In this document: positions 1 to 64,000 of the stretch, piece by piece
Position numbering within the stretch: position 1 is the stretch's first letter
Layout of the letters: each line of letters begins with the position of its first letter
Origin: Methanolobus psychrophilus R15
Lineage (GTDB): Archaea; Halobacteriota; Methanosarcinia; Methanosarcinales; Methanosarcinaceae
Assembly: GCA_000306725.1 (NCBI GenBank)
Contig: CP003083.1
Span: forward strand, 620,001-684,000
Direction of reading: 5' to 3'
Length of the DNA stretch: 64,000 bases
The notes under the pieces: generated by a model
What the model saw: the letters and a program-made list of their open reading frames with translations, nothing else
What the model was told of the DNA's origin: nothing
Databases searched by the model: none
Made by a program: the position numbers and the translations under genes

Positions 1-3000
1 TCATGTACCAATTTGATTTGTTTTCATCTTCAACAATATCGATTGGTTGTACCTCTACGCTTTCAACCATATCGGGTTCTTCTACAACAGTCCATTCATC
101 GCCTGCAATGGAGAATATAGAAAATCCGGAAGTCTGTGCGACGAAATAGAAGAACTCTTCATCTTCATCCAGTTGTTCTGTTGGTAATCTTTCCCAACCA
201 CCATTATTCAATCTCTCCATTCTAATGGATTCCGGAATAATATTGTTCTCTTCTACCCATTTTTTATCGACTTTAAAATAGATGAAAATATTATCTGCAT
301 TATGACTGCCAATAGTTCCAGTTCTACCAACATTTATCTCCATGAATTTATAAACCGGAGCATTATTTGAAGGAGTTCCTTCTGGAACGTTGTTCAAAAG
401 GTTGATTCTGTTTTCAACTATTCCTGCATTGGTCTTAGAATCGAAACTTATCAGAGTTACAGGTATATCATCAGCAGTTACATGATATTCAACCTTACTT
501 CCAACACCAACGTTCTGCCTGTTACTGAAAAGTGTATCTATGTTTTCAGATGGAGATTTTGAATCTGCAATATTCTGTTGTCTTGAACCGCCTGAAGATT
601 TTGGCACATCATCATCTTCAACTACTGTATCTGAATCATATCGAATTTGTAAATATGGATATCCATTGTTGATTTCAGGATGAATGTTCCATATATTGGT
701 GAAATTCCAACCTATAAAAGTAGATTGTTGTTTCATTTGTGAAGTTGTTCTACCTTCTCCACCAGCACTTTCTGATTGGAAAGATGTTTCAGTATTCCAG
801 TACGATTCGGTTATTGTTCCTGAATAGTAAAATCCAATTAGTCCTCCTACATTTGAATCACCTAAATCACCTATAACTTCACCAATTGAATAAGAATTTG
901 TAATGGAACTCTGCTCACTAATCACACCAACAAGTCCGCCTACACTCTCATTTCCAGTTACATTGGAAGTTGAATATGAATTGATTATTGTTGTACCACT
1001 TGCTTCGACTCCAACTAAGCCACCTACATCATCAATACCAATTACATCCCCTGATGAAAAAGATTCAGCAATTGTTCCATTATTCGCTCCTATAAGTACA
1101 TCTGTGCCTACAATTCCAACTAAGCCACCCACACCAGCAACACCAATTACATCCCCTGATGAAAAAGATTCAGCAATTGTTCCAATATTAAAACCAACAA
1201 GTCCACCTATGCCTAAACCTCCTTCAACAGATGCACTTGATATTGAATTTTCAATAATTCCTCCATTATAACCACTAAGTCCTCCAATAAGAAGACCACC
1301 ATCTACATGTCCAGAAGAATGTGAATTGATAATTGTACCTAAGTTTAAGCCCGCCAGAATACCAACACCTCCTAAACCACCAGTTACATTACCATGAACT
1401 CTGACATTTTTTATGACAGAATTTGGACCAAGATATCCAAATAATCCTACTCCTACTATATCTTCACTTGGTACATTTATGAATAAATCATTCACATGAT
1501 ATTCATTGCCATCAAAAGAACCACTGAACATGTCTTCCATGTCCTCCATCTCTTCCCCGAAATAAGCATTCGCTATAGGTATAAATCCTGCACCATCATT
1601 CCAGTTAACAGTTTCAGATGCATCAATATCATTTATCAGAATGTAATGTGCTGATAAATCCAAATTCATGGCTTGTAATTGGCATATTGTAGATACTTCA
1701 TATGGATTGTTTTCACTACCATCACCATTTTCAAATATAGGATACGATGTAGTTAAATTCTGCAAATATGGATAACCATTGTTTACAGCACAATGAATTT
1801 CCCATTTATGTGTGAAATCCCAATCTATAAAAGTAGATTGTTGTTTCATTTGTGAAGTTGTTCTACCTTCTCCACCAGCACTTTCTGATTGAGAAGATGT
1901 TTCACTATCCCAGTACGATTGGGTTATTGTTCCTAAATAGTTTAATCCAAGAAGTCCGCCTACCCAATTAGTTCCATTCACTTCACCTATGGAATATGAA
2001 TCTGTGATAGTCCCCCCACCACTACTTTTATCATCAGCATTATAACCAACAAGGCCACCTACGTAGTTTTCTCCGGTTACATCACCTGTGGAATGTGAGT
2101 TTGTGATAGTACCACAATAATTTATACCAACAAGGCCACCTACATTATCGCCAGTTCCGGTCACATTACTCGTGGAATATGAATTTTCAATAGTACCTGT
2201 ATTTAGACCAACAAGGCCACCTACATCATCACCAGTTCCGGTCACATCACCTGTGGAATATGAATCTGTAATAGCACCATCATTATAACCAACAAGGCCA
2301 CCTACGTAGTTTTCTCCGGTTACATCACCTGTGGAATGTGAATCTGTGATAGTCCCCCCATAATTTTCACCAACAAGGCCACCTACATTATCGCCTCCGG
2401 TAATATTAATATCAACCAACCCAACATCCTTGATTGTTGCACCAGCATCAGTGCGTCCAAAGAGACCTACATAATCCTCAGTGGTTCTGTCAATGAACAG
2501 TCCGGTTATCGTATAGTTTTGACCATCGAAAGTACCAGTGAATTTTACACTATTGTTCCCTATTGGCTTGAATCCTTTGAAAATTCCGGATTCACTATTC
2601 CAATTTTCAGTTTCAGATGCATCAATATTGTCACCTGTCACATTACCTGTGGAGTATGAGTTTTCAATAGTACCTAGATTATGACCAACAAGGCCACCGA
2701 CACTAATATCACCGGTCACATTACCTGTGGAATATGAGTTTTCAATAGTACCTGTATTTTCACCAACAAGGCCACCTACATTATTTTCTCCGGTAATATT
2801 AATATCAACCAACCCAACATCCTTGATTGTTGCACCAGCATCAGTGCGTCCAAAGAGACCTACATAATCCTCAGTGGTTCTGTCAATGAACAGTCCGGTT
2901 ATCGTATAGTTTTGACCATCGAAAGTACCAGTGAATTTTACACTATTGTTCCCTATTGGCTTGAATCCTTTGAAAATTCCGGATTCACTATTCCAATTTT

Positions 3001-3247
3001 CAGTTTCAGATGCATCAATATCATTTATCAGAGTGTAATTTGCAGATAAATCGTGTGCCACTGCTTGTAATTGAGAAATATTTGATATCTGATATGGATT
3101 ATCAGAGCTACCATCCCCTTCAAATACAGGTGTTGCAGAAGCAGTTGATATGAGAAGAGTTAATGAGAGGAGAAGAATTAAAGGATATTTAACATACGAT
3201 ACATGCAATGGTTTTTTGTTTATAAATTGATTTATATTGAGCCTCAT
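1..3247 (-). CDS. GLUG-repeat surface protein with PGF-pre-PGF domain, 3' end outside window
   Basis: The minus-strand frame opens with ATG at 3247 and stays open for about 1082 codons to the left edge, so the C-terminus is missing. Residues ~20-38 form a hydrophobic signal peptide ending near STASA. The body carries many GLUG-type repeats (VGGLVG followed by TIENSYSTGNVTG) in two blocks, each introduced by an NPYQIS..LQA segment. The second and third blocks close with the usual YWN..GG.T..QM....F.GW module. Near the left edge the residues FFYFVAQTSGFSIFSI and KVDKKWVEENNI match the PGF-pre-PGF domain, as in the protease at 59730. Such proteins are exported and usually end in a membrane-spanning anchor, expected just beyond this window. 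Likely role is adhesion or cell-surface structure; the exact ligand is unknown. Confidence 0.85.
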   Translation of the reverse strand, partial: MRLNINQFINKKPLHVSYVKYPLILLLSLTLLISTASATPVFEGDGSSDNPYQISNISQLQAVAHDLSANYTLINDIDASETENWNSESGIFKGFKPIGNNSVKFTGTFDGQNYTITGLFIDRTTEDYVGLFGRTDAGATIKDVGLVDINITGENNVGGLVGENTGTIENSYSTGNVTGDISVGGLVGHNLGTIENSYSTGNVTGDNIDASETENWNSESGIFKGFKPIGNNSVKFTGTFDGQNYTITGLFIDRTTEDYVGLFGRTDAGATIKDVGLVDINITGGDNVGGLVGENYGGTITDSHSTGDVTGENYVGGLVGYNDGAITDSYSTGDVTGTGDDVGGLVGLNTGTIENSYSTSNVTGTGDNVGGLVGINYCGTITNSHSTGDVTGENYVGGLVGYNADDKSSGGGTITDSYSIGEVNGTNWVGGLLGLNYLGTITQSYWDSETSSQSESAGGEGRTTSQMKQQSTFIDWDFTHKWEIHCAVNNGYPYLQNLTTSYPIFENGDGSENNPYEVSTICQLQAMNLDLSAHYILINDIDASETVNWNDGAGFIPIANAYFGEEMEDMEDMFSGSFDGNEYHVNDLFINVPSEDIVGVGLFGYLGPNSVIKNVRVHGNVTGGLGGVGILAGLNLGTIINSHSSGHVDGGLLIGGLSGYNGGIIENSISSASVEGGLGIGGLVGFNIGTIAESFSSGDVIGVAGVGGLVGIVGTDVLIGANNGTIAESFSSGDVIGIDDVGGLVGVEASGTTIINSYSTSNVTGNESVGGLVGVISEQSSITNSYSIGEVIGDLGDSNVGGLIGFYYSGTITESYWNTETSFQSESAGGEGRTTSQMKQQSTFIGWNFTNIWNIHPEINNGYPYLQIRYDSDTVVEDDDVPKSSGGSRQQNIADSKSPSENIDTLFSNRQNVGVGSKVEYHVTADDIPVTLISFDSKTNAGIVENRINLLNNVPEGTPSNNAPVYKFMEINVGRTGTIGSHNADNIFIYFKVDKKWVEENNIIPESIRMERLNNGGWERLPTEQLDEDEEFFYFVAQTSGFSIFSIAGDEWTVVEEPDMVESVEVQPIDIVEDENKSNWYM
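2401..3021 (-). repeat. In-frame 393-bp tandem duplication inside the GLUG gene
   Basis: The stretch 2401-2628 reappears nearly unchanged at 2794-3021, an offset of 393 bases or 131 codons, so the reading frame is kept. The copies encode the DIDASETENWNSESGIF segment plus the following GLUG start. The flanking parts of the unit are similar but more diverged. Confidence 0.85.
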
Positions 3248-3295
3248 ATATTCAATATCAATATTCTAATGCTATTTATATATATAGATTCGTAA

Positions 3296-3550
3296 AAAAG
3301 TAAAATAATAATCAGAAACTTCGGTAAACTTGCTATATTTATCAACTTTTTCGTAAATATTGTATTTTCAATTATCTTATTTATAGAGATTACAACAATT
3401 ACATTAGTTTCAGTGCGTTCCATTATATTCTTTATAAGCGTTATACTGCTCCTAATACCTGTAGAACCTGCATTGTTAGGAACATTTTCCTATTCCTTCC
3501 ATGACTCTGATAATTCAGAAATTGTTGAACTTGGAATAGAATATGAATGA
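3296..3550 (+). pseudogene. Possible remnant of a small membrane protein
   Basis: A plus-strand frame between stops has 84 codons and no ATG; a GTG lies at 3413. The translation contains two hydrophobic stretches (around IIFFISVILLLIP and VNIVFSIILFIE) followed by a polar tail ending LGIEYE. This amino-acid pattern looks like the C-terminus of a membrane protein. It could be a truncated gene left upstream of the GLUG gene, or chance in AT-rich DNA. The rest of 3248-3634 is AT-rich spacer with the likely promoter of the GLUG gene (TATATATAG near 3280). Confidence 0.25.
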
Positions 3551-3634
3551 GCAGAAGTTATAGATTGGGAATAAATGATAAAAATGAAATTGGAAATTAG
3601 TAAGAAGGAAAAATTAACGTTATTCTTAAAAATC

Positions 3635-4249
3635 TTATTTCCTAATAAATTCCCCACACCACTCTAAATGAATCTCATCTGCACCAATTATACCTCTCAA
3701 TTCCTTAAAGAATTTCTCATACATGACAACACATTCGTCAATAGATAGTTTGTTGTGAGCTTGGGATGATGAATTATTTTTATCAGAATTATTTGAAGCA
3801 TCTTCGTGTAATATCATTCTCAAAATAATGCAAATTAAATCATTTCCATACACCCTCTCAAGTCTTGAAAAATCTCTAGAATCTGAATCAACGGGTTCAA
3901 ATTGTTGAATATACGAGCCTAACTCATCTATACTCGAATGATTGTATTTCGATACCCAGTAAGACTTTGAGCGTTGAAATTTGAATTGTTTAGGATTCTT
4001 CATATTTCTTTTTAGGAAATCATTGATTTTGGCCTCAATACTTTTTACTTTTTCAGAATCTGTTACAGCAATTTCTGGGTCAAGTTGTTCAGTTTTAATT
4101 TCATGGCCTACTAATTGAGGAGGATTTTTCTTACATCTTCCACTTTCATTATATCCATCAATACTGTCAACTTCAAAAAATATGCAATCGCTACAAATTG
4201 CATCTTTCAAATACTCTCGTTTAGCAACCATGGTAATTTCATAATTCAT
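3635..4249 (-). CDS. Hypothetical protein with N-terminal Cys motif
   Basis: About 204 residues from ATG 4249, preceded by AGGTG at a good distance; a GTG three codons upstream is the alternative start. Near the N-terminus there is CSDCIFFEVD, then GRCKKNPPQ. This C-x2-C...C arrangement resembles the small metal-binding N-terminal motif seen in many phage and plasmid hypothetical proteins. The remainder is charged and contains a short run rich in Ser and Asn (DASNNSDKNNSSSQ). I do not recognise a family. It sits at the edge of the AT-rich accessory stretch and is likely transcribed alone. Confidence 0.6.
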   Translation of the reverse strand: MNYEITMVAKREYLKDAICSDCIFFEVDSIDGYNESGRCKKNPPQLVGHEIKTEQLDPEIAVTDSEKVKSIEAKINDFLKRNMKNPKQFKFQRSKSYWVSKYNHSSIDELGSYIQQFEPVDSDSRDFSRLERVYGNDLICIILRMILHEDASNNSDKNNSSSQAHNKLSIDECVVMYEKFFKELRGIIGADEIHLEWCGEFIRK

Positions 4250-4258
4250 AAATAACAC

Positions 4259-4759
4259 CTATTTTCAATAGTTTCTACTAAATATAATATATTGTTGATA
4301 TATAAAACAAATGCAACATCTTTATCAGGTTAGATTATAGTTAAGAACCGATTGTTTGAAACTTATGGTATTGATATAACTTTCAACAGGACATAGTTTT
4401 AGAACTCATAAGTTCCAAACCAAAGGTGTTTAACTATAAAAACGAAATACCCACTGCATTAGACCTTAAACTGAAAAACGCTATGAGGATACCCATCTCA
4501 AAACCACAATTGGCAACAACTGTCTAAAAGATTCAGCATTTTCAAATCTGTTTTTGCTGAATGTTTTAGACAGTACCGATTGCTATCGAATTATCAAACT
4601 TTTCATTTTAAAAAACCAACGATTATGAGAACTTATGAGAAGTTTTTTCCGATAGCAAGAGGCACTTCAGACCCCTAATATATTATATAGATTTGGCAAA
4701 TCATTTTTTCCGTTGTGCATTGCCATCGACCAACAACAACCGACTACATGACAAAAGAA
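4259..4759. other. Non-coding stretch with nested inverted repeats
   Basis: No supportable gene. It holds a strong hairpin at 4520-4573, with weaker paired segments around it: 4404-4415 with 4629-4640, and a TTGCTATCG segment near 4578 with its complement near 4650. It lies between the stop of the helicase-like gene and the start of the Cys-motif gene, so it may act as terminator and 5' leader. Confidence 0.5.
4520..4573. repeat. 19-bp inverted repeat, hairpin
   Basis: Arms 4520-4538 (CTGTCTAAAAGATTCAGCA) and 4555-4573 (TGCTGAATGTTTTAGACAG) pair at 18 of 19 positions around a 16-base loop. It could be a structured RNA, a bidirectional terminator or a MITE-like remnant. No flanking target duplication was recognised. 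Confidence 0.7.
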
Positions 4760-6619
4760 TTAAAAGAATTTGACATTAAACAAATTCTTAAATGATTCTG
4801 GAATATTGTAGCCAAACCAATAAACGTCTACATCATGCCTTGATGGTCTTACACGATGGATTATGTTTTCTGTTTGTATGGGAATCCAAATGCTCTGGAA
4901 TAAATAATTAAGCATCTCATTAGATGGATATGATGTTCGATTCTTTTCATCAACAATCCATCTTAATGAAGGCATCTCCCCATGCCTTGCAGCATAATAT
5001 AAATTCCATTGCTTACGGAACCAATCTTCAGGCGGTCTATAAGTGCCAATGACAAATAATACATCATTGTTTTCAAATTTATTTATTCCACCTGCCGAAC
5101 CAAAATGCAATGCAGGACAACCAAAGAGTGTTTTATCATCTTTCTTTATTTGATTTTGATATGTCAGGATGCATATCTTCTTGCCCAAATTTTTTAAATA
5201 TGTAATTTTGTTCTGAATTATTTTTTGATAAGCCTTTAAATCATCTTGCATATCGCTTTTGTTAAATTTGCAGTTAAAATTTTTAGGAATCCATATATTT
5301 GAATTTATTTCAGCATCTTGTTCAATAATTTCGCAAATACATGTATATTCAGGGAATAATTCTTTAAATTGCAAAATTAATTCCTTATAAAGTGATTTTC
5401 TTTTTGCGAAAGTTGCATCTATATATGTAATCGTTTTGAAATAATCAAGTTGCTTATACATCATAAGCTCATGGAATTGTAATTCGATATCTAAAGTAAT
5501 AGGTTCCACTTTTTTTACTTCATAATTTCGCATTGCATCGATTGCATCAAATGGATTTTCATCATAATTGAATTGATACATGTAATTGAATGTTGGCAAA
5601 CGAAATCCACATTTTGCACCTTCGACTATCATATCATCAACAATATCATGTTGGAGGCATAATGCATTAGGTTCATTGGCAACTGCTGCAAGTTGCCTTA
5701 ATCCATTTTCTAACAGGCATTCCCATCTCCATGACAGATTATTTTGCTCTACTCTGGCTTTACGGTTATAAAATTCAAGATATGTAATTATTGTCGAAAT
5801 TCTCAAATTGCATAATTGTTTGGCAACCGTTAGTTTATTTTTTATTGCCTTTAATTTTGTTGTGATTAGGTATTCATTGTGCAAATATATTGTATTTTCC
5901 AAAACATTTTTATATTTGAATAGGGGTGCAGTGTTTCGGTCAATTATCGCCTGAATAACGATTGCCATTTCTTCATCCTTAATATAATGCATTGTTTCAT
6001 GATGGTTGAATTTGTCTCTTGGTTTAATCTTAATTAATTTAGTAAGTTGGTCAATTATATTTGATTCGGAAAATTTTAATTTTAGGGGTCTTTCATTAAC
6101 CTCATCTACGAAAATGTTGTCGAAATCCCGAAAATCAAAAACAATTATTAAATCCATAGGAATTAAGACAGTAATTGGTGTGCCTACTTCCCTGAATTCT
6201 ATGTATTTAGTCCATGCCTGTTTAAATGGGCAATCTTTTGAAAGTCCACATTCTATCAGTCTGCATATAGTAGATGGGGATAGATTATTTTCCTGATGCA
6301 TTTTTTTAATGTCTTTATACATTTTGTCTAATACATTTTGCATCAACAAGCATGATTTTTCATACCCGATGATTTTGACATTTTCAACACCTGCTTTTGT
6401 AAATTTTGTGACATATTCATCTAGTAAATCATGAAATGGCGCAATAACCAAATTATTTTTATTTCTATTTTTAATTACTTTTTGAATTACATCATAAGAT
6501 TTGCCTAATCCTTGCATTCGGGAATCATGTATTGATTTGCTCAGATATTGAGGAAACTGTGTACTATCCTCATAAAGGATAGATTTATATACTTCTGGAT
6601 TATAGTTGTTATTAACCAT
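4760..6619 (-). CDS. Helicase-like P-loop protein of accessory element
   Basis: A 619-residue protein with a good ribosome site (AAAGGAG) before ATG 6619. Residues ~34-42 read QGLGKSYDV, a Walker A-like loop, and soon after comes NLVIAPFHDL. A possible Walker B is IFVDEV around residue 170. The C-terminal part has a helicase-like layout: KKICILTYQ, then an NKFENNDVLFVIGTYRPP segment, then HRVRPSR near residue 590, reminiscent of motif VI. These features resemble plasmid- or virus-encoded superfamily 2 helicases, but no named family was recognised. The neighbours are hypothetical AT-rich genes, consistent with a mobile element. Function in replication is inferred only. Confidence 0.6.
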   Translation of the reverse strand: MVNNNYNPEVYKSILYEDSTQFPQYLSKSIHDSRMQGLGKSYDVIQKVIKNRNKNNLVIAPFHDLLDEYVTKFTKAGVENVKIIGYEKSCLLMQNVLDKMYKDIKKMHQENNLSPSTICRLIECGLSKDCPFKQAWTKYIEFREVGTPITVLIPMDLIIVFDFRDFDNIFVDEVNERPLKLKFSESNIIDQLTKLIKIKPRDKFNHHETMHYIKDEEMAIVIQAIIDRNTAPLFKYKNVLENTIYLHNEYLITTKLKAIKNKLTVAKQLCNLRISTIITYLEFYNRKARVEQNNLSWRWECLLENGLRQLAAVANEPNALCLQHDIVDDMIVEGAKCGFRLPTFNYMYQFNYDENPFDAIDAMRNYEVKKVEPITLDIELQFHELMMYKQLDYFKTITYIDATFAKRKSLYKELILQFKELFPEYTCICEIIEQDAEINSNIWIPKNFNCKFNKSDMQDDLKAYQKIIQNKITYLKNLGKKICILTYQNQIKKDDKTLFGCPALHFGSAGGINKFENNDVLFVIGTYRPPEDWFRKQWNLYYAARHGEMPSLRWIVDEKNRTSYPSNEMLNYLFQSIWIPIQTENIIHRVRPSRHDVDVYWFGYNIPESFKNLFNVKFF

Positions 6620-6663
6620 TGTTTTTCTCCTTTGGAAGTATTTCGAGTACTCCCAATAATGTT

Positions 6664-6750
6664 TTAAGAAACTAAGTCAAGTTGTTTTTGAATTAAATAT
6701 TTCTGATGAGCAATTTGCCTAATCTTTTCCTTTTCATTTAGTTTCTTCAT
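6664..6750 (-). CDS. Possible small basic peptide (28 aa)
   Basis: ATG 6750 opens a 28-codon frame (starting MKKLNEKEKIRQIAHQ) ending at 6664, between the 65-residue gene and the helicase-like gene. It is lysine-rich and helical in character. A TTG further upstream would lengthen it. No clear ribosome site is seen, so it may not be translated. Confidence 0.25.
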   Translation of the reverse strand: MKKLNEKEKIRQIAHQKYLIQKQLDLVS

Positions 6751-6795
6751 AATTTCCAATACTCTCAATAATTGCAACCTGTTATTTATGAAAAT

Positions 6796-6993
6796 TCACA
6801 ATAACACCTGCTTTAATTTACTATAGTCTGTCGTTTCTGTAGTCTTATATTTGGGATATGTAGTCAATATATGCATCAATCTCATTTCTGTTTCAATCAT
6901 TCGCAATTCATCAATGTTAAAAATATTTAGATATTCAGTATCCAATTCATAAATTTCTTCATTATTATTATTAGTTATAAATTTGATTTTCAT
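6796..6993 (-). CDS. Small hypothetical protein (65 aa)
   Basis: Begins MKIKFITNNNNEEIYE at ATG 6993. It has a mixed charge and no membrane segment. It follows the 196-residue acidic paralogue by 39 bases, and a GA-rich stretch precedes its start. If the upstream gene were read in the other frame, its stop would overlap this ATG as ATGA, which suggests the two were once translationally coupled. Function unknown. Confidence 0.5.
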   Translation of the reverse strand: MKIKFITNNNNEEIYELDTEYLNIFNIDELRMIETEMRLMHILTTYPKYKTTETTDYSKLKQVLL

Positions 6994-7032
6994 ACGTATT
7001 CCTCTTCATCTTCCTCATCTTCTTCATCCTCT

Positions 7033-7614
7033 TCATCCTCTTCTACATTCTATTGTAAAATAAATTTCAAAACCGCCATCAATATCTCTGACTTCTCCTA
7101 CTTTATATTCTACATCATTGATTTTGAAATGTTCTAAATCTCTCAAAAACTCTTCAATTTCATCTTTAACTAACGCCTTTTCAAAATCCCAAAGACGGTC
7201 TCCGACATAGAGAACATTGCATTCACCCACCCAAGCAATCACATCATCTTCATATACATCGACCTTTTCATATTTTTCAGCAATAACAGCATCAACTGCA
7301 TCTCTATAATCACAAGGGTCTGCATAATCAATGCCTTCTTTTTTAACAACACCATCTTCCGATAGTGTTTCATCAAAGAGTAGGGTTTCAGATGTATCTG
7401 TGCCTTTGAGTACATATCTTTCTACTGTGGATTCTTCTACATAATACAATTCATTAGCAATATGCCCAAGTGTTACATAATCATCTTCGGTTTCGCAATC
7501 TGCATAGATATCTACCCATGAGTTATTACGGATTATACTGTATTCACTGCTATAGACAGTAAATTTCCTTATTATGTCGTTAAGCATTTTTTTAGTTATT
7601 TTTAATGTTGTCAT
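7033..7614 (-). CDS. Acidic paralogue C, truncated tail
   Basis: About 193 residues from ATG 7614, which has AAAAGGTG just upstream; a GTG three codons earlier is less likely. It shares the whole domain of its two upstream paralogues: an N-terminal TKKMLNDIIRKF, a central CETEDDYVTLG, then VERYV, GTDTSETLLFDE, YEDDVIAW, LYVGD and a closing INDVEYKVGEVRDIDGGF. It is rich in Asp and Glu. It ends ECRRG, but directly after the stop the DNA continues with GAA/GAG/GAT codons in another frame, which would give an acidic tail like that of paralogue B. It has its own promoter region at 7621-7688. Family unknown. Confidence 0.7.
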   Translation of the reverse strand: MTTLKITKKMLNDIIRKFTVYSSEYSIIRNNSWVDIYADCETEDDYVTLGHIANELYYVEESTVERYVLKGTDTSETLLFDETLSEDGVVKKEGIDYADPCDYRDAVDAVIAEKYEKVDVYEDDVIAWVGECNVLYVGDRLWDFEKALVKDEIEEFLRDLEHFKINDVEYKVGEVRDIDGGFEIYFTIECRRG

Positions 7615-7620
7615 TTTATA

Positions 7621-7688
7621 CACCTTTTAATCCATACCTTTATATTCAATGAACATGTTGTTAATGTGTTACTGGAAGTTTTACCATT
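7621..7688 (-). promoter_or_regulatory. Duplicated upstream region of acidic paralogue C
   Basis: This region shares two blocks with 9186-9253: CACCTTTTAATCCATA next to the ribosome site, and ACTGGAAGTTTTACCATT at 7671-7688. The second block is a candidate promoter element or operator, kept in both copies while the sequence between them differs. Confidence 0.5.
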
Positions 7689-7848
7689 TGAGTCTATATC
7701 TTATACGAGCAAACTTTAAATAAATTTTTGAAAGCAGATTTGTTATCAGACTTGTATTGAAATCTGTTATTTAAAGTTTGTTATCAGGTTGTTAGCACTT
7801 TAACTAACTAATAATTAAATTGCATACCTGAATCATTTTCTGATTTCT

Positions 7849-8484
7849 TTACATCTTCTTTAATATTTTTGTATTAATTGGGTATATGATTTCGACCTCA
7901 TTGTCGCCTGCTTCATCCTCTTCATCCTCTTCATCTTCTTCACCATCAAATTCGATTTCAAAACCGCCATCGATTTCTCTGACTTTCCATACTTCATATT
8001 CTACATCATTAATTTCAAAAGTTTCTAAATTTTCCAGAAAATGTCTAATTTCTTCTGTAACCAAATTTTTCCAGAAATCCCAAAAACTGTCTCCGACATA
8101 GAGAGCATTGCTTTCCCCTTCCCATGCAATCACATCATCTTCATATACTTGAACCATTTCATATTTTTCCCTAATGACAGCATCAACTGAATCTTCATCA
8201 ATGCCTTCTTTTTCAGCAACATCCTCAAAGGATAGTGTTTCGTCAAAGAGTAGGGTTTCTGATGTATCTGTGCCATTGGGTACATATCTTTCTACTGTAG
8301 GATATGCTTCCCAATATAATTCATTATCAATACGCCCAAGTGTTACATAATCATCTTCGGTTTCGCAATCTGCATATATTCGTACCGATGAATTACAGTG
8401 GATAACACTGGATGCGCTATCGAAAACCGTAAATCTCTTTATCATGTTGTTAAGCATTTTTTTAGTTATGGTTAATGTTGTCAT
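7849..8484 (-). CDS. Acidic paralogue B with Glu/Asp tail
   Basis: About 211 residues from ATG 8484; an upstream GTG overlaps the stop of paralogue A. It carries the same domain as its neighbours (KKMLNNMIKRF, CETEDDYVTLG, VERYVPNGTDTSETLLFDE, YEDDVIAW, LYVGDSFWDF, INDVEYEVWKVREIDGGF). After the shared domain it continues with a strongly acidic segment (FDGEEDEEDEEDEAGDNEVE) and ends with a short hydrophobic-basic tail (IIYPINTKILKKM). It is translationally coupled to paralogue A. The overall negative charge resembles DNA-mimic or RNA polymerase-binding proteins, but this is only an analogy. Confidence 0.7.
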   Translation of the reverse strand: MTTLTITKKMLNNMIKRFTVFDSASSVIHCNSSVRIYADCETEDDYVTLGRIDNELYWEAYPTVERYVPNGTDTSETLLFDETLSFEDVAEKEGIDEDSVDAVIREKYEMVQVYEDDVIAWEGESNALYVGDSFWDFWKNLVTEEIRHFLENLETFEINDVEYEVWKVREIDGGFEIEFDGEEDEEDEEDEAGDNEVEIIYPINTKILKKM

Positions 8485-8489
8485 ATTAT

Positions 8490-9179
8490 TCACTCTCTAC
8501 ATTCTATTGTAAAATAAATTTCAAAACCGCCATCAATATCTTCTATTCCCCATACTTTATACTCGACATCATTGATTTTGAAATATTTTAGATTTTTTAG
8601 AAAATATTTAATTTCATAATTAACGATTTGGCTCTCAAAATCCTCAACATCATCATAGACAAATAGAAGTATGTTATCTGCATAAAAACCGATTATGTTA
8701 TCTTCATATACTTCAACCATTTCATATTTTTCCTTAATAACAGCATCAACTGCATGTCTATAATCGTAACTGTTTGCATAATCACTTTCATCAATGCCCT
8801 CATTGTAGGCAATATTCTCTTCCATTTCTGTATCCTCTTCCAGTAGGGTATCAGATGTATCTGTGCCTTTTGGAACATATCTTTCTACTGTAGGATATTT
8901 TTCCCAAAATAATTCATTATCAATACCACAAAGTGTTACATAATCATCTTCGGTTTTGACATCTGCATCATCAGTTTTGACATTATCTTCATCAGATTCG
9001 CAATCATCTTCAGATTCGACATCTGCATCTTCAGATTCGACATCTGCATCATCAGATTTGACATATGCATATATATCTACCCATGAATTACCACCTCTGG
9101 TATGGAAATATTCGCTACTGGAAACCCTAAATTTCCTTATCATATCGTTAAGCATTTCTTCTGTTATTTTTGCAATCAT
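8490..9179 (-). CDS. Acidic paralogue A with internal acidic repeat
   Basis: About 229 residues from ATG 9179, preceded by AAAAGGTG. It is the first gene of the unit and overlaps the next at its stop. It has the common domain (EEMLNDMIRKF, EDDYVTLCGIDNELF, VERYVPKGTDTSDTL, INDVEYKVWGIEDIDGGF) plus an insert near residues 40-75 made of repeated DADVESE/DADVKTE units. The insert seems to have grown by short-unit duplication from the CETEDDYV segment of the paralogues. Function unknown; strongly acidic. Confidence 0.7.
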   Translation of the reverse strand: MIAKITEEMLNDMIRKFRVSSSEYFHTRGGNSWVDIYAYVKSDDADVESEDADVESEDDCESDEDNVKTDDADVKTEDDYVTLCGIDNELFWEKYPTVERYVPKGTDTSDTLLEEDTEMEENIAYNEGIDESDYANSYDYRHAVDAVIKEKYEMVEVYEDNIIGFYADNILLFVYDDVEDFESQIVNYEIKYFLKNLKYFKINDVEYKVWGIEDIDGGFEIYFTIECRE

Positions 9180-9185
9180 TTTATA

Positions 9186-9253
9186 CACCTTTTAATCCAT
9201 ATCTTTATATACTGCAAGCACATAGTACATGTGCCACTGGAAGTTTTACCATT
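9186..9253 (-). promoter_or_regulatory. Duplicated upstream region of acidic paralogue A
   Basis: Carries the same two conserved blocks as 7621-7688, with ACTGGAAGTTTTACCATT at 9236-9253. It implies that promoter and gene were copied together. Confidence 0.5.
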
Positions 9254-9368
9254 ATAGTCTATTTTATATGTCACTAATGACTTATATAACTTTTAACACC
9301 AGTTCTGATGTCAAATCAGGATTGTTATCAAGTTATTAGCATTATAATTTGTTACCACACCTGTTTTA

Positions 9369-9788
9369 CTAATAATCATCAGGATTCATTATTGTAAATT
9401 TGTGTGGAATGTCACTATGATTAACCCATGCTTTGAATTTCTCGCCCTTTGGAGATTCAATATCACAAACAAAAAAAGTGCTTGTAGGGTCTTCTTTAGA
9501 TTGTTCTGAGCATTGATTATTACACGCTATAATTAAATCTAAAGTTGCAGGAATATTAAGCAATTCACTCCCATTTTCATCCGGTTTTTCAGTTAGATAA
9601 CCATGTTGTCTTAAAAGATTTGTAGTGATGAACCTGAAAGGACACTCATCATGATTGATATAAGGAATCATTTTTGTATCATAGAAAATACCGTCTTCTA
9701 CTGCTTGAAATGATGTGTATTCAAAAGTTGTTACCTTTGACTCTTCTAATCCTAATTTGTCTAATATAATCTTTATTCCATTTTCCAT
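9369..9788 (-). CDS. Hypothetical protein (139 aa) with RHH partner
   Basis: Starts MENGIKIILDKLGLEE at ATG 9788 with GGAGTAATAA upstream. It has a mixed alpha/beta composition, no signal peptide and no membrane segment. Two cysteines lie close together (ACNNQC). It is five bases downstream of a ribbon-helix-helix gene, so the two are one operon. The pairing resembles a regulator with effector or a toxin-antitoxin module, but no toxin family was recognised. Confidence 0.55.
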   Translation of the reverse strand: MENGIKIILDKLGLEESKVTTFEYTSFQAVEDGIFYDTKMIPYINHDECPFRFITTNLLRQHGYLTEKPDENGSELLNIPATLDLIIACNNQCSEQSKEDPTSTFFVCDIESPKGEKFKAWVNHSDIPHKFTIMNPDDY

Positions 9789-9793
9789 TTTTA

Positions 9794-10015
9794 TTACTCC
9801 TTTCTGTTTTTCTCCATAATCTTCAATTGCTCATCACACAATACCCGAATCCAAGCAGAGCGTGAAAGCATGCCTCTTGTGTTCTCTATCCTGTCCAACA
9901 ACGTATCTTCAATCCTTAGGGATGTATTTGTTTTATTTTGCTTTTCATTCATATTTTTAAAGTCCTTTTTTAGTTCTTCAATTGTCTTGTAATATTCTGT
10001 CTTATTACAAGTCAT
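9794..10015 (-). CDS. Ribbon-helix-helix DNA-binding protein
   Basis: The C-terminal half reads TNTSLRIEDTLLDRIE, followed by a helix-turn-helix-like RGMLSRSAWIRVLCDEQL. This is the layout of CopG/Arc-type ribbon-helix-helix proteins: one beta strand, helix, turn, helix with a conserved Ser-Arg-Ser. The N-terminal ~25 residues are charged. ATG 10015 is chosen; a TTG at 10048 or an ATG at 9952 are alternatives. It probably represses its own operon with the following 139-residue gene. Confidence 0.65.
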   Translation of the reverse strand: MTCNKTEYYKTIEELKKDFKNMNEKQNKTNTSLRIEDTLLDRIENTRGMLSRSAWIRVLCDEQLKIMEKNRKE

Positions 10016-10363
10016 TATATGTGATTCATTGTATTTAAATTTATGCAATGGATTAAACTTATGTCAAATAAACAATAGTAGTATTTAAATAATAGAACAA
10101 CTTGCCCTATTTTTTGTTTAGTGTTTTAATAGATTAGGAGATTATAGGATTTAAAATTAAAAATAAGGGAATCGGAAGAGAATTGTCTGTAAAAGTAGTA
10201 TTAAGCTCTGGAATAAGCCTATTAGAAAAGATAAGCCTTTTTATACGATTAAAAAAATGATGTTCTATTGCATCAATATGAAAAGATTATACTTTTACCG
10301 CTTAAACGAAGCAAATGTGCATATAAAGAAATATCTATTTAACGTATAATAGTAGAAACAAAG
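10016..10363. other. AT-rich spacer
   Basis: No gene supported. It holds the likely promoter of the RHH operon and the 3' end of the intein-like gene. Nothing else stands out. Confidence 0.5.
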
Positions 10364-11362
10364 TTATACTCCGACAATAAATATTTTATCATTTCTTTTT
10401 ACAACAAAATGCTGATTGGTCAATTTTGGATGCCACAATGCCCCTTTGAAATTTTCTATTTCTTTGAAAGTATCGTGATAATTAGCATGGAATACGTTTG
10501 AATAATTTCTTTCATCCACTTCGATAGTCAAAGCTGAATATGCCCTTCTCTTTATGACATAATGAGTTATATAGCCAAGATGCAAACATAATACTCTGTA
10601 AAATTCTTGAACAGAAACATTGTTATTGATATATATTATCCTGTCACCTTCAAAGTAAGCGTTATTGGCAAGATTCATTCCTTCATAAAGCATTCCTAAT
10701 TCTTCGTTTTTTAGATGAAGTAGATTCCATTTTGGTCTGAACTTTTCGTCAAAGCTATCATAAATCCACTTGTTTTCTTTTGTATCTACAATCTTTACGA
10801 TTTGAGTTTCAAACCACTCGTTTGCAACAGTAGTTCTTGCAGATTCAGTTGTATGCTCAATTTCCAATGAACTTAACATGTCGAACAATATATCCATATC
10901 TTCTTTATTGGACTCAATTGATTGATGAATTTCAATTACACCATCATCATTTTTATATCCGGTTGAAATTATCCAACCAATTAACATTGCCTGAAATTCG
11001 CCTATTTCAATTTCACCATCATATTCACCGGAATTGATGATTAGATATCCACCATGCGGAGTGATATCTTTTATTTTTTCAACGTGCCAAGTGTCCTCCG
11101 TAAATTTCTTTCCATGAGTTGTACTTTTTATATATTTTAATATTAATGAGGATTCAGGGGGCACGAAAAAATCATTCCATCTGTTGCTAATGGAATACAT
11201 TTTTCCTTCATATTCCTCAAGAGATAATCCAGAAATTCTTTCATACTTGATTTTTTCATCATAGAGTGAATATATCGCAACCCTATCAGATTCAACAATT
11301 TCATCATATCCTTTCCAACCAATTTCTGTTAAGACTTTAGTTGCAGCATCAATTCCCTTCAT
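10364..11362 (-). CDS. Stand-alone intein-like protein (Hint plus LAGLIDADG), decayed active sites
   Basis: A 332-residue protein spanning almost exactly one intein. Residues 3-16 (GIDAATKVLTEIGW) match intein block A, but the first-position Cys is Gly3. Block B, normally VTPNH, reads VPPES at 67-71, so the Thr and His are lost. Residues 124-136 (AMLIGWIISTGYK) match LAGLIDADG motif 1 with its Asp changed to Thr; a second copy lies near 223-235 (GMLYEGMNLANNA), with Asn where Asp is expected. The C-terminus (WHPKLTNQHFVVKRNDKIF, then IVGV) matches the final intein blocks, with Val in place of the terminal Asn. A TAA sits in frame two codons before ATG 11362, so no N-extein exists; GGAG is at 11370-11373. 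Splicing and cleavage are probably lost, yet the frame is intact. Confidence 0.75.
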   Translation of the reverse strand: MKGIDAATKVLTEIGWKGYDEIVESDRVAIYSLYDEKIKYERISGLSLEEYEGKMYSISNRWNDFFVPPESSLILKYIKSTTHGKKFTEDTWHVEKIKDITPHGGYLIINSGEYDGEIEIGEFQAMLIGWIISTGYKNDDGVIEIHQSIESNKEDMDILFDMLSSLEIEHTTESARTTVANEWFETQIVKIVDTKENKWIYDSFDEKFRPKWNLLHLKNEELGMLYEGMNLANNAYFEGDRIIYINNNVSVQEFYRVLCLHLGYITHYVIKRRAYSALTIEVDERNYSNVFHANYHDTFKEIENFKGALWHPKLTNQHFVVKRNDKIFIVGV

Positions 11363-11752
11363 TTTTTAACTCCATTCATGGTTTTTTTCGGTTGCAATAT
11401 TTTCGATGAGCTGTCTTGGTTTTGTACCTACTGCGTTGAACAATATAATATATGTCATCAATCATATTAAAAAGTATCTTTTGTTAAAAGCAGAATAAAT
11501 AATGGTGTAGAAAACAATTCAAATTCCCACATCATTAAACTTACAGTACAATTAGTGACAGTACCTACATATTTGCTTGTATTGTTTATGATTTCCTATG
11601 ATGGTTAGGCAAGGACATTCGGTAATAGTAAGATGCATAAATTGGATAGATTGGAATACCTTCCTAAACCCTGCCAGAAACTCCTAGAATTGCACTGGTG
11701 GCGTTGTCAGGACAATTTCAGGGGATTGTAAAGATTGGATGATTGAAGGGAT
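11363..11752. other. Spacer at boundary of the AT-rich region
   Basis: No gene supported. Base composition changes here from AT-rich to the more balanced composition of the following genes. No tRNA, integrase or clear direct repeat marks an element end. Confidence 0.45.
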
Positions 11753-12688
11753 TCAGGGCAATATAATCAGTATCTTTTTTATACTGCTTTTAACCATGTT
11801 TAGCGGATTTGGTTGACTAAAGAAGTTGAGTCTCGCACCTTCGTAGATCTGTTCTCCATTTTCAAGGCCTGCTGTCAACAAGGCAAATATCTTCGGCAAT
11901 AATAGCAGGTATGGCACCATCGCCAAAAGTAGGATCCATCCATTGGTAAATAAATATGCGGCAAAGACAACGTTGGCTATGAGCAATGCATGCAGGATCA
12001 GAAGTCCGTATATGCTGTTCTTCAGTCCCATCCTGAGGACAAGCCCGCGCTTTCCTGCTTTTCTGTCACAGGGCATGTCAACCATCTCTCCACCCCAGGC
12101 AAATATCAGCGTGCTCAGGCCTGTAATGGGCATTATTGAAACTACCATCGGATGAAAGGGAATACCCTGGGCAGCCGCGTAAAGCAGGATAGCGAACGGT
12201 CCAAAGCCCAGCCATACGACTATTTCGCCCAGGCCCCTGTAGGCAAATTTGAAAGGCCCGGCAGTGTAATACTTGCTAAGGAAGGCAGCGGCCAAAAACA
12301 GAAAGATGAACAAAGGCCACATATCTCTCTCTGAGATGTACAAAAGACCTAAAGTCCCCAGGAAACCAACGACAAGGCCGGCTCTGGCTATTGTGAACAT
12401 CTTTCCTTCAAGCTCGGGATATTTCACTATTACCGCTGATCCTCCGCTGAACATGCTCTGGCCGGACTCCAGGGTGTCACAACCCTGCTTCGTGTCGTAT
12501 ATGTCATTGTATACGTTCATGGAGACATGGATGCTGAATCCGACAACAGCCGCGAACAAAAGACCTAACCGGTCAAATCCCCCCGTCACGATCACGGCGA
12601 CAGCTGTGCTTATCACCAGGGGTGCCACCATAGCCAGCAGTCCGTAGGCCCTTATCATCTCAAATGTACCGGGGCATTCATCAGCCAT
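11753..12688 (-). CDS. UbiA-family prenyltransferase
   Basis: A 311-residue integral membrane protein with about eight hydrophobic segments. The two Asp-rich motifs of the UbiA superfamily are present: NVYNDIYDTKQG (N-x3-D-x2-D) near residue 60 and DMPCDRKAGKR (D-x3-D) near residue 205. These bind the Mg-diphosphate of the polyprenyl donor. The sequence is closest in style to MenA-like enzymes that attach a polyprenyl chain to an aromatic ring. In Methanosarcinales a role in methanophenazine synthesis is plausible, but it is not shown here. ATG 12688 has GAGGTTAGGAT upstream. It is monocistronic. Confidence 0.85.
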   Translation of the reverse strand: MADECPGTFEMIRAYGLLAMVAPLVISTAVAVIVTGGFDRLGLLFAAVVGFSIHVSMNVYNDIYDTKQGCDTLESGQSMFSGGSAVIVKYPELEGKMFTIARAGLVVGFLGTLGLLYISERDMWPLFIFLFLAAAFLSKYYTAGPFKFAYRGLGEIVVWLGFGPFAILLYAAAQGIPFHPMVVSIMPITGLSTLIFAWGGEMVDMPCDRKAGKRGLVLRMGLKNSIYGLLILHALLIANVVFAAYLFTNGWILLLAMVPYLLLLPKIFALLTAGLENGEQIYEGARLNFFSQPNPLNMVKSSIKKILIILP

Positions 12689-13103
12689 ATCCTAACCTCA
12701 AACCATTGTCGCTACCATAATAACATATATATTTCCCTTTCTTCCATTTACTTTTTTACTATATATGGTCTGCTTGTCATCTGCAAAGGTGATATGGGAT
12801 CATCAAGCCCATCCATCCTTTCATACAGGAGACCATATCGAACAATACCCGATGATAAATCCTCCTGCCTCTTTGATAGGAGCATCATTCATATATTCAT
12901 GAAGATGCGTATAAGTTGTAACTATAAGTAAAGAAGTTTCATGCAGGTGTCATAGGCCCCTGATATATCCGGACATGGATCACGCAGCAACTTGCCTGAG
13001 CTGGCTGACGTCAACCTGCATTATATAATTAATGGATTAAACTGTTACAGGTTCACTTCTGTCTATGGAGTGAGTGTAACTTATATGTGGAGATGTATTC
13101 TTA
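12689..13103. other. Divergent intergenic region
   Basis: Lies between the divergent prenyltransferase and surface-protein genes. It has a TATA-like ATAACATATATATTTCCC around 12719-12736 for the prenyltransferase, and a ribosome site (GTGGAG) at 13087-13092 for the downstream gene. No further gene is supported. Confidence 0.5.
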
Positions 13104-14030
13104 ATGATCAAAAAAACCTTCCTCCCTTACCGGTGCAAAGGTCAGGTAAGGGCAACCATAGTATTGCTTTGTGCGATGACTATGCTCTTTCTGGTGATAT
13201 CGTCCACGGCTCTTGCAGAGGTGACGGAAGTTTCCATATCCCCGCAAGATCCTTCTCCCGGAGAGACGGTGACCGTAACAGGCAAAGCATCCCCTAATGA
13301 AGTCATACCCGTTTCCATTTCATTTGAAAAAGCGCAGGACGTTTCAGCTGGCACTTATGCTTATTCCCTGATCGCCGTGACCATCCCCGAAGGCTCTGAA
13401 TCTTTCAGCCTTAAGGCAACCGGTGTGGACGATCTGAAGATCGAGGTCAGATTGCCGGTCCTGGGGTATATACCAGTTCCCACAAGCATGATAAATATCA
13501 ATGGCCATGTTGCTACATTCGGTACTGGTAAAATCAATAGCGGTACGTATGATATCAGATTAAGCGGCAATTCGCCGGACGATAAGGTTACTCTTTCCTT
13601 TAACGCAAAGGCAAGCATTACAGCTGATGCAGATGGTAACTTTGCATACACTTACACGACAGATAACATACCGCAAGGCAATTTTAACATCAATATAGGC
13701 GGTACGCCTTTGCAATTGAAGCTTGGGAGCACGGAAAACAACCCACCTTCTGCCCCGACGACAAAAAAGAGCAGCAGCACAGGTACTGACCTGAACATAG
13801 TTGATGCAGACACTCTCGATGCTGGTACATCCGATGTGGACACATCTGAAGTATCACATGCGCCCGGCGAAGACACCGTTTCGGATAATTATGTGGAAGG
13901 CTATGAACTATCTCCGGTGCCTTCGGGTATAATGGATAAATTACCTGACTTGGGAGTAATGGGTGTGCTTGTTGGAATTATCTCCCTGGGTGCCATCCTT
14001 GTTGGGTACAGGAAGAACAAGTACAAGTAA
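13104..14030 (+). CDS. Secreted, C-terminally anchored surface protein
   Basis: 308 residues. A signal peptide lies at ~15-38 (ATIVLLCAMTMLFLVISSTALA). An Ig/beta-sandwich region follows, with two copies of an ISPQDPSPGETVTVTG-like and SGTYDIRLSGNSPDDKVTL-like strand pattern. Next comes a low-complexity Ser/Thr/Asp spacer (~210-270), then a membrane anchor (LGVMGVLVGIISLGAILVGY) with a short basic tail. The layout is that of an archaeal cell-envelope protein held by its C-terminus; the spacer is a likely O-glycosylation stretch. Specific role unknown. Confidence 0.7.
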   Translation: MIKKTFLPYRCKGQVRATIVLLCAMTMLFLVISSTALAEVTEVSISPQDPSPGETVTVTGKASPNEVIPVSISFEKAQDVSAGTYAYSLIAVTIPEGSESFSLKATGVDDLKIEVRLPVLGYIPVPTSMININGHVATFGTGKINSGTYDIRLSGNSPDDKVTLSFNAKASITADADGNFAYTYTTDNIPQGNFNINIGGTPLQLKLGSTENNPPSAPTTKKSSSTGTDLNIVDADTLDAGTSDVDTSEVSHAPGEDTVSDNYVEGYELSPVPSGIMDKLPDLGVMGVLVGIISLGAILVGYRKNKYK

Positions 14031-14303
14031 AACCTAAGGGCCAGTACCCTACATTTTTTTTGCTGAATCCCATTAGGATCTTTTGATGACTTTCCTGTCT
14101 TTTCCCACATGTTTCCGCCGGCAACATGGATAGGTTTACTGCATCCGTTCCTTCATATAGGGTCACGTGACCAGGTAACAAAAGTTAGCGTTCAATTCGA
14201 TAAATATTTATAGGTTAATCAGTGTAAATGTAATATACAGTCCAAAGATATACTATATGTATATCTGCTACTGAATAATAATACTTAAATAAAGGTGGTA
14301 CAA

Positions 14304-14870
14304 ATGAAAAAAATGAGTATATTAATTATGCTTGCTGTATTGCTGTTGTCCATGACACAGACAGCAAGTGCAGTGGTAGCATTGACAGAATTTGACGATG
14401 GATGCTACTGTGTGAACCTTGTAGGCAATTACAGCTTAGCCCTGATCCCGGCGTCTGCAAGTGTACAAATGATAACCGTTCCTACAATATACCCCATAAA
14501 AGTAGATGCCAGGGTCTGTAAGTCCGGAGAGGATATTACAGTCACTAGTCTGAACAGCGACCCTGCCATGGAGATTACTGAGCTGAATATAATCAGTCTT
14601 TATAAAGAAAACATTGTTCTCAGTGCATCTGGTGTATCTGAAATGGGATACCAGTTCCAGGGAACGATGAACCTTGCAGGTAACGGCGAAGAATATACAT
14701 CCACCAGTGCTAGCGGACTGATTGAAGGGCAGATCCCTGTTATTGGTAAATTCACAGCAACTATCGAGGAATGCCCCGAAGATGTCGAGATCCCTGAGTT
14801 CCCAACTCTTGCACTCCCGGTAGCAGCAATCCTCGGTCTTGCATTCTTCATGCAGCGCCGCAAGGAATAA
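14304..14870 (+). CDS. PEF-CTERM surface protein
   Basis: About 188 residues from ATG 14304, which has AGGTGG nine bases upstream; the longer frame from GTG 14295 would use the ribosome site as codons. A signal peptide ends near QTASA. The C-terminus reads EIPEFPTLALPVAAILG, then a hydrophobic stretch, then FFMQRRKE: a textbook PEF-CTERM sorting signal, thought to be processed by an archaeosortase. Three cysteines near the mature N-terminus (CYC and VC) and one near the C-terminus may form disulfides. It shares its sorting tail with the protein at 48302. No archaeosortase gene is in the window. Confidence 0.85.
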   Translation: MKKMSILIMLAVLLLSMTQTASAVVALTEFDDGCYCVNLVGNYSLALIPASASVQMITVPTIYPIKVDARVCKSGEDITVTSLNSDPAMEITELNIISLYKENIVLSASGVSEMGYQFQGTMNLAGNGEEYTSTSASGLIEGQIPVIGKFTATIEECPEDVEIPEFPTLALPVAAILGLAFFMQRRKE

Positions 14871-14881
14871 ATCTGATCAAA

Positions 14882-14910
14882 GGGGCCAATGGTCCCGGAT
14901 ATCTTTTTTT
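14882..14910 (+). terminator. Hairpin plus T-run after PEF-CTERM gene
   Basis: GGGGCC/GGTCCC stem with a 3-base loop at 14882-14896, followed by a T-run ending at 14910, starting 11 bases after the stop codon. Confidence 0.6.
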
Positions 14911-14974
14911 GTTGGATTACTGTTTTTTATTGAATTACTGGAGTGAAGGTATTTCCTGGCGGTTAGTTTGTATC

Positions 14975-15937
14975 TCAATCACCTTTAAGCAAAGAGCGCA
15001 CGGTTTCCTTCACGCACTTCTTTGAGCCCCATTTAGGTTTCCATCCCAGATCTTTTAGCTTGTCCACAGACAGCATCATCTTTGGGACATCGCCTTTCCA
15101 TCCGCGATTTCCGCCGGTATATTGGAACTCGACATTCTTAAGTCCCATCTCCTTAACTATTATCTCACCGATAAGCTTCGGAGTGATGGTGTCCTCCGAG
15201 CCGATGTTCAAAATATTGATATCACCAGTGCTGTTCTCAATGGCAAAACCCATTGCATCTACGCACTGCTTTACATGCAGGTATGATTTGGATTGCCTGC
15301 CGTCACCCAGGATCTCAAGAGAGTTGGGGTTATTCTCCAGTTTCTCAATGAAATCCACGATGATGCCATGTGTGCTTCTGGGGCCTATGATATTCGCAAA
15401 GCGGAATATCCAGGATCTCATGTCAAATGTGTGGGAATAGGATGTTATCAGTGCTTCACATGCCAGCTTGGAAGCCCCGTACAGGGATATCGGCACAAGA
15501 GGGCCGTAGCTTTCAGGCGTAGGAATGAGGGTCGCTTCCCCGTAGACCGTCGAAGTGGAAGTGAAAGCAATATCCTTTATACCTTTAAGGCGCATGGCCT
15601 CAAGCAGGTTGTATGTAGCTGTGATGTTCTGTTCAAAATGCACATAAGTGTCAGTTGCACCCAGCCTTACGTCAGGGTTTGCAGCCACGTGGAACACAAA
15701 GTCAACGTTCTCGCAGGCTCTGCTAAGCTCTGAGGTATCCAGCAGGTCGCCCTCTATGAAATATACACCTTCATTCCCAAGATGATCGTCTATAAATCCA
15801 CGGCTTCCAGAGGTCATGTTATCAAAGATTGTCACTTCGTTGCCTTTCTTTACCAGCATGTCTACTATATGGCTCCCTATGAATCCTGCTCCGCCGGTGA
15901 CAAGCACTCTTCTTTCTGAAAAAGGATTGTATAACAT
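14975..15937 (-). CDS. NAD-dependent sugar epimerase/dehydratase (extended SDR)
   Basis: 320 residues with the Rossmann motif TGGAGFIG at ~15-22, a nucleotide-binding Asp at IFDNMTSGS, the active-site region STSTVYG and the catalytic pair YGASK near residue 155. The length and order match UDP-glucose 4-epimerase-like enzymes acting on nucleotide sugars. The C-terminal substrate part ([13 protein letters not shown]) also fits this group. It probably supplies an activated sugar for the glycan cluster to its right. Its promoter region contains the IS insertion about 200 bases upstream. The exact sugar cannot be read from sequence. Confidence 0.85.
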
Positions 15938-17042
15938 TGGTTTTTCTCACCCGAGATCGTATTTGAGTCTGTCTATATGAGTCCCGCGCATATAAGTCTA
16001 ATATCAATCTCCTCTTTATCTGAATGTATTCTATCAGGAAAATATCACTTATATATGCTTGCTTTTTTATAGATGATACTAAATATATGTCGGGACTGTA
16101 TATATTTTTACCGGTTATTTTTTGATTATTGTCATTAGGCTCTGTAGAAATCCTCAGTTGAATTGAATAGACAACCTTGGCATGTATGCCAAGGTTGTGC
16201 ACTATCAGTTTAATTTTAATATCTTTCACCTGATTCCAGTACTTCCTGGACTTGATTTCTTCTCCATATTTCCTTTTAAGGACTGAGAATGCTGTTTCAA
16301 CCAGGTTTCTTTTATGATAAAGTTCTTCATCAAACTCGAATATCATTTTTCTACGATAGTAACCTCTGATTCTTTTTCTCTTCCTATGTCTTAGAGGAAT
16401 CATAGCTACTGCATTTAATTGTTCTCTTGTTAGTGAATGTATGGCTTCTGAATCGTAGCCCTTATCCATCACATAGTAGTTTGATCTTCTAGTTTGATGA
16501 CATTGCTTAATCAATGCCATTGCATGTTTTGCGTCATGAACAGGTTTACCTGATATCTTAAAACCAGTAATGACTAACTTATCAGTATCAACAGAAATGC
16601 TTGTTTTCAAGAATGATCTACGTTTCTTTCCAGTTCTGAGCGAATAATAGTAGCTACAGTGGCCACTGGTAAATCCACTTGAATCAATAGCAGTAACTTC
16701 AATTCTTTCTCCATGTGAATAGAACAGGTCAAGTGTTTGTTTCAATAGTCCATTGAAGTAAACGGACTTAATTCTTCGAGTGAATTTATGCAACGTAGTA
16801 TAATGTGGAATTTGTTTTAACCCAATTTTCTGCTGCACCTTATCCATCACTTCAATAAGTTCAACAGTACTTCTATAGTCAACATCAAGATACTCTTTCA
16901 ATAAAACAAGTGTCAGAAGCTGATGTTGCGTATAAGTCCTCTTGGAATACTTACAACTGTATATCTGCAAATGTGAGTTTCCTGATACAGCTAGCGCTGT
17001 ATCAACAAACTTTAAGTACTTATTAATCAAAACACTAATCAT
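15822..17042 (-). CDS. IS5-family-like DDE transposase, reads out of the element
   Basis: Starts at ATG 17042 (AAAGGGG upstream). The first ~300 residues lie inside the insertion sequence and carry DDE features: [11 protein letters not shown], a [12 protein letters not shown] segment and [16 protein letters not shown]. There is no stop before the element's left end, where the frame encodes STEP within the terminal repeat. It then runs on through host DNA for about 105 codons, partly opposite the epimerase gene, so the tail is not native. The 8-bp target duplication fits the ISH1-like branch of IS5. Confidence 0.8.
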
Positions 17043-17146
17043 CCCCTTTGTGTTTTCCGTTGCAAGTAAGACTTTGGGGATTTATCATTTTTAAAGCAAC
17101 AAGTAATTTTCAGTAGGAAGTAGGTTTTCTACAGAGCCTGTCATTA
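16130..17146. mobile_element. IS5-like insertion sequence with 8-bp target duplication
   Basis: The element is 16138-17138 (1001 bp). The ends are inverted: GGCTCTGTAGAAATCCT at 16138 and the complement of GGCTCTGTAGAAAACCT at 17138, matching at 16 of 17 positions. It is flanked by the direct repeat TGTCATTA at 16130-16137 and 17139-17146. The intact duplication indicates a recent, unrearranged insertion between the epimerase and DUF1616 genes. Confidence 0.92.
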
Positions 17147-17312
17147 TTATCCTTATAATCTTGGGTTCCTTGCGCTACCTGGTCTGCATGACAATGCGCC
17201 ACATAATTTGATGCCATATGCACAAAACTCTTAATGTTTAAGTTCCATTAATAACACTTTAGCTGCACTGCCAAGTATTTTACAAACACGACTGACTGGT
17301 GTAAAAAACAAC

Positions 17313-18227
17313 ATGAGATCAAAAACCTGCTTACCTTCAGACCTGAAAATGGTCATAGCGCTTGTCCTGATGACAGACCTTTTCATACTCATCCCTTTTC
17401 TGAGCAACAGTCCCATCCGTACCTTACTGGGCCTTCCCATGGTGCTCTTTCTTCCGGGCTATGCTTTGATAGCTGCCCTTTTCCCCTCTAAGGATGATCT
17501 GGACGGGATAGAACGCATTGCCTTAAGTTTTGGACTGAGCATTGCAGTGGTCCCCCTCATAGGACTGGGACTGAATTACACTCCCTGGGGCATACGACTT
17601 GTCCCCGTACTTGTAGCAGTCTCAGCCTTCACCCTTGCCATGACCCTGATATCTTCCTACAGAAGAAAGAATGCGGGTGAGGATGCATTTTCGGTTCCTT
17701 TCATGCAGATGTATACATCCCTGAGAGATGAACTGAGCTCAAAGCCACAGTCAAAACTTGACCGCATCCTGAGCATTGTGCTTGTTATCTCGATCCTGTT
17801 ATCTGTCATCACTCTTGTATATGTGGTAGTAACTCCCAAACAAGGTGAGAAGTTCACGGAGTTCTACATACTGGGCACACAGGGCTTGGCAGATAACTAT
17901 AACACCCGCCTTGTAACAGGCGAGAGCACCGATGTGATAGTCGGCATCGTCAACCATGAATATGCGACTGTCAACTACTCCCTTGAACTGCGACTTGATA
18001 ATGAAATAATGGATATTCCGTCCAGCTTCAGGCATATATCGCTTGAGCATAATGCCACCTGGGAGATGCCTCTATCGTTTTCTCCTGCCTTTACAGGAAA
18101 TGACATGAAGCTGCAATACCTGCTCTACAGAAAAGACAACATGACAGCGCCTTACAGGGACCTTCATCTCTGGATCAGCGTCAGGGAGCCCGGGGAAGAT
18201 TCTTCTGACATAGGACATGAATCCTGA
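17313..18227 (+). CDS. DUF1616 membrane protein
   Basis: 304 residues. Four hydrophobic segments occupy the N-terminal ~120 residues (including LLGLPMVLFLPGYALIAALF, typical of the family), then a cytoplasmic loop. A further membrane segment (ILSIVLVISILLSVITLVYV) precedes an exported beta-rich domain with FTEFYILG and VGIVNHE. This matches DUF1616 proteins of Methanosarcinales, often found in surface glycan regions. The biochemical role is unknown. The start lies ~170 bases from the IS right end, so promoter elements may have been altered by the insertion. Confidence 0.85.
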   Translation: MRSKTCLPSDLKMVIALVLMTDLFILIPFLSNSPIRTLLGLPMVLFLPGYALIAALFPSKDDLDGIERIALSFGLSIAVVPLIGLGLNYTPWGIRLVPVLVAVSAFTLAMTLISSYRRKNAGEDAFSVPFMQMYTSLRDELSSKPQSKLDRILSIVLVISILLSVITLVYVVVTPKQGEKFTEFYILGTQGLADNYNTRLVTGESTDVIVGIVNHEYATVNYSLELRLDNEIMDIPSSFRHISLEHNATWEMPLSFSPAFTGNDMKLQYLLYRKDNMTAPYRDLHLWISVREPGEDSSDIGHES

Positions 18228-18738
18228 TCCTGTCTGAGCACAACCTATATTGGTCTGTATCACTTTTTCCATCACAGGTGCCCTGGGCAAGAACAGGCTG
18301 GACCCCGTCAGGCTGACAGGCCTGAATAGCCTGTTCATGTTGCGCGCATTTTGAGTGCATACTGCGGAATAAATGGAAATATAACCATTGTACTCTGTGA
18401 AAACACTTATTATGTCGTGTTGCGGCATTAATTAATCGGATTATCCTCTAAAGGACAAGGATTTGCTTTATAAGTGCTTTGAAATATCTAATACAAAATG
18501 CTCAGGAACATTACTTCCAAACTTATAAATCTTACAATGATTCCTATAGAGTAGTTTTTTAAATTTTCTTAAAATGCTTACTCCCCTTTAACGCGCGATA
18601 ATGTTATAAACGTAGAGCAATGTTTGTATATTGGAGTGGAATGGATTTACGGCTATTGAATAGCAGTTGCCATGTATACTTCTGGAATTGTATTCAAGGG
18701 GGCTTGAATACATTATTATATTTAACGGGGGAGTACAA
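18228..18738. other. Intergenic leader region of the glycosyltransferase gene
   Basis: No gene supported. An inverted repeat (GAACAGGCT at 18291-18299 with AGCCTGTTC at 18328-18336) could terminate the DUF1616 transcript. A TATA-like GTTATAAACG lies near 18603, leaving a leader of roughly 110 bases before ATG 18739. Confidence 0.45.
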
Positions 18739-20292
18739 ATGGGAGTTACAGGTATAATCCCTGCCTATAACGACGAGGCCAACATACATGACGTCATCAA
18801 AAAGGCAGGCCTATATGTAGATAATATTGTAGTTGTGGACGATGGAAGCATAGATTCCACTGCATACATAGCTGAGAAAATGGATGCACACGTAATAAAG
18901 CACGATAATCATAAAGGGAAAATGGAATCACTCCGGACAGCTTTCAGGTATTCACAGAAATTCGGGAATGGTCCGGTCATTATAATAAACGCCGATGATC
19001 TCTACGATCCTGATGCCATACCCAAGCTCATAACTCCGGTCATGTGGATGGAAGCAGATGCTGTTGTGGGTTACAACGAATACCCGGGACAGGGTATTAA
19101 CACTGATCTGCAGTCACTGATCGATATGGCCCCATATCTTGATTCAGATGGCAAGTATCTGTCAAAGTACCTTTCACAGAATATCGGCTTCACCGCCTTC
19201 TCGTCACTCTCGACAGCTTCCCTTACCTTTACTGAGGACAGCCTGCCCGAGGAGCTCTGTCTGGTGAAGGACGCCTTGAACGCAGGGTTCAAGTTAAAGG
19301 AAGTAAGCGTTAAAAAGGTCAGGGAAAAGAACACCGATATCTTCTATAAACATAAAATAGGCGTTGTAGTGCCTGCATATAATGAAGAGAAACTGATACG
19401 CACAACCATTGAAGGAATTCCCGGCTATGTCAATCGCATATATGTCATCAACGATGCCAGCACCGATAGCACAGCAGAAGTGCTGAACTCGGTAAATGAC
19501 CCCCGGCTCTCTGTCATCACCCATGAGAAGAACCAGGGTGTGGGTGCAGCTATCCTTCACGGCTACAAGCGTGCACTTCAGGAAGGCATGGACATCATGG
19601 TCGTAATGGGTGGAGACAACCAGATGAATCCGGCACATATGCCCAGCCTGCTGATGCCCATCATCGAAGGCAAGGCAGATTATACAAAAGGCAATCGTCT
19701 GGGCTGTGATGAATTCCGCTGCGGTATGAGCTCATGGCGCCTGTTTGGAAACTCCTTGCTGAGCCTGATCACCAAGATCGGAAGCGGATACTGGCACATA
19801 ACTGATCCGCAGAATGGCTACACAGCCATCTCAAAGCATGCTCTTTCCAATATGGAGATCGACACTCTTTACACTTATTACGGCTATTGCAATGACATGC
19901 TGGTCAAGCTCAACACGTTTGGTTTCAAGACCCAGGATGTCACCATGCCTGCGCACTATGGGGAAGAGAAGTCCAGCATCAAGTATAGCAGATACATGTC
20001 CAAGGTATCCGTCATGCTGTTTAAGAAATTCCTGTGGAGGCTTAAGATCAAGTACTCTATAACCAATTTTCATCCGCTTGTGCTTTTTTATGTGTTCGGG
20101 ATGATATTCCTGCCACTGGGAGTACTCACAGGATTGTACATACTATTATCAGGCCTGGTCACCGGATGGTATATCCCTGCCAGTCTGCCTCTGATTGGTG
20201 CATTGTTCTTCATTGCCGGGCTTCAGATGACCCTTTTCGCAATGTTCTTTGACATGAAGGAATGTTACAGAGCAATGGATGTCAGTCTCTGA
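18739..20292 (+). CDS. Tandem GT2 glycosyltransferase
   Basis: About 517 residues from ATG 18739 (GGGGGAG upstream); a longer frame from 18667 lacks a ribosome site. Two family-2 glycosyltransferase domains follow each other. The first (~1-200) has IIPAYNDEANI, VVDDGS and INADDLYDPD. The second (~205-430) has VVPAYNEEKLI, NDASTDST, MGGDNQMNP and DPQNGYTAIS, and resembles dolichol/undecaprenyl-phosphate mannosyltransferases. The C-terminus has two membrane segments. The first domain lacks the later acceptor part, so it may be degenerate. It probably transfers a sugar to a lipid carrier on the cytoplasmic face during surface glycan synthesis. Confidence 0.85.
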   Translation: MGVTGIIPAYNDEANIHDVIKKAGLYVDNIVVVDDGSIDSTAYIAEKMDAHVIKHDNHKGKMESLRTAFRYSQKFGNGPVIIINADDLYDPDAIPKLITPVMWMEADAVVGYNEYPGQGINTDLQSLIDMAPYLDSDGKYLSKYLSQNIGFTAFSSLSTASLTFTEDSLPEELCLVKDALNAGFKLKEVSVKKVREKNTDIFYKHKIGVVVPAYNEEKLIRTTIEGIPGYVNRIYVINDASTDSTAEVLNSVNDPRLSVITHEKNQGVGAAILHGYKRALQEGMDIMVVMGGDNQMNPAHMPSLLMPIIEGKADYTKGNRLGCDEFRCGMSSWRLFGNSLLSLITKIGSGYWHITDPQNGYTAISKHALSNMEIDTLYTYYGYCNDMLVKLNTFGFKTQDVTMPAHYGEEKSSIKYSRYMSKVSVMLFKKFLWRLKIKYSITNFHPLVLFYVFGMIFLPLGVLTGLYILLSGLVTGWYIPASLPLIGALFFIAGLQMTLFAMFFDMKECYRAMDVSL

Positions 20293-20340
20293 GCATCATG
20301 TGAAATTAAAAAGCAGTCAGGATTTAAAATGATTAAAAAT

Positions 20341-20366
20341 CCGCCATCCCGGGCAGGGAATGGCGG
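20341..20366. terminator. Convergent hairpin terminator
   Basis: CCGCCATCCC...GGGAATGGCGG stem-loop between the plus-strand GT2 gene and the minus-strand beta-helix gene; AT-rich flanks on both sides make it a plausible shared terminator. Confidence 0.65.
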
Positions 20367-20496
20367 AGTTCTTCTATTTAGTATTCAACACCCATTAAAA
20401 GCATAAACATGTTCTGCCAACAGACAGTACGCAAATGACTTGAGCGTAAGCTCTTTACTGTTGTATGCTTCTAAGTTGAGTAAACTATTAATTAGA

Positions 20497-22989
20497 TTAT
20501 TTGCCGTCTGCACCGGAGAACACATTATTCTCAACTACAGGGCTATCAACGTTTTCCATTAATATAGCTTTTTCATCTCCGTTGTTCCAGTTACCGGCAT
20601 CTTCAATGGTGTTGCCAGAAACAATTACATGCTGATAATATTTTGCGATATCACCTGATATCTTGGTCGCTCCAATGACCCGGATGCCTGTGGCCTGACC
20701 TTCTGCATCGAAGTTCCCTTTAATGTTGTTACCTGCTACCGTCAGGTGATGCAAAGGCACCGGATATCTGTCATCATCATTGATGTGGGCGATGTGTATG
20801 GGTATCCTGGAGTCTGTTATCGTGTTGTCCTCTATATAAAGATGGTTTGCTCCATGGCTATCGATAGCTTCCCCGGCGGGATTGTTTTCGATAGTGTTGT
20901 TGCGTATGTATATATGATCTGAATATCTGTAAGTGCTGCTGCCTTTCATTATAGCGACACCATAGGTGTTAGGGCTCGTTCCATTCACATTGATGTCCCT
21001 GAACAGATTATCATCAACTACCACATTGCTGGCTCCTTTGCCAATCATCACTCCTGCGTGACCATACTCAAGGAACTGGTTATCCTGAATGGTTATGTCC
21101 TGGTTGCGATCGGATGTAGAGCTGGCTCCCATATATATGCCAAAATCCCTGAAATTGCGGAAAGTGTTCTCCCGGATAAAGGCATTACTGCTGTTCTGGA
21201 TGTAGATCAGACCGTTGTTACCTGCTCGGTCCAGGTATTCCTTGTCAGGGTTGATGAACTCAAAACCGCTGACTGTGACATTTTCCAGGTCTGTTAGCGT
21301 GAATATACTGTATCCTGTGATCACAGCATTGTTCCCTATCAGTTCTATGTCTGACTTAAGGGCCACAGGTGAGCTGATAGCATAGGTTTCCTGTTCGAAT
21401 GTGATGGTCCCGTTGTCAACTGCATTGACCGCAGCTTTCACAGCGTCAGTGTCACTGCCACCTACGTATACAGTTTCTCCGCTGCCTGTAAGGACAGTTG
21501 TTGTACCATCGATCTTAGAAATAGAAATGCTGGCGTCTGTGACACCAGCATTATTTACTGCCTCAGCAGTGCTTTGGGAAGGTTCGGCCGTAAGTTTCAT
21601 TGCACCGTTGGATGCAGCGAACTTCGATGTATCCTGTTCCTGTGCATTTACGGCATATATGTGACCGTAACCGGGAGCTGAAAAGGCATCATAGTCCACA
21701 GAACTGTCGAACTCATTGTTCTTCATCGTGACACTGAAATCCTTTGCAGCAGGCATCATCTCAACACCGAACGTGGAGCCCGATATCCTCTTGATGTTCT
21801 TGATACTATTCTCTTCAAGTACCAGATTGTTGGCATTATTCAGGTTGATACCTGTACCACCGACGCCGGATATCGTATTATTCTTAATGACACCGCCGTC
21901 CACATCCCTGAGCACTATGCCTCCGTCATCGCTGACGAGCCAGCTGTTAACATCCTCTATGACATTGTCTGAGATCGTCACATTCTGGTGTGGTCCGGCA
22001 TTGTTGCGTGCACCAAGCACATGTATTCCGGAATGCTGTTTGTCAGGGGAATTCATGTTCCCTTTAACATAGTTCCCGGTAATGACTATGGTGTGCAGCG
22101 GCAGGGGATATGTACCCTCACTGGTCTGGTAGGAAGCTGCTATAGGTACTTTGCAGTCGATGACTGTGTTGTCCTGGATGTACACATGGTTAGCACCGTG
22201 ACTGTCAATACCTTCCCATACGGGGTTGTTCTCTATCCAGTTGTTCCGGATATATATGTACTCCGAATGCGCGTAGGAATTGCTTCCCTTGGCAAGTGCA
22301 ATGCCATAGGCATTACCATTCACTTTCTTGACATTGATGTCCTTGAACACATTGTCATCGACATATATGTTATTGGACTGCTTCCATATCATAACTCCAC
22401 AGTAGCCATAATCAAGGAACTCATTGTTCCTGATTGTTATCTGCTCGTTGAAGTGGGAAGTTGAGCCAACTGCAAGGTTGATACCGTAATCTCTGAAATT
22501 GCGGAAGGTATTGTCCTCTATCACACAGTTCTTGCTGTTTGTGATATCTATGAGGCCTTTGTTGGCAGCAATTGAAGTGTACTGTGCAGCCGGATTGGTA
22601 AACTCGAAACCTCTTATTGTGACATCGGTCTTGCCGGTTATCATGAATATGATATAACCTTGCATGACCGCATTGTCTCCAACAAGTTCTATATTGGACT
22701 TCAGTTCCACAGGTGAGCTGATAGAGTATGTTCCGGGGTTGAACAGGATAACACCCTCATCGATGGCGTCGATCGCAGATCTCACGGCCTGCACGTCATC
22801 TGTTCCGGTGTATATGACCTCTCCGTCGGTCATCCGGACACTTATAGTGCCGGCTTCTTTTGATATGGTGATCGATTCATTTGTCTCTGCAGGACTGATA
22901 GCAGCCGCAGAGGCTGTTGCTCCTAAACTTAGGTTGAGGAACAATATAACCATTAAAAGGTTTGTGGTGGTTTTCCATCTGATAGCCAT
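20497..22989 (-). CDS. Secreted right-handed beta-helix protein 1 (C-terminally short)
   Basis: 830 residues. The signal peptide (LLMVILFLNLSLGATASAAA) is followed by two copies of a beta-helix module. Each starts with a DVQAVRSAIDAI...GTYSISSPVELKSNIELVG leader and continues with repeats of the N-x-I-x-x-N type (IRNNWIENNP, VYIQDNTVIDC). This is the pectate-lyase/NosD-like solenoid of many polysaccharide-binding or -cleaving proteins. Relative to its paralogues the second module stops early (ending NNVFSGADGK), and the PKD domain is missing. Exported. A role in cleaving or binding matrix polysaccharide, as for Methanosarcina disaggregatase, is an inference. Confidence 0.8.
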   Translation of the reverse strand: MAIRWKTTTNLLMVILFLNLSLGATASAAAISPAETNESITISKEAGTISVRMTDGEVIYTGTDDVQAVRSAIDAIDEGVILFNPGTYSISSPVELKSNIELVGDNAVMQGYIIFMITGKTDVTIRGFEFTNPAAQYTSIAANKGLIDITNSKNCVIEDNTFRNFRDYGINLAVGSTSHFNEQITIRNNEFLDYGYCGVMIWKQSNNIYVDDNVFKDINVKKVNGNAYGIALAKGSNSYAHSEYIYIRNNWIENNPVWEGIDSHGANHVYIQDNTVIDCKVPIAASYQTSEGTYPLPLHTIVITGNYVKGNMNSPDKQHSGIHVLGARNNAGPHQNVTISDNVIEDVNSWLVSDDGGIVLRDVDGGVIKNNTISGVGGTGINLNNANNLVLEENSIKNIKRISGSTFGVEMMPAAKDFSVTMKNNEFDSSVDYDAFSAPGYGHIYAVNAQEQDTSKFAASNGAMKLTAEPSQSTAEAVNNAGVTDASISISKIDGTTTVLTGSGETVYVGGSDTDAVKAAVNAVDNGTITFEQETYAISSPVALKSDIELIGNNAVITGYSIFTLTDLENVTVSGFEFINPDKEYLDRAGNNGLIYIQNSSNAFIRENTFRNFRDFGIYMGASSTSDRNQDITIQDNQFLEYGHAGVMIGKGASNVVVDDNLFRDINVNGTSPNTYGVAIMKGSSTYRYSDHIYIRNNTIENNPAGEAIDSHGANHLYIEDNTITDSRIPIHIAHINDDDRYPVPLHHLTVAGNNIKGNFDAEGQATGIRVIGATKISGDIAKYYQHVIVSGNTIEDAGNWNNGDEKAILMENVDSPVVENNVFSGADGK

Positions 22990-23201
22990 TTTAGACCTCT
23001 TAAACGTGTTTATTATAGCTAGTTCTGGCTTTTCTTAAAGCTGCTAGGTCATTTACCTGCCAATATGATTCCATCAGCATAGTCGTCAGGGAACAAATGG
23101 TCAGGATATGGGGAAATATCCGTGGGGAGACCATTGGCCTTTACGAACAAAATGTGATTATTATGAACATATTATGACGGGCTCTTCGTAGATTCTGCTA
23201 A

Positions 23202-23222
23202 CTGTATATATAGTCTGGCAGA
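23202..23222 (-). promoter_or_regulatory. Promoter shared by beta-helix genes (copy 1)
   Basis: TGTATATATAGTCTGGCAGA (plus strand) aligns with AGTATATATAATCTGTCAGA at 26975-26994, 17 of 20 identical. It contains a TATA box plus a flanking CTGNCAGA block that could be a BRE/activator site. It lies about 215 bases before ATG 22989. Confidence 0.6.
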
Positions 23223-23640
23223 CCCAAAAAAACGCTTGTGTTGTTTTAAAGCCAATTCTGGGATAGTTCAAGGCTTTGTTTTATATGGTACGTAACAATA
23301 TGACTTTTCAGTTATCTATAGGACAGTTCCTTCCATACGAGATGACATATGACTCCTGATCAGGTAATGCTGCCATGGAACATATTTGAAATCTTCTGGC
23401 AGCACCATGATACCTCTTAGTGGCAAATGAAGTACTATTGAAGAGTCAATAGGCTTACATGTCATTCAAAGACCCTAATACCGGAAAAGAGGTGATAATA
23501 GTACCTTTTACATGTTTCTAATAGCACCCTGCGGTTAGGAAAAGAATGTATTTGGCTGCAGATGCGCAGATAATTGTAGAAATGCTGGTGCCCGATGCCC
23601 GCACACGGCAGAAAAATGTGTTAATGAAAAATATATGGAT

Positions 23641-23664
23641 GGCGGACTCATTCATTGGTCCGCC
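23641..23664 (-). terminator. Hairpin terminator of beta-helix gene 2
   Basis: GGCGGAC...GTCCGCC, 7-bp stem with a 10-base loop, about 25 bases past the stop codon of the minus-strand gene. Confidence 0.6.
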
Positions 23665-23686
23665 AGCCTGATTTGGTCTTAAGTCT

Positions 23687-26600
23687 TCATTTCACGATCA
23701 CTGTTAAAGTGTCCGTGCTTGTCTGTCCCTTCATGTTGTTTATTGTCAGGGTGACGATATATTTGCCTTGTTCTTCGAAAGTGTGGTTCACTATCATACC
23801 GGTTGCATCCCTCTGGATGCCGTCGGAGTCATCAAAGTCCCATGAATAGGTGACTATTCCATATTTGTCGAAGGATTCGCCTCCATAGAATATCACTGTA
23901 CTTCCTGCATCAGCTACTCTGCCTGCTGCGTTGGCAACAGGGAGGTCATCTGCAGGTTCTTGGGGTGCTGGCTCTTCAAGAACTATCAGTTTCATACTCT
24001 CGTTTGAATTGTCAAACAAGGATATGTCCTGATTCGTTACGCTTACTTCGTATGTGTGTCCTGATCCACTTTCGGCACGTGCATGGTATCCTACAGAGCT
24101 GTCAAAGATGTTGCTTATGAGAGTAGCATGCTGATCCATGCCACTTGCCAGCATCTTCACTCCTACGGTGGAACCTGAGATCTCTCTCATGCCACTGAAG
24201 GTGTTGCTCTGCATGACCACATTGTCCGCATTCTCCATGTTAATACCCACACCGCCGGCGCCGGATATATCATTGTTATCAATGACAGCTCCGTTGATGT
24301 TTCGCAGTACAATGGCTCCATCCTCACTGACCAGCCAGTTGTTGACATCAACGATAGCATTGCCGGAGATGTTCAATCCCTGATAGGGCTGGACGATGGT
24401 ACCATCCCTGCTTACTCCTCCGAAGATGTAGATACCGGAGTTCTGCTTCTCGAGGCCGAGGTCTCCTGTAACAGAGTTTCCAATCACTGAAAGGTTGCTC
24501 AGGGCAGCAGGGTACTTGTCATCCTGATTGACATGAACAATGTATATAGGTATCCTGCAGTCTGTGATGATGTTATTCTCAACGTAAAGGTTGTTGGCCC
24601 CATGACTGTCGATAGCTTCCCCGGTGGGGTTGTTCTCGATAGTGTTGCCACGGATATAGACATACTCCGAATAGTCGTATGTGCTGCTGTCCTTCATGAC
24701 CGCAACTCCGTAGGAGTTCGCATACATGGCCTTTACATTGATATTCCTGAACAGGTTGTCCTCAACGATCACATTGCTTGCCTGTTTCCCAATCATTATT
24801 CCACAGTAGCCATAATCAAGGAACTGGTTACCCTTTATAGTGACATTCTGGCTGCTGTCGGATGCTGTGCGGGTGGCGAGGTATATACCAAAGTCTCTGA
24901 AGTTGCGGAAAACATTATCCTGGACAAAGACATCTTCACTGTTCTGGATGTCTATGAGCCCGTTATTACCTGCGCGTCCGAGATACTGAGCATCAGGATT
25001 ACTGAACTCGAATCCTCTTATCGTGACATTTGTTTCATCTTTTATTGTGAATATGTTGTAACCATTCAGCACAGCATTGTTCCCGACCAGTTCCATGTCT
25101 GAACTTAGAGCAACGGCTGAACTGATAGCATAGGTTCCCTCCTCGAAAACGATAGTTCCCTGATAGACGTTGTTCAGAGCTGCCTTAACAGCTTCAACAT
25201 CATTGTTTCCACTGTACACTATCTTACCATCATCGGTCTTAACAACAGTAGTATCGGCGTTCTTGGAAATGCCTATCCATGAATTAGTGACATCAGCATT
25301 GTCCGTTGGCTCGGTCCTGGTGCCAGGCTGTGGTGGTGTGAGTGGTGGTGTGTACGGTGAAGTAACGACATTGGAGTCTGTTTGAACGTTCAGTTTCAAA
25401 GCGCCTGTGAATTTGGACTGGACCTGGTTCACAATGTTTACGACGTATACATTGCTTCCCTTGGCGTATCCATAGCCATGGTAGTTCACAGTGCTATCAT
25501 ACTTATTGTTCTTGATAGTTGCACTGAAGCTTTTTGCAACAGGTGACATTTTGACACCCATCGTAGAGCCGGATATTTTTTTCAGGTTCTTGATGTCATT
25601 GTTCTGTACCAGAGCGTTGTCTGTGTTCAACAGGTTAATTCCTGTTCCGCCTACGCCGGTAATGAGATTGTTATCGACGACGACCCCGTTAACATCTCTG
25701 AGAACAATGGCACCGTCATCGCTGACAAGCCAGCTGTTGACATCGATGATGGTATTGCCTGAAACAGTCACATTCGTGTATGGTTTTGCATAGTTGCGCG
25801 CACCAAGTACATGTATCCCGGAATGCTGTTTCTCAGGGGCATTCATGTTCCCTTTGACATAGTTCCCGGTAATTACTATGGTGTGCACAGGCAACGGATA
25901 TGTACCCTCGTTAGTCTGATAGGATACTGCTATGGGTACCTTACAGTTTATGACTGTGTTATCCTGGATGTACACATGGTTAGCGCCGTGACTGTCGATA
26001 CCTTCCCATACCGGACAGTTCTCTATCCAGTTGGACCTGATATAGATGTGCTCTGAGTGCTTGTAGGAATTGCTTCCCTTGGCAACTGCTATGCCATAAG
26101 CATTACCATTCACTTTCCTTACATTGATGTTCTTGAAGGTGTTATCCTCCACATATATGTAGTTGGACTGCTTGCCGATCATCACTCCGCAGTAACCGTA
26201 ATCAAGGAAGCTGTTATTCCTCACGGCTATATTCTTGTTGTAGTGGGATGTGGAACTGACTCCGATATAAATTCCGTAGTCCCTGAAGTTGCGGAAGGTG
26301 TTATCCTCTATCACACAGTTGTTGCTGTTGACAATGTTGATAAAGCCCTTGCTGGAAGCAATTGCAGTGTATGTTGCAGTAGGGTTACTGAATTCGAATC
26401 CCCTTACTGTGACGTTTGTCGCACTGGTTATCGTAAATACGTTGTACCCCTTGATCACTGCATTCTTTCCTACAAGTTCAATGTTGGATTTGAGTGCAAC
26501 GGGAGTGGCTATATTGTACGTTCCCTGATTGACAAGGATAGTGCCTTTACTGATAGCATTGACCGCGGTATTAAAGGCCTGTACATCGTTGGTACCGCTG

Positions 26601-26782
26601 TATAGTGTCTTGCCGTCGATTGTCTGTACCCGCGTAATGCCGGCGTCTTTAGATATGCTTATTGAGTAGTTCACCTCTGCAGAGCTGCCACTGACAGCTG
26701 CTGAAGAGATTGCTGCCCCTAAACTTATGTTAAGGACTAAAAAAGCCAATAAAAGGCTTGCTGTTTTTCTTTTACAATACAT
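23687..26782 (-). CDS. Secreted right-handed beta-helix protein 2 with PKD domain
   Basis: About 1031 residues from ATG 26782, which follows GAGGTCAGAA; the longer frame to 26908 would place 42 extra residues before the signal peptide. After the signal (LLLAFLVLNISLGAAISSAA) come two full beta-helix modules of ~440 residues, separated by a Pro/Thr linker (TPPLTPPQPGTRTEP). Each has FSNP...NVTIRGFEF-type and NHVYIQDNTV-type coils and an IDSHGANH segment kept in all four paralogues. The C-terminus is a PKD domain (VANAAGRV...YSWDFDDSDG...TVIVK). It is likely displayed on the surface and contacts polysaccharide. No catalytic residues can be assigned. Confidence 0.85.
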   Translation of the reverse strand: MYCKRKTASLLLAFLVLNISLGAAISSAAVSGSSAEVNYSISISKDAGITRVQTIDGKTLYSGTNDVQAFNTAVNAISKGTILVNQGTYNIATPVALKSNIELVGKNAVIKGYNVFTITSATNVTVRGFEFSNPTATYTAIASSKGFINIVNSNNCVIEDNTFRNFRDYGIYIGVSSTSHYNKNIAVRNNSFLDYGYCGVMIGKQSNYIYVEDNTFKNINVRKVNGNAYGIAVAKGSNSYKHSEHIYIRSNWIENCPVWEGIDSHGANHVYIQDNTVINCKVPIAVSYQTNEGTYPLPVHTIVITGNYVKGNMNAPEKQHSGIHVLGARNYAKPYTNVTVSGNTIIDVNSWLVSDDGAIVLRDVNGVVVDNNLITGVGGTGINLLNTDNALVQNNDIKNLKKISGSTMGVKMSPVAKSFSATIKNNKYDSTVNYHGYGYAKGSNVYVVNIVNQVQSKFTGALKLNVQTDSNVVTSPYTPPLTPPQPGTRTEPTDNADVTNSWIGISKNADTTVVKTDDGKIVYSGNNDVEAVKAALNNVYQGTIVFEEGTYAISSAVALSSDMELVGNNAVLNGYNIFTIKDETNVTIRGFEFSNPDAQYLGRAGNNGLIDIQNSEDVFVQDNVFRNFRDFGIYLATRTASDSSQNVTIKGNQFLDYGYCGIMIGKQASNVIVEDNLFRNINVKAMYANSYGVAVMKDSSTYDYSEYVYIRGNTIENNPTGEAIDSHGANNLYVENNIITDCRIPIYIVHVNQDDKYPAALSNLSVIGNSVTGDLGLEKQNSGIYIFGGVSRDGTIVQPYQGLNISGNAIVDVNNWLVSEDGAIVLRNINGAVIDNNDISGAGGVGINMENADNVVMQSNTFSGMREISGSTVGVKMLASGMDQHATLISNIFDSSVGYHARAESGSGHTYEVSVTNQDISLFDNSNESMKLIVLEEPAPQEPADDLPVANAAGRVADAGSTVIFYGGESFDKYGIVTYSWDFDDSDGIQRDATGMIVNHTFEEQGKYIVTLTINNMKGQTSTDTLTVIVK

Positions 26783-26974
26783 TTCTGACCTCTTAAACGT
26801 TTTTTCACAAATAGGGTTTTTAGTTGTTAGGTCAACCTGTGTACAATAACGCACAGGAATATTTCGTTTGTTCCTTAGCAGGGAAGCATAAATTGTGCTA
26901 TTATCCATAGCTGCTGGAACAAACTCATCACTCCTATGATATATTGTGACAAGCTAATCGTAAGTATTCTTAAA

Positions 26975-26994
26975 AGTATATATAATCTGTCAGA
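26975..26994 (-). promoter_or_regulatory. Promoter shared by beta-helix genes (copy 2)
   Basis: AGTATATATAATCTGTCAGA, the counterpart of 23202-23222, about 195 bases before ATG 26782. The leader again carries GACCTCTTAAACGT (26787-26800) ahead of the start. The rest of 26783-27177 shows no gene apart from the start region of the plus-strand gene at 27178. Confidence 0.6.
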
Positions 26995-27177
26995 TTCAAA
27001 AAGTAGCTAGTGTTAGATTTTCAGCCTGCCAATAATGATAATTTGAAAAATAAATATCACACAAATATTATATTTATATTTTTTTCGTTCTTATTTTGCA
27101 TTTACTATCTTAAAGGTGGACATAAATAGTTCTATGAGCATTACAAATCCCATCTCAGGAATTTAAAGGGCGGTACG

Positions 27178-27393
27178 ATGAACACCGAAATCATAAAAGC
27201 TAAACGGAACAACATGAAAGAGATCAGGAAAATAAGCAAGAGCCTTAATATGTATGCACTGGCAACGGTAATATGTCTGGCTCTGGCTATAGGACTGTTT
27301 ATACAGAAAGAGCCGCTTGCGGGCTTTGGATGGTTGGTGGCGGCTATCATCTCCTGCCTGTCTGCTTACAGGGAGATCATTCTGAAGAGATGA
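27178..27393 (+). CDS. Small membrane protein (71 aa)
   Basis: Starts at ATG 27178 with GGGCGG just upstream. It has a basic N-terminal helix (IIKAKRNNMKEIRKISK) and then two closely spaced hydrophobic segments (YALATVICLALAIGLFI and GFGWLVAAIISCLSAY), ending in a basic tail. It lies alone and opposite to the beta-helix genes. No family recognised. Confidence 0.6.
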   Translation: MNTEIIKAKRNNMKEIRKISKSLNMYALATVICLALAIGLFIQKEPLAGFGWLVAAIISCLSAYREIILKR

Positions 27394-27421
27394 TGTCCAT
27401 TAAATGTCTAAAAAAGAATGT

Positions 27422-27449
27422 GGCTGAGAGACCCATGTGTCCGTCAGCC
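27422..27449. terminator. Convergent hairpin terminator
   Basis: GGCTGA...TCAGCC outer stem with an inner GAGAC/GTCCG-type pairing, between the small plus-strand gene and beta-helix gene 3. Confidence 0.5.
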
Positions 27450-27467
27450 CATACTGAATTTATGCTC

Positions 27468-30400
27468 TCAGTTCACGATCACTTTTAAAGTGTCAGTGCT
27501 TGTCTGTCCTCTCATATTGCTTACTGTCAGGGTGACATCGTAACTGCCTGTCTTTTCAAAAGTATGGGTTACTATCATGCCACTGGCATCTTTCTGGATG
27601 CCGTTGGAGGCATCGAAGTCCCATGAATATGAGATTATGCCATACCTGTCAGTTGATTCTCCGCCGTAGAATGTCAGGGGGCTGCCCGCGGTGACATATC
27701 TTGCGCCAGCATTAGCAACCGGAAGCTCATCATCTGAAGGCTCGTCCAGGAATATCAGATTCATTCCATCGTTAGCGAAGTAGAACTTCGATATATCCTG
27801 CTCCGATACACTCACCTCGTATACGTACCCGAAAGTAGGGTATGAATAGGCGTGATAATCCGCAGCTGCATCGAAATTGTTGTTCCTGAGCAGAATGCCA
27901 TAGTTGTCATCCACAGGCAACAGCTTAAGGCAGATGGTTGAACCGGCCAGATTTCTGAGGCTGCTGATTACGTTGTTTTGCATGACAACGTTGTTTGCAT
28001 TCTGCAGATTGACACCTGTGCCGCCTGCACCGGATATCTCGTTACTGTCGATCATGGCCCCGTCAATATTCTTTAACACGATAGCACCGTCATTTCCCAG
28101 TAGCCAGTTATTGACATCCTCTATCCTGTTGCCAGAGATATTCACATTCATGTAAGGCATTGTGATCGTCCCGGCAGTATTGCGCCCTCCGAAAACGTAG
28201 ATGCCCGGATCCTGCTTTTCAGCGGCATAATTGCCTTTTATATAGTTTCCGGTCACTGACAGGTTGCTAAGGGCAGCAGGGTACTTATCATCATCGTTTA
28301 CATGGACAATGTACATAGGTATCCTGCAGTCTGTGATCGTGTTGTCTTCTATATAGAGATGGTTTGCTCCATGACTGTCGATAGCTTCCCCTGTCGGGAT
28401 GTTCTCGAAAGTGTTGTTGCGGAAATATATGTATTCGGAATAGTCAGATGTACTGCCAGCCTTCATTACCGCTACTCCATAGGAGTTCGCATACATGGCT
28501 CTGGTATTGACATTCCTGAACACATTCTCTTCGATATTTAACTGACTGGCCTGCTTGCCGATCATTATTCCACAGTAGCCATAATCAAGGAACTGGTTAC
28601 CCTTTATTATGACATCCTGGTTACGGTCGGATGCTGTGCGGGTGGCAAGGAATATACCAAAATCCCTGAAATTGCGGAAAGTGTTGTCCCGGACAAGGAT
28701 ATCCTTGCTGTTCTGGATGTCTATAAGACCATTGTTACCTGCGCGTCCAAGGTACAGTGCATCCGGATTGCTGAACACGAATCCTGTTATTGTGACGTTT
28801 GTGACACCGTTCATCCTGAATATGTTATAACCGTTAAGCACCGCTTTATTCCCGGACAGTCCTATGTCTGACTTGAGGACAACAGCTGAGCTGATGGCGT
28901 ATGAACCTTCATTGAAGACGATGGTATTCTTGTTTGCAGCATTGACCGCAGCTCTGACAGCATCCACATCACTGCTTCCGCTGTATATGGTCTTTCCATC
29001 GATTCCCTTAACAGTTGTAGTGCTTCCACTCTTGTAGATGTTGATGTCAGTGTTCACAGGTGCTTCAGGCTCTTTCAGTATTGTCAGCTGAAGGACACCA
29101 TTGGGATTATAGAATTTAGACGTGTCCTGTCCCAGTACACTTAGCAGGTATTTGTAACCCCAGTTGCTATAACCGTAAGCCTGGTACTCAACTGAACTGT
29201 CAAATACATTGTTCTTGACAGTGATGGTACAGTCCTTGTTGACAGGCATCAGTTTCAAACCCTTGGTGGGACCCGAGATCCTGAACATGCTCTTTACATT
29301 GTTGTTCTGGATCAGCAGATTGTCAGCGTTGAGCAGGTAAATGCCTGTGCCGCCGACGTTTGATATCTGATTGTTCTCAACGGTTGCGCCCTTGACATCC
29401 CTGAGCACTATGCCTCCGTCATCGCTGACAAGCCAGCTGTTGACATCCACTATAGTGTTGTCTGAAACAATCACATTCTGATAGGGCTGGACGTTGTTGC
29501 GCGCGCCCAGCACATGTATTCCGGAATGCTGTTTGTCTGCGGATTTCAGGTTCCCTTTAACGTAGTTGCCGGTGATTGTCACATGATGCACCGGTTCGGG
29601 ATATGTGCCCTCACTGTTGATCTGCGCTACTATGATAGGTATCTTGCAGTTTATGACTGTGTTATCCTGGATGTACACATGGTTAGCACCGTGACTGTCG
29701 ATACCTTCCCATACAGGATTGTTCTCTATCCAGTTGTTCCTGATATAGACATATTCTGAGTACTTGTAGGCGACACTGCCTTTGGCCAGCGCCACACCAT
29801 ACGCATTAGCGTTCATTTTCCTGGTATTTATGTTCTTAAAGATATTGTCATCGACATATATGTAGTTGGACTGCTTGCCTATCATCACTCCGGCATAACC
29901 ATAGTCAAGGAACTGGTTGTTCTTTATAGTTATCTGCCTGTTAGAGTGAGAGGTGGAGCTGACTGCAACATTAACCCCGTAATCCCTGAAGTTACGGAAA
30001 GTGTTGTTCTGGATAATGATATTGTTACTGTTTATAATATCGACTAGACCGACACCGCCGGAGCGTGCAAGGTAGTTCAAATCCGGATTGCTGAACTCAA
30101 ATCCCCTGATAGTTACATTTGTAGCACCATTCGTCCTGAATATGATGTAGCCTTTTATAACAGCGCTGTTACCGACCAGTTCTATATTGGACTTGATCGC
30201 AACCGGTGAACTTATTGTGTAGGTTCCCGGATTGAAGAGGATAGCGCCCTGGCTGATAGAGTTGAGCGCACTCCTGACAGCTTCAGCGTCATTGGTGCCA
30301 CTGTAAATGGTCTTTCCATCAGCTGCTTTTACAACAGTCGTACCGGCATTTTTTGAAATGCTGACCGAGTATTTGACCTCGTCAACACCATCCGTTGTGG

Positions 30401-30482
30401 CTGCTGCGGAAACTGCTGTCCCTAAACAAAGGTTAAGGAACAAAAGAACAGCTAGAATGCTTATTGTTTTCCGAATATACAT
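27468..30482 (-). CDS. Secreted right-handed beta-helix protein 3 with PKD domain
   Basis: 1004 residues from ATG 30482 (GGAGAGT upstream). The signal peptide (ILAVLLFLNLCLGTAVSAAA) is followed by two beta-helix modules with the same order of coils as protein 2, including VTIRGFEFSNP, NTFRNFRDYG, QFLDYGYAGVMIGKQ and IDSHGANH. The C-terminal PKD domain has YSWDFDASNG and TFEKTGSYDVTLTV. It is closest to protein 2. Its upstream sequence does not show the promoter block shared by proteins 1 and 2, so it may be controlled differently. Confidence 0.85.
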   Translation of the reverse strand: MYIRKTISILAVLLFLNLCLGTAVSAAATTDGVDEVKYSVSISKNAGTTVVKAADGKTIYSGTNDAEAVRSALNSISQGAILFNPGTYTISSPVAIKSNIELVGNSAVIKGYIIFRTNGATNVTIRGFEFSNPDLNYLARSGGVGLVDIINSNNIIIQNNTFRNFRDYGVNVAVSSTSHSNRQITIKNNQFLDYGYAGVMIGKQSNYIYVDDNIFKNINTRKMNANAYGVALAKGSVAYKYSEYVYIRNNWIENNPVWEGIDSHGANHVYIQDNTVINCKIPIIVAQINSEGTYPEPVHHVTITGNYVKGNLKSADKQHSGIHVLGARNNVQPYQNVIVSDNTIVDVNSWLVSDDGGIVLRDVKGATVENNQISNVGGTGIYLLNADNLLIQNNNVKSMFRISGPTKGLKLMPVNKDCTITVKNNVFDSSVEYQAYGYSNWGYKYLLSVLGQDTSKFYNPNGVLQLTILKEPEAPVNTDINIYKSGSTTTVKGIDGKTIYSGSSDVDAVRAAVNAANKNTIVFNEGSYAISSAVVLKSDIGLSGNKAVLNGYNIFRMNGVTNVTITGFVFSNPDALYLGRAGNNGLIDIQNSKDILVRDNTFRNFRDFGIFLATRTASDRNQDVIIKGNQFLDYGYCGIMIGKQASQLNIEENVFRNVNTRAMYANSYGVAVMKAGSTSDYSEYIYFRNNTFENIPTGEAIDSHGANHLYIEDNTITDCRIPMYIVHVNDDDKYPAALSNLSVTGNYIKGNYAAEKQDPGIYVFGGRNTAGTITMPYMNVNISGNRIEDVNNWLLGNDGAIVLKNIDGAMIDSNEISGAGGTGVNLQNANNVVMQNNVISSLRNLAGSTICLKLLPVDDNYGILLRNNNFDAAADYHAYSYPTFGYVYEVSVSEQDISKFYFANDGMNLIFLDEPSDDELPVANAGARYVTAGSPLTFYGGESTDRYGIISYSWDFDASNGIQKDASGMIVTHTFEKTGSYDVTLTVSNMRGQTSTDTLKVIVN

Positions 30483-30923
30483 TTTTTACTCTCCACAATG
30501 TGTTTTTCATAATGTCATGTTTTAGTGTGGTTTTCAGATTACTCTGCTAAAAATATGTTCCAGATTGCAATATTTAATTTCTCATACATAACTCTATCAG
30601 TAATTTTAGTCACTTTATTACCAATTCATGAGCAAATTAACCTCATTTGAAACATATTATTACTGGCTTTTCTAAATATACTATATCCTATATATAAATT
30701 ATATCATATTGAAGAAAAAGCATAAGTTATTGTCGCATTCTGTTCAGAATATCTTATATAAGGTATTAATTTGAGAAGTGTTTATAAAAATAGGCATTCC
30801 TTTGCGCTCATACTAAGATATGAGATCCGGTTCAAACCAAAGATCTTGTTACCGGTCTGCGCAAACATCGAGGAAAAAACGATCAGCAGAAAAAAATAAT
30901 GAAATAGGCCCTGTAAACTCTTC
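30483..30923. other. AT-rich promoter region of beta-helix gene 3
   Basis: Contains several TATA-like stretches (ATATCCTATATATAAATT near 30685-30700). No gene is supported. The part next to 30923 is the short 3' region of beta-helix gene 4. Confidence 0.5.
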
Positions 30924-32300
30924 CTATTGCCGGGCAAAGGAATAGTCGGCATCGTAATAGATGTAGCTGTCCGTTAGATCTATATTATTGTCCCTTATGT
31001 CGATGATATAACTGTTTTTTACATTTGACACGCTCACACTGTAAATAGGCTTGGAGATCCTGACAATGTCCTTTATGTCATTATCATATACCTGGACATT
31101 ATTGGTGCCTGCCAGGTTAATTCCCGTTCCTCCGACATTCGAGATCTTATTATTGTATACCAGAGCACCGTCAACATTCATCAACACGATTCCCCCATCA
31201 TTGGAGTGGAGCCAGTTATTCACATCAGCTACAGTATTATCGGATACAACCACATCCCTGTAGGGCTGAACACTTCCGCCCGGACCGCGTCCTCCAATTA
31301 CGTATATCCCTGAATCCTGCTTTGCAGCACTCATGTTCCCCTTCACGTAGTTCCCTTTGATGGTGACATTATGTACCGGCTCGGGATAAATGTTATCGCT
31401 GTTTATCTGGGCAACTGAAATAGGTATCCTGCAGTCTTTTATCGTGTTATCCAATATGTAGACATGGTTAGCCCCGTGGCTGTCAATACCTTCCCACATG
31501 GGATTGTTCTCGATAGTGTTGTTACGGATGTAGATATACTCCGAGTACCTGTATGTACTACTGCCCTTTGCAAGAGCAACCCCGTATGCATTTGGTTTAA
31601 TCTTTTTTGCATTTATGTCTTTGAACAGGTTATCCTCTACAAAGATATGGCTTGCCTGTTTTCCGATCATTATTCCACAGTAACCATAGTCAAGGAACTG
31701 ATTGCCTTTTATGGTTATACGGGTGTTCTGGTGGGCCGGAGAAAGTGTGGAAAGATATAATCCATAAGCACCGAAATTCCGGAATGTGTTGTTCAGGATA
31801 TAACAGTCATTACTGTTTGTTATTTCCACTATGCTCTTGGTACCGGAATGGCGGGCATAGCTTTCATCAGGGTCACTGAAGTCAAATCCTTTTACCGTGA
31901 CGTTTGATGCATCAGAGATACTGAATATCCTGTATCCTATGATCGAGCAGTCTTTCCCGATGACTGTGATATCCGATTTAAGTTTTATCGCTGAGGCAAC
32001 ATTGTAAGTTCCCTGATCGAACAGGATGACTCCCTTATCTATCGAGTTAACCGCAACCCTGATAGCTTCTTCATCACTTGTCCCGTTGTATAATTCTTTC
32101 CCGGTACTGTTCTGTATAACTGAGATCGTTTGATTTTTCGTAACCAGTATATCGATCTCTTCGGGTAGTTCATCCCTGTCGGCAATGAAATAACCATAGG
32201 TAAGGTAGAGCGTTATCAGAATTGCAAGAGTCAGAATGGGTAAAAGTATTTTTTTTGACGAACGGATCTTTCCGGACAGGACTGTTTCTTGGATTCTCAT
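30924..32300 (-). CDS. Single-module beta-helix protein 4, membrane-anchored
   Basis: 458 residues. The N-terminus has a cytoplasmic basic stretch (KIRSSKK), then one membrane segment (ILLPILTLAILITLYLTYGY) not followed by a clear cleavage site, so it is probably a type II anchor. One beta-helix module follows with the family's coils (YNGTSDEEAIRVAVNSIDKG, QFLDYGYCGIMIGKQASHI, IDSHGANHVYI). There is no second module and no PKD domain. It may be the membrane-bound member of the set. It is divergent from the DUF354 gene. Confidence 0.8.
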   Translation of the reverse strand: MRIQETVLSGKIRSSKKILLPILTLAILITLYLTYGYFIADRDELPEEIDILVTKNQTISVIQNSTGKELYNGTSDEEAIRVAVNSIDKGVILFDQGTYNVASAIKLKSDITVIGKDCSIIGYRIFSISDASNVTVKGFDFSDPDESYARHSGTKSIVEITNSNDCYILNNTFRNFGAYGLYLSTLSPAHQNTRITIKGNQFLDYGYCGIMIGKQASHIFVEDNLFKDINAKKIKPNAYGVALAKGSSTYRYSEYIYIRNNTIENNPMWEGIDSHGANHVYILDNTIKDCRIPISVAQINSDNIYPEPVHNVTIKGNYVKGNMSAAKQDSGIYVIGGRGPGGSVQPYRDVVVSDNTVADVNNWLHSNDGGIVLMNVDGALVYNNKISNVGGTGINLAGTNNVQVYDNDIKDIVRISKPIYSVSVSNVKNSYIIDIRDNNIDLTDSYIYYDADYSFARQ

Positions 32301-32573
32301 GTTATTGCTCAGCGGATTTTGTTATTTGACTATCCTTTTTTGCAGTGCGATCCGTTTTGCGAGTATAGAATTAATAGTTATTATGATTTATTACCTTGAT
32401 GCTGCGCCCAGAGTCAGGCCCATTTGGATGGAATGAGTATTTGGTTCTCCCTCCTATTTTGTAAGGAGTAGATTTGCTCTATCTGATATTATCTCATCGT
32501 ACCAAAAAAGATTTGCCAATGACTACTTAAAAATGATTATATACGAGTTCGGTATTATAGTTATGGGGGTTAA
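32301..32573. promoter_or_regulatory. Divergent promoter region
   Basis: Between beta-helix gene 4 (minus) and the DUF354 gene (plus). A TATA-like GATTATATAC at 32535-32544 and a GGGGG ribosome site at 32565-32569 serve the plus-strand operon; the leader is very short. Confidence 0.45.
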
Positions 32574-33611
32574 ATGAAAGTGCTAGTTGATATAGGGCAT
32601 CCCGCCCATGTTCACTTTTATAAGAATATTGCTTGGGCGGTGGAAAAGAACGGCCATGATGTTTTGTTTACGGCCAGAGAAAAAGATGTTACTGTGGATC
32701 TGCTTGATTCCTATGGCTTCAATTATGAGGTCATAAGCAAGATGGGAACCGGTAAAGGGAATCTGATGAAAGAATGGGCCGGCAGGGATATAAAACTGCT
32801 CAGAGTTGCCCATAAATTCGATCCTGATATCCTCACGGGCATCCTCAATCCGTGCGTTGCGCATGTGGCATGGCTTATGCACAAGAGGTCACTGATCTTC
32901 ACCGACACCGAACATGCAAAGCTTGCTAATCGTGCCACACTTCCTTTTGCAGATATGGTATTCACTCCTACTTCCTACAATCGCGATATAGGAATGAAAC
33001 AGGTAAGGTACAATGGCTATCATGAGCTTGCATATCTTCATCCTGCCTACTTCCACCCGGATCCGGATTTTCTTTCAAGCCTGGGTCTGGATGAAGATGA
33101 CAGGATAATCGTGCTTCGTTTTGTATCCTGGGGTGCAAGTCATGATGTTGGTCAGCATGGGGTTACCAATAAGCTGGAAATGGTCCGGGAACTTGAGAAA
33201 TATGGAAAAGTATTCATAACTTCGGAACAGAAATTAGAACCGGAACTTGATAGATACAAACTACAGGTCCGGCCGGAAAAACTGCATGATCTGCTGTACT
33301 ATGCCAGCCTGTACCTGGGGGATGGAGGTACAACGGCAGTGGAAAGCGCAATATTGGGAACTCCTTCAATATATGTTTCCTCTCTTGCGGGAACAATGGG
33401 AAACTTCACCGAACTCGAGGAAAAGTACGGGCTCATGTACTGCTTTAAAGATTCAGAGCAGGCCCTTCAAAAAGCTGTGGAGATCCTCAGCAACAAGCAG
33501 GCTAAACATGAATGGGGTATAAAGAAGGATCAGCTTATACGGGATAAGATAGATGTGACCGGATTTATAGTAGAGCATCTGGGTCTCATTTCCAGCCAGT
33601 CCAGAACATAG
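32574..33611 (+). CDS. DUF354 family glycosyltransferase-like protein
   Basis: 345 residues. The start KVLVDIGHPAHVHFYKN is the hallmark of DUF354, a group with the GT-B fold of UDP-sugar-using enzymes. Later landmarks include LIFTDTEHAKLANRA, LYLGDGGTTAVESAILGTP (the nucleotide-sugar-binding side) and a C-terminal helix. It is the first gene of a four-gene plus-strand operon: the next start is 17 bases after its stop. Likely role is sugar transfer or UDP-sugar epimerisation in surface glycan formation; the substrate is unknown. Confidence 0.8.
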   Translation: MKVLVDIGHPAHVHFYKNIAWAVEKNGHDVLFTAREKDVTVDLLDSYGFNYEVISKMGTGKGNLMKEWAGRDIKLLRVAHKFDPDILTGILNPCVAHVAWLMHKRSLIFTDTEHAKLANRATLPFADMVFTPTSYNRDIGMKQVRYNGYHELAYLHPAYFHPDPDFLSSLGLDEDDRIIVLRFVSWGASHDVGQHGVTNKLEMVRELEKYGKVFITSEQKLEPELDRYKLQVRPEKLHDLLYYASLYLGDGGTTAVESAILGTPSIYVSSLAGTMGNFTELEEKYGLMYCFKDSEQALQKAVEILSNKQAKHEWGIKKDQLIRDKIDVTGFIVEHLGLISSQSRT

Positions 33612-33627
33612 TTCTGTGGGTGTAAAT

Positions 33628-34674
33628 ATGTATGAATCAATAAAACAGCGTCCTGATATCTGGAACAGGTTTACTGCTAAAGGCGATGAGTTTGGCCAGC
33701 ATTCATACGTGGACAGCTATTGTGACCTTGAAAAACGGGATATCAGTGAGATACTCTCTCCGGAAGTCTCCCGGGAATTTGTGAAAAACGGTCTTGAAGT
33801 AACGTTCCCTGAAGACCGGAAATTCGGGGTATGCCTGACCCATGATATCGATGACATATATCCCCCCTTCCATCACACCCTTCTATCAATGCTGCACTCG
33901 GTCAAAGGTGCAGACATTGAACAGTTGAAGAAGCACAGCTTATGGAGAGTTAATGGTAAAATGCAGTCTCCATACCTCAATTTCAAGGAAATAATGGATA
34001 TTGAGGAAAAATATGGGGCAAAGTCCTCTTTCTACTTCCTGACTGCGGACAAGGATCCACGGAGGTTCAGGTATAACATCGAGGATGCAGGAAGTTATAT
34101 GGGGGATATTGTTGACAGGGGCTGGGAAGTGGGGCTTCACGGTGGTTACTATTCCTATGACAATTACGAGAACATAGTTCAGGAGAAGCGAAGGCTGGAA
34201 GCGGCCCTGGGAAGAGATGTCATTGGATATAGGAACCATTATCTCAAGCTTAAGATAAGCGACTCCTGGGATATACTTTCCAAAGCAGGCTTCAAGTATG
34301 ACACTACCCTGGGATTCAATAATGTCGTAGGCTTCAGGAATGGCATGTGCCATCCTTTCAGGCCATATGCAGAGGGGAAAGCGCTGGATATCCTGGAGAT
34401 ACCCATGAACATTATGGATATAGCACTCTTTGAATATGCCGGCTCTTTCAGGCGGGCATGGGAGATGTCAAAGCAGATACTGGATACCGGGGAGAAGTAT
34501 AACGGTGTAATAACGCTGTTGTGGCATAATAATGCATACAGTTCTCCACAGTTGAAAGAGTGGAAAAAGCTGTATGAGAAAATACTTGATTATTGTAATC
34601 AGAAAAATGCATGGATCACTAATTGTGGGGATATTTATGAGTGGTGGAATAATGCAGATGTCAATTATCCATGA
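33628..34674 (+). CDS. Polysaccharide deacetylase-like protein
   Basis: About 348 residues from ATG 33628 (GTGGGTGT upstream); a GTG at 33616 is the alternative. FGVCLTHDIDD holds the metal-binding Asp pair of the NodB fold, with SSFYFLT, WEVGLHGGYYSYD (metal-binding His) and IGYRNHYL following in the usual order. Near the C-terminus LLWHNN supplies the other conserved His. The family removes N- or O-acetyl groups from polysaccharides. The lack of a signal peptide suggests action on a cytoplasmic precursor. It overlaps the next gene by 23 bases. Confidence 0.8.
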   Translation: MYESIKQRPDIWNRFTAKGDEFGQHSYVDSYCDLEKRDISEILSPEVSREFVKNGLEVTFPEDRKFGVCLTHDIDDIYPPFHHTLLSMLHSVKGADIEQLKKHSLWRVNGKMQSPYLNFKEIMDIEEKYGAKSSFYFLTADKDPRRFRYNIEDAGSYMGDIVDRGWEVGLHGGYYSYDNYENIVQEKRRLEAALGRDVIGYRNHYLKLKISDSWDILSKAGFKYDTTLGFNNVVGFRNGMCHPFRPYAEGKALDILEIPMNIMDIALFEYAGSFRRAWEMSKQILDTGEKYNGVITLLWHNNAYSSPQLKEWKKLYEKILDYCNQKNAWITNCGDIYEWWNNADVNYP

Positions 34675-35653
34675 AAGTGAAGTGTGGGATAGATTCATTA
34701 ACCAGAGTCCGGGTGGGACTGTTTTCCATAAATGGGATTTTCTGAAGACTGTAGAAAAGCATACCGGGTATAAACTTCTATCCTATGGTTTTTACCTTAC
34801 TGACGAGATATTGTGTGTAGTCCCTCTTTTCTACAAGAATATCAGAGGAGTGAAGCTGCTGTTCTCCCCTCCTCCTCAATCAGGGATACCTTACCTGGGA
34901 TTCGTGTTGAGTCGCAACTTTATGAACATGAAGTTAAGCAAAAAGGGCCAACGACTGTATGAGATGGGAAAAACGTTCTCCGATGAGGTGGACAGGTTAT
35001 CCCCGAACTATATTTCAATTTCCCTTACACCATCGATAACCGATGTAAGGCCCTTTAAGTGGAACGGATTCATAACAGATCCTCTCTATACTTTCTACTT
35101 TGACCTGCAACAATCCTTAGACGAGATATGTGATAGTTTTAATACCTCAAAGCGCACTGCTGTCAAGAAAATGGACAAGTATAATCTGAAGCTTATCGAG
35201 AGTAAGGACGTAACAAGGTTCTATGAGAGTTCCGTGGAAAGGTACAAAGAACAAGGCCTCACATTTCCTATCGTGAACAAGGAATATCTCCAGGAACTAT
35301 GCCAGCTATATCCGGAGAGTATTAAGGTCTATTCTATTCTTGATGCCGATAACAACATGGTTGGCGGTGTGCTGACATCCGAGCACAGGAAAGTGACCAT
35401 GTGGATGGGAAGTGTAAAGCCTGCTATAAAGGCTCCGGTTAATGAATTCTTGTTCTGGGAATTCATCAAGAAAAGCAAGAATGAAGGCTATCAGGTATTA
35501 GAGATGGGGGGGGCGGATATTCCCCGGCTATGCGCATTCAAATCCCAGTTCAATCCTGACATGTATGTTAATTACAGGATATATAAAAAAGACCTTGTCG
35601 GAAGCATGGCGGAATGGTTCTATCTAAATGTCCATAGAAAGAAAACGGCCTGA
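34652..35653 (+). CDS. FemAB/GNAT-like acyltransferase
   Basis: About 333 residues from ATG 34652 (GGTGG upstream), inside the end of the deacetylase gene; the longer frame from 34574 is unlikely. It has the pattern of FemAB-like peptidoglycan- and exopolysaccharide-associated GNAT proteins: GGTVFHKWDFLKTVEKHTGY at the start, LFSPPPQSGIPYLG, and a C-terminal GNAT half with NMVGGVL, EFLFWEFIKKSKNEGY and LEMGGADI. Members add amino acids or acyl groups to glycan precursors. Together with the next gene's amidotransferase this suggests amino-acid-decorated sugars. Confidence 0.75.
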   Translation: MQMSIIHESEVWDRFINQSPGGTVFHKWDFLKTVEKHTGYKLLSYGFYLTDEILCVVPLFYKNIRGVKLLFSPPPQSGIPYLGFVLSRNFMNMKLSKKGQRLYEMGKTFSDEVDRLSPNYISISLTPSITDVRPFKWNGFITDPLYTFYFDLQQSLDEICDSFNTSKRTAVKKMDKYNLKLIESKDVTRFYESSVERYKEQGLTFPIVNKEYLQELCQLYPESIKVYSILDADNNMVGGVLTSEHRKVTMWMGSVKPAIKAPVNEFLFWEFIKKSKNEGYQVLEMGGADIPRLCAFKSQFNPDMYVNYRIYKKDLVGSMAEWFYLNVHRKKTA

Positions 35654-35670
35654 GACAGGTGTCTCAGCCG
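35646..35670. terminator. Convergent hairpin terminator
   Basis: CGGC-TGAGAC...GTCTCAGCCG with one bulged base and an AGGT loop, directly between the plus-strand operon and the minus-strand asparagine synthase gene. Confidence 0.75.
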
Positions 35671-35690
35671 TCTGTTCTTTCCATTTACTT

Positions 35691-37610
35691 TTATGTCAAT
35701 GTTTCAACAGCTGCCTCACGAGGTGAAACCATCCCGACCGGCCTGGTGTCAGGCAGCGCTGCGTACACGGATGCAGCAGAATACCGCTTTTCGATGTAAA
35801 GCTGCATCCATAATTCGACAGAAATGCATCGCCAGATATCGGTACCCACAAAGATGCCTGACGATTCCCCGGACAATAACTTGTCATACATATCTGTAAC
35901 CAGCTCCGCGTTCCAGAAATCCCTTGACTTGAAGCTCTCTGAGCTTATTATCTTGTGCATGAGCTCAACCATTGCTTTGTCCCGGAGCCATTTCTGCTCA
36001 GGTGTTGCAAACCCGATCTTATCATATCTTGAAAGTATGCTTTGCGGCAGGTCTCCTTCCATAGCTTTCCTAAATGCGTGCTTGGTCACACCTTCCTTTA
36101 TCTTCATTTCCGATGGCATGGAAAAAGCATACTCTACAAAGCGGTAGTCAAGGAAAGGTACCCTGGACTCGATAGAGAACCTCATGGAATTCTTATCCTC
36201 AAACCTCAGCAAGTGCGGAAGTGAATACACCATAAGGCTTTCGTACAGAGCTTCATCCAGTGATGACAGATGCCACCTGCTATCTTTACGCTGGTGGTTC
36301 TCTTTAATGAAATCCTGTGAGAGGAAAGGCACCTTCCTGTGCTTGTAGAGAAGTTTCTTCATGTTATCAGTGGTCGCACGAAGTAACAGGTATATCATTG
36401 GTGAAAGAGAACCGGATTTGGAATAGTGTTGGTTTGCTTCTTTCATCAGGTGAGGAATATCGAATCCTTTTAGCAGCTCGTAATAGTAGTACCCATGGAA
36501 ATAGTGATACCCTGCCAGTACCTCGTCCGCCCCCTGCCCATCCAGCAGTACCTTGACACCGCTGTCCTTTGCAAGCTTCATGACCCGGTACTGCCCGTAC
36601 ACGCTTGTTCCGCTGAAGGGCTCTTCCTGTGTCATGAACAGATCCTCAAGGTCCCGCATGAGCTCGGAGGATTCAGGGGTCACAGAATAGCTGACCGAGT
36701 CGACCATTTCGTTGACCTCTTTCTGGTAAGCGGTCTCATTTATCTTCACATCCGGGAATCTCAGGGAAAATGTTTTTATCCGGGCGTCCGGGTCAACTTT
36801 CCTCATTGTGACAACGATGGCTGAGGAGTCGATGCCTCCGCTCAGGCAGCTGCCCACAGGAACATCGGCAATCAGCCTCTTACGTACAGCATCCGTGAAG
36901 ATCTCTTTCAGTTTACCACAATCGTTTGCACCTTCAGTCAGCCTGTCATGGACATCGTAATACCTGCTTATTTCCATTTTATTGGTATTGAGGTCAAAGA
37001 TGAGGTTGTGTCCTGGCATCAGTCTTCTGATACCCTTAAAAAAGGTATCCTCTGTATGATCTGTCAGGTTATAGTACAGGTAATCAAAGATTATCTCCCT
37101 GTTCTCCTTCCTAGGTATGTCGTGTTCAAGAAGGGCCTTTATCTCTGACGCGAAGATGAATGATGAGCCGTCATAGTGATAATATAGAGGCTTTATGCCA
37201 AACCTGTCCCGGCTCAAAAAAAGATTGTTCTTTGATCTATCATATATACAGAATGCCCACATCCCATTGAAATGTCGGACACAGTCAGTACCGTATTCCT
37301 GATAGCAATGGAGTATAACTTCTGTATCAGTCCTGCTCCTGAAGTGATGTCCTTTTGATATTAGTTCTTCTTTTATTTCCAAAAAGTTATATATTTCCCC
37401 ATTATAGACCAAAACCAGGTCACCATCCTCACTGTACATCGGCTGGTGCCCTTTCTCTGAAAGGTCCAGTATGGACAGTCTTCTGTGCCCCAGAGACACA
37501 GTGTCATCAACATGGGCTCCCTCATCATCAGGTCCCCTATGCTTTATCGCGTCGCACATCTTTTTAAGTAGCTTCGCGTCTTTCCAGTTAAATCCTGTAA
37601 TCCCACACAT
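35691..37610 (-). CDS. asnB: Asparagine synthase (glutamine-hydrolysing)
   Basis: About 639 residues. ATG 37610 is chosen because it makes Cys2 (MCGITGF) the glutaminase nucleophile; a start four codons earlier would bury it. The N-terminal class II amidotransferase domain shows RHRGPDDEG-like IKHRGPDDEG, LGHRRLSILD, YNGEIYN and RTDTEV. The synthetase domain has the ATP PP-loop SCLSGGIDSSA and LLDGQGADEVLAGYH. Homologues in surface-glycan clusters amidate sugar acids rather than aspartate, which the neighbourhood supports here. It faces the FemAB operon. Confidence 0.88.
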   Translation of the reverse strand: MCGITGFNWKDAKLLKKMCDAIKHRGPDDEGAHVDDTVSLGHRRLSILDLSEKGHQPMYSEDGDLVLVYNGEIYNFLEIKEELISKGHHFRSRTDTEVILHCYQEYGTDCVRHFNGMWAFCIYDRSKNNLFLSRDRFGIKPLYYHYDGSSFIFASEIKALLEHDIPRKENREIIFDYLYYNLTDHTEDTFFKGIRRLMPGHNLIFDLNTNKMEISRYYDVHDRLTEGANDCGKLKEIFTDAVRKRLIADVPVGSCLSGGIDSSAIVVTMRKVDPDARIKTFSLRFPDVKINETAYQKEVNEMVDSVSYSVTPESSELMRDLEDLFMTQEEPFSGTSVYGQYRVMKLAKDSGVKVLLDGQGADEVLAGYHYFHGYYYYELLKGFDIPHLMKEANQHYSKSGSLSPMIYLLLRATTDNMKKLLYKHRKVPFLSQDFIKENHQRKDSRWHLSSLDEALYESLMVYSLPHLLRFEDKNSMRFSIESRVPFLDYRFVEYAFSMPSEMKIKEGVTKHAFRKAMEGDLPQSILSRYDKIGFATPEQKWLRDKAMVELMHKIISSESFKSRDFWNAELVTDMYDKLLSGESSGIFVGTDIWRCISVELWMQLYIEKRYSAASVYAALPDTRPVGMVSPREAAVETLT

Positions 37611-37924
37611 TTTACCACACATTATACTGTGCCTGTTCCCTTATAACAATTTCTGATTTGAGCTTCCTGGTTAAGTCCCTTGGTACAACTGCAATAACAA
37701 GACGGCACTGTCCCTTAGATCAAAAGATGAAAGAATGCAACACTACCCCGGAGATAAAATTCAAGTACAGTAACTGGTCAAAGAGTCGGGCAGAAAAACA
37801 CGGAGTTTTTAGCTCAGTGGCAGTTCACACTTTAACTTTTTTTATGGGCAGATTAATTTCAATAGATTTAAGTACTATGATAGATTAGGAGAATTGTAAT
37901 AAAGATAGATAAGTAGGATTAAGA
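37611..37924. other. Divergent intergenic region
   Basis: No gene supported. AT-rich; it carries promoters for asnB and for the small membrane gene at 37925, whose ribosome site AGGATT lies just before the ATG. Confidence 0.45.
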
Positions 37925-38188
37925 ATGCTAACAAGTACAATAACCTCAACGAGTGCAGTGTCTTCTGCAGCCGGGGCAATATCAATGACCACGGGCACAG
38001 GATTACCAGTGTATGGTGTGCTGGCAGTCATAGCCCTGATCGCATTGCTCTCCGGAAAGGAGATACTTTCTGCATCTGAAAAGTGGAACAGGGACCTAAG
38101 CCATTCCCTCAATATGGGAATTGGTCCATTGCTTGTTGCTTTTGTAGCAATAGTTGTATTCAAAGTTGCAGATATCATTTATGCATGA
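37925..38188 (+). CDS. Small two-span membrane protein (87 aa)
   Basis: An N-terminal Ser/Thr-rich stretch is followed by two hydrophobic segments (VYGVLAVIALIALLSG and IGPLLVAFVAIVVFKVADI) linked by a polar loop (KEILSASEKWNRDLS). The motif order resembles small membrane proteins common in Methanosarcinales; function unknown. A hairpin terminator follows at 38190. Confidence 0.65.
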   Translation: MLTSTITSTSAVSSAAGAISMTTGTGLPVYGVLAVIALIALLSGKEILSASEKWNRDLSHSLNMGIGPLLVAFVAIVVFKVADIIYA

Positions 38189-38189
38189 A

Positions 38190-38212
38190 GTCAAGAGGTT
38201 TCCCTTCTTGAC
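38190..38212 (+). terminator. Hairpin terminator
   Basis: GTCAAGA...TCTTGAC, 7-bp perfect stem and 9-base loop, immediately after the stop of the 87-residue gene. Confidence 0.6.
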
Positions 38213-38413
38213 GCTTATGATTTTAACTGCTGTTTTAGCTTGAAAATATATCAAGTTTCAGACTGACACATCTGCTTCAAGTCTGACTATTCCATATATC
38301 TTTTATGTGAACCTTTATCCTGAATTTACACTTTTCAACGAGGGTTGTATCTTTTTTACTACCCAGGAATGCTTTTTTAAGGATAGGACTTCTAAGCAGT
38401 TTACTTCGAGTTC

Positions 38414-39220
38414 TCAAAATAAACCAAGGCCTGGCCCAATATGGGGAATGATGCCGAACAGGAACACGTTTGTGAGACCATGGACCATAGTTATCAGATA
38501 CAAACTTCTGGTCCTGATATATATGTATCCGATTATAAGACCTGCAAGTGCGGTCATGAGAACTTCATATATTGTGCCATAGCCAGAGTGCATGACACCA
38601 AAAAGTGCACTTGCTATCAATAGTGCCGGCCAGATGCCAAGCGTCTGTTCCAGCCTTGTTTGCAGGATGTACCTGAATATGACCTCTTCAATAAGTCCTA
38701 CAAAAATGATCATAACTATCGATAGTTGCAGCAGGCTCATGAATGAAAGATCCGGTATGAGGTAACCAGCTTCAATAATAGCGTATTCTCCTTGTGCAAT
38801 TGCAAGTGCTACGATGACTGCAATAAAGGAATATTTTACACGGTCTTTCTTCACTTCATCACTTATTCGAAATGAAAACTGAAAGTTCTGTGCAGTCAGA
38901 ACGATATATATCGGGATAATAAGTGGAGCATAGATGAATATGAATATGTATAGTGTCGTTTCAAAGAAAACAGGCATCGATATATTCACAAGTCTTAGAA
39001 GTGATAAAAGCATCAGGGCCTGAAAGACCATTGTAAGTTCCTTGTTATGGAAATAAACGCAGGCGAATGGCAAGCATAGGATAATGCCAACATGCACCCA
39101 GATAGAAAGATAATCCTGACCTACAAGTAACAAAAGTTCTGCGAACATGATTAAAAACACAGGCACAAGTATAATTCTTGCATCATGCGTCAATTGTTGC
39201 GATATATCTGAGATGTTCAT
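38414..39220 (-). CDS. CPBP-family intramembrane metalloprotease
   Basis: About 268 residues from ATG 39220; a TTG at 39286 would add 22 residues without a ribosome site. It is a polytopic membrane protein with the three Abi/CPBP motifs in its C-terminal half: EEVIFR (EExxxR), FGVMH (FxxxH) and HGLTN (HxxxN). These form the glutamate/histidine active site of Rce1-like proteases. Archaeal members are of unknown substrate; processing of membrane or prenylated proteins is possible. Monocistronic. Confidence 0.85.
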   Translation of the reverse strand: MNISDISQQLTHDARIILVPVFLIMFAELLLLVGQDYLSIWVHVGIILCLPFACVYFHNKELTMVFQALMLLSLLRLVNISMPVFFETTLYIFIFIYAPLIIPIYIVLTAQNFQFSFRISDEVKKDRVKYSFIAVIVALAIAQGEYAIIEAGYLIPDLSFMSLLQLSIVMIIFVGLIEEVIFRYILQTRLEQTLGIWPALLIASALFGVMHSGYGTIYEVLMTALAGLIIGYIYIRTRSLYLITMVHGLTNVFLFGIIPHIGPGLGLF

Positions 39221-39444
39221 AATCTTCAACCTGCCCCCGGCGTGCAAAAGCGACAACAGTGTACTTTTTCTTGTTGCATTCAGCAAAAAACGCAGACATG
39301 ATCAAGACATAGCGTATATTCATAATGAGAATATATGCTTTACCATCACAAACTCCCGGTCAGACCGAACAGCGGTGCTTTGAAAAAAGAGCAGAATTAT
39401 ATATAATAGTCATCCAATACAATTAGGAAAAAGAAGGAAAAAAT

Positions 39445-39648
39445 ATGGATCTGCCCGATGGAGTTGCCTGGTTCTTAATAGTTGCAGTGATGTTCATTGT
39501 AGCTTACGTGGTCTTATGGCTCTTCAACTCTTTATTGAAAAAGGGTACGAAGAAAAGAAGGAAAAACAAATTCTCAAAGTTTTACAGTCCTAAAGGACTA
39601 CGCAAAGCGGGGAAATCGACAGGCACACGCAGGTCTTCCAAGAGATAA
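39445..39648 (+). CDS. Small single-span membrane protein with basic tail
   Basis: 67 residues: a short polar start, one membrane segment (AWFLIVAVMFIVAYVVLWLF) and a strongly basic tail (KKGTKKRRKNKF...KSTGTRRSSKR). GAAGGAAAAA precedes the ATG. The basic tail would lie in the cytoplasm and could bind nucleic acid or lipid head groups. No family recognised. Confidence 0.6.
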   Translation: MDLPDGVAWFLIVAVMFIVAYVVLWLFNSLLKKGTKKRRKNKFSKFYSPKGLRKAGKSTGTRRSSKR

Positions 39649-39695
39649 ATATGCAAGAACCAAAATGAAAAAGAAATTTAAGTGAGGGTTCAGAA

Positions 39696-40136
39696 ATGTC
39701 AGAGAAGCATTTAGTGGAAAGTCTGAAGTCTCTTCTCAAAGAGCAAAAACTTGCTGTACTTGCAAGCATTCATGAGGATGTGCCTTATACGAACCTTGTG
39801 GGGTTTGTGGCCACTGACGATCTTAAATACATATTTTTTGTAACCCCTGTAGCTACCAGGAAATATTGTTACCTCATAACTTCCCAGAAAGCATCCATGA
39901 TGATCGATAACAGATCCAATAACGAGAGCGATTTCAAGGATGCTATGGCTGTTAATGCGACCGGGAAAGTCATGGAGGCAGAGAAAACAGATGAACTTAA
40001 AGATCTATATCTGGAAAAACACCCGTATCTCCATGATTTCCTGCTCTCTCCGTCATCCGCCCTGATGAGAATGGAGGTCAAAAGCTATATAGTTGCAAGC
40101 AAGTTCCAGAATGTTGTGGAGATAGATATGTCATAA
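39696..40136 (+). CDS. PNPOx-fold flavin-binding-like protein
   Basis: 146 residues with the split-barrel pattern: LLKEQKLAVLASIHEDVPYTNLVGF, then KYIFFVTPVATRKYCYL, SQKASMMIDNRSN and VNATGKVME. This corresponds to the pyridoxamine 5'-phosphate oxidase-like family, which binds FMN, F420 or heme. The substrate cannot be told. Ribosome site GTGAGGG lies before ATG 39696. A second member of the fold is at 41090. Confidence 0.75.
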   Translation: MSEKHLVESLKSLLKEQKLAVLASIHEDVPYTNLVGFVATDDLKYIFFVTPVATRKYCYLITSQKASMMIDNRSNNESDFKDAMAVNATGKVMEAEKTDELKDLYLEKHPYLHDFLLSPSSALMRMEVKSYIVASKFQNVVEIDMS

Positions 40137-40187
40137 GCGGGATGAAACATTGGGAGAAAGAGCTGAACTTCTATTAAAAAAGAGAGA

Positions 40188-40457
40188 TCAGACTCCCTTT
40201 GAGCTCATGAGTTTAATGAACTCTGTGGATTCCATCACTACACTGGTCTCTATATAGCAAATATCAGACCATGGCAGGTTGAATTCAGCAAATGCTTTGG
40301 CATCTTCGGTTTCGTAGAGCATGAAATACCTTCCACCGGAGATATCCACCCATTGGTTCTTGATCGTCACACCAGCTGGTGGCCTCAGTTTCTTAAAGTG
40401 TTCAATGATTTTGTCACTGTTCTCGGGTTCCCACGTGCTTGTACTAAAGAATAACAT
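40188..40457 (-). CDS. DUF3303-like small protein
   Basis: 89 residues from ATG 40457 with a strong GGAGGAG. A ferredoxin-like dimeric alpha/beta-barrel composition is suggested: it begins MLFFSTSTWEPENSDKIIEHF, has WVDISGGRYFMLYETEDAKAF in the middle and closes with VVMESTEFIKLM. It resembles DUF3303 proteins, with no established activity. Confidence 0.65.
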   Translation of the reverse strand: MLFFSTSTWEPENSDKIIEHFKKLRPPAGVTIKNQWVDISGGRYFMLYETEDAKAFAEFNLPWSDICYIETSVVMESTEFIKLMSSKGV

Positions 40458-40649
40458 TTTACTCCTCCTGATCCTATTTCCTGTAAGCAGAGCACAAAAC
40501 TCGTTTTCTGCACTCTGCCCTCATTATATACAGAACTGAAGACTATATAATATATTGTATGAATGTTGAAAGATACCACATAATCAAAAAAATTAAATTA
40601 CTATGGAACTAGCCGACTTTTCTTAGTAACAACCTATTTGATACCTTGA

Positions 40650-40733
40650 TCACTTCTTAGTGGCAGCAAAGTATATCGTATAGACTGCTGCAAGACCTAC
40701 TACGATATATACTATTCTTGACAACAAAGACAT
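40650..40733 (-). CDS. Possible 27-residue membrane peptide
   Basis: ATG 40733 opens MSLLSRIVYIVVGLAAVY followed by TIYFAATKK and a stop. It resembles the second half of DUF378 membrane proteins (SRIxYxxVGLAAxY). The upstream GAAAGAG is a weak ribosome site. It may be a genuine micro-protein or the tail of a lost gene. Confidence 0.4.
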   Translation of the reverse strand: MSLLSRIVYIVVGLAAVYTIYFAATKK

Positions 40734-40801
40734 TTCACTCTTTCATTGTAGCTACATCACTCATTTAAATCCAGAAAAGAAACTTAAATCTCTTTTGCCT
40801 T

Positions 40802-40969
40802 CTATTGGTTTTGTTCAATGCGATAAGCTGAAACAAGCTCACATCCCTGTGTATACTTGTAGATCAGTATCCTTTCGGTCACAGCAAAAGAGACATCAAT
40901 CAATATCCCAAGCATTCTAGAAGGTATCGTCCCTGCAAGCAATGCTCCGGTAGCTGAGACGTAGAAGCA
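40802..40969 (-). pseudogene. Start-less C-terminal fragment
   Basis: A frame of 55 codons directly after a stop, without a good start, encodes protein-like sequence (YVSATGALLAGTIPSRML, then IDVSFAVTERILIYKYTQG). It faintly recalls DUF2061 membrane proteins. Best read as the remnant of a decayed gene; an internal ATG near 40915 would leave 37 codons. Confidence 0.3.
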
Positions 40970-41089
40970 CTAGTCTCCGGCCTTAACTGGTGGTCGTTGA
41001 CACGGGCGAAATATCAAATATGATACATGGACATATAATCCAATATCAGAAAAACGGGAGGATACTCTCTGACAGGTGGAGGAGTGGTC

Positions 41090-41557
41090 ATGCAAAATCG
41101 GATGAAGGAGCATCAGTTAGAAGAAGAGCAAATAACAGGGCTCTTAGAAAGGGCAACTGTAGGCAATCTTGCAACGATCGATAAAAGTGGATACCCGTAT
41201 GCTGTTCCAGTGCATTTCATTTACCATGATGGCAGAATTTACATTCACGGGCTGCCACATGGACAGAAGATCAGCAATATATTGGCAAATGAGAAAGTAT
41301 GCTTTCAGGTCCATGATATGAAGGGCCTTATACTCGATGAAGCACCTTGTGATGTCAACACGGAGTATGAAAGCGTTGTAATTATTGGAACAGCAGTGAT
41401 AATTGATGACCACAGTCAAAAAGAGGCTGTTCTGGACAGGGTCGTAGAGAAATATACCCCTTCTCTCAAGGGAGCAGCATTGCCCGATGATATGGTCAGA
41501 GGAACATCCGTGATAGAGGTGACCATCAAAGAGTGTACAGGCAAATATTATAAGTGA
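41090..41557 (+). CDS. Pyridoxamine oxidase-like (NimA-like) protein
   Basis: About 155 residues from ATG 41090, which follows GGTGGAGGAG; the GTG at 41084 overlaps that site. Landmarks of the 5-nitroimidazole-resistance-type split barrel are GNLATIDKSGYPYAVPVHF, IYIHGLPHGQKISNI, VCFQVHD and YESVVIIGTAVII, with a C-terminal Lys-rich end. Members bind FMN or heme; actual nitroimidazole reduction is not implied. Monocistronic. Confidence 0.78.
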   Translation: MQNRMKEHQLEEEQITGLLERATVGNLATIDKSGYPYAVPVHFIYHDGRIYIHGLPHGQKISNILANEKVCFQVHDMKGLILDEAPCDVNTEYESVVIIGTAVIIDDHSQKEAVLDRVVEKYTPSLKGAALPDDMVRGTSVIEVTIKECTGKYYK

Positions 41558-41880
41558 CTTTGGCACTTGCTTTTTCTGTGTTCCCTATGACATTTTCCAG
41601 GATGGTGGTAGAAACATTTGTTTCCTGGCAAAAACAATAGCCTACAAAGACCCGAAATTCCTCATAATAACATTCATCCATTTAAATTAATTAGAGAAGA
41701 GAAGTAAAAGATTATTAATTCACTTCAATTGAATATATATTAATTTGAAATTAATTTGTCAATAAATATACCAATATATAGAGATATATATTATAATTAT
41801 TTAGGGGGTGAGTTATATATTTTAACGTACTAAACTAAATTACCTACAAAAATTAAACGAAAACATGTGGAGAGGTAGAA
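41558..41880. other. AT-rich promoter region of the fasciclin gene
   Basis: No gene supported. Contains several TATA-like runs (GATATATATTATAATTA near 41783-41799) and the ribosome site GTGGAGAGG just before ATG 41881. Confidence 0.5.
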
Positions 41881-42411
41881 ATGAAAATGATGAAGATGTT
41901 AATGTTGTTAATTATAACAACAGCTATACTTTTAGCAGGCTGTGCAGAACAGCCTCAGGAAACAGAGATTGATGAAACAGATGTTAATGAAACAGAAGAG
42001 ATGAATATTGTAGAAGTTGCTGTAAGTGCAGGTTCGTTCAACACCTTAGTTCAGGCTGTTCAGGAAGCAGGACTAGTCGAAACCTTAAGTGGTGAAGGAC
42101 CATTCACTGTGTTTGCACCAACAGACGAAGCATTTGCAGCATTGCCTGAGGGAACTCTTGATGCGCTGCTGGCAGATGAAGAAGCACTGAGAGCTGTGCT
42201 CACATATCACGTTGTAGCCGGAGAATATATGGCTAGTGATGTTATTCAAATGGAATCCCTGACAACAGTACAGGGCGAAGACATCGCTATCCTTGTAACT
42301 GACGGAAATGTTATGGTGAACAATGCCAATGTGACACAGACCGACATTGAAGCCAGCAATGGTGTGATCCATATCATAGACCAGGTGATATTACCACCAT
42401 CAATGACTTAA
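41881..42411 (+). CDS. Fasciclin-domain lipoprotein
   Basis: 176 residues. The signal ends in a lipobox-like LLAGC (Cys21), followed by an acidic linker (ETEIDETDVNETEEMN). A single fasciclin/BIgH3 domain fills the rest: FNTLVQAVQEAGLVETL, GPFTVFAPTDEAFAALP, LTYHVVAGEYMASDV and NGVIHIIDQVILPP. Such domains mediate adhesion at the cell surface. The gene's last 60 codons and terminator are duplicated downstream. Confidence 0.9.
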   Translation: MKMMKMLMLLIITTAILLAGCAEQPQETEIDETDVNETEEMNIVEVAVSAGSFNTLVQAVQEAGLVETLSGEGPFTVFAPTDEAFAALPEGTLDALLADEEALRAVLTYHVVAGEYMASDVIQMESLTTVQGEDIAILVTDGNVMVNNANVTQTDIEASNGVIHIIDQVILPPSMT

Positions 42412-42424
42412 GGAATGTGACCTA

Positions 42425-42466
42425 CCAGCCCCGAAAGGGGCTGGGACTTCTGGCTTTTTTCTTTTT
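42425..42466 (+). terminator. Fasciclin gene terminator (copy 1)
   Basis: CCAGCCCC-GAAA-GGGGCTGG, 8-bp stem with a GAAA tetraloop at 42425-42444, then a T-rich tract. Confidence 0.85.
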
Positions 42467-42469
42467 AAT

Positions 42470-42649
42470 GCTAGTGATGTTATTCAAATGGAATCCCTGA
42501 CAACAGTACAGGGCGAAGACATCGCTATCCTTGTAACTGACGGAAATGTTATGGTGAACAATGCCAATGTGACACAGACCGACATTGAAGCCAGCAATGG
42601 TGTGATCCATATCATAGACCAGGTGATATTACCACCATCAATGACTTAA
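42470..42649 (+). pseudogene. Truncated duplicate of the fasciclin gene
   Basis: Contains codons 118 to the stop of the upstream gene with no start or signal peptide. The nearest ATG (42468) is in another frame. It follows a terminator and is presumably silent. Confidence 0.85.
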
Positions 42650-42662
42650 GGAATGTGACCTA

Positions 42663-42704
42663 CCAGCCCCGAAAGGGGCTGGTACTTCTGGCTTTTATCT
42701 TTTA
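42663..42704 (+). terminator. Duplicated terminator (copy 2)
   Basis: Same 8-bp stem and GAAA loop at 42663-42682. Its T-tract is interrupted by an A. Confidence 0.75.
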
Positions 42705-42769
42705 AAGGCTTTATATGTATTCTTTTTTCTGTTTTTGCCTGAAATTGAATTATCGGACAGACTGTTCAG
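42704..42769. repeat. Dispersed intergenic repeat, copy 1
   Basis: The sequence starting AAAGGCTTTATATG and ending CGGACAGACTGTTCAG aligns along its length with 59433-59500, at roughly three quarters identity by eye. Both copies are intergenic. Confidence 0.55.
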
Positions 42770-42809
42770 ATGGAGAGGTTTGTAATTTACAGTTGGAGGT
42801 AAAATGACC

Positions 42810-43496
42810 TCACACCCTGAACATCTGTCTGGAAGACTCGACCACATCCCCCATCTGTGCGAACGGGATGCCCATGGCCATCTCTCCTTTTGCAAGCCCG
42901 CCCAGGACACGGCTTCCGGTGCAGCCAAGGCTCACATTCACCTTCTCCTGCAGATATGGCTGGGCCACGCTCTCCACGCACATGCTCTGCAGGGCAGCAA
43001 AGCTCGCATGGAGCCTTCCGCCAAAACGATATAGTACTGCCTGTGAAAGCTTCATCATCTTATCAGGACCTGTCACGATGACCACCACATCCGGAACAAG
43101 GGGCGCCTTCTCAAGGGCAGAGTACACGACAGCCTTAACGGACCCGGCAGGCATCAGGGGCATCTCGTCGATGGCATTCTTTGCCGCCTCAAGGGAACTG
43201 AAGCAGCCAAATGAATAATAGAACTCACCTGACGAGATCTCGCTGCACCTGCTGCCCATCCCCAGTGAGGACGCTCCGATATTGCATTCCTGGTCCTCCA
43301 AAAGAGCATAGAATGGCTCCTTCTCTTTCCTGGCGCGGTCCACCATCCCGCAATGTCGCAATTCACCCTTGACACGCGGAATGGTATCTGGTATTTCCTC
43401 GTCGGGCCTGATAAAGGTCACTGCGACAGGGTATGTTTCCAGTTTAAGGATATCTTTCAGCTGCTGTCCCATCTCATGTATCTCTTCCATATCCAT
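42810..43496 (-). CDS. DUF169 family protein
   Basis: 228 residues. The start MDMEEIHEMGQQLKDILKLE is followed by YPVAVTFIRPDEEIP, a CGMVDRARK segment, a glycine/cysteine-rich stretch (CNIGASSLGMG), FGCFSSLEAAK and a C-terminal LGCTGSRVLGG. This order and the conserved cysteines match DUF169, common in methanogens and of unknown function; metal or cofactor binding is possible. AAGGATC precedes ATG 43496. Confidence 0.82.
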   Translation of the reverse strand: MDMEEIHEMGQQLKDILKLETYPVAVTFIRPDEEIPDTIPRVKGELRHCGMVDRARKEKEPFYALLEDQECNIGASSLGMGSRCSEISSGEFYYSFGCFSSLEAAKNAIDEMPLMPAGSVKAVVYSALEKAPLVPDVVVIVTGPDKMMKLSQAVLYRFGGRLHASFAALQSMCVESVAQPYLQEKVNVSLGCTGSRVLGGLAKGEMAMGIPFAQMGDVVESSRQMFRV

Positions 43497-43590
43497 TGAT
43501 GATCCTTCCTATAGATTAAGAATAATCCATACATAAAAAGAAAAACATGTACTTGACATTGTCCATAGGATGAGCACCGTCAGAAATTCA

Positions 43591-45768
43591 TCAAGGATAT
43601 AACTGCACGTTCTCCCGGGTACCATACGAGGAGGGCGTTACAAATCCAGTCTCTGTAACGGCACCAGCATCAGGTGTCAATGTTATTTGCATTGCCGTTC
43701 CCGGAGCGATGTTCAGTGCGGAATTTGTTAGATTACCAACGTATATGGAGCCGATGCGATTATTGCCAGTTGCACTCGTGGAAGTAGTTGCAATATAAAT
43801 TGTCACCAAGTCACCCATATTAATTACAGGATCTGCCTGTGAGAAAGAGCCGTCCTCATCACGTATCTTTTCCGCAGTATAGAACATGGATGGATTTCCT
43901 GTGCCTGTAAGCAGGTTCTTCAGATTCTTCGTGGCACTATACGAGTCAAAAGAAGCCATCTTTCCATACCTTCCATCATTACCTGCGTAAACAAGCTTAT
44001 GTGTGGTCTTACCGTCGTTCACCTTTATAGCAACATTATTCAGATCTACAGGAGAACTACCTACATTGAGCCCTACATTAATCTTGAGTAAGTCTACAGT
44101 AGACGACATGGCACCGGCATCACTCTTTGCGCGCACTCCTTCTATGTTCTTGACCATCAGGTTGGATGACACTTCCTGGGTCGACTGCTTGCCTTCCCAC
44201 ATATCCAGAGGGATGAACGATACGCGAGTGATTATCCAGCCTGCTTCGGAGTTCTGGAGCTTGAAGTAGATAGGTATGGAAAACGAATCTTTTTCCCTCC
44301 CGGAGATATCGAGGCTGGCAACCAAGCATTCGGCTTTTACGAGCGCAAGGTTATCAGACATCTCTGTTGAAGTAATATTTATCTCCTTGATGCCTCCTGC
44401 CTGGATGTCTTTGTTCTTGAATATCATAGGAATACTTCCAGGAGCAAGGAAATCCTTGCCGCTATACATGGCAAAAGCTGAACCAGGATCATCTTTATTG
44501 ACAGCGGTCAAAAAGTTCACAACCACAGCTTCTACTGCTCCCTCCTGTGATGGAAATGGGCTTACATTATAATGATCAAGGATGTCCGGAATAATCAACT
44601 CCGTAAGTGGAGCATCATTGATGATTGAAAAAACTATAAAAGCTGCTATTAAGATCAAGGCAACCGAGCTATACTTCATCCTGTACTTTCCGGAGGGAGC
44701 AGTTTTCTTCTCAGCCTTTTCGGCTGCCGCCCATTCTCTCAGCCTTCGTGTCTCAAGTGCTTTCCTTTGCTCATCCCTTTTCCTCAAACGCTCCAGTTCC
44801 TCATGCTTGCGCCTCTGACGCTCTTTTTCCTGCCTCCATACATCGTCTTCATTCTCATCAGCGTGCCAGGCAACATTATCAGCGGTATTTACCATAACAG
44901 CCAAAGACTCGGCATTGCTACTCTGCATGGCACCATCCTGGAAACTCAGAGAGGAGGGACCCTGCTCTGCTGATGAGATGCTTTGTTTCAGAGCAGAGTT
45001 AACGGTACTGATGAAGTGATCATTTTTGATGACACCTGCATCCTTTAACGACCTTGCAGTACCCACGAGGCGCTGGAACCTGGAAACGATCTCATCGAGG
45101 AAATCCTGTGTACCGGCAGTTCTTGATGAAACAGCCCTCAGCATTACCTGAGTAAGGGCATCGCTCTTTCTTATAAGAACGGCCAGCAGGTAATAAGATT
45201 CCTCACCTGCGAATCCGCCTGAGAGGTACACTATCCTGCCACCATCCACAGCACGCTCTCCTACCTTATACATACAATTGGCGCACGTCTGCAAGAGGAA
45301 TAAAAGAACCTGGTCAACATATACGCCTTCAAAGTTCAGACCGGCTTCTGCCAAACGACTCCCGGAAGAAAGGTCCAGGAACTCACCCATTGATATTGGT
45401 CTTGTACATAAGAAAGGAAATATACAATGTATATCCCTAGGTTCCATTGTGAGAACATGCTTCTCCCAACGATGGTCACGGTAAGTGATATTAGCTTCAA
45501 TTAGTTCGTTATGAATACATGAAAGAGGTTTGAGAATGAATTTCACAACACGAGCAACGGCAGGTGGAATGCTGTCAAGTTTCTGTACCCTGTCGCCTTG
45601 TAATTTCAACAGCGATTCATTATGATCAAGTGTAACCTCTAAGTCGTTAATGACAAAATCTGTATTGTTGGTGATCCATATATTGAATAGAATGCTATTA
45701 TCAGGAAGGATCTCGTATCCCCTGCCTATTTCAATTGCCATTGATCGATCACAATAAGGGATTTGCAT
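43591..45768 (-). CDS. Membrane protein with C-terminal archaellin domain
   Basis: About 725 residues from ATG 45768; a TTG at 45807 and an ATG at 45741 are alternatives. Four parts follow. (1) Residues ~10-120: a beta-sandwich-like cytoplasmic domain (WITNNTDFVINDLEVTLDHN). (2) ~125-300: an alpha/beta segment, then a charged coiled linker (~307-357, WRQEKERQRRKHEELERL). (3) One membrane span ~366-384 (SVALILIAAFIVFSII), then an exported NTF2-like region. (4) ~532-725: an archaellin-like domain with VEGVRAKSDAG-like IEGVRAKSDAGAMSSTVDLL, VGLNVGSSPVDLNNVAIKV and the closing TPSSYGTRENVQLYP. Archaellins normally start with a class III signal and are ~200 residues; this fusion is unusual. It may sense or anchor an extracellular filament. 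Confidence 0.8.
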   Translation of the reverse strand: MQIPYCDRSMAIEIGRGYEILPDNSILFNIWITNNTDFVINDLEVTLDHNESLLKLQGDRVQKLDSIPPAVARVVKFILKPLSCIHNELIEANITYRDHRWEKHVLTMEPRDIHCIFPFLCTRPISMGEFLDLSSGSRLAEAGLNFEGVYVDQVLLFLLQTCANCMYKVGERAVDGGRIVYLSGGFAGEESYYLLAVLIRKSDALTQVMLRAVSSRTAGTQDFLDEIVSRFQRLVGTARSLKDAGVIKNDHFISTVNSALKQSISSAEQGPSSLSFQDGAMQSSNAESLAVMVNTADNVAWHADENEDDVWRQEKERQRRKHEELERLRKRDEQRKALETRRLREWAAAEKAEKKTAPSGKYRMKYSSVALILIAAFIVFSIINDAPLTELIIPDILDHYNVSPFPSQEGAVEAVVVNFLTAVNKDDPGSAFAMYSGKDFLAPGSIPMIFKNKDIQAGGIKEINITSTEMSDNLALVKAECLVASLDISGREKDSFSIPIYFKLQNSEAGWIITRVSFIPLDMWEGKQSTQEVSSNLMVKNIEGVRAKSDAGAMSSTVDLLKINVGLNVGSSPVDLNNVAIKVNDGKTTHKLVYAGNDGRYGKMASFDSYSATKNLKNLLTGTGNPSMFYTAEKIRDEDGSFSQADPVINMGDLVTIYIATTSTSATGNNRIGSIYVGNLTNSALNIAPGTAMQITLTPDAGAVTETGFVTPSSYGTRENVQLYP

Positions 45769-46138
45769 CTTACTATAAATATATTTTGACTTCTTGGAAT
45801 TACACAAGTAATATTATAGAGTTGAATTTTTGATGACCTCAATTGAAATCATAGCACGTAATCACTCTTTGATACCGAACCTATACCTCAGGAATAGCCT
45901 GAACATATTGCATCCACCGGATTGTTTGCAAGAGCCTAACTCTTGAGTATCATCATTGTGACCGGAGCTGGCAGAAAGCGGCTTTTTTTTATAACGAGGA
46001 TTTATTTTTGTGCTATAGGGATATAATGGTTTTGAAATATATATTTATATTTCCTCTCATTTGAGTAATATTATGGAGATTTGAGAGTACAGATTGATCA
46101 TAATATGCGGTAATAGAAACACATGAGGAGATTTCTAA
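45769..46138. other. Divergent intergenic region
   Basis: No gene supported. It has a TATA-like CTATAATATT near 45810-45819 for the archaellin-fusion gene. The GAGGAG ribosome site for the broken NifX-like gene sits at 46124-46130. Confidence 0.45.
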
Positions 46139-46451
46139 ATGAAGATCTGCATAACAGCCTTGTCTGCCAGTCTGGATTCACCAGTGGATTCCCATTTTGG
46201 AAGAGGTCTGTACTTTGTCATTATGGATGCTGATTCTATGGAATATTATAGATGCACTTATCACAGGGAGTGTTGGAGCTAAAGCCATTTCAATGATCAC
46301 TTCAGAGAACATTGATGTTCTACCCTTCATTGAAGGTTCTGTCACAGATGCAATACTGGCTTACAAAGATAATGTCCTTAAAAAACTTGAAACCTCGAAC
46401 TCCTCTGGAGCACACAAACCAGGACAACACAACCGCATACACTGGAAATAA
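46139..46451 (+). pseudogene. NifX/NifB-type cofactor protein, broken
   Basis: ATG 46139 with GAGGAG upstream starts a typical dinitrogenase iron-molybdenum cofactor-binding domain (MKICITALSASLDSPVDSHF, then GRGLYFVIMD). After DADSMEYY the frame meets TAA at about 46280. The rest of the domain continues in another frame (DALITGSVGAKAISMIT, then VLPFIEGSVTDAILAYKDNV) to 46451. The middle ~25-30 residues expected in the family are absent, so an internal deletion plus frameshift has inactivated it. Confidence 0.75.
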
Positions 46452-46566
46452 CCATTTCCATGAATTGATCAGCAGGAGAGGTCAGTTTTGAGATGTATAT
46501 GCGATTTCCTGAGCATTACTTGCAACAGAATATACAAAAAGCATAGGTTCGAGTGAACTATTCAAA

Positions 46567-46866
46567 TCACTTCTTAAATGTTAGTTTAAGTGCTCCTTGT
46601 ACAGACGATTCGGACCTCATTATTTTTCCGTTGCTTGTGTAAAATAGTGTTCCTCCCGGATTTCCTTTTACAGTACTCTTAGGAATCTCATTCGTCCCGA
46701 TGCAGTTCTCATTATACCATTGCGAACTTTTATCCGCTGGCAGATGCTGAATCATTATTTCATCAGAAGACAGAGAAGAGACCAGACAAATGCTATTCAT
46801 TCGGTTCTCATGCATCCTGTTTTGCTTCTCTGAAACTCTTTTTTCCATTTCTGTGGCCATGTCCAT
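46567..46866 (-). CDS. Uncertain hypothetical protein (99 aa)
   Basis: A minus-strand frame beginning MDMATEMEKRVSEKQNRMHE and ending QGALKLTFKK. It is hydrophilic, with no recognised family and no strong ribosome site. Isolated between a pseudogene and a repeat-like spacer, it may be non-functional. Confidence 0.35.
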   Translation of the reverse strand: MDMATEMEKRVSEKQNRMHENRMNSICLVSSLSSDEIMIQHLPADKSSQWYNENCIGTNEIPKSTVKGNPGGTLFYTSNGKIMRSESSVQGALKLTFKK

Positions 46867-47239
46867 ATATATGGTATTTATACTACTTCAATGTGTGCAA
46901 GGTTAGAAGGGTTCAGGGAAAAAACATGAACCACTGAGCTTACAGAGAACACAGAGAGTTAACAGCTCAAGAAGGAGGCACAAGAGGTTCTCTGTGAACC
47001 CTGTCTACTATATGGCTGACCTTGTCAAGTATGCATTGTATGAGCATTTCTGCAAACCAAATAGCAAAAATTTAAAGGAAAAAGCCCTGAAGCCGGACAG
47101 AAGGCTCTCCCTGTGTTCCACGCCAGCTTGCTGATATATGCATTGTCCATCATTATGGACTATTTTGTCGGGTAACTGCTCCCGGAAGCCGGCATTTCAG
47201 CTTGATGTCGACGGTTAAAAGCGAGATGCAGCAGGCCCA
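46867..47239. other. Spacer with repeat-like sequence
   Basis: No gene supported. 46935-47005 contains ACAGAGAACACAGAG and later its complement-like GGTTCTCTGTG, a form of dispersed intergenic repeat often seen in methanogens. The remainder may be a decayed coding remnant (frame with MADLVKYALYEHFCK near 47012). Confidence 0.4.
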
Positions 47240-47587
47240 TCAGATTCTTGGCCATGTGATCCCAAAACCTTCCGCCAGGTTCTCCAGGACATCCATGAAC
47301 GGGAAATACTGCAGGAACTCAGGAGCCTGTGCAAAAGGATAAGCCCATGCTATCCATATGAACGCCACCAGGACCAGTACCTCACAGGCGAATAAAAGCC
47401 AGGCTGCAAGGTCCGATTTCACATAGCTCGCCATCACATCCAGGCCTGCCAGGATAAATATCAACGGCCACATTTCAAGCATGGCCCACCAGAATCCAGT
47501 GGGCAGCATATTGAAATTACCGGCCAGGAGCAGGACGCCGGCTGCGATGGGCGCCAGGCCATCCAGAATGCCGTTGCGGTATTTCAT
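47240..47587 (-). CDS. Membrane protein, DUF5668/LiaF-TM-like
   Basis: 115 residues with four hydrophobic segments. The first two (LAPIAAGVLLLAGNFNML and WWAMLEMWPLIFILAGLDVM) form the LiaF-type pair with a central W-P. It lies four bases after the PspC gene, in the same operon. It probably works with PspC in envelope stress response; this is by analogy. Confidence 0.7.
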   Translation of the reverse strand: MKYRNGILDGLAPIAAGVLLLAGNFNMLPTGFWWAMLEMWPLIFILAGLDVMASYVKSDLAAWLLFACEVLVLVAFIWIAWAYPFAQAPEFLQYFPFMDVLENLAEGFGITWPRI

Positions 47588-47591
47588 CAGC

Positions 47592-48059
47592 TCACCTGCG
47601 GCTTCGAAGTATTATCCATATCCCGACAAGCACAATAAGCAACGGCCACATAATACCCCAGTTGAACCACCAGAACAGGCCCAGCCTGGAAAGCAGAAAG
47701 AAAGCACCCAGCAGGATAAGTCCGATTCCAAGCCAGACTGCCGGATCAACTGTATCTTTTTTCGGTTCCACTTCCCCTGATGACTGCTCACCTATCACGA
47801 CAACCCTTTCATTTTCCGGGACCGGTCCATTATCTTCGGGATCTACCCGGAGTACCTTTTTCGTTTTCTCTTCCTCGGGGACTATTATTGCCATGAGTAT
47901 GTATATCCATATCATGAGCCCGTCAGTTGCAAAAGCAGCAATGACAAGAATGAGCCTGACTAGGGTCGGATCGGTATCGAAATATTTCCCGACACCTCCC
48001 GCCACCCCTGCAAGCATACGGTCATCCCTGCTGCGTGTCAGTCTTTGCTTGTTCTCCAT
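47592..48059 (-). CDS. PspC-domain membrane protein
   Basis: 155 residues. The N-terminal PspC domain reads RLTRSRDDRMLAGVAGGVG, KYFDTDPTLVRLILVIAAF and YILMAIIVPEEE. A charged linker follows, then a second membrane pair (GIGLILLGAFFLLSRLGLFW and IMWPLLIVLVGIWIIL) of the LiaF/DUF5668 type. PspC proteins take part in membrane-stress signalling in bacteria; archaeal roles are unclear. First gene of a two-gene operon. Confidence 0.88.
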   Translation of the reverse strand: MENKQRLTRSRDDRMLAGVAGGVGKYFDTDPTLVRLILVIAAFATDGLMIWIYILMAIIVPEEEKTKKVLRVDPEDNGPVPENERVVVIGEQSSGEVEPKKDTVDPAVWLGIGLILLGAFFLLSRLGLFWWFNWGIMWPLLIVLVGIWIILRSRR

Positions 48060-48272
48060 AGCATGAACTCCTTATGTTACTTTCATCTTTTGACCCGTTG
48101 GCCTTAATTATTAAAATAATAATAGATGATACTATTTAAGAGCAGGGATGCAAGGATGAGATAAAGAGCCTGCGATGTCAAGTGTCCCGCTGCTTTGCCA
48201 GAAACGGGAAAACGGAAAGCTATACCAGCCACCTGATAAGCTCTTCTCACATCAAAACAGGAAAAAAGATAT

Positions 48273-48289
48273 GAAGCTCGTTGAGCTTC
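48273..48289 (-). terminator. Intrinsic terminator of the PEF-CTERM gene
   Basis: GAAGCTC-AAC-GAGCTTC on the minus strand followed by ATATCTTTTTTCC, about 12 bases after the stop at 48302. Confidence 0.8.
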
Positions 48290-48301
48290 ATTAATGGTCA
48301 C

Positions 48302-48928
48302 TTACTCTTGCTTTCTCTGGAATATGAATGCAAGACCAAGGATTGCTGCAATTGGTAATGCAATTGTCGGGAATTCGGGGATCTCAGTGGTTTCAGGGCA
48401 GTTGTAACCGTATTTATAGATGGTCACATGACCGTCACGATTGGTTCCACTCATTCTCTCTATCTTGATAGTGTGCTCAGTGTTTTCCAGGCCGGTGATC
48501 TTCAATGACCTTATTTTCTGTGCATCGATATCCTGTGCAAGAGCAACGTCAGCCCAGGTATCACCGCTCCACACTTCATTCCCGTCCACATAGACCTTAG
48601 CCCATCCTTCATTACTGTCACTGGCGAACACGATACAGAAGCACTCGGTCGGGTTTTGTGTGGTTATCTGCATGTAACCATTCTTATCAAGTACAGCAAG
48701 TCTTCCATCTACATCCGTCCATGTGCTGCCTGAGACAAAACTGCTGAAATATGAATCGTACTGGCCTATGACATTGTCATTACCATATCTCCATATATCA
48801 AGACTACACTCAACGTCCTCTATGAGCTCTACGTCTGCATATGGTGCAACTACTGCTGATGCGGTTCCAATTACCATCAGTGTTGCAAGCAACATTAAAG
48901 AAATCTGTTTCAAATATACGTATTTCAT
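48302..48928 (-). CDS. PEF-CTERM surface protein 2
   Basis: 208 residues. The signal peptide (ISLMLLATLMVIGTASA) is followed by a beta-rich domain with WRYGNDNVIGQYDSYFSSF, WAKVYVDGNEVWSGDTW and HTIKIERMSGTNRDGHVTI, reminiscent of carbohydrate-binding sandwich folds. The C-terminus reads EIPEFPTIALPIAAILG and ends FIFQRKQE, a PEF-CTERM sorting signal almost identical to that of the protein at 14304. Expected to be cleaved by an archaeosortase and fixed to the envelope. Confidence 0.85.
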   Translation of the reverse strand: MKYVYLKQISLMLLATLMVIGTASAVVAPYADVELIEDVECSLDIWRYGNDNVIGQYDSYFSSFVSGSTWTDVDGRLAVLDKNGYMQITTQNPTECFCIVFASDSNEGWAKVYVDGNEVWSGDTWADVALAQDIDAQKIRSLKITGLENTEHTIKIERMSGTNRDGHVTIYKYGYNCPETTEIPEFPTIALPIAAILGLAFIFQRKQE

Positions 48929-49187
48929 ACCATACCTCCAACATTACAGATATTTCCCCAATGTTTTTGAATGCATATAAACTTTGTTAATAAATATAAA
49001 AAGTTATGATACTTATCATTATCATCTTGATGCTTTCAGACAGTAAGCCCTGATACAGCACCCAATATATTCCATATACCTGAAGAGGTAAAGAACCAAA
49101 AAGTGAGCACCGATTTTGATCGTTACCCGGCAGAAGAATAAGTTTTATCCCCACAAAATACCGATCAGAACCAAGGTGCTTCGACAC

Positions 49188-51098
49188 TCAAATACCCAAT
49201 GCCCTGCGCTTGTCCTCGATGTGTTCCATCATCATGTCAACAGCTTTCACGCTGTCCGTTTCCACGTTGAGGAGACCACCTGTTATGTCTTTGCAATCAT
49301 GGGTGAGCAGCTTCACAAGGTCAGGACCCCCTGTGACCGTCGGGACCGGGTTCACATGCGTGTGAAGTCCCAGGGCCAGGGCAAAGACCGCATCTATGGT
49401 AGCCTTCTGTTCCATATACTCAGGTGCTGTCGCCACCACAGGCAGGTCAGGGATCGCAACCCCGCCAAGACCCGCAGAAACCGCAGCAAGCAGGTCTGCC
49501 AGTCTTCCGGTATCGGTACATGTCCCGTAGCTCAGTACAGGTGGAACCCCCAGAGCCTCGCAGACGGACCGAAGCCCCGGACCTGCAATCTCTTTGGCTT
49601 CAGGACTGCAAAGTCCCCCCACCTGCATGGCACCGTTACCGCATCCCATAGAGAGCACAAGTACATCCCGTTTGATAAGTTCCTTTGCGATGGCTATGCT
49701 ATGGTTATCCTGTCCCGTATCCCTTAAAGTGGTGCAGGATACAAGGCCCGCTACCCCGCGCAGTGTTCCCGCCTTGATGGCATCCAGAAGCGGGTCAAGT
49801 TTCCCGCCAAGCGCATCCAGTATGCTCTCAGTGGAAAATCCCACGACAGCTTCACTGAGCGGCTGTCCTGTTATCGGCACTACGGTTGACCTTCGCTCCT
49901 TGAAATTGTCGATTCCCATCTGAAGCAGCTGTGCCGCCTGCTCACTCGCTTTTTCGGGTATGTACTCAATGCGGTCCGTGACCCCCTCAAAGGATATCAG
50001 ATCGCTTACCGGAATGAGTTTGAACCTGTACTTTTCCGCATACAGGGGATCTATAGGCATGGAACAGTTCATATCAGACACAAATACATCCACACAACCG
50101 CTTGCCATAACGGCTTCCTGCATTATCCAGTTCCCGGTAAAACCATAGAGCACATCATCCATATCCCATCTCTGGATCATTTCCTGTCCGGTCTCTATAT
50201 TTGCAATTATCCTGAGACCCTTTGCACCCACTCCTTTTGCCATTTCCTGCCACTCTGCCTGTCTTGCAAGCTGGACCATGGCAAATCCAAGGAAAGGCTC
50301 ATGGCCGTTGGGCAGTACGTTTACATAATCAGGATCCAGCACTCCCAGATCCACACGCATATTATGCGGCCTGGGTATCCCGAAGATCATGTCCTGACAG
50401 TATTCATTGACGATCTGGCTCTGGTATGCCATGGCGATTCCAAGTTTCATTGCCTTTAAGGCCAGGCTAACGTAATTCCCGTCCACGTTTGTCAGACAAG
50501 AGCTTGTGGCCCTTAATATCTCGGTGTGGATGCCACCTGGAAAGATACCAAGCTCTTTCCATAATTGCTGGCGCTCTTGCGGGGCAAGCAGTTCAACTAT
50601 CCTGCTCGGATGCCCGTATTCCCTGTTAAGATCTGCTTCCACAAAATCGCATAGCTTTAAAGCAACATCATTTGCCGGGCCGGAACTGTCAATCCCAAGC
50701 CTGCCCGCAAAGCTTCTCAGCTTTTCTTCTTCGACTATCTTAAAAGGGGTCTCGCCCTTAGCAGTGGCCCTCAGAGTTTTGATGGTTTGTGTAGTATGAT
50801 ACTGGTAAGTGGAAGCTCCCATGACATTGCGCAGAAGCATCATGCGCATCGCCATACCATCGGCTGTTATCCCGCACACTCCCCTCTTGTCCTTTGCCGC
50901 ATCGGCACGGCAGGGGCCGTTGGAGCAGAGGTCACAGCGCATCCCGCCCTGGCAGAAGCTGCATCTCCTGTCAGGGTTTCCGCCCATTCCCTGAGCTTCA
51001 TACCGGTCCCAGATATTTGTCATGCCGTCTTCTTTTATTCTCTTGTACGCTGTGCGCACTGACTTATGATACGATATCCTATTTTCTTCCACAAACAT
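49188..51098 (-). CDS. cooS: CooS-like Ni,Fe-CODH family protein with altered active-site ligand
   Basis: 636 residues, full length for the monofunctional CO dehydrogenase family. B-cluster cysteines C55, C58, C63 and C75 are present (CDLCSNGPC...GVCG). At the D-cluster, C46 is kept and a CSFC pair appears, but the second usual Cys is Arg54. For the C-cluster, H266 (NGHEP), C345 (MNCSMP), C455, C486 and C527 are kept. The position read as CCTGNE in standard enzymes is IETGQE here, so one ligand Cys is Glu302. The His tunnel after GAST is also reduced (YQYHTTQT). Related deviant CooS proteins, such as CooS-V of Carboxydothermus, hold an Fe-S-oxo cluster and do not oxidise CO. No cooF or nickel-insertion gene is adjacent. 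Confidence 0.88.
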   Translation of the reverse strand: MFVEENRISYHKSVRTAYKRIKEDGMTNIWDRYEAQGMGGNPDRRCSFCQGGMRCDLCSNGPCRADAAKDKRGVCGITADGMAMRMMLLRNVMGASTYQYHTTQTIKTLRATAKGETPFKIVEEEKLRSFAGRLGIDSSGPANDVALKLCDFVEADLNREYGHPSRIVELLAPQERQQLWKELGIFPGGIHTEILRATSSCLTNVDGNYVSLALKAMKLGIAMAYQSQIVNEYCQDMIFGIPRPHNMRVDLGVLDPDYVNVLPNGHEPFLGFAMVQLARQAEWQEMAKGVGAKGLRIIANIETGQEMIQRWDMDDVLYGFTGNWIMQEAVMASGCVDVFVSDMNCSMPIDPLYAEKYRFKLIPVSDLISFEGVTDRIEYIPEKASEQAAQLLQMGIDNFKERRSTVVPITGQPLSEAVVGFSTESILDALGGKLDPLLDAIKAGTLRGVAGLVSCTTLRDTGQDNHSIAIAKELIKRDVLVLSMGCGNGAMQVGGLCSPEAKEIAGPGLRSVCEALGVPPVLSYGTCTDTGRLADLLAAVSAGLGGVAIPDLPVVATAPEYMEQKATIDAVFALALGLHTHVNPVPTVTGGPDLVKLLTHDCKDITGGLLNVETDSVKAVDMMMEHIEDKRRALGI

Positions 51099-51816
51099 CC
51101 CTCAGTGAAAATATCCCATTCATTTGAAAATTGGGCTGGCAACTTAAATACCCATTGAGAGAATATAATCTGCATTCATCAGTGCAGATTAGGATCATGG
51201 GAAAGATTTCTAAAGAGGGTGTGGCAGAAATGCTTGTAAGATGTACAAATACTAATCAAAAGAGCACAAATACCGGGGCAGCCCACCGGACTGGCTCCGG
51301 GCAGTTTTCAACTTCGCTAAACCACTATCTCTCTTGCATGAGCAGGTAATCGTGGATTAGCCTGAGATGCGTTGCATTCCGTATAAGTGGCAGCCAGTAT
51401 CCTGTAATGGCCACAGTAGTCCCCTCCTCCTCCGGCAGTACACGTGAAGGCCGCACTGCTGGCGTACTCGCACTCGTGGTAGAATTTACACATCATTATA
51501 TCCCTCTGAATATGAGATAATATAAATTAATATATTTTTCCATATAATATTAATAATTACTGCTTGACTCAAGGGAGGATAATAACCTGAGCTGCTACAT
51601 TTGAAGTTGCATGAAAGGCTGCACCCTGCAGACAACAGTAACCAGCAAAAGTTATTCACTAAACGGTAAAAGGTTATTTAGTAAAGAAAGGATATACTCT
51701 ACTAATGCGCTTTTACCTTCCAGCCTCACATGAAAGACCTGTAAATGCTGTATCCCCATATAAAATGGGACTGAATATCTAATAAAGACTGCGGTTCATA
51801 ATGAATTTGCGGAGAA
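51099..51816. other. Intergenic region with one small Cys-rich gene
   Basis: Apart from the minus-strand gene at 51317-51496 no gene is supported. 51500-51815 holds AT-rich promoter sequence for the small gene (TATAATATAAATTAATATA near 51518) and for the kinase gene. Confidence 0.5.
51317..51496 (-). CDS. Small Cys-rich protein (59 aa)
   Basis: ATG 51496 with GAGGGA six bases upstream opens a 59-residue frame. The N-terminal half is MCKFYHECEYASSAAFTCT, then GGGGDYCGHYR, giving cysteines at 3, 9, 19, 28 and 41. The C-x5-C-x9-C-x8-C spacing suggests a small metal- or cluster-binding fold. Short Cys-rich proteins of this kind are frequent in Methanosarcinales. It is divergent from the kinase and downstream of nothing obvious. 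Function unknown. Confidence 0.6.
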   Translation of the reverse strand: MMCKFYHECEYASSAAFTCTAGGGGDYCGHYRILAATYTECNASQANPRLPAHAREIVV

Positions 51817-51822
51817 ATGCCA

Positions 51823-52749
51823 ATGAGAACGATTATTACCCTGACAATGAACCCTGCTATTGATAAGAGCACAAGCACTGAACATGTGATACCCGAGCAT
51901 AAGCTCTACTGCAAACCTGCTCAGTATGAGCCTGGTGGAGGTGGTGTCAATGTGTCCAGGGCCATAAAAAAACTGGGAGGCGAATCGCTGCTGGTATATC
52001 CATCAGGAGGCATGGCCGGACAGATGCTCAGTAACCTTCTGGAGCAGGAAGGAGTTAAACAGAAGGCCTTGCCCATTGAGGGAATGACCCGGGAGAACCT
52101 TATAGTGCTGGAGGGATCCACAGGGCAACAGTACCGTTTCGGGATGCCCGGTCCTCAGCTGCAGGCAGGTGAATGGGAGCGGTGCCTCCGCGAACTGTCC
52201 TCGGCCAGCCCGGCGCCGGATTACCTGATAGCCAGCGGGAGTCTTCCCATGGGTGTACCGTCAGACTTCTATGCCCGTGCGGCACGTGTCGGGAAGGACA
52301 TAGGTGCAAAGGTCATCGTTGACGCATCCGGTGAAGCACTTGAGAAGGCCCTGCAGGAAGGTGTTTATCTCATCAAGCCCAATATACGCGAATTCCAGAA
52401 CCTCGCAGGCCAGGATGTCATGGAGGAGCAGCAGATTCTGGACGCGGCCATGAAGATCATAAAAGATGGAATGTGCGAAGTAATAGTAATATCCCTCGGT
52501 GCGGCCGGCGCCCTCCTTGTCTCTGAAAATATGGTCGAGCGCATGGTCCCGCCCACAGTGCCCATTATCAGCAAAGTGGGAGCCGGCGACAGCATGGTCG
52601 CAGGTATCGTCCTGGGTCTGTCAACGGACAAGACACTTAGAGAGGCGGTCCTGTATGGACTGGCTGCCGGTTCTGCAGCTGTCATGACCCCGGGGACAGA
52701 ACTGTGCCGGAAAGAGGACACTGAACGCCTCTACGCAAAAATGATATAA
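51823..52749 (+). CDS. PfkB-family (phospho)fructokinase
   Basis: About 308 residues. ATG 51823 gives better spacing from GCGGAG than ATG 51817. It starts RTIITLTMNPAIDKST, then PGGGGVNVSRAIKKLG (substrate pocket). The second PfkB signature is GAGDSMVAGIVLG with the catalytic Asp near residue 256. NIREFQNL and VISLGAAGALL fit the E. coli PfkB/LacC branch, which phosphorylates fructose 6-phosphate or tagatose 6-phosphate with ATP. It sits 40 bases before the glycogen phosphorylase gene, indicating a shared role in glycogen breakdown and glycolysis. Confidence 0.82.
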   Translation: MRTIITLTMNPAIDKSTSTEHVIPEHKLYCKPAQYEPGGGGVNVSRAIKKLGGESLLVYPSGGMAGQMLSNLLEQEGVKQKALPIEGMTRENLIVLEGSTGQQYRFGMPGPQLQAGEWERCLRELSSASPAPDYLIASGSLPMGVPSDFYARAARVGKDIGAKVIVDASGEALEKALQEGVYLIKPNIREFQNLAGQDVMEEQQILDAAMKIIKDGMCEVIVISLGAAGALLVSENMVERMVPPTVPIISKVGAGDSMVAGIVLGLSTDKTLREAVLYGLAAGSAAVMTPGTELCRKEDTERLYAKMI

Positions 52750-52788
52750 CCGCCCAGCCACTTACAACAGCACGATCAGGAGACGAAA

Positions 52789-54501
52789 ATGCAGGAATTG
52801 CTCATTGAAAAACGTTCCGTCGCCTATTTCTCAATGGAGATAGGCATCGAAGAAAGGATACACACTTATAGCGGCGGCCTTGGAATACTCGCCGGCGATA
52901 CTATCCGCTCATCGGCCGACCTTAAAGTGCCCATGATAGCAGTCACTCTGCTTTACCGTAAAGGGTACTTCCGCCAGCGTCTTGGAGATGACGGATGGCA
53001 ACATGAAGAGCCTGCACCATGGAAGGTGGAGGATTTCATGCACGAGATGTCCGCGAGGGTCCAGGTGACCGTACATGGGAGAAACGTGCATTTGCGAGCC
53101 TGGAAATATGAGGTCAAAGGTATCACGGGCTTTAATGTGCCAATCATCTTCCTTGACGCGGACCTGCCGGAGAACTCACAGTGGGACCGGACGCTGACCC
53201 ATCACCTCTACGGCGGGGACAATTATTATCGTCTCTGCCAGGAGCTCATCCTCGGTGTCGGTGGTATCAGGATGCTCAGGGAGCTTGGTTACAGGAACAT
53301 CCAGAGTTTCCATATGAATGAAGGGCACGCCGCACTCCTTACCCTGGAATTACTTGACGAGGAAGCAAAAAAAGCCGGCAGGGATCGGCTTATAGAGAAC
53401 GACCACAAAGCTGTGCAGAGAAGATGCGTGTTCACGACCCATACTATCGTACCTGCCGGACATGACCAGTTTCCTCTGGAGATGGCACAGATGATCATCG
53501 GTCAAAGGGAGGATTTCTTTGCACTTGACGGAGTACTGCATAATGGTAATACCCTTAACATGACCCGTCTGGCCCTCAACCTGAGCCGCTATGTAAACGG
53601 TGTCGCCAAGAAGCATGGAGAAGCTTCCAGGCAACTGTTCGCCGGCTATTCCATCAACTCCATCACCAATGGCGTTCACGCTGCTACCTGGGTGTCAGAA
53701 CCGTTCAGGCAGCTGTTCGACCAGTATATCCCTATGTGGCAGCGGGATAATTTCAGTCTCCGCTATGCCCTCAACATCCCAAAGGATAAAGTATGGGATG
53801 CCCATCTGCAGGCCAAGAGAAAACTGATCGAATTTGTCAACGCGCAGACAGGCTCAGACCTGGATGAGGAAGTGCTGACCATCGGCTTTGCCAGAAGGGC
53901 TGCGACCTACAAGAGAGGCGACCTTTTGTTCCAGGATCTTGAGCGCCTTAAAAGTATATCCGCCCATACCGGGAAGTTCCAGGTCATCTATGCAGGTAAA
54001 GCACACCCTAAAGACCAGGGGGGCAAGGAACTCATCCAGCGTATCTTCCAGGCAAAGCAGGCACTGGCCAGTGAAGTAAAGGTGGTGTACCTTGAAGACT
54101 ACAACATGACCCTGGGGGCGATGATCACTGCAGGAGTTGACATCTGGCTGAACACACCCGAGCCTCCGATGGAAGCCTCCGGCACAAGCGGGATGAAAGC
54201 TGCTCTTAACGGCGTCCCCAACCTGAGCGTGCCGGACGGATGGTGGATAGAAGGGCATATCGAAGGGCTGACCGGCTGGTCTATCGGTAATGGTATCCCG
54301 GAAAATGCAGAGGATCGCAACCATTCAAAGGATGCGGAGTCACTCTACTACAAGATGGAAAATATAGTCATTCCCCTCTATTACCAGGATCGGGGGCGTT
54401 TCATCGATATGATGCGCTATTCCATCGCCATAAACGGTTCATTCTTCAATACCCACAGGATGATGCAGGAGTATGTGCTCAACGCCTACTTCTCCTGCTG
54501 A
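52789..54501 (+). CDS. glgP: Alpha-glucan (glycogen) phosphorylase, short archaeal type
   Basis: 570 residues, the compact GT35 form. Landmarks are [49 protein letters not shown] and [13 protein letters not shown]. Phosphate/PLP-region signatures are [11 protein letters not shown] and [14 protein letters not shown], and [14 protein letters not shown] carries the PLP-binding Lys near residue 470. It releases glucose 1-phosphate from storage glucan. GGAGACG precedes ATG 52789. It is probably cotranscribed with the PfkB kinase. Confidence 0.92.
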
Positions 54502-54725
54502 GCGGGACTTCGTCCAGGAATTTCGGATAAGATCCACTACAAATCGATGTGAGATTTGACCAGGCACTAAAGCCATCATATGCAGATAGATATATAAGTA
54601 GAAATTCTACTCTAGAATAAAGGGATTAGTTTGGAAAATCAAACTAAGTCCATTTGTGTGTATGATCTTAGTTATTAGAAAGGACAAAGATCAATCACGC
54701 TCTACATATCGGGGGTAAGTAGCGT

Positions 54726-55496
54726 ATGATAAATAATCTATTCGATCTTACTGGCAAGGTTGCAATTGTAACCGGTGCCTCTAGCGGATTGGGAGTACAG
54801 TTTGCTAAAGCATTAGCTAATGCCGGAGCAAATATTACTATTGCAGCAAGAAGAGTTGAGAAGTTAGAAGCACTTAAGAGAGAACTGGAAGAAATTGGCG
54901 TAAAGTGTCTCGCAGTAAAGTGCGATGTTTTGATAGAGGCTGATGTCATAAATGTGGTCGAGCGCACAGTTGAAGAATTTGGGAAACTGGACATTCTGGT
55001 AAATAACGCTGGAACGTCTTCTTTTGCACCGGCGGAAGATATGACCGGAGAAGAATGGGATAAAGTGCTTGATACAAATCTCAGAGGTGTGTTCTTCTTC
55101 GCAAAACACGCTGCCAGAAAGATGAAAGAACGCAACTATGGAAGAATAATCAACATAGCTTCAATGTACGGTGTAATTGGAAATACACAATATCCGGTCT
55201 CTTCTTATCATGCGTCAAAAGGAGGAGAGGTGAACCTTACAAGAGCACTGGCAGGCGAGTGGGCACAATACGGAATTACGGTGAATGCTATAGGGCCCGG
55301 ATTCTTTGAGTCTGAGATGACGAAAGATCTCATCTCCGACGATGAGTTTCAGAATTTCATTCGATCAAGATGTCCTATGAAACGGATTGGCAGACCAGGT
55401 GAGATGGATGGTTTGCTTGTATACCTTGCATCTGACAATTCCAGTTATTTGACGGGCGAGCATATCTGTGTTGATGGTGGATGGGCTGCTGTATGA
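54726..55496 (+). CDS. Short-chain dehydrogenase/reductase
   Basis: 256 residues. Classical SDR: TGASSGLG for NAD(P), NNAG, catalytic Ser in NIASMYGVIG, YHASKGGEVNLTRAL with the Tyr/Lys pair, and the C-terminal GEHICVDGGWA. The layout is near gluconate 5-dehydrogenase/FabG-like enzymes; the substrate cannot be fixed. A TATA-like GATATATAAGTA near 54588-54599 and GGGGGTAAG before ATG 54726 support single-gene expression. Confidence 0.85.
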   Translation: MINNLFDLTGKVAIVTGASSGLGVQFAKALANAGANITIAARRVEKLEALKRELEEIGVKCLAVKCDVLIEADVINVVERTVEEFGKLDILVNNAGTSSFAPAEDMTGEEWDKVLDTNLRGVFFFAKHAARKMKERNYGRIINIASMYGVIGNTQYPVSSYHASKGGEVNLTRALAGEWAQYGITVNAIGPGFFESEMTKDLISDDEFQNFIRSRCPMKRIGRPGEMDGLLVYLASDNSSYLTGEHICVDGGWAAV

Positions 55497-55630
55497 TTTC
55501 CAACTAAAGGCTTTCCCATCAAGCCAATTTCAAGAGCCATCTATTTTATTCTCTTTTTCGAGATGGATGCAAGTAAGGAATTCCACGAAGCTGACAGGGC
55601 TTTCCTTACCCCATTTATTGAAATTACCAT
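55497..55630. other. Short spacer
   Basis: Lies between the SDR stop and the stop of the interrupted membrane gene. Nothing else is seen. Confidence 0.4.
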
Positions 55631-55813
55631 TCATTCCATTGGCTCGTACCTGAAACCAAATCCCAGGTCCTTCAAAGCCAGCAGGGCCATCAGCATTACA
55701 CAGAAGATGAAGAACACGGATACAAAACATGCAAAATTATAATAGAAGAAATTCACATCCGACAGATTCACATTCATGAAGACAAAGATGCTCAGAGGCT
55801 CATTGTAGACTGG

Positions 55814-55960
55814 GTGAACTACCACCCTATGAATAGGGTGGCTTCCTGCTTCATCATCGAATCCAACGACTCAATTCCACAGGCTTGAACTGTAGTTCCT
55901 ACAGCACGATTTAGAATATTGATAGCTGCATTGTGGTCACGGTCAAGAACTAATCCACAG
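55814..55960 (-). ncRNA. Candidate omega RNA (right-end guide RNA scaffold)
   Basis: By analogy with other IS605 elements the 3' part of tnpB and the right end form the scaffold. The terminal hairpin at 55822-55841 overlaps the tnpB stop. The guide would be the host DNA read just beyond, starting about CAGTCTACAATGAG on the minus strand. The 5' boundary given is approximate. Confidence 0.4.
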
Positions 55961-56988
55961 TATGGACAATTATGTACCCTTACTGCAAGTGGTTTCTCGA
56001 CTTTTTGACCACATTTGCTACAAAGTTGTGATGTATTATATGGATTGACTAATTCTACAAACTTACCAGCTTCTTCCGCTTTGTATTTTGTAATCTGAAT
56101 TAGATTACTCCATGATGCATCATGTATTGATTTTGAAAGTCTTGAATTTTTAACCATATTCATTACATTCAGGTCTTCAAAAGCTATGAAATCGTAAGCA
56201 TTAATGAGTTCCCTACTTATTTTATGGTTAAAATCATTTCTTTGATTGCGTATTTTTCGATGCAATCTGTTTACCTTGTCACATTGTTTTTTCCAATTAT
56301 TAGAAAACTTCCTTTTTTTGCTAAGATTACGTTGTTGTTTCTTTAATTCATCCTCTGTATTGCGATAATAATTTGGAGAATCTATTTGAGTACCATCACT
56401 TAATGTAACCAGAGAATTAAGTCCTACATCAATACCAACAAAAGTAACAGGTTCTACAGGTGTTGTATTATTCTCAATGACTACAGAGAATGTAATATAC
56501 CATTGTTTACCATCTCTGCGGATAGTACACGTCTTGATTTTACCTTCAATTTCTCTATGTAGAACTATCTTAATTTCTCCAATCTTTGATAACTTCAACT
56601 TTTTTCCAGAAATGCTAAAACCAGATTGTGGATAGGTAAAATTATTATATCTGTTCTTACCTTTGAAACGAGGATAACCTGCTTTGGCACCTCCATTCTT
56701 ACATCGTCTAAAAAAGTTATCAAAGGATTTGCCTAATCTCCTGATTACATCCTGTTTAACCTGAGAATGAACATCGATATCAAATTCAAGATATTGAACC
56801 TGATATAATTGTTCCATTGTTGATAATCCCTGATTACATCGGTCGTATGCGTTTCTACGGTCTGCAAGAAATTCGTTATAGATATATCTACAAACATCAA
56901 GTGTCTTATTCAAAGTCACTTCCTGTTGTTTTGCAGGATATAATCTAAACTTATATGATTTCTGCATTAGATACCTATAGGTCAGCAA
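55819..56988 (-). CDS. tnpB: TnpB (RNA-guided nuclease of IS605 family)
   Basis: 389 residues. The N-terminal part begins QKSYKFRLYPAKQQEVTLNK, as usual for OrfB. The RuvC-like core has GIDVGLNSLVTLSDG (first Asp), FEDLNVMNM (Glu) and DRDHNAAINI (last Asp). The zinc ribbon CSKCG...CPYCG lies between them. All catalytic residues are present. ATG near 56967 (MQKSYKF) is a likely alternative start. TnpB proteins cut DNA guided by an RNA made from the right end of the element. Its stop lies beside the right-end hairpin. Confidence 0.93.
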   Translation of the reverse strand: MLTYRYLMQKSYKFRLYPAKQQEVTLNKTLDVCRYIYNEFLADRRNAYDRCNQGLSTMEQLYQVQYLEFDIDVHSQVKQDVIRRLGKSFDNFFRRCKNGGAKAGYPRFKGKNRYNNFTYPQSGFSISGKKLKLSKIGEIKIVLHREIEGKIKTCTIRRDGKQWYITFSVVIENNTTPVEPVTFVGIDVGLNSLVTLSDGTQIDSPNYYRNTEDELKKQQRNLSKKRKFSNNWKKQCDKVNRLHRKIRNQRNDFNHKISRELINAYDFIAFEDLNVMNMVKNSRLSKSIHDASWSNLIQITKYKAEEAGKFVELVNPYNTSQLCSKCGQKVEKPLAVRVHNCPYCGLVLDRDHNAAINILNRAVGTTVQACGIESLDSMMKQEATLFIGW

Positions 56989-57014
56989 CGTTTAAATAAC
57001 TTTTGTACCTATAA

Positions 57015-57251
57015 GTGGATATGCCTTATTCAAGCTCTGCTGTAGGAGTGACTACAAAAAGAGTATTCCAGAAGTTCCCTGAACTACGAAAAAAAGAATT
57101 TTGGGGTAATCATCTTTGGTCACCAAGTTATTATGTTGGTTCACATGGTCAAGTATCTGCTGAAACAATTAAGAAATACATTGACGGAAGTTCCAATAGG
57201 GGCCGTAATTCATCCACCTGCTCCAGTTCAGAGAACTGGAACTCCCATTAA
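57015..57251 (+). pseudogene. TnpA (Y1 transposase), N-terminally truncated
   Basis: The frame keeps the C-terminal part of the IS200-type transposase: KRVFQKFPELRKKEFWG, then HLWSPSYYVGSHGQ and SAETIKKYI with the Tyr of the active site. The upstream ~65 residues with the HUH metal motif are absent. It ends in the left-end hairpin. The residues after the Tyr are not the usual Y-x3-Q. Divergent from tnpB, as in IS605. Self-transposition is unlikely. Confidence 0.8.
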
Positions 57252-57806
57252 ATCTTCGATTTAACGTGAGTTTAAAAACGGTGGTCTTCTTACTTCAACG
57301 TGATAAAGATACATCAGGCCACCATCGGCCACATCGTCCAGCAGCAGGTGGGAAAGGAAAGCTGCCTCTGCGAAGATGCCAATAGATGTTGCCTTGGATA
57401 TATTCCTGTAGATAAGATAGCCAAACAGTACGGCAAGAGCAAAGGCCACAATTCCAAAGAAAAGCGAGTGCGTAGGTACCGGACCTATCATGGTGTGCTT
57501 CAGGTTGCCATGCAGGAAATAGTTCCACACAGCAGGCACATCCGGGAAAAGAGAGCCTATGCTCCCCACGATGAACAACATGCCAAGATGCCCGGTATCC
57601 CCGAGGCTGATCTCTCTCCTGAAAGATGAAGTGAGGACTGCAAACACACCCACAAGAGATCGCAAATCCTGATCTTGCTTTTATGCCCACTTAGACACTT
57701 GTTAATCACAGTTTGAGCAACATATCTTTTCGACTGGGAGCCGTAACATCAAAATCTTAATCTAGGACGGTCTCATAAAAGCGCTGACTTTAAAATAAAA
57801 CGTGTT

Positions 57807-59252
57807 GTGGTTGGCTTGAGATTTAATGTGGTTATGGGTGTATTGGGTTCTATTCTCTGGCTGCTTGCCGGGTTTATGTTAATTCCATTGCTTGTTGCTG
57901 TATATTATAGAGAGCCGCTGCATACTTTTGTAATCCCTCTGCTGCTGATATTAATATTTGCTGTGCTTTTGAAATCATTCGTTAAGAAAGAAAGTGGAGA
58001 ATGGAACCTTAAGGAAGGTTTTTTAATAGTGGCATCGGCATGGCTTCTTGCAGCAGTGTTCTATTCAATTCCATACATGCTCGAAGGTGTCCCTCCAATA
58101 AATGCCCTGTTTGAATCCATGTCAGGGGTAACGGCTACCGGAGCAACTGCACTCACTGAAATTGAGAGTCATAGCAAAAGTCTGTTATTTTTGAGAAGTA
58201 TGACCCAATGGCTTGGAGGCATGGGAATTATCATGTTGTTCGTTGCTATCCTGCCAAAACTCGGTGTAGCAGGAAGGCAGATATTCCGTGCAGAGGTTCC
58301 GGTCCTTCAGGAAGACAAACTGCACCCGAGGATCAGGGGGACTGCAAAGAACCTATGGTTCATTTATATCCTGCTTTCACTTATCGAATTCATTGTCCTG
58401 AGCATCGCAGGGTTGTCCCCTTATGACGCTATTACCCATACATTTACATCCATCTCGTGCTCAGGTTTTTCCCCGTACTCTGACAGCATAGCAGCTTTCA
58501 ACGACCCTCTGGTCGAGATCATTATCATGTGTTTCATGTTCCTGGGAGGAGCTAATTTTGCCCTCCACTACAGAACAATATTTTCGGATAGAAAAAGCCT
58601 GATAAATGATCAGGAGTTCAGGTTCTACTTTTTCATAATTGCGACTGCGACCCTTCTGCTCGCATTTAATCTGTTCAGGACCGAAATATATTCACTCACT
58701 GATGCTTTCAGGTACAGCAGTTTCCATGTCATTTCTATCCTTACAACCACAGGTTATGCAACGGCGGATTTCAACCTATGGCCGGATTCATCCAGGTTCA
58801 TACTGTTTTTACTGATGTTCATAGGAGGTTGCGCGGGTTCCACTTCAGGCGGCCTGAAGGTTGTACGCTTGCTTCTTCTGCTAAAACACACAGAAAAGGT
58901 CCTCTTCAGGACAATCCATCCCAAGGCTGTCACACCGATCCGTTTGAACGATAAAATAGTTCCCGAAGATGTCATGCATTCGATCGTATCCTTTATGGTG
59001 ATATATATCATGATATTCTTTACCAGCTCGGCCTTACTCTCTTTTATGGGAATGGATTTTGTTACTGCCCTGAGTGCTTCCATTGCAACCCTTGGCAATG
59101 TCGGCCCGGGCCTGGGTCTTGTGGGCCCGATGGAAAGTTTTGACGCGATCCCTGACATGGGCAAGCTGATTCTGACCGCGAATATGTGGATAGGACGGCT
59201 TGAGGTCTTCACTGTGATTGTGCTGCTGACGCCTGCCTTCTGGAAGAAATGA
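57807..59252 (+). CDS. trkH: TrkH-family potassium transporter
   Basis: 481 residues, about ten to twelve membrane segments. The four selectivity-filter loops are visible in order: SGVTATGATAL, SISCSGFSPY, ILTTTGYATAD and ATLGNVGPGL. Other family signs are MTQWLGGMGIIMLFVAILP and GGCAGSTSGGLKVVR. It mediates K+ (or Na+) uptake, usually with a cytosolic TrkA; none lies next to it in this window. The start is GTG 57807 or TTG 57816, with ATG 57834 also possible. Confidence 0.9.
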   Translation: MVGLRFNVVMGVLGSILWLLAGFMLIPLLVAVYYREPLHTFVIPLLLILIFAVLLKSFVKKESGEWNLKEGFLIVASAWLLAAVFYSIPYMLEGVPPINALFESMSGVTATGATALTEIESHSKSLLFLRSMTQWLGGMGIIMLFVAILPKLGVAGRQIFRAEVPVLQEDKLHPRIRGTAKNLWFIYILLSLIEFIVLSIAGLSPYDAITHTFTSISCSGFSPYSDSIAAFNDPLVEIIIMCFMFLGGANFALHYRTIFSDRKSLINDQEFRFYFFIIATATLLLAFNLFRTEIYSLTDAFRYSSFHVISILTTTGYATADFNLWPDSSRFILFLLMFIGGCAGSTSGGLKVVRLLLLLKHTEKVLFRTIHPKAVTPIRLNDKIVPEDVMHSIVSFMVIYIMIFFTSSALLSFMGMDFVTALSASIATLGNVGPGLGLVGPMESFDAIPDMGKLILTANMWIGRLEVFTVIVLLTPAFWKK

Positions 59253-59729
59253 AGAGATAGAAGAATAATGTATTCAGCGCCGGTACGGGTGTCTTTCCTT
59301 TCTGTTACGATTAACGGGCGTCGGGGTAGAGAAAGCCTAGGTTCTTTACAGGTTGTCCGATAATTACTACCAGTAATAGGAAAATTCCTTCTTTCCCACT
59401 TTAAAGGCCCCATAAGCCTTTTTTCCCACTTTAAAGGCTCTATAAGCCTTCTTTTCCTCGGTTTTTGCGATGAAATCGAATTGCCGGACAGCCTGTTCAG
59501 CCGTGTGTAGTTGACTGTGCTCTCTGTAAATTATGGTAGTTCAAATTGAACTACAGATTTTCATAGAGCCAAAGATATTAACTTTCGAAGAGAAATATTA
59601 TATGTCTTTGGCATATAATAATATTGCATATAATATTAATGTCACTCGTTAATCATGAATTCGGACTAAAAAAGATATTCTGCCTCTCAACTCTACTTTA
59701 ATACTAATGATAATTTAAAAGGTGCAAGT
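59253..59729. other. Intergenic region with repeats
   Basis: No gene supported. A ~32-base tandem pair (CCCACTTTAAAGGC...ATAAGCCTT) lies at about 59394-59451, and 59433-59500 matches the intergenic repeat at 42704-42769. AT-rich promoter sequence for the protease gene follows (GCATATAATAATATTGCATA near 59610). Confidence 0.55.
59433..59500. repeat. Dispersed intergenic repeat, copy 2
   Basis: Begins AAAGGCTCTATAAGCCTT (itself a small hairpin) and ends CGGACAGCCTGTTCAG. Aligns with 42704-42769. Confidence 0.55.
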
Positions 59730-62700
59730 TTGAAAAACCAATTTATAGTCTTAAAAATATTTTCTATTTCCCTGATTGCCTTTTGCATTTTGAACACGGC
59801 AATCTATGCAGTATCTGCAGAAGCACAAATGGCAGCTCTAAATCCGGATTTCATTGAATATATCTCAAGTCTGGAAAATGATCAGAGCAAGATCTCTACT
59901 ACAGGTTTAAACGCACAATCCTCAATAGAAGGTTACTATCCCCTGGGTGCAATACCTGGCCCCCTTGATCTCAGCCACTTATCCGCCCTCCAGAGTTCAG
60001 TTCCTGGTCTACTGGCTCTTCAGTCCACTTTACCATCAAGTTTTGACCTCAGAGAGCAGAATAACGTTACTTCTGTTAAAGACCAGGGATATGTGGGTGC
60101 ATGCTGGGCTTTTGCTTCAATAGCTTCCCTTGAATCTAATCAATTAAAAGCTACAGGAATAGAGTGGAACTTTTCTGAAAACCATATGAAGAACTTACTG
60201 AACGACTGGGATGGCAGTTCTTACGAAAATCGATTTGATTATGATGATGGCGGAGACGCTGTGATGGTCCTCGCTTATCTAACCCGGGGTGATGGACCTG
60301 TATTAGAAAGTGAAGACCCTTATATTGATCACTATAACCAGTCTCCCGATGGCCTGGAAAAAGCTATAACATTTCAAAATGGTTATTATCTTCCTCTTCG
60401 AACTGGCCCTCTTGACAACAACATTCTCAAACGAGCCATCTATGATCATGGTGCGGTTTATAGTGGCATGTATTGGTCCTATAATGCCACTTATTATGGG
60501 ACTTCATATACAACATATTACAATCCCGTATTGGACTTTGATGGCGGTCATGCAATTACCCTGATAGGATGGAACGACACTTTTTCAAGGTCCAACTTTA
60601 ACGGATCATCCATTCCCGCTGGTGACGGTGCATTTATCGCCAAGAACAGCTGGAGTTCTGAATGGGGAGTAAATGATGGATACTTCTATATCTCCTACTA
60701 TGATCAGTATTTTGGGAAAATGGAAAATGCTCTTTTCCTGCGGGGGGCTTCTGATAATATCTACAGCAATATTTATCAATATGACATGCTCGGCCACACC
60801 AGGAGTTTCGGCTATGGAGAGCCGTTTGCATGGGCAGCTAATGTATTTGAGTCTGAAGCAGATGAAGTGATAACAGCGATCGGATTCTATACAACTGCAC
60901 CAAATACCGATTATGAGATATCTGTTTACCGGGACCTGGAAAACCCAACCATATCGCCGTTAAGCAATAAGATTCATTCGATAACATATGCTGGAACGAA
61001 AGAATTCACCGGCTACCATACGATTGAAATTGAGCCCATCATGATACCGGAAAATACAACATTTTCAATCGCCATTAACTACACACACGACTCATATCTA
61101 TTTCCAATACCTGTAGAAAGTGCTATTTCTGGTTTTAGCAGTCGAGCGACCTCAAATACCGGAGAGAGCTTTGCCAGTGCCGATGGGATATTATGGGAAG
61201 ACTTCGGGGAGAGTAATGGCAGTATATGTATCAAGGCATTTACCGTAGAGCCTACTCTTGATAGGATATGGGAGGAGGGGATGCCCAATCCTTATATTTG
61301 GGATTCGACCAGCTTTTCAGGGTTCCATTATGATATCAGAACGGGCACAAACACAGAAAAAATGATAATGACCATTCCCTATACTGGCAGGATAGTAAAC
61401 AGTGGAGACATTATATACCAGACAATACCTGCGGAAACATGCTTCGAATATGACAGCTGGGGCAGGTATGAAGTTATCGGGCTTATGGGTGAAAAATATT
61501 TTACGGGCTATACTGCAAACACTTCCAGTTCGATCTCATTGAGCGGTCAGGAGGAAATATTCTCATCGGGAATTGTATCAAAGGTACTAATTGATAGAAA
61601 CGAGTCGGAGCTCATCTATGCTGATTCATCGCTGGCCCTTGGGGATGGGTATGAGCTTAATATCAGACAGATAGATACAGAAGATAACAAATTGTGGATT
61701 ATGTTGTCAAAGGAAGGCAATGAGATTGATGATGCGATAATTAATGACAATTCAGATTTCATATATACCGCAGACCTTTGGGACATAGATGATGTTACAC
61801 TTATCGCGGTCCGTTTTGGTAACATAAGTAATACAGAAGGCATCCCCGGTGCTTTCGTAACAGGTGTATTCCAGATATCCGAAAATACCCTTGCACTGGA
61901 AAACGGTACAAGGCATGGAAAAATGGAGATCACATCTTTAAGTGAAAAACACGTTGAAATGAAAAACTGGGAATGTTTTGCACTTGACCGGGGAGAGACC
62001 ATCCCTATTATGGGAACTATCGGTTTTGTGATTGCAGACACCAGTACCCTCAGATTTGCGCCGGCGACCAGTAATCCCGTTTCCGGAAAGTACAAGATAC
62101 GTGGCACTCTTGCTGAGGACGAGAACATGACATGGACTCCCTCAAACTTTGAAGGGTTTAAGTATAATATTTATTCAGACAATATCGACTCTGAACGGCT
62201 GTTAATTCTAGCTGACCTTACGAAAGAACAAACAATTGTTCCTGCAGGAAGTCTCCTCTATGAGACAAAGATGCAAACATCATACTGTGGAGATGCGATC
62301 CAATTCCAAAAGCTTGGATTGTTTGGGGAAGAATATATTCCACTAACAGACACCAGTCCAGACAAATTGGCACCACTCCTGATAAATGATGGTAATACAT
62401 ATATTATGGAATCAAACCAGTCATTAATATTGGCAAATGGTTATTTTCTCCTTCCATATAAAATCGATATCGAAGGAAGTAAGGTATGGCTGAAACTTTA
62501 CCAGGATGGAGAGTTCATAGACGATGAAATAATAGACACCAGCGGAACCTGGACATATCTACTGGATGGCATTCTCGGTGAAGATGATGTCGAGGTACTG
62601 AAGATACATGTTGGTAGCATCTCATCTGTAACGGACTCTATTAGCATTAAGGGTGTCTGGATGATAGACTGGGAAAATACATTTGAAATTATGCCAGATG

Positions 62701-63926
62701 ATGAATTTGGAATCCTTAAAGTAGAACCAATTAGTAATAACATGCTGCTCTTCACGAGCATACAGGATATTGACCTACGAGATAATACCGGCAGCAAGCA
62801 AATTGCAGGCGATCTGTATTTCCAGGTAACAAACGACCCCGGACAACTCAGGTACTATCCTTTTATAATCCGGGATATTGTACCTGATCACGTCCTGAAC
62901 AGAACCATCAGTATCCAGGAAATAAGCGGTCTGACACAGCCGATTACAAGTGCTTTTCCTGTATCCTCGATATGTGAGAACAGCCAATATACCGGCAATG
63001 TTACCTGGTCTCCTGCACATTCACCATTCCAAAGCAAAACCGTTTACACTGCAACCGTTTCGCTGACCCAGAAAGAAGGATTTGTATCAGAAGGGGTGAC
63101 TGCAGACTTCTTTACAGTTGCCGGTGCAGATACGGTGAGCAATGCCGCCAATTCCACGATTGTTACTGTAGTGTTCCCGGTAACTCTGCTCAATGACCAG
63201 ACTCCGGTATACTCGGGTGGCTCAGGTGGAAGTGGTGGCTCAAGTGGAGGCGGAGGAGGAATGACCAATGAACCCCATGAAAATATAAACGTTGTTGAAG
63301 TGAGATCAGAATCTGTTATGAGTGGCGTTCCTGTTAATTATCAGCTTGAAAAAGAGGATAACATTCTCAGTGAGATCTCCTTCACTGCCCTGCAGAACCT
63401 TGCCACATTGAAACTAAGGGTCGAGATCTTGCATGAAAGGTCCCAATTCGTGAATGCAGACCCTGAAGGAAAAGTTTACAAGCATGTAAACATCTGGTTT
63501 AATAGAGCCGGCTTTGCAGAAGGCCGACATTTCAAGGATGCTAAGGTCTCCTTTAAAGTCGAGAAAAAATGGATGGAAGAAAATGGCATCGACGTGAATT
63601 CTATAAGGTTGAACAGATATAACAATGGCAAATGGGGTCAACTGAATACAGTAATGGCTGATGCAGATATTCTCTACTATTATTTTGTTGCAGATGTTCC
63701 CGGATTCTCCCCCTTCTCTATAACAGGAGAAACAACAAAAGTCTCTGATAGTAACACAGACAAGACGATAATAGATGCTTCACTGAAAGGTCCAGACCAC
63801 ATTAAAACAAAGGAAGAGTCTTCCAGCAAAGATAAAAGGTTGATGCTATTGTATGGATCTTTTTTCGTGCTTTTAATAGCCGCAGCAGGCTATGGCCTGT
63901 TAGTAATGAGCAGGAAGAAGAGATAA
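59730..63926 (+). CDS. Papain-like surface protease with two S-layer domains and PGF-pre-PGF domain
   Basis: 1398 residues from TTG 59730 (AAAGGTG upstream). The signal peptide is at ~5-30. The C1A protease at ~100-330 has Gln119, Cys125 in GACWAFAS, His274 in GGHAITLIGW and Asn306 in KNSWSSEWG, so the active site is complete. A lectin-like domain at ~331-505 often follows such proteases. Next come two Methanosarcina S-layer (DUF1608) domains at ~513-780 and ~788-1050. Shared signs are FSGFHYDI/FEGFKYNI, YEVIGLMGEKY, GYELNIRQIDTEDNKLWI, IDDAI/IDDEI and a closing DPGQLRYYPF. Then follow an Ig-like segment (~1080-1150), a Gly/Ser hinge (~1162-1177), a PGF-pre-PGF domain (~1185-1335) and a membrane span at ~1370-1393. 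Likely an S-layer-integrated processing enzyme. Confidence 0.88.
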   Translation: MKNQFIVLKIFSISLIAFCILNTAIYAVSAEAQMAALNPDFIEYISSLENDQSKISTTGLNAQSSIEGYYPLGAIPGPLDLSHLSALQSSVPGLLALQSTLPSSFDLREQNNVTSVKDQGYVGACWAFASIASLESNQLKATGIEWNFSENHMKNLLNDWDGSSYENRFDYDDGGDAVMVLAYLTRGDGPVLESEDPYIDHYNQSPDGLEKAITFQNGYYLPLRTGPLDNNILKRAIYDHGAVYSGMYWSYNATYYGTSYTTYYNPVLDFDGGHAITLIGWNDTFSRSNFNGSSIPAGDGAFIAKNSWSSEWGVNDGYFYISYYDQYFGKMENALFLRGASDNIYSNIYQYDMLGHTRSFGYGEPFAWAANVFESEADEVITAIGFYTTAPNTDYEISVYRDLENPTISPLSNKIHSITYAGTKEFTGYHTIEIEPIMIPENTTFSIAINYTHDSYLFPIPVESAISGFSSRATSNTGESFASADGILWEDFGESNGSICIKAFTVEPTLDRIWEEGMPNPYIWDSTSFSGFHYDIRTGTNTEKMIMTIPYTGRIVNSGDIIYQTIPAETCFEYDSWGRYEVIGLMGEKYFTGYTANTSSSISLSGQEEIFSSGIVSKVLIDRNESELIYADSSLALGDGYELNIRQIDTEDNKLWIMLSKEGNEIDDAIINDNSDFIYTADLWDIDDVTLIAVRFGNISNTEGIPGAFVTGVFQISENTLALENGTRHGKMEITSLSEKHVEMKNWECFALDRGETIPIMGTIGFVIADTSTLRFAPATSNPVSGKYKIRGTLAEDENMTWTPSNFEGFKYNIYSDNIDSERLLILADLTKEQTIVPAGSLLYETKMQTSYCGDAIQFQKLGLFGEEYIPLTDTSPDKLAPLLINDGNTYIMESNQSLILANGYFLLPYKIDIEGSKVWLKLYQDGEFIDDEIIDTSGTWTYLLDGILGEDDVEVLKIHVGSISSVTDSISIKGVWMIDWENTFEIMPDDEFGILKVEPISNNMLLFTSIQDIDLRDNTGSKQIAGDLYFQVTNDPGQLRYYPFIIRDIVPDHVLNRTISIQEISGLTQPITSAFPVSSICENSQYTGNVTWSPAHSPFQSKTVYTATVSLTQKEGFVSEGVTADFFTVAGADTVSNAANSTIVTVVFPVTLLNDQTPVYSGGSGGSGGSSGGGGGMTNEPHENINVVEVRSESVMSGVPVNYQLEKEDNILSEISFTALQNLATLKLRVEILHERSQFVNADPEGKVYKHVNIWFNRAGFAEGRHFKDAKVSFKVEKKWMEENGIDVNSIRLNRYNNGKWGQLNTVMADADILYYYFVADVPGFSPFSITGETTKVSDSNTDKTIIDASLKGPDHIKTKEESSSKDKRLMLLYGSFFVLLIAAAGYGLLVMSRKKR

Positions 63927-64000
63927 TCACTTTCACCTTGCCCGTGAAAAGGGCAATGGTGCTTTTCTTACGATCATAATCGAAAAAAGGCAAAACGGTA

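Follow-up and report, generated by a model that had tools for sequence, protein, structure and literature searches.

A free-standing, intein-derived open reading frame with all seven catalytic positions replaced in an AT-rich island of Methanolobus psychrophilus R15

An intein is a self-splicing, DNA-cutting parasite that is normally buried within another protein, and the usual view is that an intein is in the end either deleted or fixed as a splicing element. The locus described here raises the question of whether a whole intein can outlive its exteins, its splicing and its nuclease activity and, if so, whether it does so as a dying relic or as a protein with a use of its own. The stretch of DNA analysed (the window, 64,000 nucleotides) comprises bases 620001-684000 of the single-contig genome of M. 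psychrophilus R15 (3,072,769 bases). On its minus strand, at 10364..11362 with the stop codon included, lies an open reading frame (ORF) of 332 codons, whose stop abuts the last intein residue. An in-frame TAA two codons 5′ of the ATG (11366..11368, minus strand) rules out an N-extein fusion, and a Shine-Dalgarno-like GGAG can be read directly 7 nt before the ATG (11370..11373, minus strand); the open frame with its ribosome site had been described in these terms in an earlier note made from the letters alone, and the description holds. In addition, an AT run about 80 nt upstream of the ATG (ATATATTATATTG; 11441..11453, minus strand) resembles a TATA box and is a possible archaeal promoter, such a run being weak evidence in DNA this rich in A and T. 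The codon signal of the ORF resembles that of the neighbouring island genes, and does so in the right frame only. No locus tag of the Mpsy_05, 06 or 07 series is mentioned in the main text of the M. psychrophilus R15 TSS paper.

The homology of this ORF to inteins is, on both sequence and model, not due to chance. Pfam, NCBIfam and PADLOC returned nothing meaningful for it, and the one PHROGs hit, to thymidylate synthase, was weak (E 0.002) and spanned ORF residues 6-86. A tblastn search against 2.3 Gb aligned residues 4-331 with phage inteins at 20-23% identity and E values down to 8e-8, which sit in DNA methyltransferases of phages and in a Synechococcus phage gene that carries the annotation T4-like gp55, and a profile built from these relatives brought in further inteins from viral and genome contigs. 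The best relative, an intein within a Prim-Pol protein (L039), is 29% identical (phmmer E 2e-37); the other nearest relatives are inteins of a tyrosine recombinase (L040) and of an anaerobic ribonucleotide reductase (L041). With the family alignment, AlphaFold predicts a full-length intein fold (pLDDT 93.5, pTM 0.92); the single-sequence model is uninformative (pLDDT 32), and the fold assignment therefore rests on homology. Over residues 1-332 the best PDB matches of the model are intact inteins, namely TliVMA (Z 24.4), PI-PfuI (21.0) and PI-SceI (about 20). Thus, the claim that the ORF is one complete intein between stops is upheld, and the two checks proposed with it agree, the profile alignment giving homology from end to end with the catalytic positions replaced and the structure prediction giving the fold. 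By alignment and predicted fold, the Hint fold is present with blocks A, B, F and G in order. It is divided into an N-terminal part with splicing blocks A to B (residues 1-112; 11027..11362, minus strand) and a C-terminal part with blocks F and G (residues 301-332; 10367..10462, minus strand), which is the most accelerated stretch. Between them lies the LAGLIDADG endonuclease domain (residues 113-300; 10463..11026, minus strand), in which two LAGLIDADG helices, at 122-134 and 219-232, stand on a predicted pseudo-symmetric saddle that matches I-DmoI at Z 14.

An intein is inserted in a host protein, and the ORF, with stops on both sides, has none in frame; six-frame reading of its two flanks revealed no extein remnants. 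In a full-length set of 116 sequences, gathered with search patterns that favoured canonical ends and may therefore have missed degenerate members, the window protein alone is free-standing. The other 115 lie within exteins, all start with Cys, and they end in Asn in 113 cases and in Gln in one, the remaining C-terminus being lost at a contig end. No second intein-like match was found in the genome itself, and no orthologue of the ORF in 26 genus mates, 149 relatives, 237 genomes of the class or the phylum sample.

Conservation at each residue was scored over 98 non-redundant relatives, and in this alignment all seven catalytic positions of the ORF are replaced. In block A, the nucleophile at position 1 is Cys in 98/98 relatives but Gly3 in the ORF (11354..11356; this and the following codons are on the minus strand). 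In block B, the Thr or Ser found in 98/98 relatives is Pro68 (11159..11161) and the His found in 98/98 is Ser71 (11150..11152). The block F Cys (93%, 91/98) is His311 (10430..10432), and the terminal Asn (97/98, with one Gln) is Val332 (10367..10369), the last residue before the stop. Thr134 (10961..10963) stands where relatives have the first LAGLIDADG acid (E in 80%, D in 18%; one or the other in 96/98), and the second (D 95%; D or E in 97/98) is Asn233 (10664..10666). Splicing calls for Cys, Ser or Ala at position 1, a block B His and a terminal Asn or Gln, in place of which the ORF has Gly, Ser and Val; a homing endonuclease calls for two metal-binding acids, in place of which it has Thr134 and Asn233. 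The earlier note had named the changes of Cys1 to Gly, of block B Thr and His to Pro and Ser and of the terminal Asn to Val, and each of these is confirmed by the alignment. Its list of lost splicing residues was nevertheless short of the block F Cys at H311 and of one more substitution near the C-terminus, Thr to V330. It was likewise right that both LAGLIDADG acids, T134 and N233, are changed, but the first of them is more often Glu than the Asp that it had assumed.

Two readings of these losses have to be weighed against each other. The one that we favour, with moderate confidence, is a fold-retaining, non-catalytic intein derivative kept by selection. Its main rival, which we regard as possible but doubtful, is that the ORF, once a nuclease-dead intein or free-standing endonuclease gene, was left behind in an integrated element and is losing its residues there under relaxed constraint, functionless and with a frame that is still open by chance. 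Such a relic would fit the foreign, AT-rich island and the lack of orthologues, and an intein pseudogene in Arthrobacter provides a precedent (PMC3196547). It would also fit the branch of the window protein, the longest in the tree (1.93 vs a median of 0.53), and the hydropathy correlation at changed columns, which at 0.39 is the family minimum, like that of the lowest relative, and equals that of a neutral divergence of 0.1-0.2. The longest branch and the lowest hydropathy fit together indicate that relaxed constraint on the ORF is real, and the relaxation may be partial or total.

Against the relic stand the frame itself and the distribution of the changes. Simulated neutral divergence of 0.2 from L039 leaves about 12 stops. 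In a neutral model that used the ORF's own codons and base composition, with several divergences and kappa values, the joint probability of no stop and the loss of three given residues was at most about 1e-4 at every divergence and kappa tried, a case that allows Cys1, Asn and the nuclease acids to have been lost before or at release. For no stop and all seven catalytic losses it was about 1e-7. Simulation from L039 agrees with the model; catalytic losses need not be random, which weakens this calculation. Uniform neutral decay that leaves the frame open is thus improbable. Loss is also non-uniform: among columns conserved at 85% or more, 18/27 non-catalytic ones are kept vs 0/5 catalytic ones (Fisher p 0.01). 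Identity to the nearest relatives is 31-38% in Hint-C, vs 47-69% among the relatives, and 19-27% in the endonuclease domain, vs 30-32%, whereas in Hint-N it is close to normal, at 25-32% vs 28-40%. Change localized in this way is what one expects where the active site has been set free and the scaffold retained. The earlier suggestion that the ORF is not in simple decay thus gains indirect support from the open frame, the retained columns, the near-normal Hint-N and the normal codon signal, and has to be qualified by the relaxation that is visible alongside them.

If the fold has been kept by selection, the question is what for, and the charge of the protein bears on the answer. The window protein has a pI of 5.2 and a net charge of -17, below every relative (minimum -7), whereas its nearest relatives carry +26 and +30. 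The acid shift is confined to the endonuclease domain, the Hint part having a charge of -1. That domain has a net charge of -16, vs -4 to +21 in relatives, and lies below all 92 aligned, the nearest having +17 and +21. On the strands of the saddle that would face DNA, a sequence count rather than an electrostatic map gives -5 in the ORF vs -1 to +13 in relatives; the saddle is thus not the basic surface that binds DNA. Host proteins are acidic too (median pI 5.6), and host-wide acidity may account for part of the shift. Two MCM inteins of the same family as the ORF (L202 and L212) have intact splicing residues and lost LAGLIDADG residues, and their charges are -7 and -11 vs -2 to +1 in the nuclease-intact sisters L183, L184 and L211. 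Because these nuclease-dead, splicing-intact inteins have also turned acidic, the charge change of the ORF is best read as lost DNA contact; they show in addition that nuclease loss and acidification can precede the loss of splicing, as the relic would have it.

These data bear directly on the role that had been proposed for the ORF, DNA binding or regulation, of which one form would be a domesticated, WhiA-like regulator whose LAGLIDADG saddle binds neighbouring promoters without cutting them. WhiA, a transcription factor with a LAGLIDADG fold, is regarded as domesticated (PMC3984707), and the modelled endonuclease domain of the ORF does match it at Z ~14. WhiA, however, carries a helix-turn-helix (HTH) DNA-binding domain (PMC11701221), and Pfam found no HTH in the ORF; the reversed charge of the domain and of its saddle strands, and the like acidity of the nuclease-dead MCM inteins, argue against it further. 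A DNA-binding role is therefore unlikely, and this part of the proposal is not supported. An acidic DNA mimic or decoy from a mobile element, its target being perhaps a DNA-binding or defence protein of the host, is more improbable still: the strong acidity does sit on the former DNA-binding domain, and three strongly acidic paralogous proteins (pI ~4) are encoded nearby, but host proteins are acidic anyway and the island is without a PADLOC match. That the ORF is a still-active free-standing homing endonuclease using other residues is very improbable, since it retains neither metal-binding acid and its charge has switched sign, even though a second free-standing intein, L190, retains nuclease residues and a basic charge (+17).

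L190 (G279:C10:148063-149193; L209:8058-9203) was brought up by a profile search of 392 phylum genomes and is a free-standing full-length match of 381 aa from another family. It starts with TTG after GGGGTG and ends in SGSN followed by a stop. Like the window protein, it has Cys1 replaced by Gly and ends at the intein end; unlike it, L190 keeps block B Thr and His as well as both nuclease acids, and is basic, with a net charge of +23. The genes next to it read like tail genes of a provirus-like region. The tree places L190 far from the window protein, and 0/200 bootstrap trees join the two, so that its origin is independent. Single-protein scans of viral contigs revealed no close relative of either. 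L190 is thus a candidate free-standing, intein-type homing endonuclease of an archaeal provirus; it suggests that an intermediate free-standing state exists in such proviruses, and its free-standing form means that an intein can turn into a gene of its own within the mobile DNA of archaea.

Our preferred reading, selection for a non-catalytic derivative, can be put as the following model. A virus- or plasmid-type intein with Hint and LAGLIDADG domains would have left its host protein as a whole body and become an independent gene, most likely passing through a stage as a free-standing homing endonuclease gene carried by a mobile element and ending as a dead protein. The protein would since have given up splicing, cleavage of DNA and, probably, binding to it, selection keeping the fold while the active-site residues were set free. 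The gene would be expressed, giving a stable Hint-LAGLIDADG protein with no catalytic activity that acts through contact with other macromolecules, more probably protein than DNA, to the putative benefit of the mobile element or of its host. More specifically, and tentatively, we propose an acidic, non-catalytic, free-standing protein, derived from an intein, whose shape is what selection keeps: a counterpart in archaea to HO or WhiA that neither splices, cuts nor binds DNA. If true, this would extend to archaea and mobile elements a route from parasite to independent gene that is so far best known from yeast HO. A whole intein would have outlived exteins, splicing and nuclease, with L190 as a second, independent free-standing intein in which the nuclease residues remain.

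Comparison with known systems places the ORF apart from each of them. Bifunctional phage and viral Hint-LAGLIDADG inteins (L039 in Prim-Pol, L040 in an integrase, TliVMA, 7qsu) are of similar length, block order and predicted fold but lie within exteins and retain Cys1, block B His and the terminal Asn, in most cases together with both nuclease acids. In yeast, HO and WHO are stand-alone intein-like proteins with an active nuclease and a zinc finger (PMC7282813). Like the ORF, they are intein-related, non-splicing and free of exteins; they differ in that the nuclease is kept, the zinc finger is C-terminal and motif G is absent, whereas the ORF runs to the exact intein end with no added domain and has lost the nuclease acids. 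WhiA (DUF199) shares the LAGLIDADG fold, which in its case the cell has recruited to a role other than homing, but has no Hint domain, whereas the window protein is acidic and its chain is fully Hint and LAGLIDADG. When the literature was searched for inteins that are orphaned or stand alone, the one hit was the Arthrobacter pseudogene, Arth_1007 of strain FB24, which does not splice and from which both the His of block B and the Cys of block F have been lost (PMC3196547). It keeps short exteins (66 aa in total), of which the ORF has none, and the ORF goes beyond it in that Cys1, Asn and both nuclease acids are lost too. Thus, none of HO/WHO, WhiA and Arth_1007 combines full intein extent, lack of exteins and loss of all catalytic residues. 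Two observations concern the viral relatives: the L039 contig (IMGVR_UViG_3300029811_000124) carries two inteins, that of the Prim-Pol protein and another whose host protein is, by reading, metallophosphoesterase-like, and the intein of L040 splits its tyrosine recombinase at the HxFRH motif.

The ORF is held in a foreign-looking, AT-rich island (3100..11500) of about 28-33% GC, vs about 45% in the right host flank. A gene of 619 aa within it (4760-6619, minus strand) encodes GLGKS, a Walker-A-like motif, and matches no family; its role in integrated elements is probably in replication or as a helicase. A paralogue of it lies at 2.315 Mb of this genome, four other genomes (G020, G015, G009 and G030) contain homologues, and this recurrence in four genomes and at a second site of its own points to an integrated mobile element. 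Among the island paralogues elsewhere in the family, no relative of the intein ORF stands alongside. One homologue of the 619-aa gene lies near a possible integrase, by reading. Three tandem paralogous genes (7033-9188, minus strand) encode very acidic proteins (pI 4.05-4.3) with D/E-rich repeat tracts; they share 73-87% DNA identity in parts, and the one tested is without family match. Just downstream of the intein ORF, a protein of 84 aa (9794-10048, minus strand) gave no profile match above the cut-off, and its second half reads like a ribbon-helix-helix regulator. At 2363-2628 and 2756-3021 lies a 266-base direct repeat of 99% identity, which we read as a recent duplication, in a repeat-rich stretch that is perhaps a surface-protein gene. 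On the other side of the island, an AT-rich putative transposase gene, by reading, of 406 aa (15822-17042, minus strand) overlaps a sugar-epimerase-like gene (14975-15937).

Follow-up and report, generated by a model that had tools for sequence, protein, structure and literature searches.

INTRODUCTION

Ears, or appendages, are docking platforms for partners in coats and constitute the recruitment platforms of the clathrin and COPI adaptors. In archaea, the history of these domains has so far been linked with loci of the ESCRT system. Makarova et al. (2024, PMC10936438) have described ESCRT loci of the Meth_adaptin type that encode ear proteins, one of them composed of an ear, a transmembrane (TM) helix and a GOLD domain, together with SPFH and ProX. 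In the archaellum, ArlF and ArlG are duplicates of the archaellin ArlB with shorter N-terminal helices, and ArlF binds the S-layer (PMC8667602).

Here, we have analyzed a gene from a 64,000-nucleotide stretch of the Methanolobus psychrophilus R15 genome (the window), the product of which is predicted to carry an ear on the cytosolic side of the membrane and an archaellin domain on the exported side. We found no paper on ear-archaellin fusions in open-access full text.

RESULTS

Layout of the fusion protein

The gene is an intact ORF with no internal stops (Table 1). An alternative ATG at position 45741 (residue 10) corresponds to the start point of many other ear-family members, and the start codon is uncertain within these nine codons. 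Hydropathy revealed only one TM helix in the 725-aa protein, which supported the original prediction of a bitopic protein with a TM span behind a charged linker. Basic residues precede this helix and, by the charge rule, would place the ear inside.

The same architecture was found near full length in two other genomes, with 79% and 74% identity, and as diverged versions in four more. Since it recurs in this manner, an assembly chimera is very unlikely for the window ORF. Our survey for the same fusion located it in further Methanolobus genomes, and an ear protein with an archaellin head was also found in Methanoperedens. A phage or plasmid origin was rejected as well: phage sequences gave no match to the protein, and the plasmid search returned only a distant, archaellin-like match on a Methanohalobium plasmid. 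On the opposite strand, at positions 46120-46451 (+) of the window, a NifX/dinitrogenase-cofactor-like gene is apparently broken by an internal deletion and a frameshift; its counterpart adjacent to this locus in genome G022 (L051:2990-3379) is intact (129 aa).

Table 1. Position of the gene and of its predicted domains within the window.
Feature	Residues	Coordinates	Strand	Basis
Whole CDS	725 aa + stop	43591..45768	(-)	ATG at 45768
Ear domain, Ig-like beta-sandwich lobe (predicted)	about 11-120	45409..45738	(-)	AF2 pLDDT about 94; fold matches
Ear domain, platform (TBP-like) lobe (predicted)	about 121-243	45040..45408	(-)	Fold matches of model
Charged linker	244-367	44668..45039	(-)	Sequence; low pLDDT from residue 245
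Single TM helix	about 368-386	44611..44667	(-)	Hydropathy; family-wide charge asymmetry
NTF2-like domain, exported side	405-520	44209..44556	(-)	Model fold matches; 81% identity to lipoprotein
Archaellin beta-domain without alpha1, exported side	522-725	43594..44205	(-)	PF01917; model; PDB profile matches

The N-terminal part is predicted to form a two-lobed ear

The AF2 model of the N-terminal part, generated from a 29-sequence alignment, had a mean pLDDT of 85.7. When this model was compared with the PDB by Foldseek, the top 17 matches were all coat-adaptor, COPI or BBSome chains, with E values of 2e-9 for beta-COP, 5.5e-9 for AP2 beta2, 6e-9 for AP2 alpha, 2.4e-7 for gamma-COP and 5.6e-6 for BBS9. 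VIA-align over residues 8-237 gave Z scores of 15.8 with beta-COP and 13.6-14.2 with the AP2 ears. Across both lobes, the rmsd to solved ears was 6-8 A, most likely owing to a differing angle between the lobes. The AP4 beta appendage (2mj7) matched model residues 81-239 with a Z score of 12.9 and an rmsd of 2.8 A, and the Ig-like lobe was matched at 2-3 A by the Ig-like folds of TRAP, BBSome and transglutaminase. At the sequence level, no ear family was matched in a Pfam scan of the 29 ear-family members, a profile of the N-domain had no matches among PDB sequences, and single-sequence phmmer against the PDB returned chance matches only. Residues 10-243 are thus predicted, by fold and with no sequence match, to be a complete two-lobed appendage of the AP2/COPI type.

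The original prediction had placed a beta-sandwich domain at the N-terminus. A sandwich lobe is indeed present, but it makes up only half of the predicted ear, the platform lobe having been overlooked, as had the NTF2-like domain behind the TM helix. The prediction had also called the protein "sensor-like." Because the N-terminal domain is a predicted complete coat-adaptor appendage, we have dropped this label and regard the protein as a putative interaction hub that belongs to a modular family of surface proteins.

Several residues of the ear are conserved in the family. C84, H86, H114, C115 and C117 (CxH ... HCxC) lie in the Ig lobe near the lobe boundary and are candidates for metal binding; in the window copy, position 117 is F instead of the C conserved in the family. 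A tandem motif of the "NIxDSVVQRS" type is conserved directly after the ear (L045, L046, L047, L025, L050 and others), and the window copy retains a degenerate remnant of the DSVVQR motif at the start of the linker.

The exported part combines NTF2-like and archaellin domains

The last ~195 residues had been assigned to the exported part of archaellins, and our comparisons agreed with this. PF01917 (Arch_flagellin) matched residues 526-707 with 42-46 bits, above its curated cut-off of 29.5 bits, over profile positions 40-160. The NCBIfam flagellin model PRK08541 was matched with an E value of 5e-24 and 85 bits, under its own cut-off of 210. A profile search of the PDB retrieved six archaellin sequences (best E value 9e-17), and identity to filament archaellins in BLAST reached about 61%. 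Residues 400-725, modeled by AF2 with a pLDDT of 88, gave Z scores of 18.4 with the archaellin of Methanocaldococcus villosus, 17.6 with M. jannaschii FlaB1 and 17.3 with that of Oxiplasma, and of 11.3 with the stator protein ArlF/FlaF. Structure prediction thereby returned archaellin and NTF2 folds for this region, in addition to the ear fold of the N-terminal domain. An unrelated beta-sandwich family for the C-terminus was ruled out by the PF01917 and PDB profile matches and by the archaellin fold of the model.

The PF01917 match begins only at profile position 40, and the signal and alpha1 portion of the profile is absent from it. The fused part opens with GKQSTQEVSSNLMVK, the GKQSTQEVSS block that comes after helix alpha1 in filament archaellins. 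Hence, both the class III signal, the absence of which had been noted before, and the filament-core helix are missing. Without alpha1, polymerization of the head into a filament is unlikely.

The NTF2-like domain was recognized from its structure. NTF2/ketosteroid-isomerase folds matched the model over residues 401-519 with Z scores of up to 11.9, and zero families exceeded the cut-off in a Pfam scan of residues 405-520. The domain shares 81% identity with the NTF2 domain of a protein encoded in the same genome (L039:12054-13001), which is a predicted lipoprotein with an SGCIG lipobox, read from the sequence, and the gene of which adjoins the arlB genes. Phylogenetically, the NTF2 domains of the fusions in the window genome (G000), G016 and G022 fell within a clade of archaellum-locus lipoproteins (97/94 and 99/98). 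The NTF2 domain of the G001 fusion was placed among those of archaellin-free ear proteins (100/99).

Within the window, there are no other PF01917 matches. The genome has four arlB genes at 476-481 kb, about 180 kb from the fusion gene, and arlF/G/H/I/J-like genes, assigned solely from their size, order and sequence, at 2.26 Mb, which together appear to be a complete archaellum gene set. These distances are in line with the original prediction that no archaellum gene lies nearby. Two of the archaellin genes in the lipoprotein locus (L039:14662-15357 and 17977-18672) are highly similar and a likely substrate of gene conversion. Beside the archaellin genes of this locus there are also two histone-deacetylase-domain genes (PF00850; L039:9052-12032), with two GNAT acetyltransferase genes nearby.

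The ear is kept and the exported head is swapped

We have then followed the ear through related archaea. The ear profile had 62 strong matches in the fetched loci, counted without de-duplication, and was matched in 33 of the 392 genomes drawn from the phylum. The records of the family belong to Methanosarcinales, ANME-2, Methanoperedens, Ethanoperedens and Methanophagales; a search of the window genome with the profile found no other ear proteins.

The exported heads are diverse. An archaellin head is also present on the Methanoperedens ear protein L065 (PF01917, 38.7 bits), OpuAC heads were identified by Pfam, and a GOLD head was matched by PF01105 with 25.3 bits, just below the cut-off of 25.9. 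Further heads are NTF2-like or, as read by eye, formylglycine-generating-enzyme-like and cupredoxin-like. This showed that the ear is kept across the family, with the exported head swapped among unrelated modules. The formylglycine-generating-enzyme-like C-terminal domains (by eye) occur in many ear proteins (L047, L028, L030, L057, L069, L076 and others), several copies of which are found in some genomes. A second kind of filament subunit fused to an ear was observed in Methanoperedens (L066:5992-7437), where the TM helix and the downstream sequence of the ear protein correspond to an archaeal type IV pilin N-terminus (PF07790, 35.1 bits).

In some lineages, the order is inverted and the ear is C-terminal, behind a signal peptide, an exported region and a TM helix. 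The K+R excess lies before the TM helix in 32/32 ear-first proteins and after it in 18 of the 23 ear-last proteins, in both cases indicating that the ear is inside.

The archaellin-head version was found in 7 of 27 Methanolobus genomes. Most genomes of the genus are without the fusion, and some of these have archaellin genes. One of the seven copies, that of G017 (L046:4353-6579), is split into a 331-aa ear ORF and a 384-aa TM-NTF2-archaellin ORF lying 76 bp apart, which may reflect either a real split or a frameshift.

Ears with and without ESCRT

A locus of the Meth_adaptin type was identified in genome G031. It contains an ESCRT-III-like gene (Snf7 match of 20.3 bits, under the cut-off), a Vps4-like AAA ATPase that matches MIT weakly, an SPFH protein with a zinc ribbon, and ear-TM-OpuAC and ear-TM-GOLD proteins that scored 407 and 362 bits with the ear profile of the window family. 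More distant ears, with 49-67 bits, are found in Methanolobus ESCRT loci.

The window genome was searched with PF03357, PF04212 and the Methanolobus Vps4 and ESCRT-III proteins as queries. As positive controls, ESCRT-III was detected in 14 and Vps4 orthologues in 13 of the 27 Methanolobus genomes. Four genomes with the archaellin fusion (the window genome, G016, G022 and G001) yielded neither an ESCRT-III nor a Vps4 orthologue, and strong ear genes occur in Methanolobus genomes both with and without ESCRT. The PF03357 matches in the window genome were below the family cut-off, with partial coverage of the profile, and those of PF04212 were short repeats in a 1069-aa ORF that exceeded the cut-off only if summed. 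With neither component found by these searches, ESCRT coupling in the window genome is improbable.

The archaellin segment diverges far more than the ear

The nearest species' sequence found for comparison was that of G022. Compared with it, the window gene had a dS of 0.13 for the ear, 0.16 for the linker (taken as residues 244-379, which includes part of the TM helix), 0.39 for the NTF2 domain and 1.21 for the archaellin domain; nearby genes had dS values of 0.12-0.24. Parts of the archaellin segment were only 51-61% identical at the nucleotide level, down from 90-97%, and the flanks remained alignable at 84-94%. Windows of this segment over residues 581-660 were 81-87% identical to G016, a mosaic pattern. 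Since the archaellin dS is far above that of the ear, the linker and nearby genes, identity is mosaic and the flanks remain alignable, we infer from this divergence that recombination with genes of the archaellin pool has probably replaced the archaellin segment, the ear staying in place. In all four segments (ear, linker, NTF2 and archaellin) pairwise dN/dS was 0.16-0.41, which indicates coding constraint.

Among the filament archaellin pairs of the two genomes, whose orthology is not certain, one is stable (dS of 0.24) and the others have dS values of 0.81 and more. In the tree, at least five label changes are needed to place the fused archaellin domains among archaellins. The placement of the long-branched ones (G017, G025 and Methanoperedens, and also the window copy) is unsure, and so is how often capture or conversion took place. 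A head tailored to its own filament was not supported: heads generally resemble the filament archaellins of other species at least as closely as those encoded alongside them, the latter being the best match in 1/7 Methanolobus cases, plus one tie, in a comparison where the filament gene set is incomplete for some genomes.

DISCUSSION

A probable tether with a captured filament head

The fusion protein is, on balance, probably a single-pass ear receptor or tether that is independent of ESCRT and has captured a filament head. As ears are docking platforms in coats, the ear on the cytosolic side could by analogy serve cytosolic partners in the same way, which would make the protein a transmembrane tether, the ear recruiting or positioning a cytosolic partner. 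The head would bind a target outside. Because both head domains share recent history with archaellum-locus genes, this target would most likely be related to the archaellum: an archaellin, the lipoprotein that carries an NTF2 domain, or the zone of ArlF/ArlG. The protein could anchor, cap or sense filaments, as originally proposed. The head itself should stay out of the filament core, as it has neither alpha1 nor the processing site, and in the window genome the protein would have to work without ESCRT-III or Vps4. More tentatively, the ears of Methanosarcinales at large could be an ESCRT-independent receptor-adaptor system, in which the conserved cytosolic ear has repeatedly recombined with swappable heads, filament pieces included, to read or hold the state of surface structures by means of an ear of eukaryotic type.

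Several other explanations have been considered. The protein could be an accessory archaellum anchor, stator or cap, with the tethered archaellin-fold domain holding or limiting the filament base and the ear providing the connection to the cytosolic side. Such a role has an archaellin-fold precedent in ArlF (Z of 11.3; PMC8667602) and is compatible with an NTF2 domain that groups with the archaellum-locus lipoprotein and with archaellin heads in Methanolobus and Methanoperedens alike. We consider it rather unlikely, however, given that arlF/arlG-like genes (judged from size, order and sequence) already lie beside the arlHIJ-like genes, that a long distance separates the fusion gene from the archaellum genes, that the majority of Methanolobus genomes, some with archaellin genes among them, do not have it, and that the head is unmatched to its own filament. 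A dedicated filament cap is further argued against by this poor fit together with the many unrelated heads on the same inner half; and with the archaellin version in only 7/27 Methanolobus genomes, the protein would not be needed for archaella in general. There is a slight probability that the protein acts as a cargo receptor of an archaeal ESCRT, the ear coupling exported cargo-binding heads to Vps4/ESCRT-III remodeling as proposed for the Meth_adaptin loci. Same-family ear-TM-OpuAC and ear-TM-GOLD genes do adjoin SPFH, ESCRT-III and Vps4 genes in G031, and distant ears lie within Methanolobus ESCRT loci (see also PMC10936438), but four genomes with the fusion yielded no ESCRT-III/Vps4 orthologue and strong Methanolobus ear genes are found irrespective of ESCRT.

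The divergence data bear on two more readings. A variable surface decoy or adhesin, that is, a tethered filament look-alike that absorbs viruses or contacts cells and is kept varied by recombination, would account for an archaellin segment with mosaic identity and far more diverged than the remaining gene. Some filament archaellins vary likewise between the same two genomes (dS of 0.8) and another does not (0.24). Against such a function, selection is on average purifying, with dN/dS not above 1, and the ear half would be superfluous for a decoy; we regard it as quite improbable. A decaying or accidental chimera without function appears extremely improbable, despite the patchy distribution, the degenerate DSVVQR motif and lost C117 of the window copy, and the split gene of G017 (L046): five more Methanolobus genomes have the ORF open and a sixth has it as two ORFs, and the dN/dS of the ear, linker, NTF2 and archaellin segments speaks for constraint.

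Ears had already been reported from archaea, as had an ear-TM-GOLD protein from ESCRT loci (PMC10936438). What is new, as far as our tools show, is that the head can be an archaellin or a pilin, that family members are encoded by genomes without ESCRT, and that the head has apparently recombined with the archaellin pool. The ears described here occur in culturable methanogens, also in genomes where our searches found no ESCRT-III or Vps4. Forming the inner half of proteins at the surface that exchange heads, they offer a way to learn the function of the ear without a coat, and possibly reveal what ears did before coats. In addition, a filament domain is here naturally fused to a cytosolic hub in genomes that encode an ordinary archaellum, which makes a role in anchoring or sensing the archaellum directly testable.

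Comparison with known systems

The predicted ear of the window protein has the whole two-lobed Ig plus platform fold of the AP2 alpha/beta2 and beta/gamma-COP appendages. Unlike these, it is archaeal, has no detectable sequence match to them and no alpha-solenoid, and belongs to a membrane-spanning rather than a peripheral protein. The ear of coat subunits is C-terminal to the alpha-solenoid, whereas that of the window protein is N-terminal and followed by the linker and the TM helix. The ear proteins of the Meth_adaptin ESCRT loci (PMC10936438) have a homologous ear and the same order of ear, TM helix and exported head. The window protein differs from them in its head (NTF2 plus archaellin), and its gene stands alone in a genome with no detected ESCRT-III/Vps4, whereas theirs are encoded with Vps4, ESCRT-III and SPFH.

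On the exported side, the beta-domain resembles archaellins (ArlB, PF01917) in sequence and fold. In contrast to ArlB, the window protein has no class III signal and no alpha1, carries about 520 other residues in front, and is encoded outside any archaellum locus. The Methanolobus archaellum-locus lipoprotein has the NTF2 domain in common with it, at the identity given above, but has a second beta-rich domain and neither ear nor archaellin. With ArlF/ArlG, the window protein shares an archaellin-fold domain held at the membrane, as reflected by the Z score with ArlF. Its head is nearer to filament archaellins, and it has in addition an NTF2 domain and a large ear on the cytosolic side; the stator proteins have an N-terminal TM helix and are encoded in the archaellum operon, whereas the window protein has an internal TM helix and is encoded at another locus.

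Follow-up and report, generated by a model that had tools for sequence, protein, structure and literature searches.

The closest described relative of the protein reported here is CooS-V of Carboxydothermus hydrogenoformans (PDB 7B7Q, 7B7T, 7B95, 7B97, 7B9A), which belongs to structural group D-1 of the clade D Ni-CODHs and for which structures at 1.2-1.35 angstrom exist (PMC9311411). Group D-1, with its Glu, type III D-cluster, Tyr and likeness to HCP, was defined in 2019 (PMC6344411), and these features were demonstrated structurally in 2022 (PMC9311411). CooS-V contains no Ni, binds a [4Fe-3S-nO] cluster and holds a [2Fe-2S] cluster at its type III site; it has no CO or CO2 activity, reduces NH2OH slowly and gave no detectable NO reduction, and access of substrate is suggested to be confined to its reduced state (PMC9311411). 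Compared with HCP, its clusters have potentials lower by about 300 mV and its NH2OH turnover efficiency is lower by about two orders of magnitude, and the C295E variant of CODH-II is Ni-deficient and incapable of CO oxidation (PMC9311411).

Identification of the CooS-V gene

The window, meaning the whole 64,000-nucleotide stretch of Methanolobus psychrophilus R15 analyzed here (source genome 3.07 Mb, single contig), carries at 49188-51098, on the minus strand, a cooS gene that belongs to structural group D-1. Read as an ATG open reading frame it encodes 636 amino acids and is intact, without a stop or frameshift. The true start is probably the GTG at 51092, giving 634 amino acids, since conservation among congeners begins there and GAGGG stands just before this codon. 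A promoter-like block with BRE/TATA-like character (TCTCAATGGGTATTTAAGT, minus strand, 51142-51160) is kept upstream of the cooS-V genes of congeners. Comparison with congeners gave a dN/dS of 0.045-0.06, and the gene is under strong selection.

With TIGR01702 (CO_DH_cata; curated cut-off 478 bits) the window protein scored 730.7 bits and with Pfam Prismane 467 bits, and it matched the HCP model NF003658 weakly (22.7 bits; cut-off 367), so the sequence is not that of an HCP. The best PDB match by sequence was CooS-V (7b7q, 681 bits), the next being a CODH at 399. An AlphaFold2 model built without cofactor from an alignment of 52 homologues reached a pLDDT of 87.7 and a pTM of 0.91, superseding an alignment-free prediction (pLDDT 35), and its top fold matches in the PDB were 7b9a (TM 0.96) and 7b7q (TM 0.95), at 49% identity, with all catalytic CODHs ranked lower. 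A quick maximum-likelihood tree of D-1 proteins and nine canonical CODHs (long branches; known D-2 to D-4 proteins absent) placed the 53 D-1 proteins, including CooS-V, in one clade with 100% support, apart from the canonical enzymes. Membership of clade D beyond group D-1 is suggested by the residues described below and by kinship with CooS-V. Within the D-1 clade, CooS-V and nine Ser54 proteins from other genomes of the window's order were separated from 43 Arg54-type proteins, including that of the window, and 27 positions differ in a fixed or nearly fixed manner between the two subgroups (e.g. Ala299, Trp283, Trp311, Phe272).

We consider it near certain that the window protein is of the CooS-V type, structural group D-1. 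The preliminary description had placed it with deviant enzymes like CooS-V, which bind an Fe-S-oxo cluster and do not turn over CO, and this agrees with the best sequence match, the best predicted fold, the common clade and every diagnostic residue. It differs from CooS-V in its archaeal host, in having Arg54 in place of Ser46 and in the approximately 27 near-fixed subgroup differences. Non-CO chemistry is established only for the Carboxydothermus protein, which is about 50% identical to that of the window (PMC9311411).

Cluster residues

Residues were mapped by alignment with 7b7q and checked against the published CooS-V numbering; all coordinates below are on the minus strand. The [4Fe-4S] B-cluster ligands are Cys55, Cys58, Cys63 and Cys75 (50874-50936). 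Five of the six C-cluster ligands had been described as kept, and all five were found: His266 at the hybrid-cluster site (50301-50303; CooS-V His259), Cys345 within Asn344-Cys345 (50064-50069; CooS-V Asn337-Cys338), Cys455 (49734-49736; CooS-V Cys449), Cys486 (49641-49643; CooS-V Cys480) and Cys527 (49518-49520; CooS-V Cys521, the persulfide-forming Cys). At the sixth, the reported change of CCTGNE to IETGQE places Glu302 (50193-50195) at the ligand position, where it aligns unambiguously with Cys295 of CODH-II and Glu295 of CooS-V. No other register supplies a Cys ligand, as the protein has no Cys between Cys234 and Cys345.

Tyr98 (50805-50807) stands where the catalytic His is expected, a group D-1 signature (PMC6344411); His101 and Lys565 are retained, and Tyr98/Lys565 stands in place of the catalytic His/Lys pair. 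Glu563-Gln564-Lys565 (49404-49412) supplies the HCP-type cluster Glu (CooS-V Glu556) together with the general-acid Lys (PMC6344411). The D-cluster had been reported as altered, with Arg54 for a Cys and an added CSFC pair. Arg54 does stand where a type II cluster has its second Cys, and Cys46-Ser-Phe-Cys49 (50952-50963) aligns with Cys38/Cys41 of CooS-V, ligands of the subunit-bridging [2Fe-2S] type III D-cluster (PMC9311411). Because this CxxC forms a known and normal type III D-cluster, the site is rightly called altered and would wrongly be called defective.

All cluster residues of the window protein are present and invariant in the 52 homologues, which come from many archaeal and bacterial phyla. 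The nine canonical CODHs compared (6t7j and 6b6v plus seven of related archaea) instead show, in window numbering, Cys at position 302, His at position 98 and Gln at position 344, and position 563 is not Glu in any of them. This contrast puts the Glu302 register beyond doubt. The fold, the B-cluster and five C-cluster ligands are shared with catalytic CooS-type Ni,Fe-CODHs (clades E and F; CODH-II and the N. vulgaris CODH, the latter also with a type III D-cluster), but the Cys295 ligand, the catalytic His and the Asn344 and Glu563 sites set the window protein apart, and the catalytic ligand set of five Cys and one His is broken by Glu302. What is found instead are the marks of group D-1 (Glu302, a type III CxxC with no Cys next to the B-cluster, Tyr98, Lys565, Glu563), and likeness to CooS-V extends to all cluster ligands including the Cys-to-Glu change, the type III D-cluster, the Tyr, the HCP-type Glu and the fold. 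The protein also carries the complete hybrid-cluster residue set of His, Glu, four Cys and Glu (PMC6344411, PMC9311411), identical to that of HCP classes I-III. Judged by these residues it is predicted to work like HCP though not a member of that family, since it is CooS-type by sequence (TIGR01702) and HCP is a separate gene of the same genome.

Gene surroundings in Methanolobus

The preliminary description had noted the lack of cooF, cooC and ACS genes, and none was present among the nine nearest larger open reading frames of the window; such adjacency is common but not obligatory for catalytic Ni,Fe-CODHs. The nine encode pfkB, a carbohydrate phosphorylase, an SDR, an IS605 OrfB, a PspC-type protein, a pilin/flagellin-like protein and unknown proteins. 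This context without links to C1 metabolism resembles that of CooS-V and is unlike that of catalytic CODHs. Functional partner genes were sought in the window's own neighborhood and none was found, the copy being solitary.

Most other Methanolobus copies lie among DinB, a histidine kinase, a copper ATPase and Ftr (names partly by sequence reading). These were considered as partners and judged bystanders; neighbors vary between Methanolobus subclades. A comparison of 49188-55496 of the window with loci L042-L052 showed pfkB and the phosphorylase in the window's subclade and the DinB, kinase, copper ATPase and Ftr set in most Methanolobus, and these differing surroundings show that cooS-V has moved within the genus. 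The upstream regions of the Methanolobus cooS-V and hcp genes have no evident operator in common, cooS-V having only the core-promoter-like block. Upstream of hcp (L183-L192, L063) we observed a block of strong conservation in which GTATC/GATATC words recur, a possible operator that was not found upstream of cooS-V.

Two other features of the window were recorded, both on the minus strand. The IS605 OrfB/TnpB-type protein at 55819-56988 has a Cas12f1-like TNB domain, with no TnpA among the open reading frames read, and a 738-amino-acid protein at 43591-45807 matches archaeal flagellin (PF01917) in its C-terminal part, an odd fusion.

Neighbors shared with HCP

We surveyed 94 CooS-V loci for recurring neighbors, using raw counts to which relatives contribute partly by shared inheritance. 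A two-[4Fe-4S] ferredoxin of 230-320 amino acids was near CooS-V in 23 of the 94 loci and in at least three arrangements; ten loci have it upstream, and in WOR-3 and Lokiarchaeota it follows CooS-V. Also recurrent were cupins of two families (in 10 and 7 loci) and an Rrf2 regulator (7 loci). The Lokiarchaeota neighbors include a rubredoxin-reductase-like protein, a flavodiiron protein, superoxide reductase and glutaredoxin-like proteins, and two loci from different families (L055 and L060) share a same-strand run of rubrerythrin, flavodiiron protein, FTR and CooS-V. FTR thus adjoins CooS-V in these two loci, and it is near CooS-V in a third (L098).

The HCP gene of the window's own genome (C1:2826482-2828227) is followed 56 bp downstream by a cupin and then by the FTR catalytic subunit. 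This triad (C1:2826482-2829023; L063:6483-9024) is conserved through Methanolobus (23 loci) and is a candidate archaeal HCP accessory set. Just upstream of the intact HCP lies a decayed N-terminal HCP fragment (C1:2826168-2826344), at a site where one relative (G016) has a tandem HCP pair.

A search for the HCP-operon cupin in 60 relatives gave 41 good matches, 30 of which follow HCP on its own strand at a distance of 28-87 bp (Methanosarcinaceae, own genome included), while two lie upstream of CooS-V, at 80 and 149 bp; in Methanosarcina this cupin is directly upstream of CooS-V. It occurs as a single copy in 12 of 32 other D-1 hosts. Six of these, all Actinomycetota, have it directly upstream of CooS-V and two, both Lokiarchaeota, have it near CooS-V; in Methanococcoides it adjoins HCP, and in the remaining three hosts it lies elsewhere. 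By comparison of coordinates, the two-[4Fe-4S] protein was also located beside or close to HCP in the Halobacteriota genomes G079, G097, G224 and G237, and twice in G330. Taken together, these data indicate that three families, the cupin, FTR and the two-[4Fe-4S] protein, accompany CooS-V and HCP alike.

In Desulfovibrio desulfuricans exposed to NO a cupin-hcp pair is induced (log2 4.4 and 3.17), as is a cooS gene (log2 2.01) (PMC5701242), though the cupin family and CODH group may differ from those considered here. A zinc-binding dehydrogenase, together with HypA and HypB, has been linked to group D-1 (PMC6344411), and a 2026 survey reported no clear neighborhood pattern for clade D but a high co-occurrence with HCP (PMC13056359). 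Relative to the open-access literature, the neighbors shared with HCP and the genomes with D-1 as sole family member (see below) appear to be new. The shared neighbors in relatives give a partial answer to the question of the physiological context, which the preliminary description had left open.

Proposed function

We propose that the window protein is probably a nickel-free, low-potential hybrid-cluster reductase on a CODH scaffold, acting against nitrosative or oxidative stress; its cofactor, electron path, substrate and role in the host organism are inferred. In a homodimer, electrons would enter at the bridging [2Fe-2S] D-cluster (Cys46/Cys49) and pass via the [4Fe-4S] B-cluster to a [4Fe-3S-nO] cluster bound by His266, Glu302, Cys345, Cys455, Cys486, Cys527 and Glu563. 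The reduced cluster would open a channel, and a small N-oxide or reactive oxygen species might be reduced there, giving protection in parallel to HCP and not as part of CO metabolism. NH2OH and NO need not be the substrate, since CooS-V reduces the former very slowly and reduction of the latter was undetected (PMC9311411). The solitary window copy, its varying neighbors within Methanolobus, the lack of an evident operator in common with hcp, the distinctness of the Arg54-type subgroup from the characterized Ser46-type CooS-V and the M. acetivorans genetics cited below count against this proposal, and neighbor genes as such bear on function indirectly.

The low potentials and poor NH2OH efficiency of CooS-V (PMC9311411), together with the many D-1 hosts from lineages of anoxic sediments, are also consistent with a hybrid-cluster reductase for a different low-potential substrate, neither NO, NH2OH nor a reactive oxygen species. 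We regard this as unlikely, given that the recurrent neighbors are stress genes (flavodiiron protein, superoxide reductase, rubrerythrin, HCP-type cupin and FTR). Less probable still is a role in sensing gas or redox state, or in regulation, with no physiological turnover, which would accord with the reversible restructuring of the CooS-V cluster with redox state (PMC9311411), with the solitary gene and with the transcription regulators adjoining some relatives (PMC13056359); the fully conserved electron-transfer clusters and the two-[4Fe-4S] ferredoxin near many relatives are a better fit to turnover.

Genuine CO dehydrogenase activity, even if slow, at a Ni cluster ligated by Glu would explain the CODH fold and the five retained ligands, and according to the account in PMC6344411 a part for D-1 in CO oxidation was hinted at by M. 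acetivorans genetics (Rother 2007). This seems very improbable in view of CooS-V itself, which has neither Ni nor CO activity, of the CODH-II C295E variant, which is Ni-deficient and cannot oxidize CO (PMC9311411), of the HCP-type Glu563, Asn344 and Tyr98, all present, and of some hosts that have no catalytic CODH. A decaying, non-functional CODH copy, which the altered ligands might suggest at first sight, is ruled out by a dN/dS of about 0.05, the lack of stops and frameshifts and the invariance of the ligands across phyla.

Under the favored reading as a hybrid-cluster reductase, the neighbors shared with HCP and the hosts without another CODH give CooS-V a concrete, testable role, and Methanosarcina, where a cupin adjoins CooS-V, is a tractable genus in which to test it. 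Group D-1 genes in genomes should not be counted as evidence of CO metabolism.

Distribution and co-occurrence

Among named genomes, those of Methanolobus come nearest by the window protein (83-95% identity). Proteins with 73-79% identity were found in Lokiarchaeota and other Asgard archaea, Thermoplasmata, Bathyarchaeota, ANME-1, Methanofastidiosum, Chloroflexota, Actinomycetota, WOR-3 and Desulfobacterota, an identity across phyla too high for vertical descent, and repeated transfer therefore seems likely.

The window's own genome contains CooS-V, one HCP with the decayed HCP fragment, and CdhA, with no catalytic CooS. Within the family, no clear link between the presence or absence of HCP and of CooS-V emerged: 20 genomes have both, 12 HCP only, 2 CooS-V only and 3 neither, and one of the genomes counted as having neither (G029) carries a Ser-type CooS-V copy. 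Among 32 host genomes, the D-1 protein was the sole prismane-family match (E<=1e-30) in nine, three of these being WOR-3 records labelled chromosome. A statement by Jeoung et al. on this point thus does not apply to the subgroup, with the caveat that metagenome assemblies make up the majority. We tentatively suggest that the Arg54-type subgroup might form a widely transferred stress module of anaerobes, in which CooS-V receives electrons from its own two-[4Fe-4S] ferredoxin and is aided by the HCP-operon cupin, and that it replaces HCP where this is missing and does not require CO metabolism in its hosts; we hold this with clearly less confidence than the proposed function itself.

Pyrrolysine is used by hosts of the family to which one further genome (G030) belongs. 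The CooS-V gene of this genome (L020, reverse strand, 1501-3405) carries an in-frame TAG codon in place of Leu88, which may be read through given this use of pyrrolysine.

Follow-up and report, generated by a model that had tools for sequence, protein, structure and literature searches.

A putative papain-like surface protease joined to a mixed pair of DUF1608 S-layer domains in Methanolobus psychrophilus R15

The window, a stretch of 64,000 nucleotides from the M. psychrophilus R15 genome, contains a gene for a protein of 1398 aa. The protein runs from a signal-like N-terminus through a candidate propeptide, a papain-like protease, a lectin-like domain, two DUF1608 domains (SL1 and SL2) and a glycine-rich linker to a PGF-pre-PGF domain and a transmembrane (TM) segment (Table 1). 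We called the domains with Pfam and NCBIfam profile scans of the whole protein. Together with hydropathy, these scans bear out the domain identities named in a preliminary description of this DNA. The candidate propeptide is the interval between the signal and the Peptidase_C1 match. The stretch AAAAGGTG lies 5' of the TTG start and is common to the window gene and its copy in Methanolobus sp. Soudan_28.

Table 1. Features of the gene, with positions in the window.
Feature	Position	Strand	Residues	Basis
Whole gene	59730..63926	+	1398 aa, TTG start	ORF list, domain profiles, same-order ortholog L075
Hydrophobic signal-like N-terminus	59730..59819	+	1-30	Hydropathy windows 2-31
Candidate propeptide	59820..60029	+	31-100	Boundary inferred from position, as reported for Cwp84 (PMC4089489)
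Peptidase_C1 domain	60030..60701	+	101-324	Pfam E 1.7e-21
Lectin_like PF18560	60771..61244	+	348-505	Pfam E 2.9e-41
DUF1608 SL1, non-lattice type	61266..62069	+	513-780	Profile E 1.7e-72, trees
DUF1608 SL2, divergent, nearest lattice type by sequence	62085..62894	+	786-1055	Profile E 2.8e-45
Linker with Gly/Ser-rich run	62895..63269	+	1056-1180	
PGF-pre-PGF TIGR04213	63270..63728	+	1181-1333	NCBIfam E 7.9e-47
C-terminal TM segment, then SRKKR	63837..63923	+		Hydropathy

Judged from its residues, the protein is a papain family C1A peptidase with a complete catalytic site. The 1398-aa protein scores 77.8 bits against PF00112 (curated cut-off 20.7), and all papain-family catalytic residues are in place: Q119 (the oxyanion Gln), C125, H274 and N306. 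The catalytic domain had been described as intact, and it has indeed lost none of its protease residues. Equivalents of these four residues are kept in all 48 aligned heads. The same is true of E463 in the Lectin_like domain, which lines up with Glu448, a calcium-binding residue in Cwp84 (alignment mapped by eye). In the tree of heads, the nearest kin are a 1360-aa NosD protease encoded in the R15 genome and the corresponding Soudan_28 protein (support 99/94). The head is 56% identical to this NosD protease and 41% identical to a 1107-aa C1-lectin protein, also from the same genome.

A similar head is found in Cwp84 of Clostridioides difficile, a protease that takes part in S-layer maturation (PMC4089489); the preliminary description did not draw this parallel. 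In a sequence search of solved structures, the Cwp84 structure 4ci7 matches residues 105-485 with E 2.1e-23. In both proteins (PDB 4ci7 and 4d59 for Cwp84), a C1A protease is followed by a Lectin_like PF18560 domain and then by domains common to the host's surface-layer proteins. The candidate propeptide takes the same position, and the catalytic Gln, Cys and His align (PMC4089489), whereas Cwp84 shows Ser in the alignment at the papain-type Asn (N306). The anchors are unrelated: DUF1608, PGF-pre-PGF and a TM segment here, PF04122 repeats in Cwp84. A Pfam scan of the window protein found no PF04122 cell-wall repeats at E ≤ 1. Cleavage of the S-layer precursor is a mark of Cwp84-type proteases, and the window protein is likened to them in sequence. 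Other C1-lectin proteases of the Methanosarcinaceae, such as the 1360- and 1107-aa proteins, have a homologous head and often a PGF-pre-PGF end; M. mazei NP_632235 is a further example of a C1-lectin protease (PMC4089489). Apart from the window protein and its ortholog, no Lectin_like match in the genus carries DUF1608. In related proteins, PKD, NosD or Ig domains occupy its slot.

Both repeats are full DUF1608 domains. PF07752 matches two stretches of the whole protein (E 8.2e-115), and TIGR01567 also matches twice (NCBIfam, whole protein). The PF07752 check of each repeat, set beforehand, found both (E values in Table 1), with 244 bits for SL1 alone and 155 bits for SL2 alone against a cut-off of 30. 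In a sequence search, the MA0829 structure 3u2g is matched by SL2 with E 9.2e-43 and by SL1 alone with E 1.5e-19. An AlphaFold2 model of residues 31-1055, based on a two-sequence alignment of the window and Soudan_28 proteins, reached a pLDDT of 25.9 and a pTM of 0.19, too low for a superposition on MA0829.

The two domains are of different types. We built DUF1608 trees from 50 of 59 extracted domains, from a chosen set of 36, and from 61 domains (part of the earlier set plus newly fetched ones); short or divergent domains of less than 235 aa were dropped beforehand. SL1 is placed inside a non-lattice (MA0068/1299-aa-like) clade. Besides its ortholog, its best matches are the first domains of paralogs of about 1160-1300 aa (42-48% identity). 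SL2 is 39% identical to two lattice-type domains (G049_666 and G000_925) and joins the domain G020_1510 with support 83/39 in the 50-domain tree and 92/58 in the 61-domain tree. When long rows are left out, the split that groups SL2 and the non-lattice rows against the remaining lattice-side rows has a support of only 56/68. With its long branch and these low supports, we rejected a firm placement of SL2 within the lattice clade. Both domains sit on long branches of about one change per site or more in three trees, and lattice contacts may therefore have been lost in either. A simple internal duplication is also rejected, since a grouping of SL1 with SL2 has a p-AU of 8.85e-06. By sequence, the pair is heterotypic, unlike the same-type pairs of the lattice.

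The preliminary description had assumed that the lattice itself is what tandem DUF1608 pairs normally form. This was too strong. Most DUF1608 genes are reported as minor paralogs: M. acetivorans has ten DUF1608 genes and one major S-layer gene, and the next two reach 3.5% and 1.8% of its transcript (PMC3361143). The R15 genome, too, spreads 17 PF07752 stretches over several genes. The pair in the window protein is mixed and not of the lattice kind. Like the tile protein MA0829/SlmA1 of Methanosarcina acetivorans (3u2g), the window protein has two DUF1608 domains, a secretion signal and a C-terminal TM segment. An MA0829-like protein, in contrast, has two domains of one type, both in the lattice clade, and a PGF-CTERM-like motif at its end. 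The window protein has two domain types, with SL1 in the non-lattice clade, an N-terminal protease and a PGF-pre-PGF domain. Instead of a tether of about 60 aa with an immediate TM segment, a 125-aa linker and PGF-pre-PGF follow the pair. A comparison of C-termini found no PGF motif directly before the TM segment, the mark of a PGF-CTERM protein and archaeosortase substrate; archaeosortase A is encoded in the same genome.

The fusion is also present in Methanolobus sp. Soudan_28. The ortholog is 89% identical, has the identical domain order and runs across the fusion without a stop. Between the two genes dS is 0.184 and dN/dS is 0.27 overall. By part, dN/dS is 0.135 for C1, 0.212 for the lectin-like domain, 0.309 for SL1, 0.267 for SL2 and 0.385 for the linker, which is the least conserved region (82% identity, 6 gapped positions). 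These sequence ratios show purifying selection, which is most marked in the catalytic domain. The same-order ortholog and the low dN/dS, overall and in the catalytic domain, refute two genes joined by an assembly or sequencing error. We found nothing in favour of this possibility and give it practically no credence.

Judged by genome searches, the protease-DUF1608 fusion is rare. Any Lectin_like match occurs in 16 of 27 genus genomes. DUF1608 accompanies 2 of the 33 Lectin_like matches in these genomes, namely the window protein and its ortholog, and is absent from the other 31. In searches of 111, 185 and 392 genomes, the same two proteins are the sole spanning matches among the matches listed; up to 15, 9 or 4 candidates per genome were scored (E ≤ 1e-62 for the search with up to 4), and a divergent fusion could be missed. 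Of the matches that set in well ahead of the domain boundary, those chosen for reading (in G054, G007, G064 and G048) have no protease or lectin-like domain in the stretch read; this set excludes other rows with query starts of 132-154. A further match (G074, residues 29-702) is a C1-lectin-PKD-NosD protein and was rejected as another fusion. A full-text literature search, judged by title or abstract, found no description of a protease-DUF1608 fusion.

Head, DUF1608 pair and PGF-pre-PGF are, as far as their sequences indicate, reused modules. The tail modules recur behind other heads in NosD-PKD-SL-SL-PPP proteins (G061, 1415 aa; G059, 1408 aa). Like the window protein, these have a DUF1608 pair followed by PGF-pre-PGF and the C-terminal end, with 35% identity to residues 493-1048. 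They differ in their beta-helix/PKD head and in their second DUF1608, which is of another type; a derivation of SL2 from these proteins is rejected (p-AU 0.00085).

A surface protease would be the natural reading of this architecture, and it is possible that, as first proposed, the protease is built into or docks on the S-layer. We think it slightly better than an even bet (a probability of about 0.55) that the gene encodes an active, secreted, TM-anchored papain-like (C1A) surface protease with a Cwp84-type head, held at the level of the S-layer by its DUF1608 pair. The enzyme would be exported as a zymogen and then lose its propeptide. The pair would seat the protein at S-layer level, beside or between lattice tiles, and the protease-lectin head would face outside, where it would trim surface or neighbouring proteins. 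Its substrates may be glycoproteins, recognised via the lectin-like domain. Both lattice integration and the substrate are what we infer. The gene may have originated by module exchange, which would have joined a head common to a second Methanolobus protease to a DUF1608 pair and PGF-pre-PGF end of a kind found in other surface proteins of the family.

Should the pair dock in the lattice, the protein would count as an enzyme integrated in an archaeal S-layer, and DUF1608 would be a reusable enzyme mount. Cwp84 would then be a parallel case: one protease-lectin head in two domains of life, each attached via its own coat-protein domains. The rare fusion may place a protease in the protein coat of a methane-producing archaeon. 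In a bolder version, which we regard as doubtful, the mixed pair (minor-protein type plus near-lattice type) serves as an adaptor for plugging an active Cwp84-like protease into the lattice. There the enzyme would mature or remodel surface glycoproteins, and the same head would have been mounted independently on unrelated S-layer domains by archaea and by Clostridia. A naturally mixed DUF1608 pair offers a direct route to testing which of the two domain types touches the lattice.

Alternatively, the pair may be a stalk, a rigid spacer that carries the protease across or beyond the S-layer and makes no contact with the lattice, as PKD, NosD or Ig domains may do. This is possible because related C1-lectin proteins carry such spacers in the same slot, and it fits the scarcity of DUF1608 among Lectin_like matches and the long branches of both domains. 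Yet SL1 and SL2 are still full-length, high-scoring and under purifying selection, and we consider a mere stalk rather unlikely. We are about as reserved towards a nutrient or defence protease, which would hydrolyse external proteins and peptides or neighbours' proteins at the surface, independently of the S-layer. Lectin_like matches are spread patchily across the genus and the gene neighbourhood varies between close genomes, which fits such an accessory trait, but the protein is anchored by its own TM segment, is not released, and has S-layer-type domains attached. Clearly improbable is a maturation protease, a counterpart of Cwp84 that cleaves one of the cell's own DUF1608 proteins, the major or a minor one. 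It would explain a C1A and lectin-like head attached by coat-protein domains as in Cwp84. However, the processing reported for the major Methanosarcina S-layer proteins is signal peptide removal and glycosylation (PMC3361143), and among the matches listed the fusion is absent from nearly all searched genomes with DUF1608 proteins.

Downstream of the gene lie a convergent SPFH gene and then a nucleotide-sugar cluster, which includes a UDP-GlcNAc 3-dehydrogenase (equivalog, 515.6 bits against a cut-off of 450). The cluster is also present in Soudan_28, and we count it in favour of a surface protease at the level of the S-layer. The close genome G056 has zero Lectin_like matches, though shared flanking genes are 89-99% identical. 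The function would therefore be dispensable, which we count against the same reading. Elsewhere in the R15 genome, the gene for the 1107-aa C1-lectin protein divergently adjoins a gene for a 1438-aa DUF1608 protein. The Soudan_28 genes of corresponding length lie on separate contigs, and we gave a recurrent protease/DUF1608 neighbourhood no weight.

The gene at 59730-63926 (+) is an unbroken reading frame of 1398 aa with a TTG start codon. It encodes in one polypeptide all the domains named in the preliminary description (see table), including the PGF-pre-PGF/membrane end, which is recovered by profile and by hydropathy. The two repeats assigned there to the S-layer family were each searched singly against PF07752. 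Both match significantly: the first (SL1) with 244 bits and the second (SL2) with 155 bits (cut-off 30).

Features of the protease-DUF1608 protein and related genes (L, fetched loci; G000, own genome)
Feature	Position	Basis
Peptidase_C1	residues 101-324	Pfam, E 1.7e-21
Lectin_like	residues 348-505	Pfam, E 2.9e-41
S-layer PF07752, two stretches		Pfam, E 8.2e-115
PGF_pre_PGF	residues 1181-1333	NCBIfam, E 7.9e-47
TIGR01567, two matches		NCBIfam
Signal-like N-terminus	windows 2-31	hydropathy
C-terminal TM, basic residues after	windows 1370-1395	hydropathy
Nucleotide-sugar cluster: acetyltransferase, aminotransferase, UDP-GlcNAc 3-dehydrogenase, nucleotide-sugar dehydrogenase		UDP-GlcNAc 3-dehydrogenase above its equivalog cut-off
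Further cluster members: VanZ-family, epimerase-like and MraY-like proteins		
NosD beta-helix + PKD on DUF1608 pair + PGF-pre-PGF	L144:2578-6822 (-), L146:5066-9289 (-)	
Lattice-type S-layer gene, 925 aa	L071:6531-9305 (-) = G000:C1 about 1,468,530-1,471,304	
C1-lectin-PKD-NosD-PGF-pre-PGF protease, 1107 aa	L065:2798-6118 (-)	
DUF1608 + PGF-pre-PGF gene, 1438 aa	L065:7624-11937 (+)	
SPFH/stomatin-like gene adjoining the protease	L068:94-915 (-)	
Its other copy, at 1.80 Mb	G000:C1:1800626-1801396	
IS605-type OrfB/TnpB look-alike	55819-56988 (-)	by eye

The claim of an intact papain-like catalytic domain also holds. The papain residues Q119, C125, H274 and N306 are present, and all four are kept in 48/48 aligned protease-lectin heads from the loci collected by that stage, as is E463. 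The nearest solved structure to residues 105-485 is the Clostridioides difficile S-layer protease Cwp84 (4ci7, E 2.1e-23), whose calcium-binding Glu448 aligns with E463 in an alignment mapped by eye. For SL2 it is the Methanosarcina acetivorans S-layer tile protein MA0829 (3u2g, E 9.2e-43), which SL1 searched singly matches too (E 1.5e-19). The C1A and lectin-like arrangement is described for Cwp84 and for a small number of archaea, with a Methanosarcina mazei homolog named (PMC4089489). Judged by title or abstract, none of the papers listed by our literature searches reports a protease-DUF1608 fusion.

Could the fusion be an artefact? The one relative that a scan of genome contigs turned up is from Methanolobus sp. 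isolate Soudan_28; it is 89% identical and has the same set of Pfam domains. The two genes differ by a dS of 0.184, with dN/dS 0.27, and we reject an artefactual fusion. The catalytic domain is under the strongest constraint (dN/dS 0.135), followed by lectin (0.212), SL2 (0.267), PGF-pre-PGF (0.301), SL1 (0.309) and linker (0.385). Third-position GC is 0.41 in the gene vs 0.50-0.63 in four compared window genes.

The fusion is rare. Among the matches listed, full-length matches to the whole protein in 111 family genomes occur only in the own genome (a single contig of 3,072,769 bases) and Soudan_28. Matches spanning the lectin-like and first DUF1608 domains are likewise confined to these two, among those listed, in the 111 family genomes, 185 genomes of the order and 392 drawn from the phylum; the phylum search gave any match at E <= 1e-62 in at least 53/392 genomes. 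A check of the genus for PF18560 (Lectin_like), complete for this domain, yielded 33 matches in 16/27 genomes. All 33 proteins were examined and two carry DUF1608; contig ends cut three matches (G048:C5 and two in G047). Genome G056, in which the shared flanking genes are 89-99% identical, has no Lectin_like match.

The protein is built from already known families. The sister group (99/94) of its protease-lectin head consists of the heads of a 1360-aa NosD protease (own genome, at 30 kb; 56% identity) and of the Soudan_28 counterpart of that protease. In other scanned heads of this type, PKD, NosD or Ig domains come next. We built three DUF1608 trees, with 50, 36 and 61 domains. SL1 groups with first domains of the non-lattice 1299-aa/MA0068-like proteins (98/98 with 50 domains, 97/93 with 36, inside a 93/92 group with 61). 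SL2 falls outside that whole clade; its branch is too long for exact placement, and lattice-type domains are nearest in sequence (39% identity). A topology that unites SL1 with SL2 in a single clade can be rejected (p-AU 8.85e-06). Domains of MA0829-like, own 925-aa and Soudan_28 666-aa proteins form one clade, hence lattice-type proteins are made of a single domain type. The DUF1608 pair is unusual; mixed pairs occur elsewhere in a 1510-aa protein (G020) and in ~2060-aa proteins (G043, G057, G059). NosD-PKD heads precede DUF1608-DUF1608-PGF-pre-PGF in 1415-aa (G061) and 1408-aa (G059) proteins, so the tail is a reusable chassis that carries other cargo. In sum, the protein joins a Cwp84-type protease head to a mixed DUF1608 pair, a genuine and rare combination of domains present in one genus.

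Lattice-type proteins, the MA0829-like one included, end in a PGF-CTERM-like motif, and the own genome encodes archaeosortase A (E 2.1e-80). The protein studied here has no PGF motif immediately ahead of its TM; hence it is expected to stay TM-anchored. Judged from sequence, an active, TM-anchored surface protease is a well-supported prediction, and a seat in the S-layer is plausible. M. acetivorans has ten DUF1608 genes, one dominant; MA3556 and MA0068 transcripts reach 3.5% and 1.8% of its level, and both proteins were recovered by Concanavalin A (PMC3361143). The main text of that paper does not contain "protease", "peptidase" or "papain".

A TrkH-type transporter gene lies upstream. Downstream follow a convergent gene, presumably SPFH (HflK/HflC matches below cut-off), and the nucleotide-sugar cluster. 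Gene order is kept in Soudan_28, and the neighbourhood fits a cell-surface region. The SPFH/stomatin-like gene is 93% identical to its other copy at 1.80 Mb; Soudan_28 and G056 also have two. Upstream of the protease gene lies the OrfB/TnpB look-alike, with which a gene flanking the Soudan_28 copy shares 37% identity; G056 has OrfB_IS605 fragments past the SPFH gene.

Elsewhere in the own genome, the 1107-aa protease gene and the 1438-aa gene are divergent neighbours; counterparts by length lie on separate contigs in Soudan_28. The 925-aa lattice-type protein has three tandem DUF1608 domains vs two in Soudan_28 (666 aa). Repeats 2 and 3 of its gene are 99.4% identical across 776 bp and, unless this is an assembly error, it is a three-tile S-layer protein.
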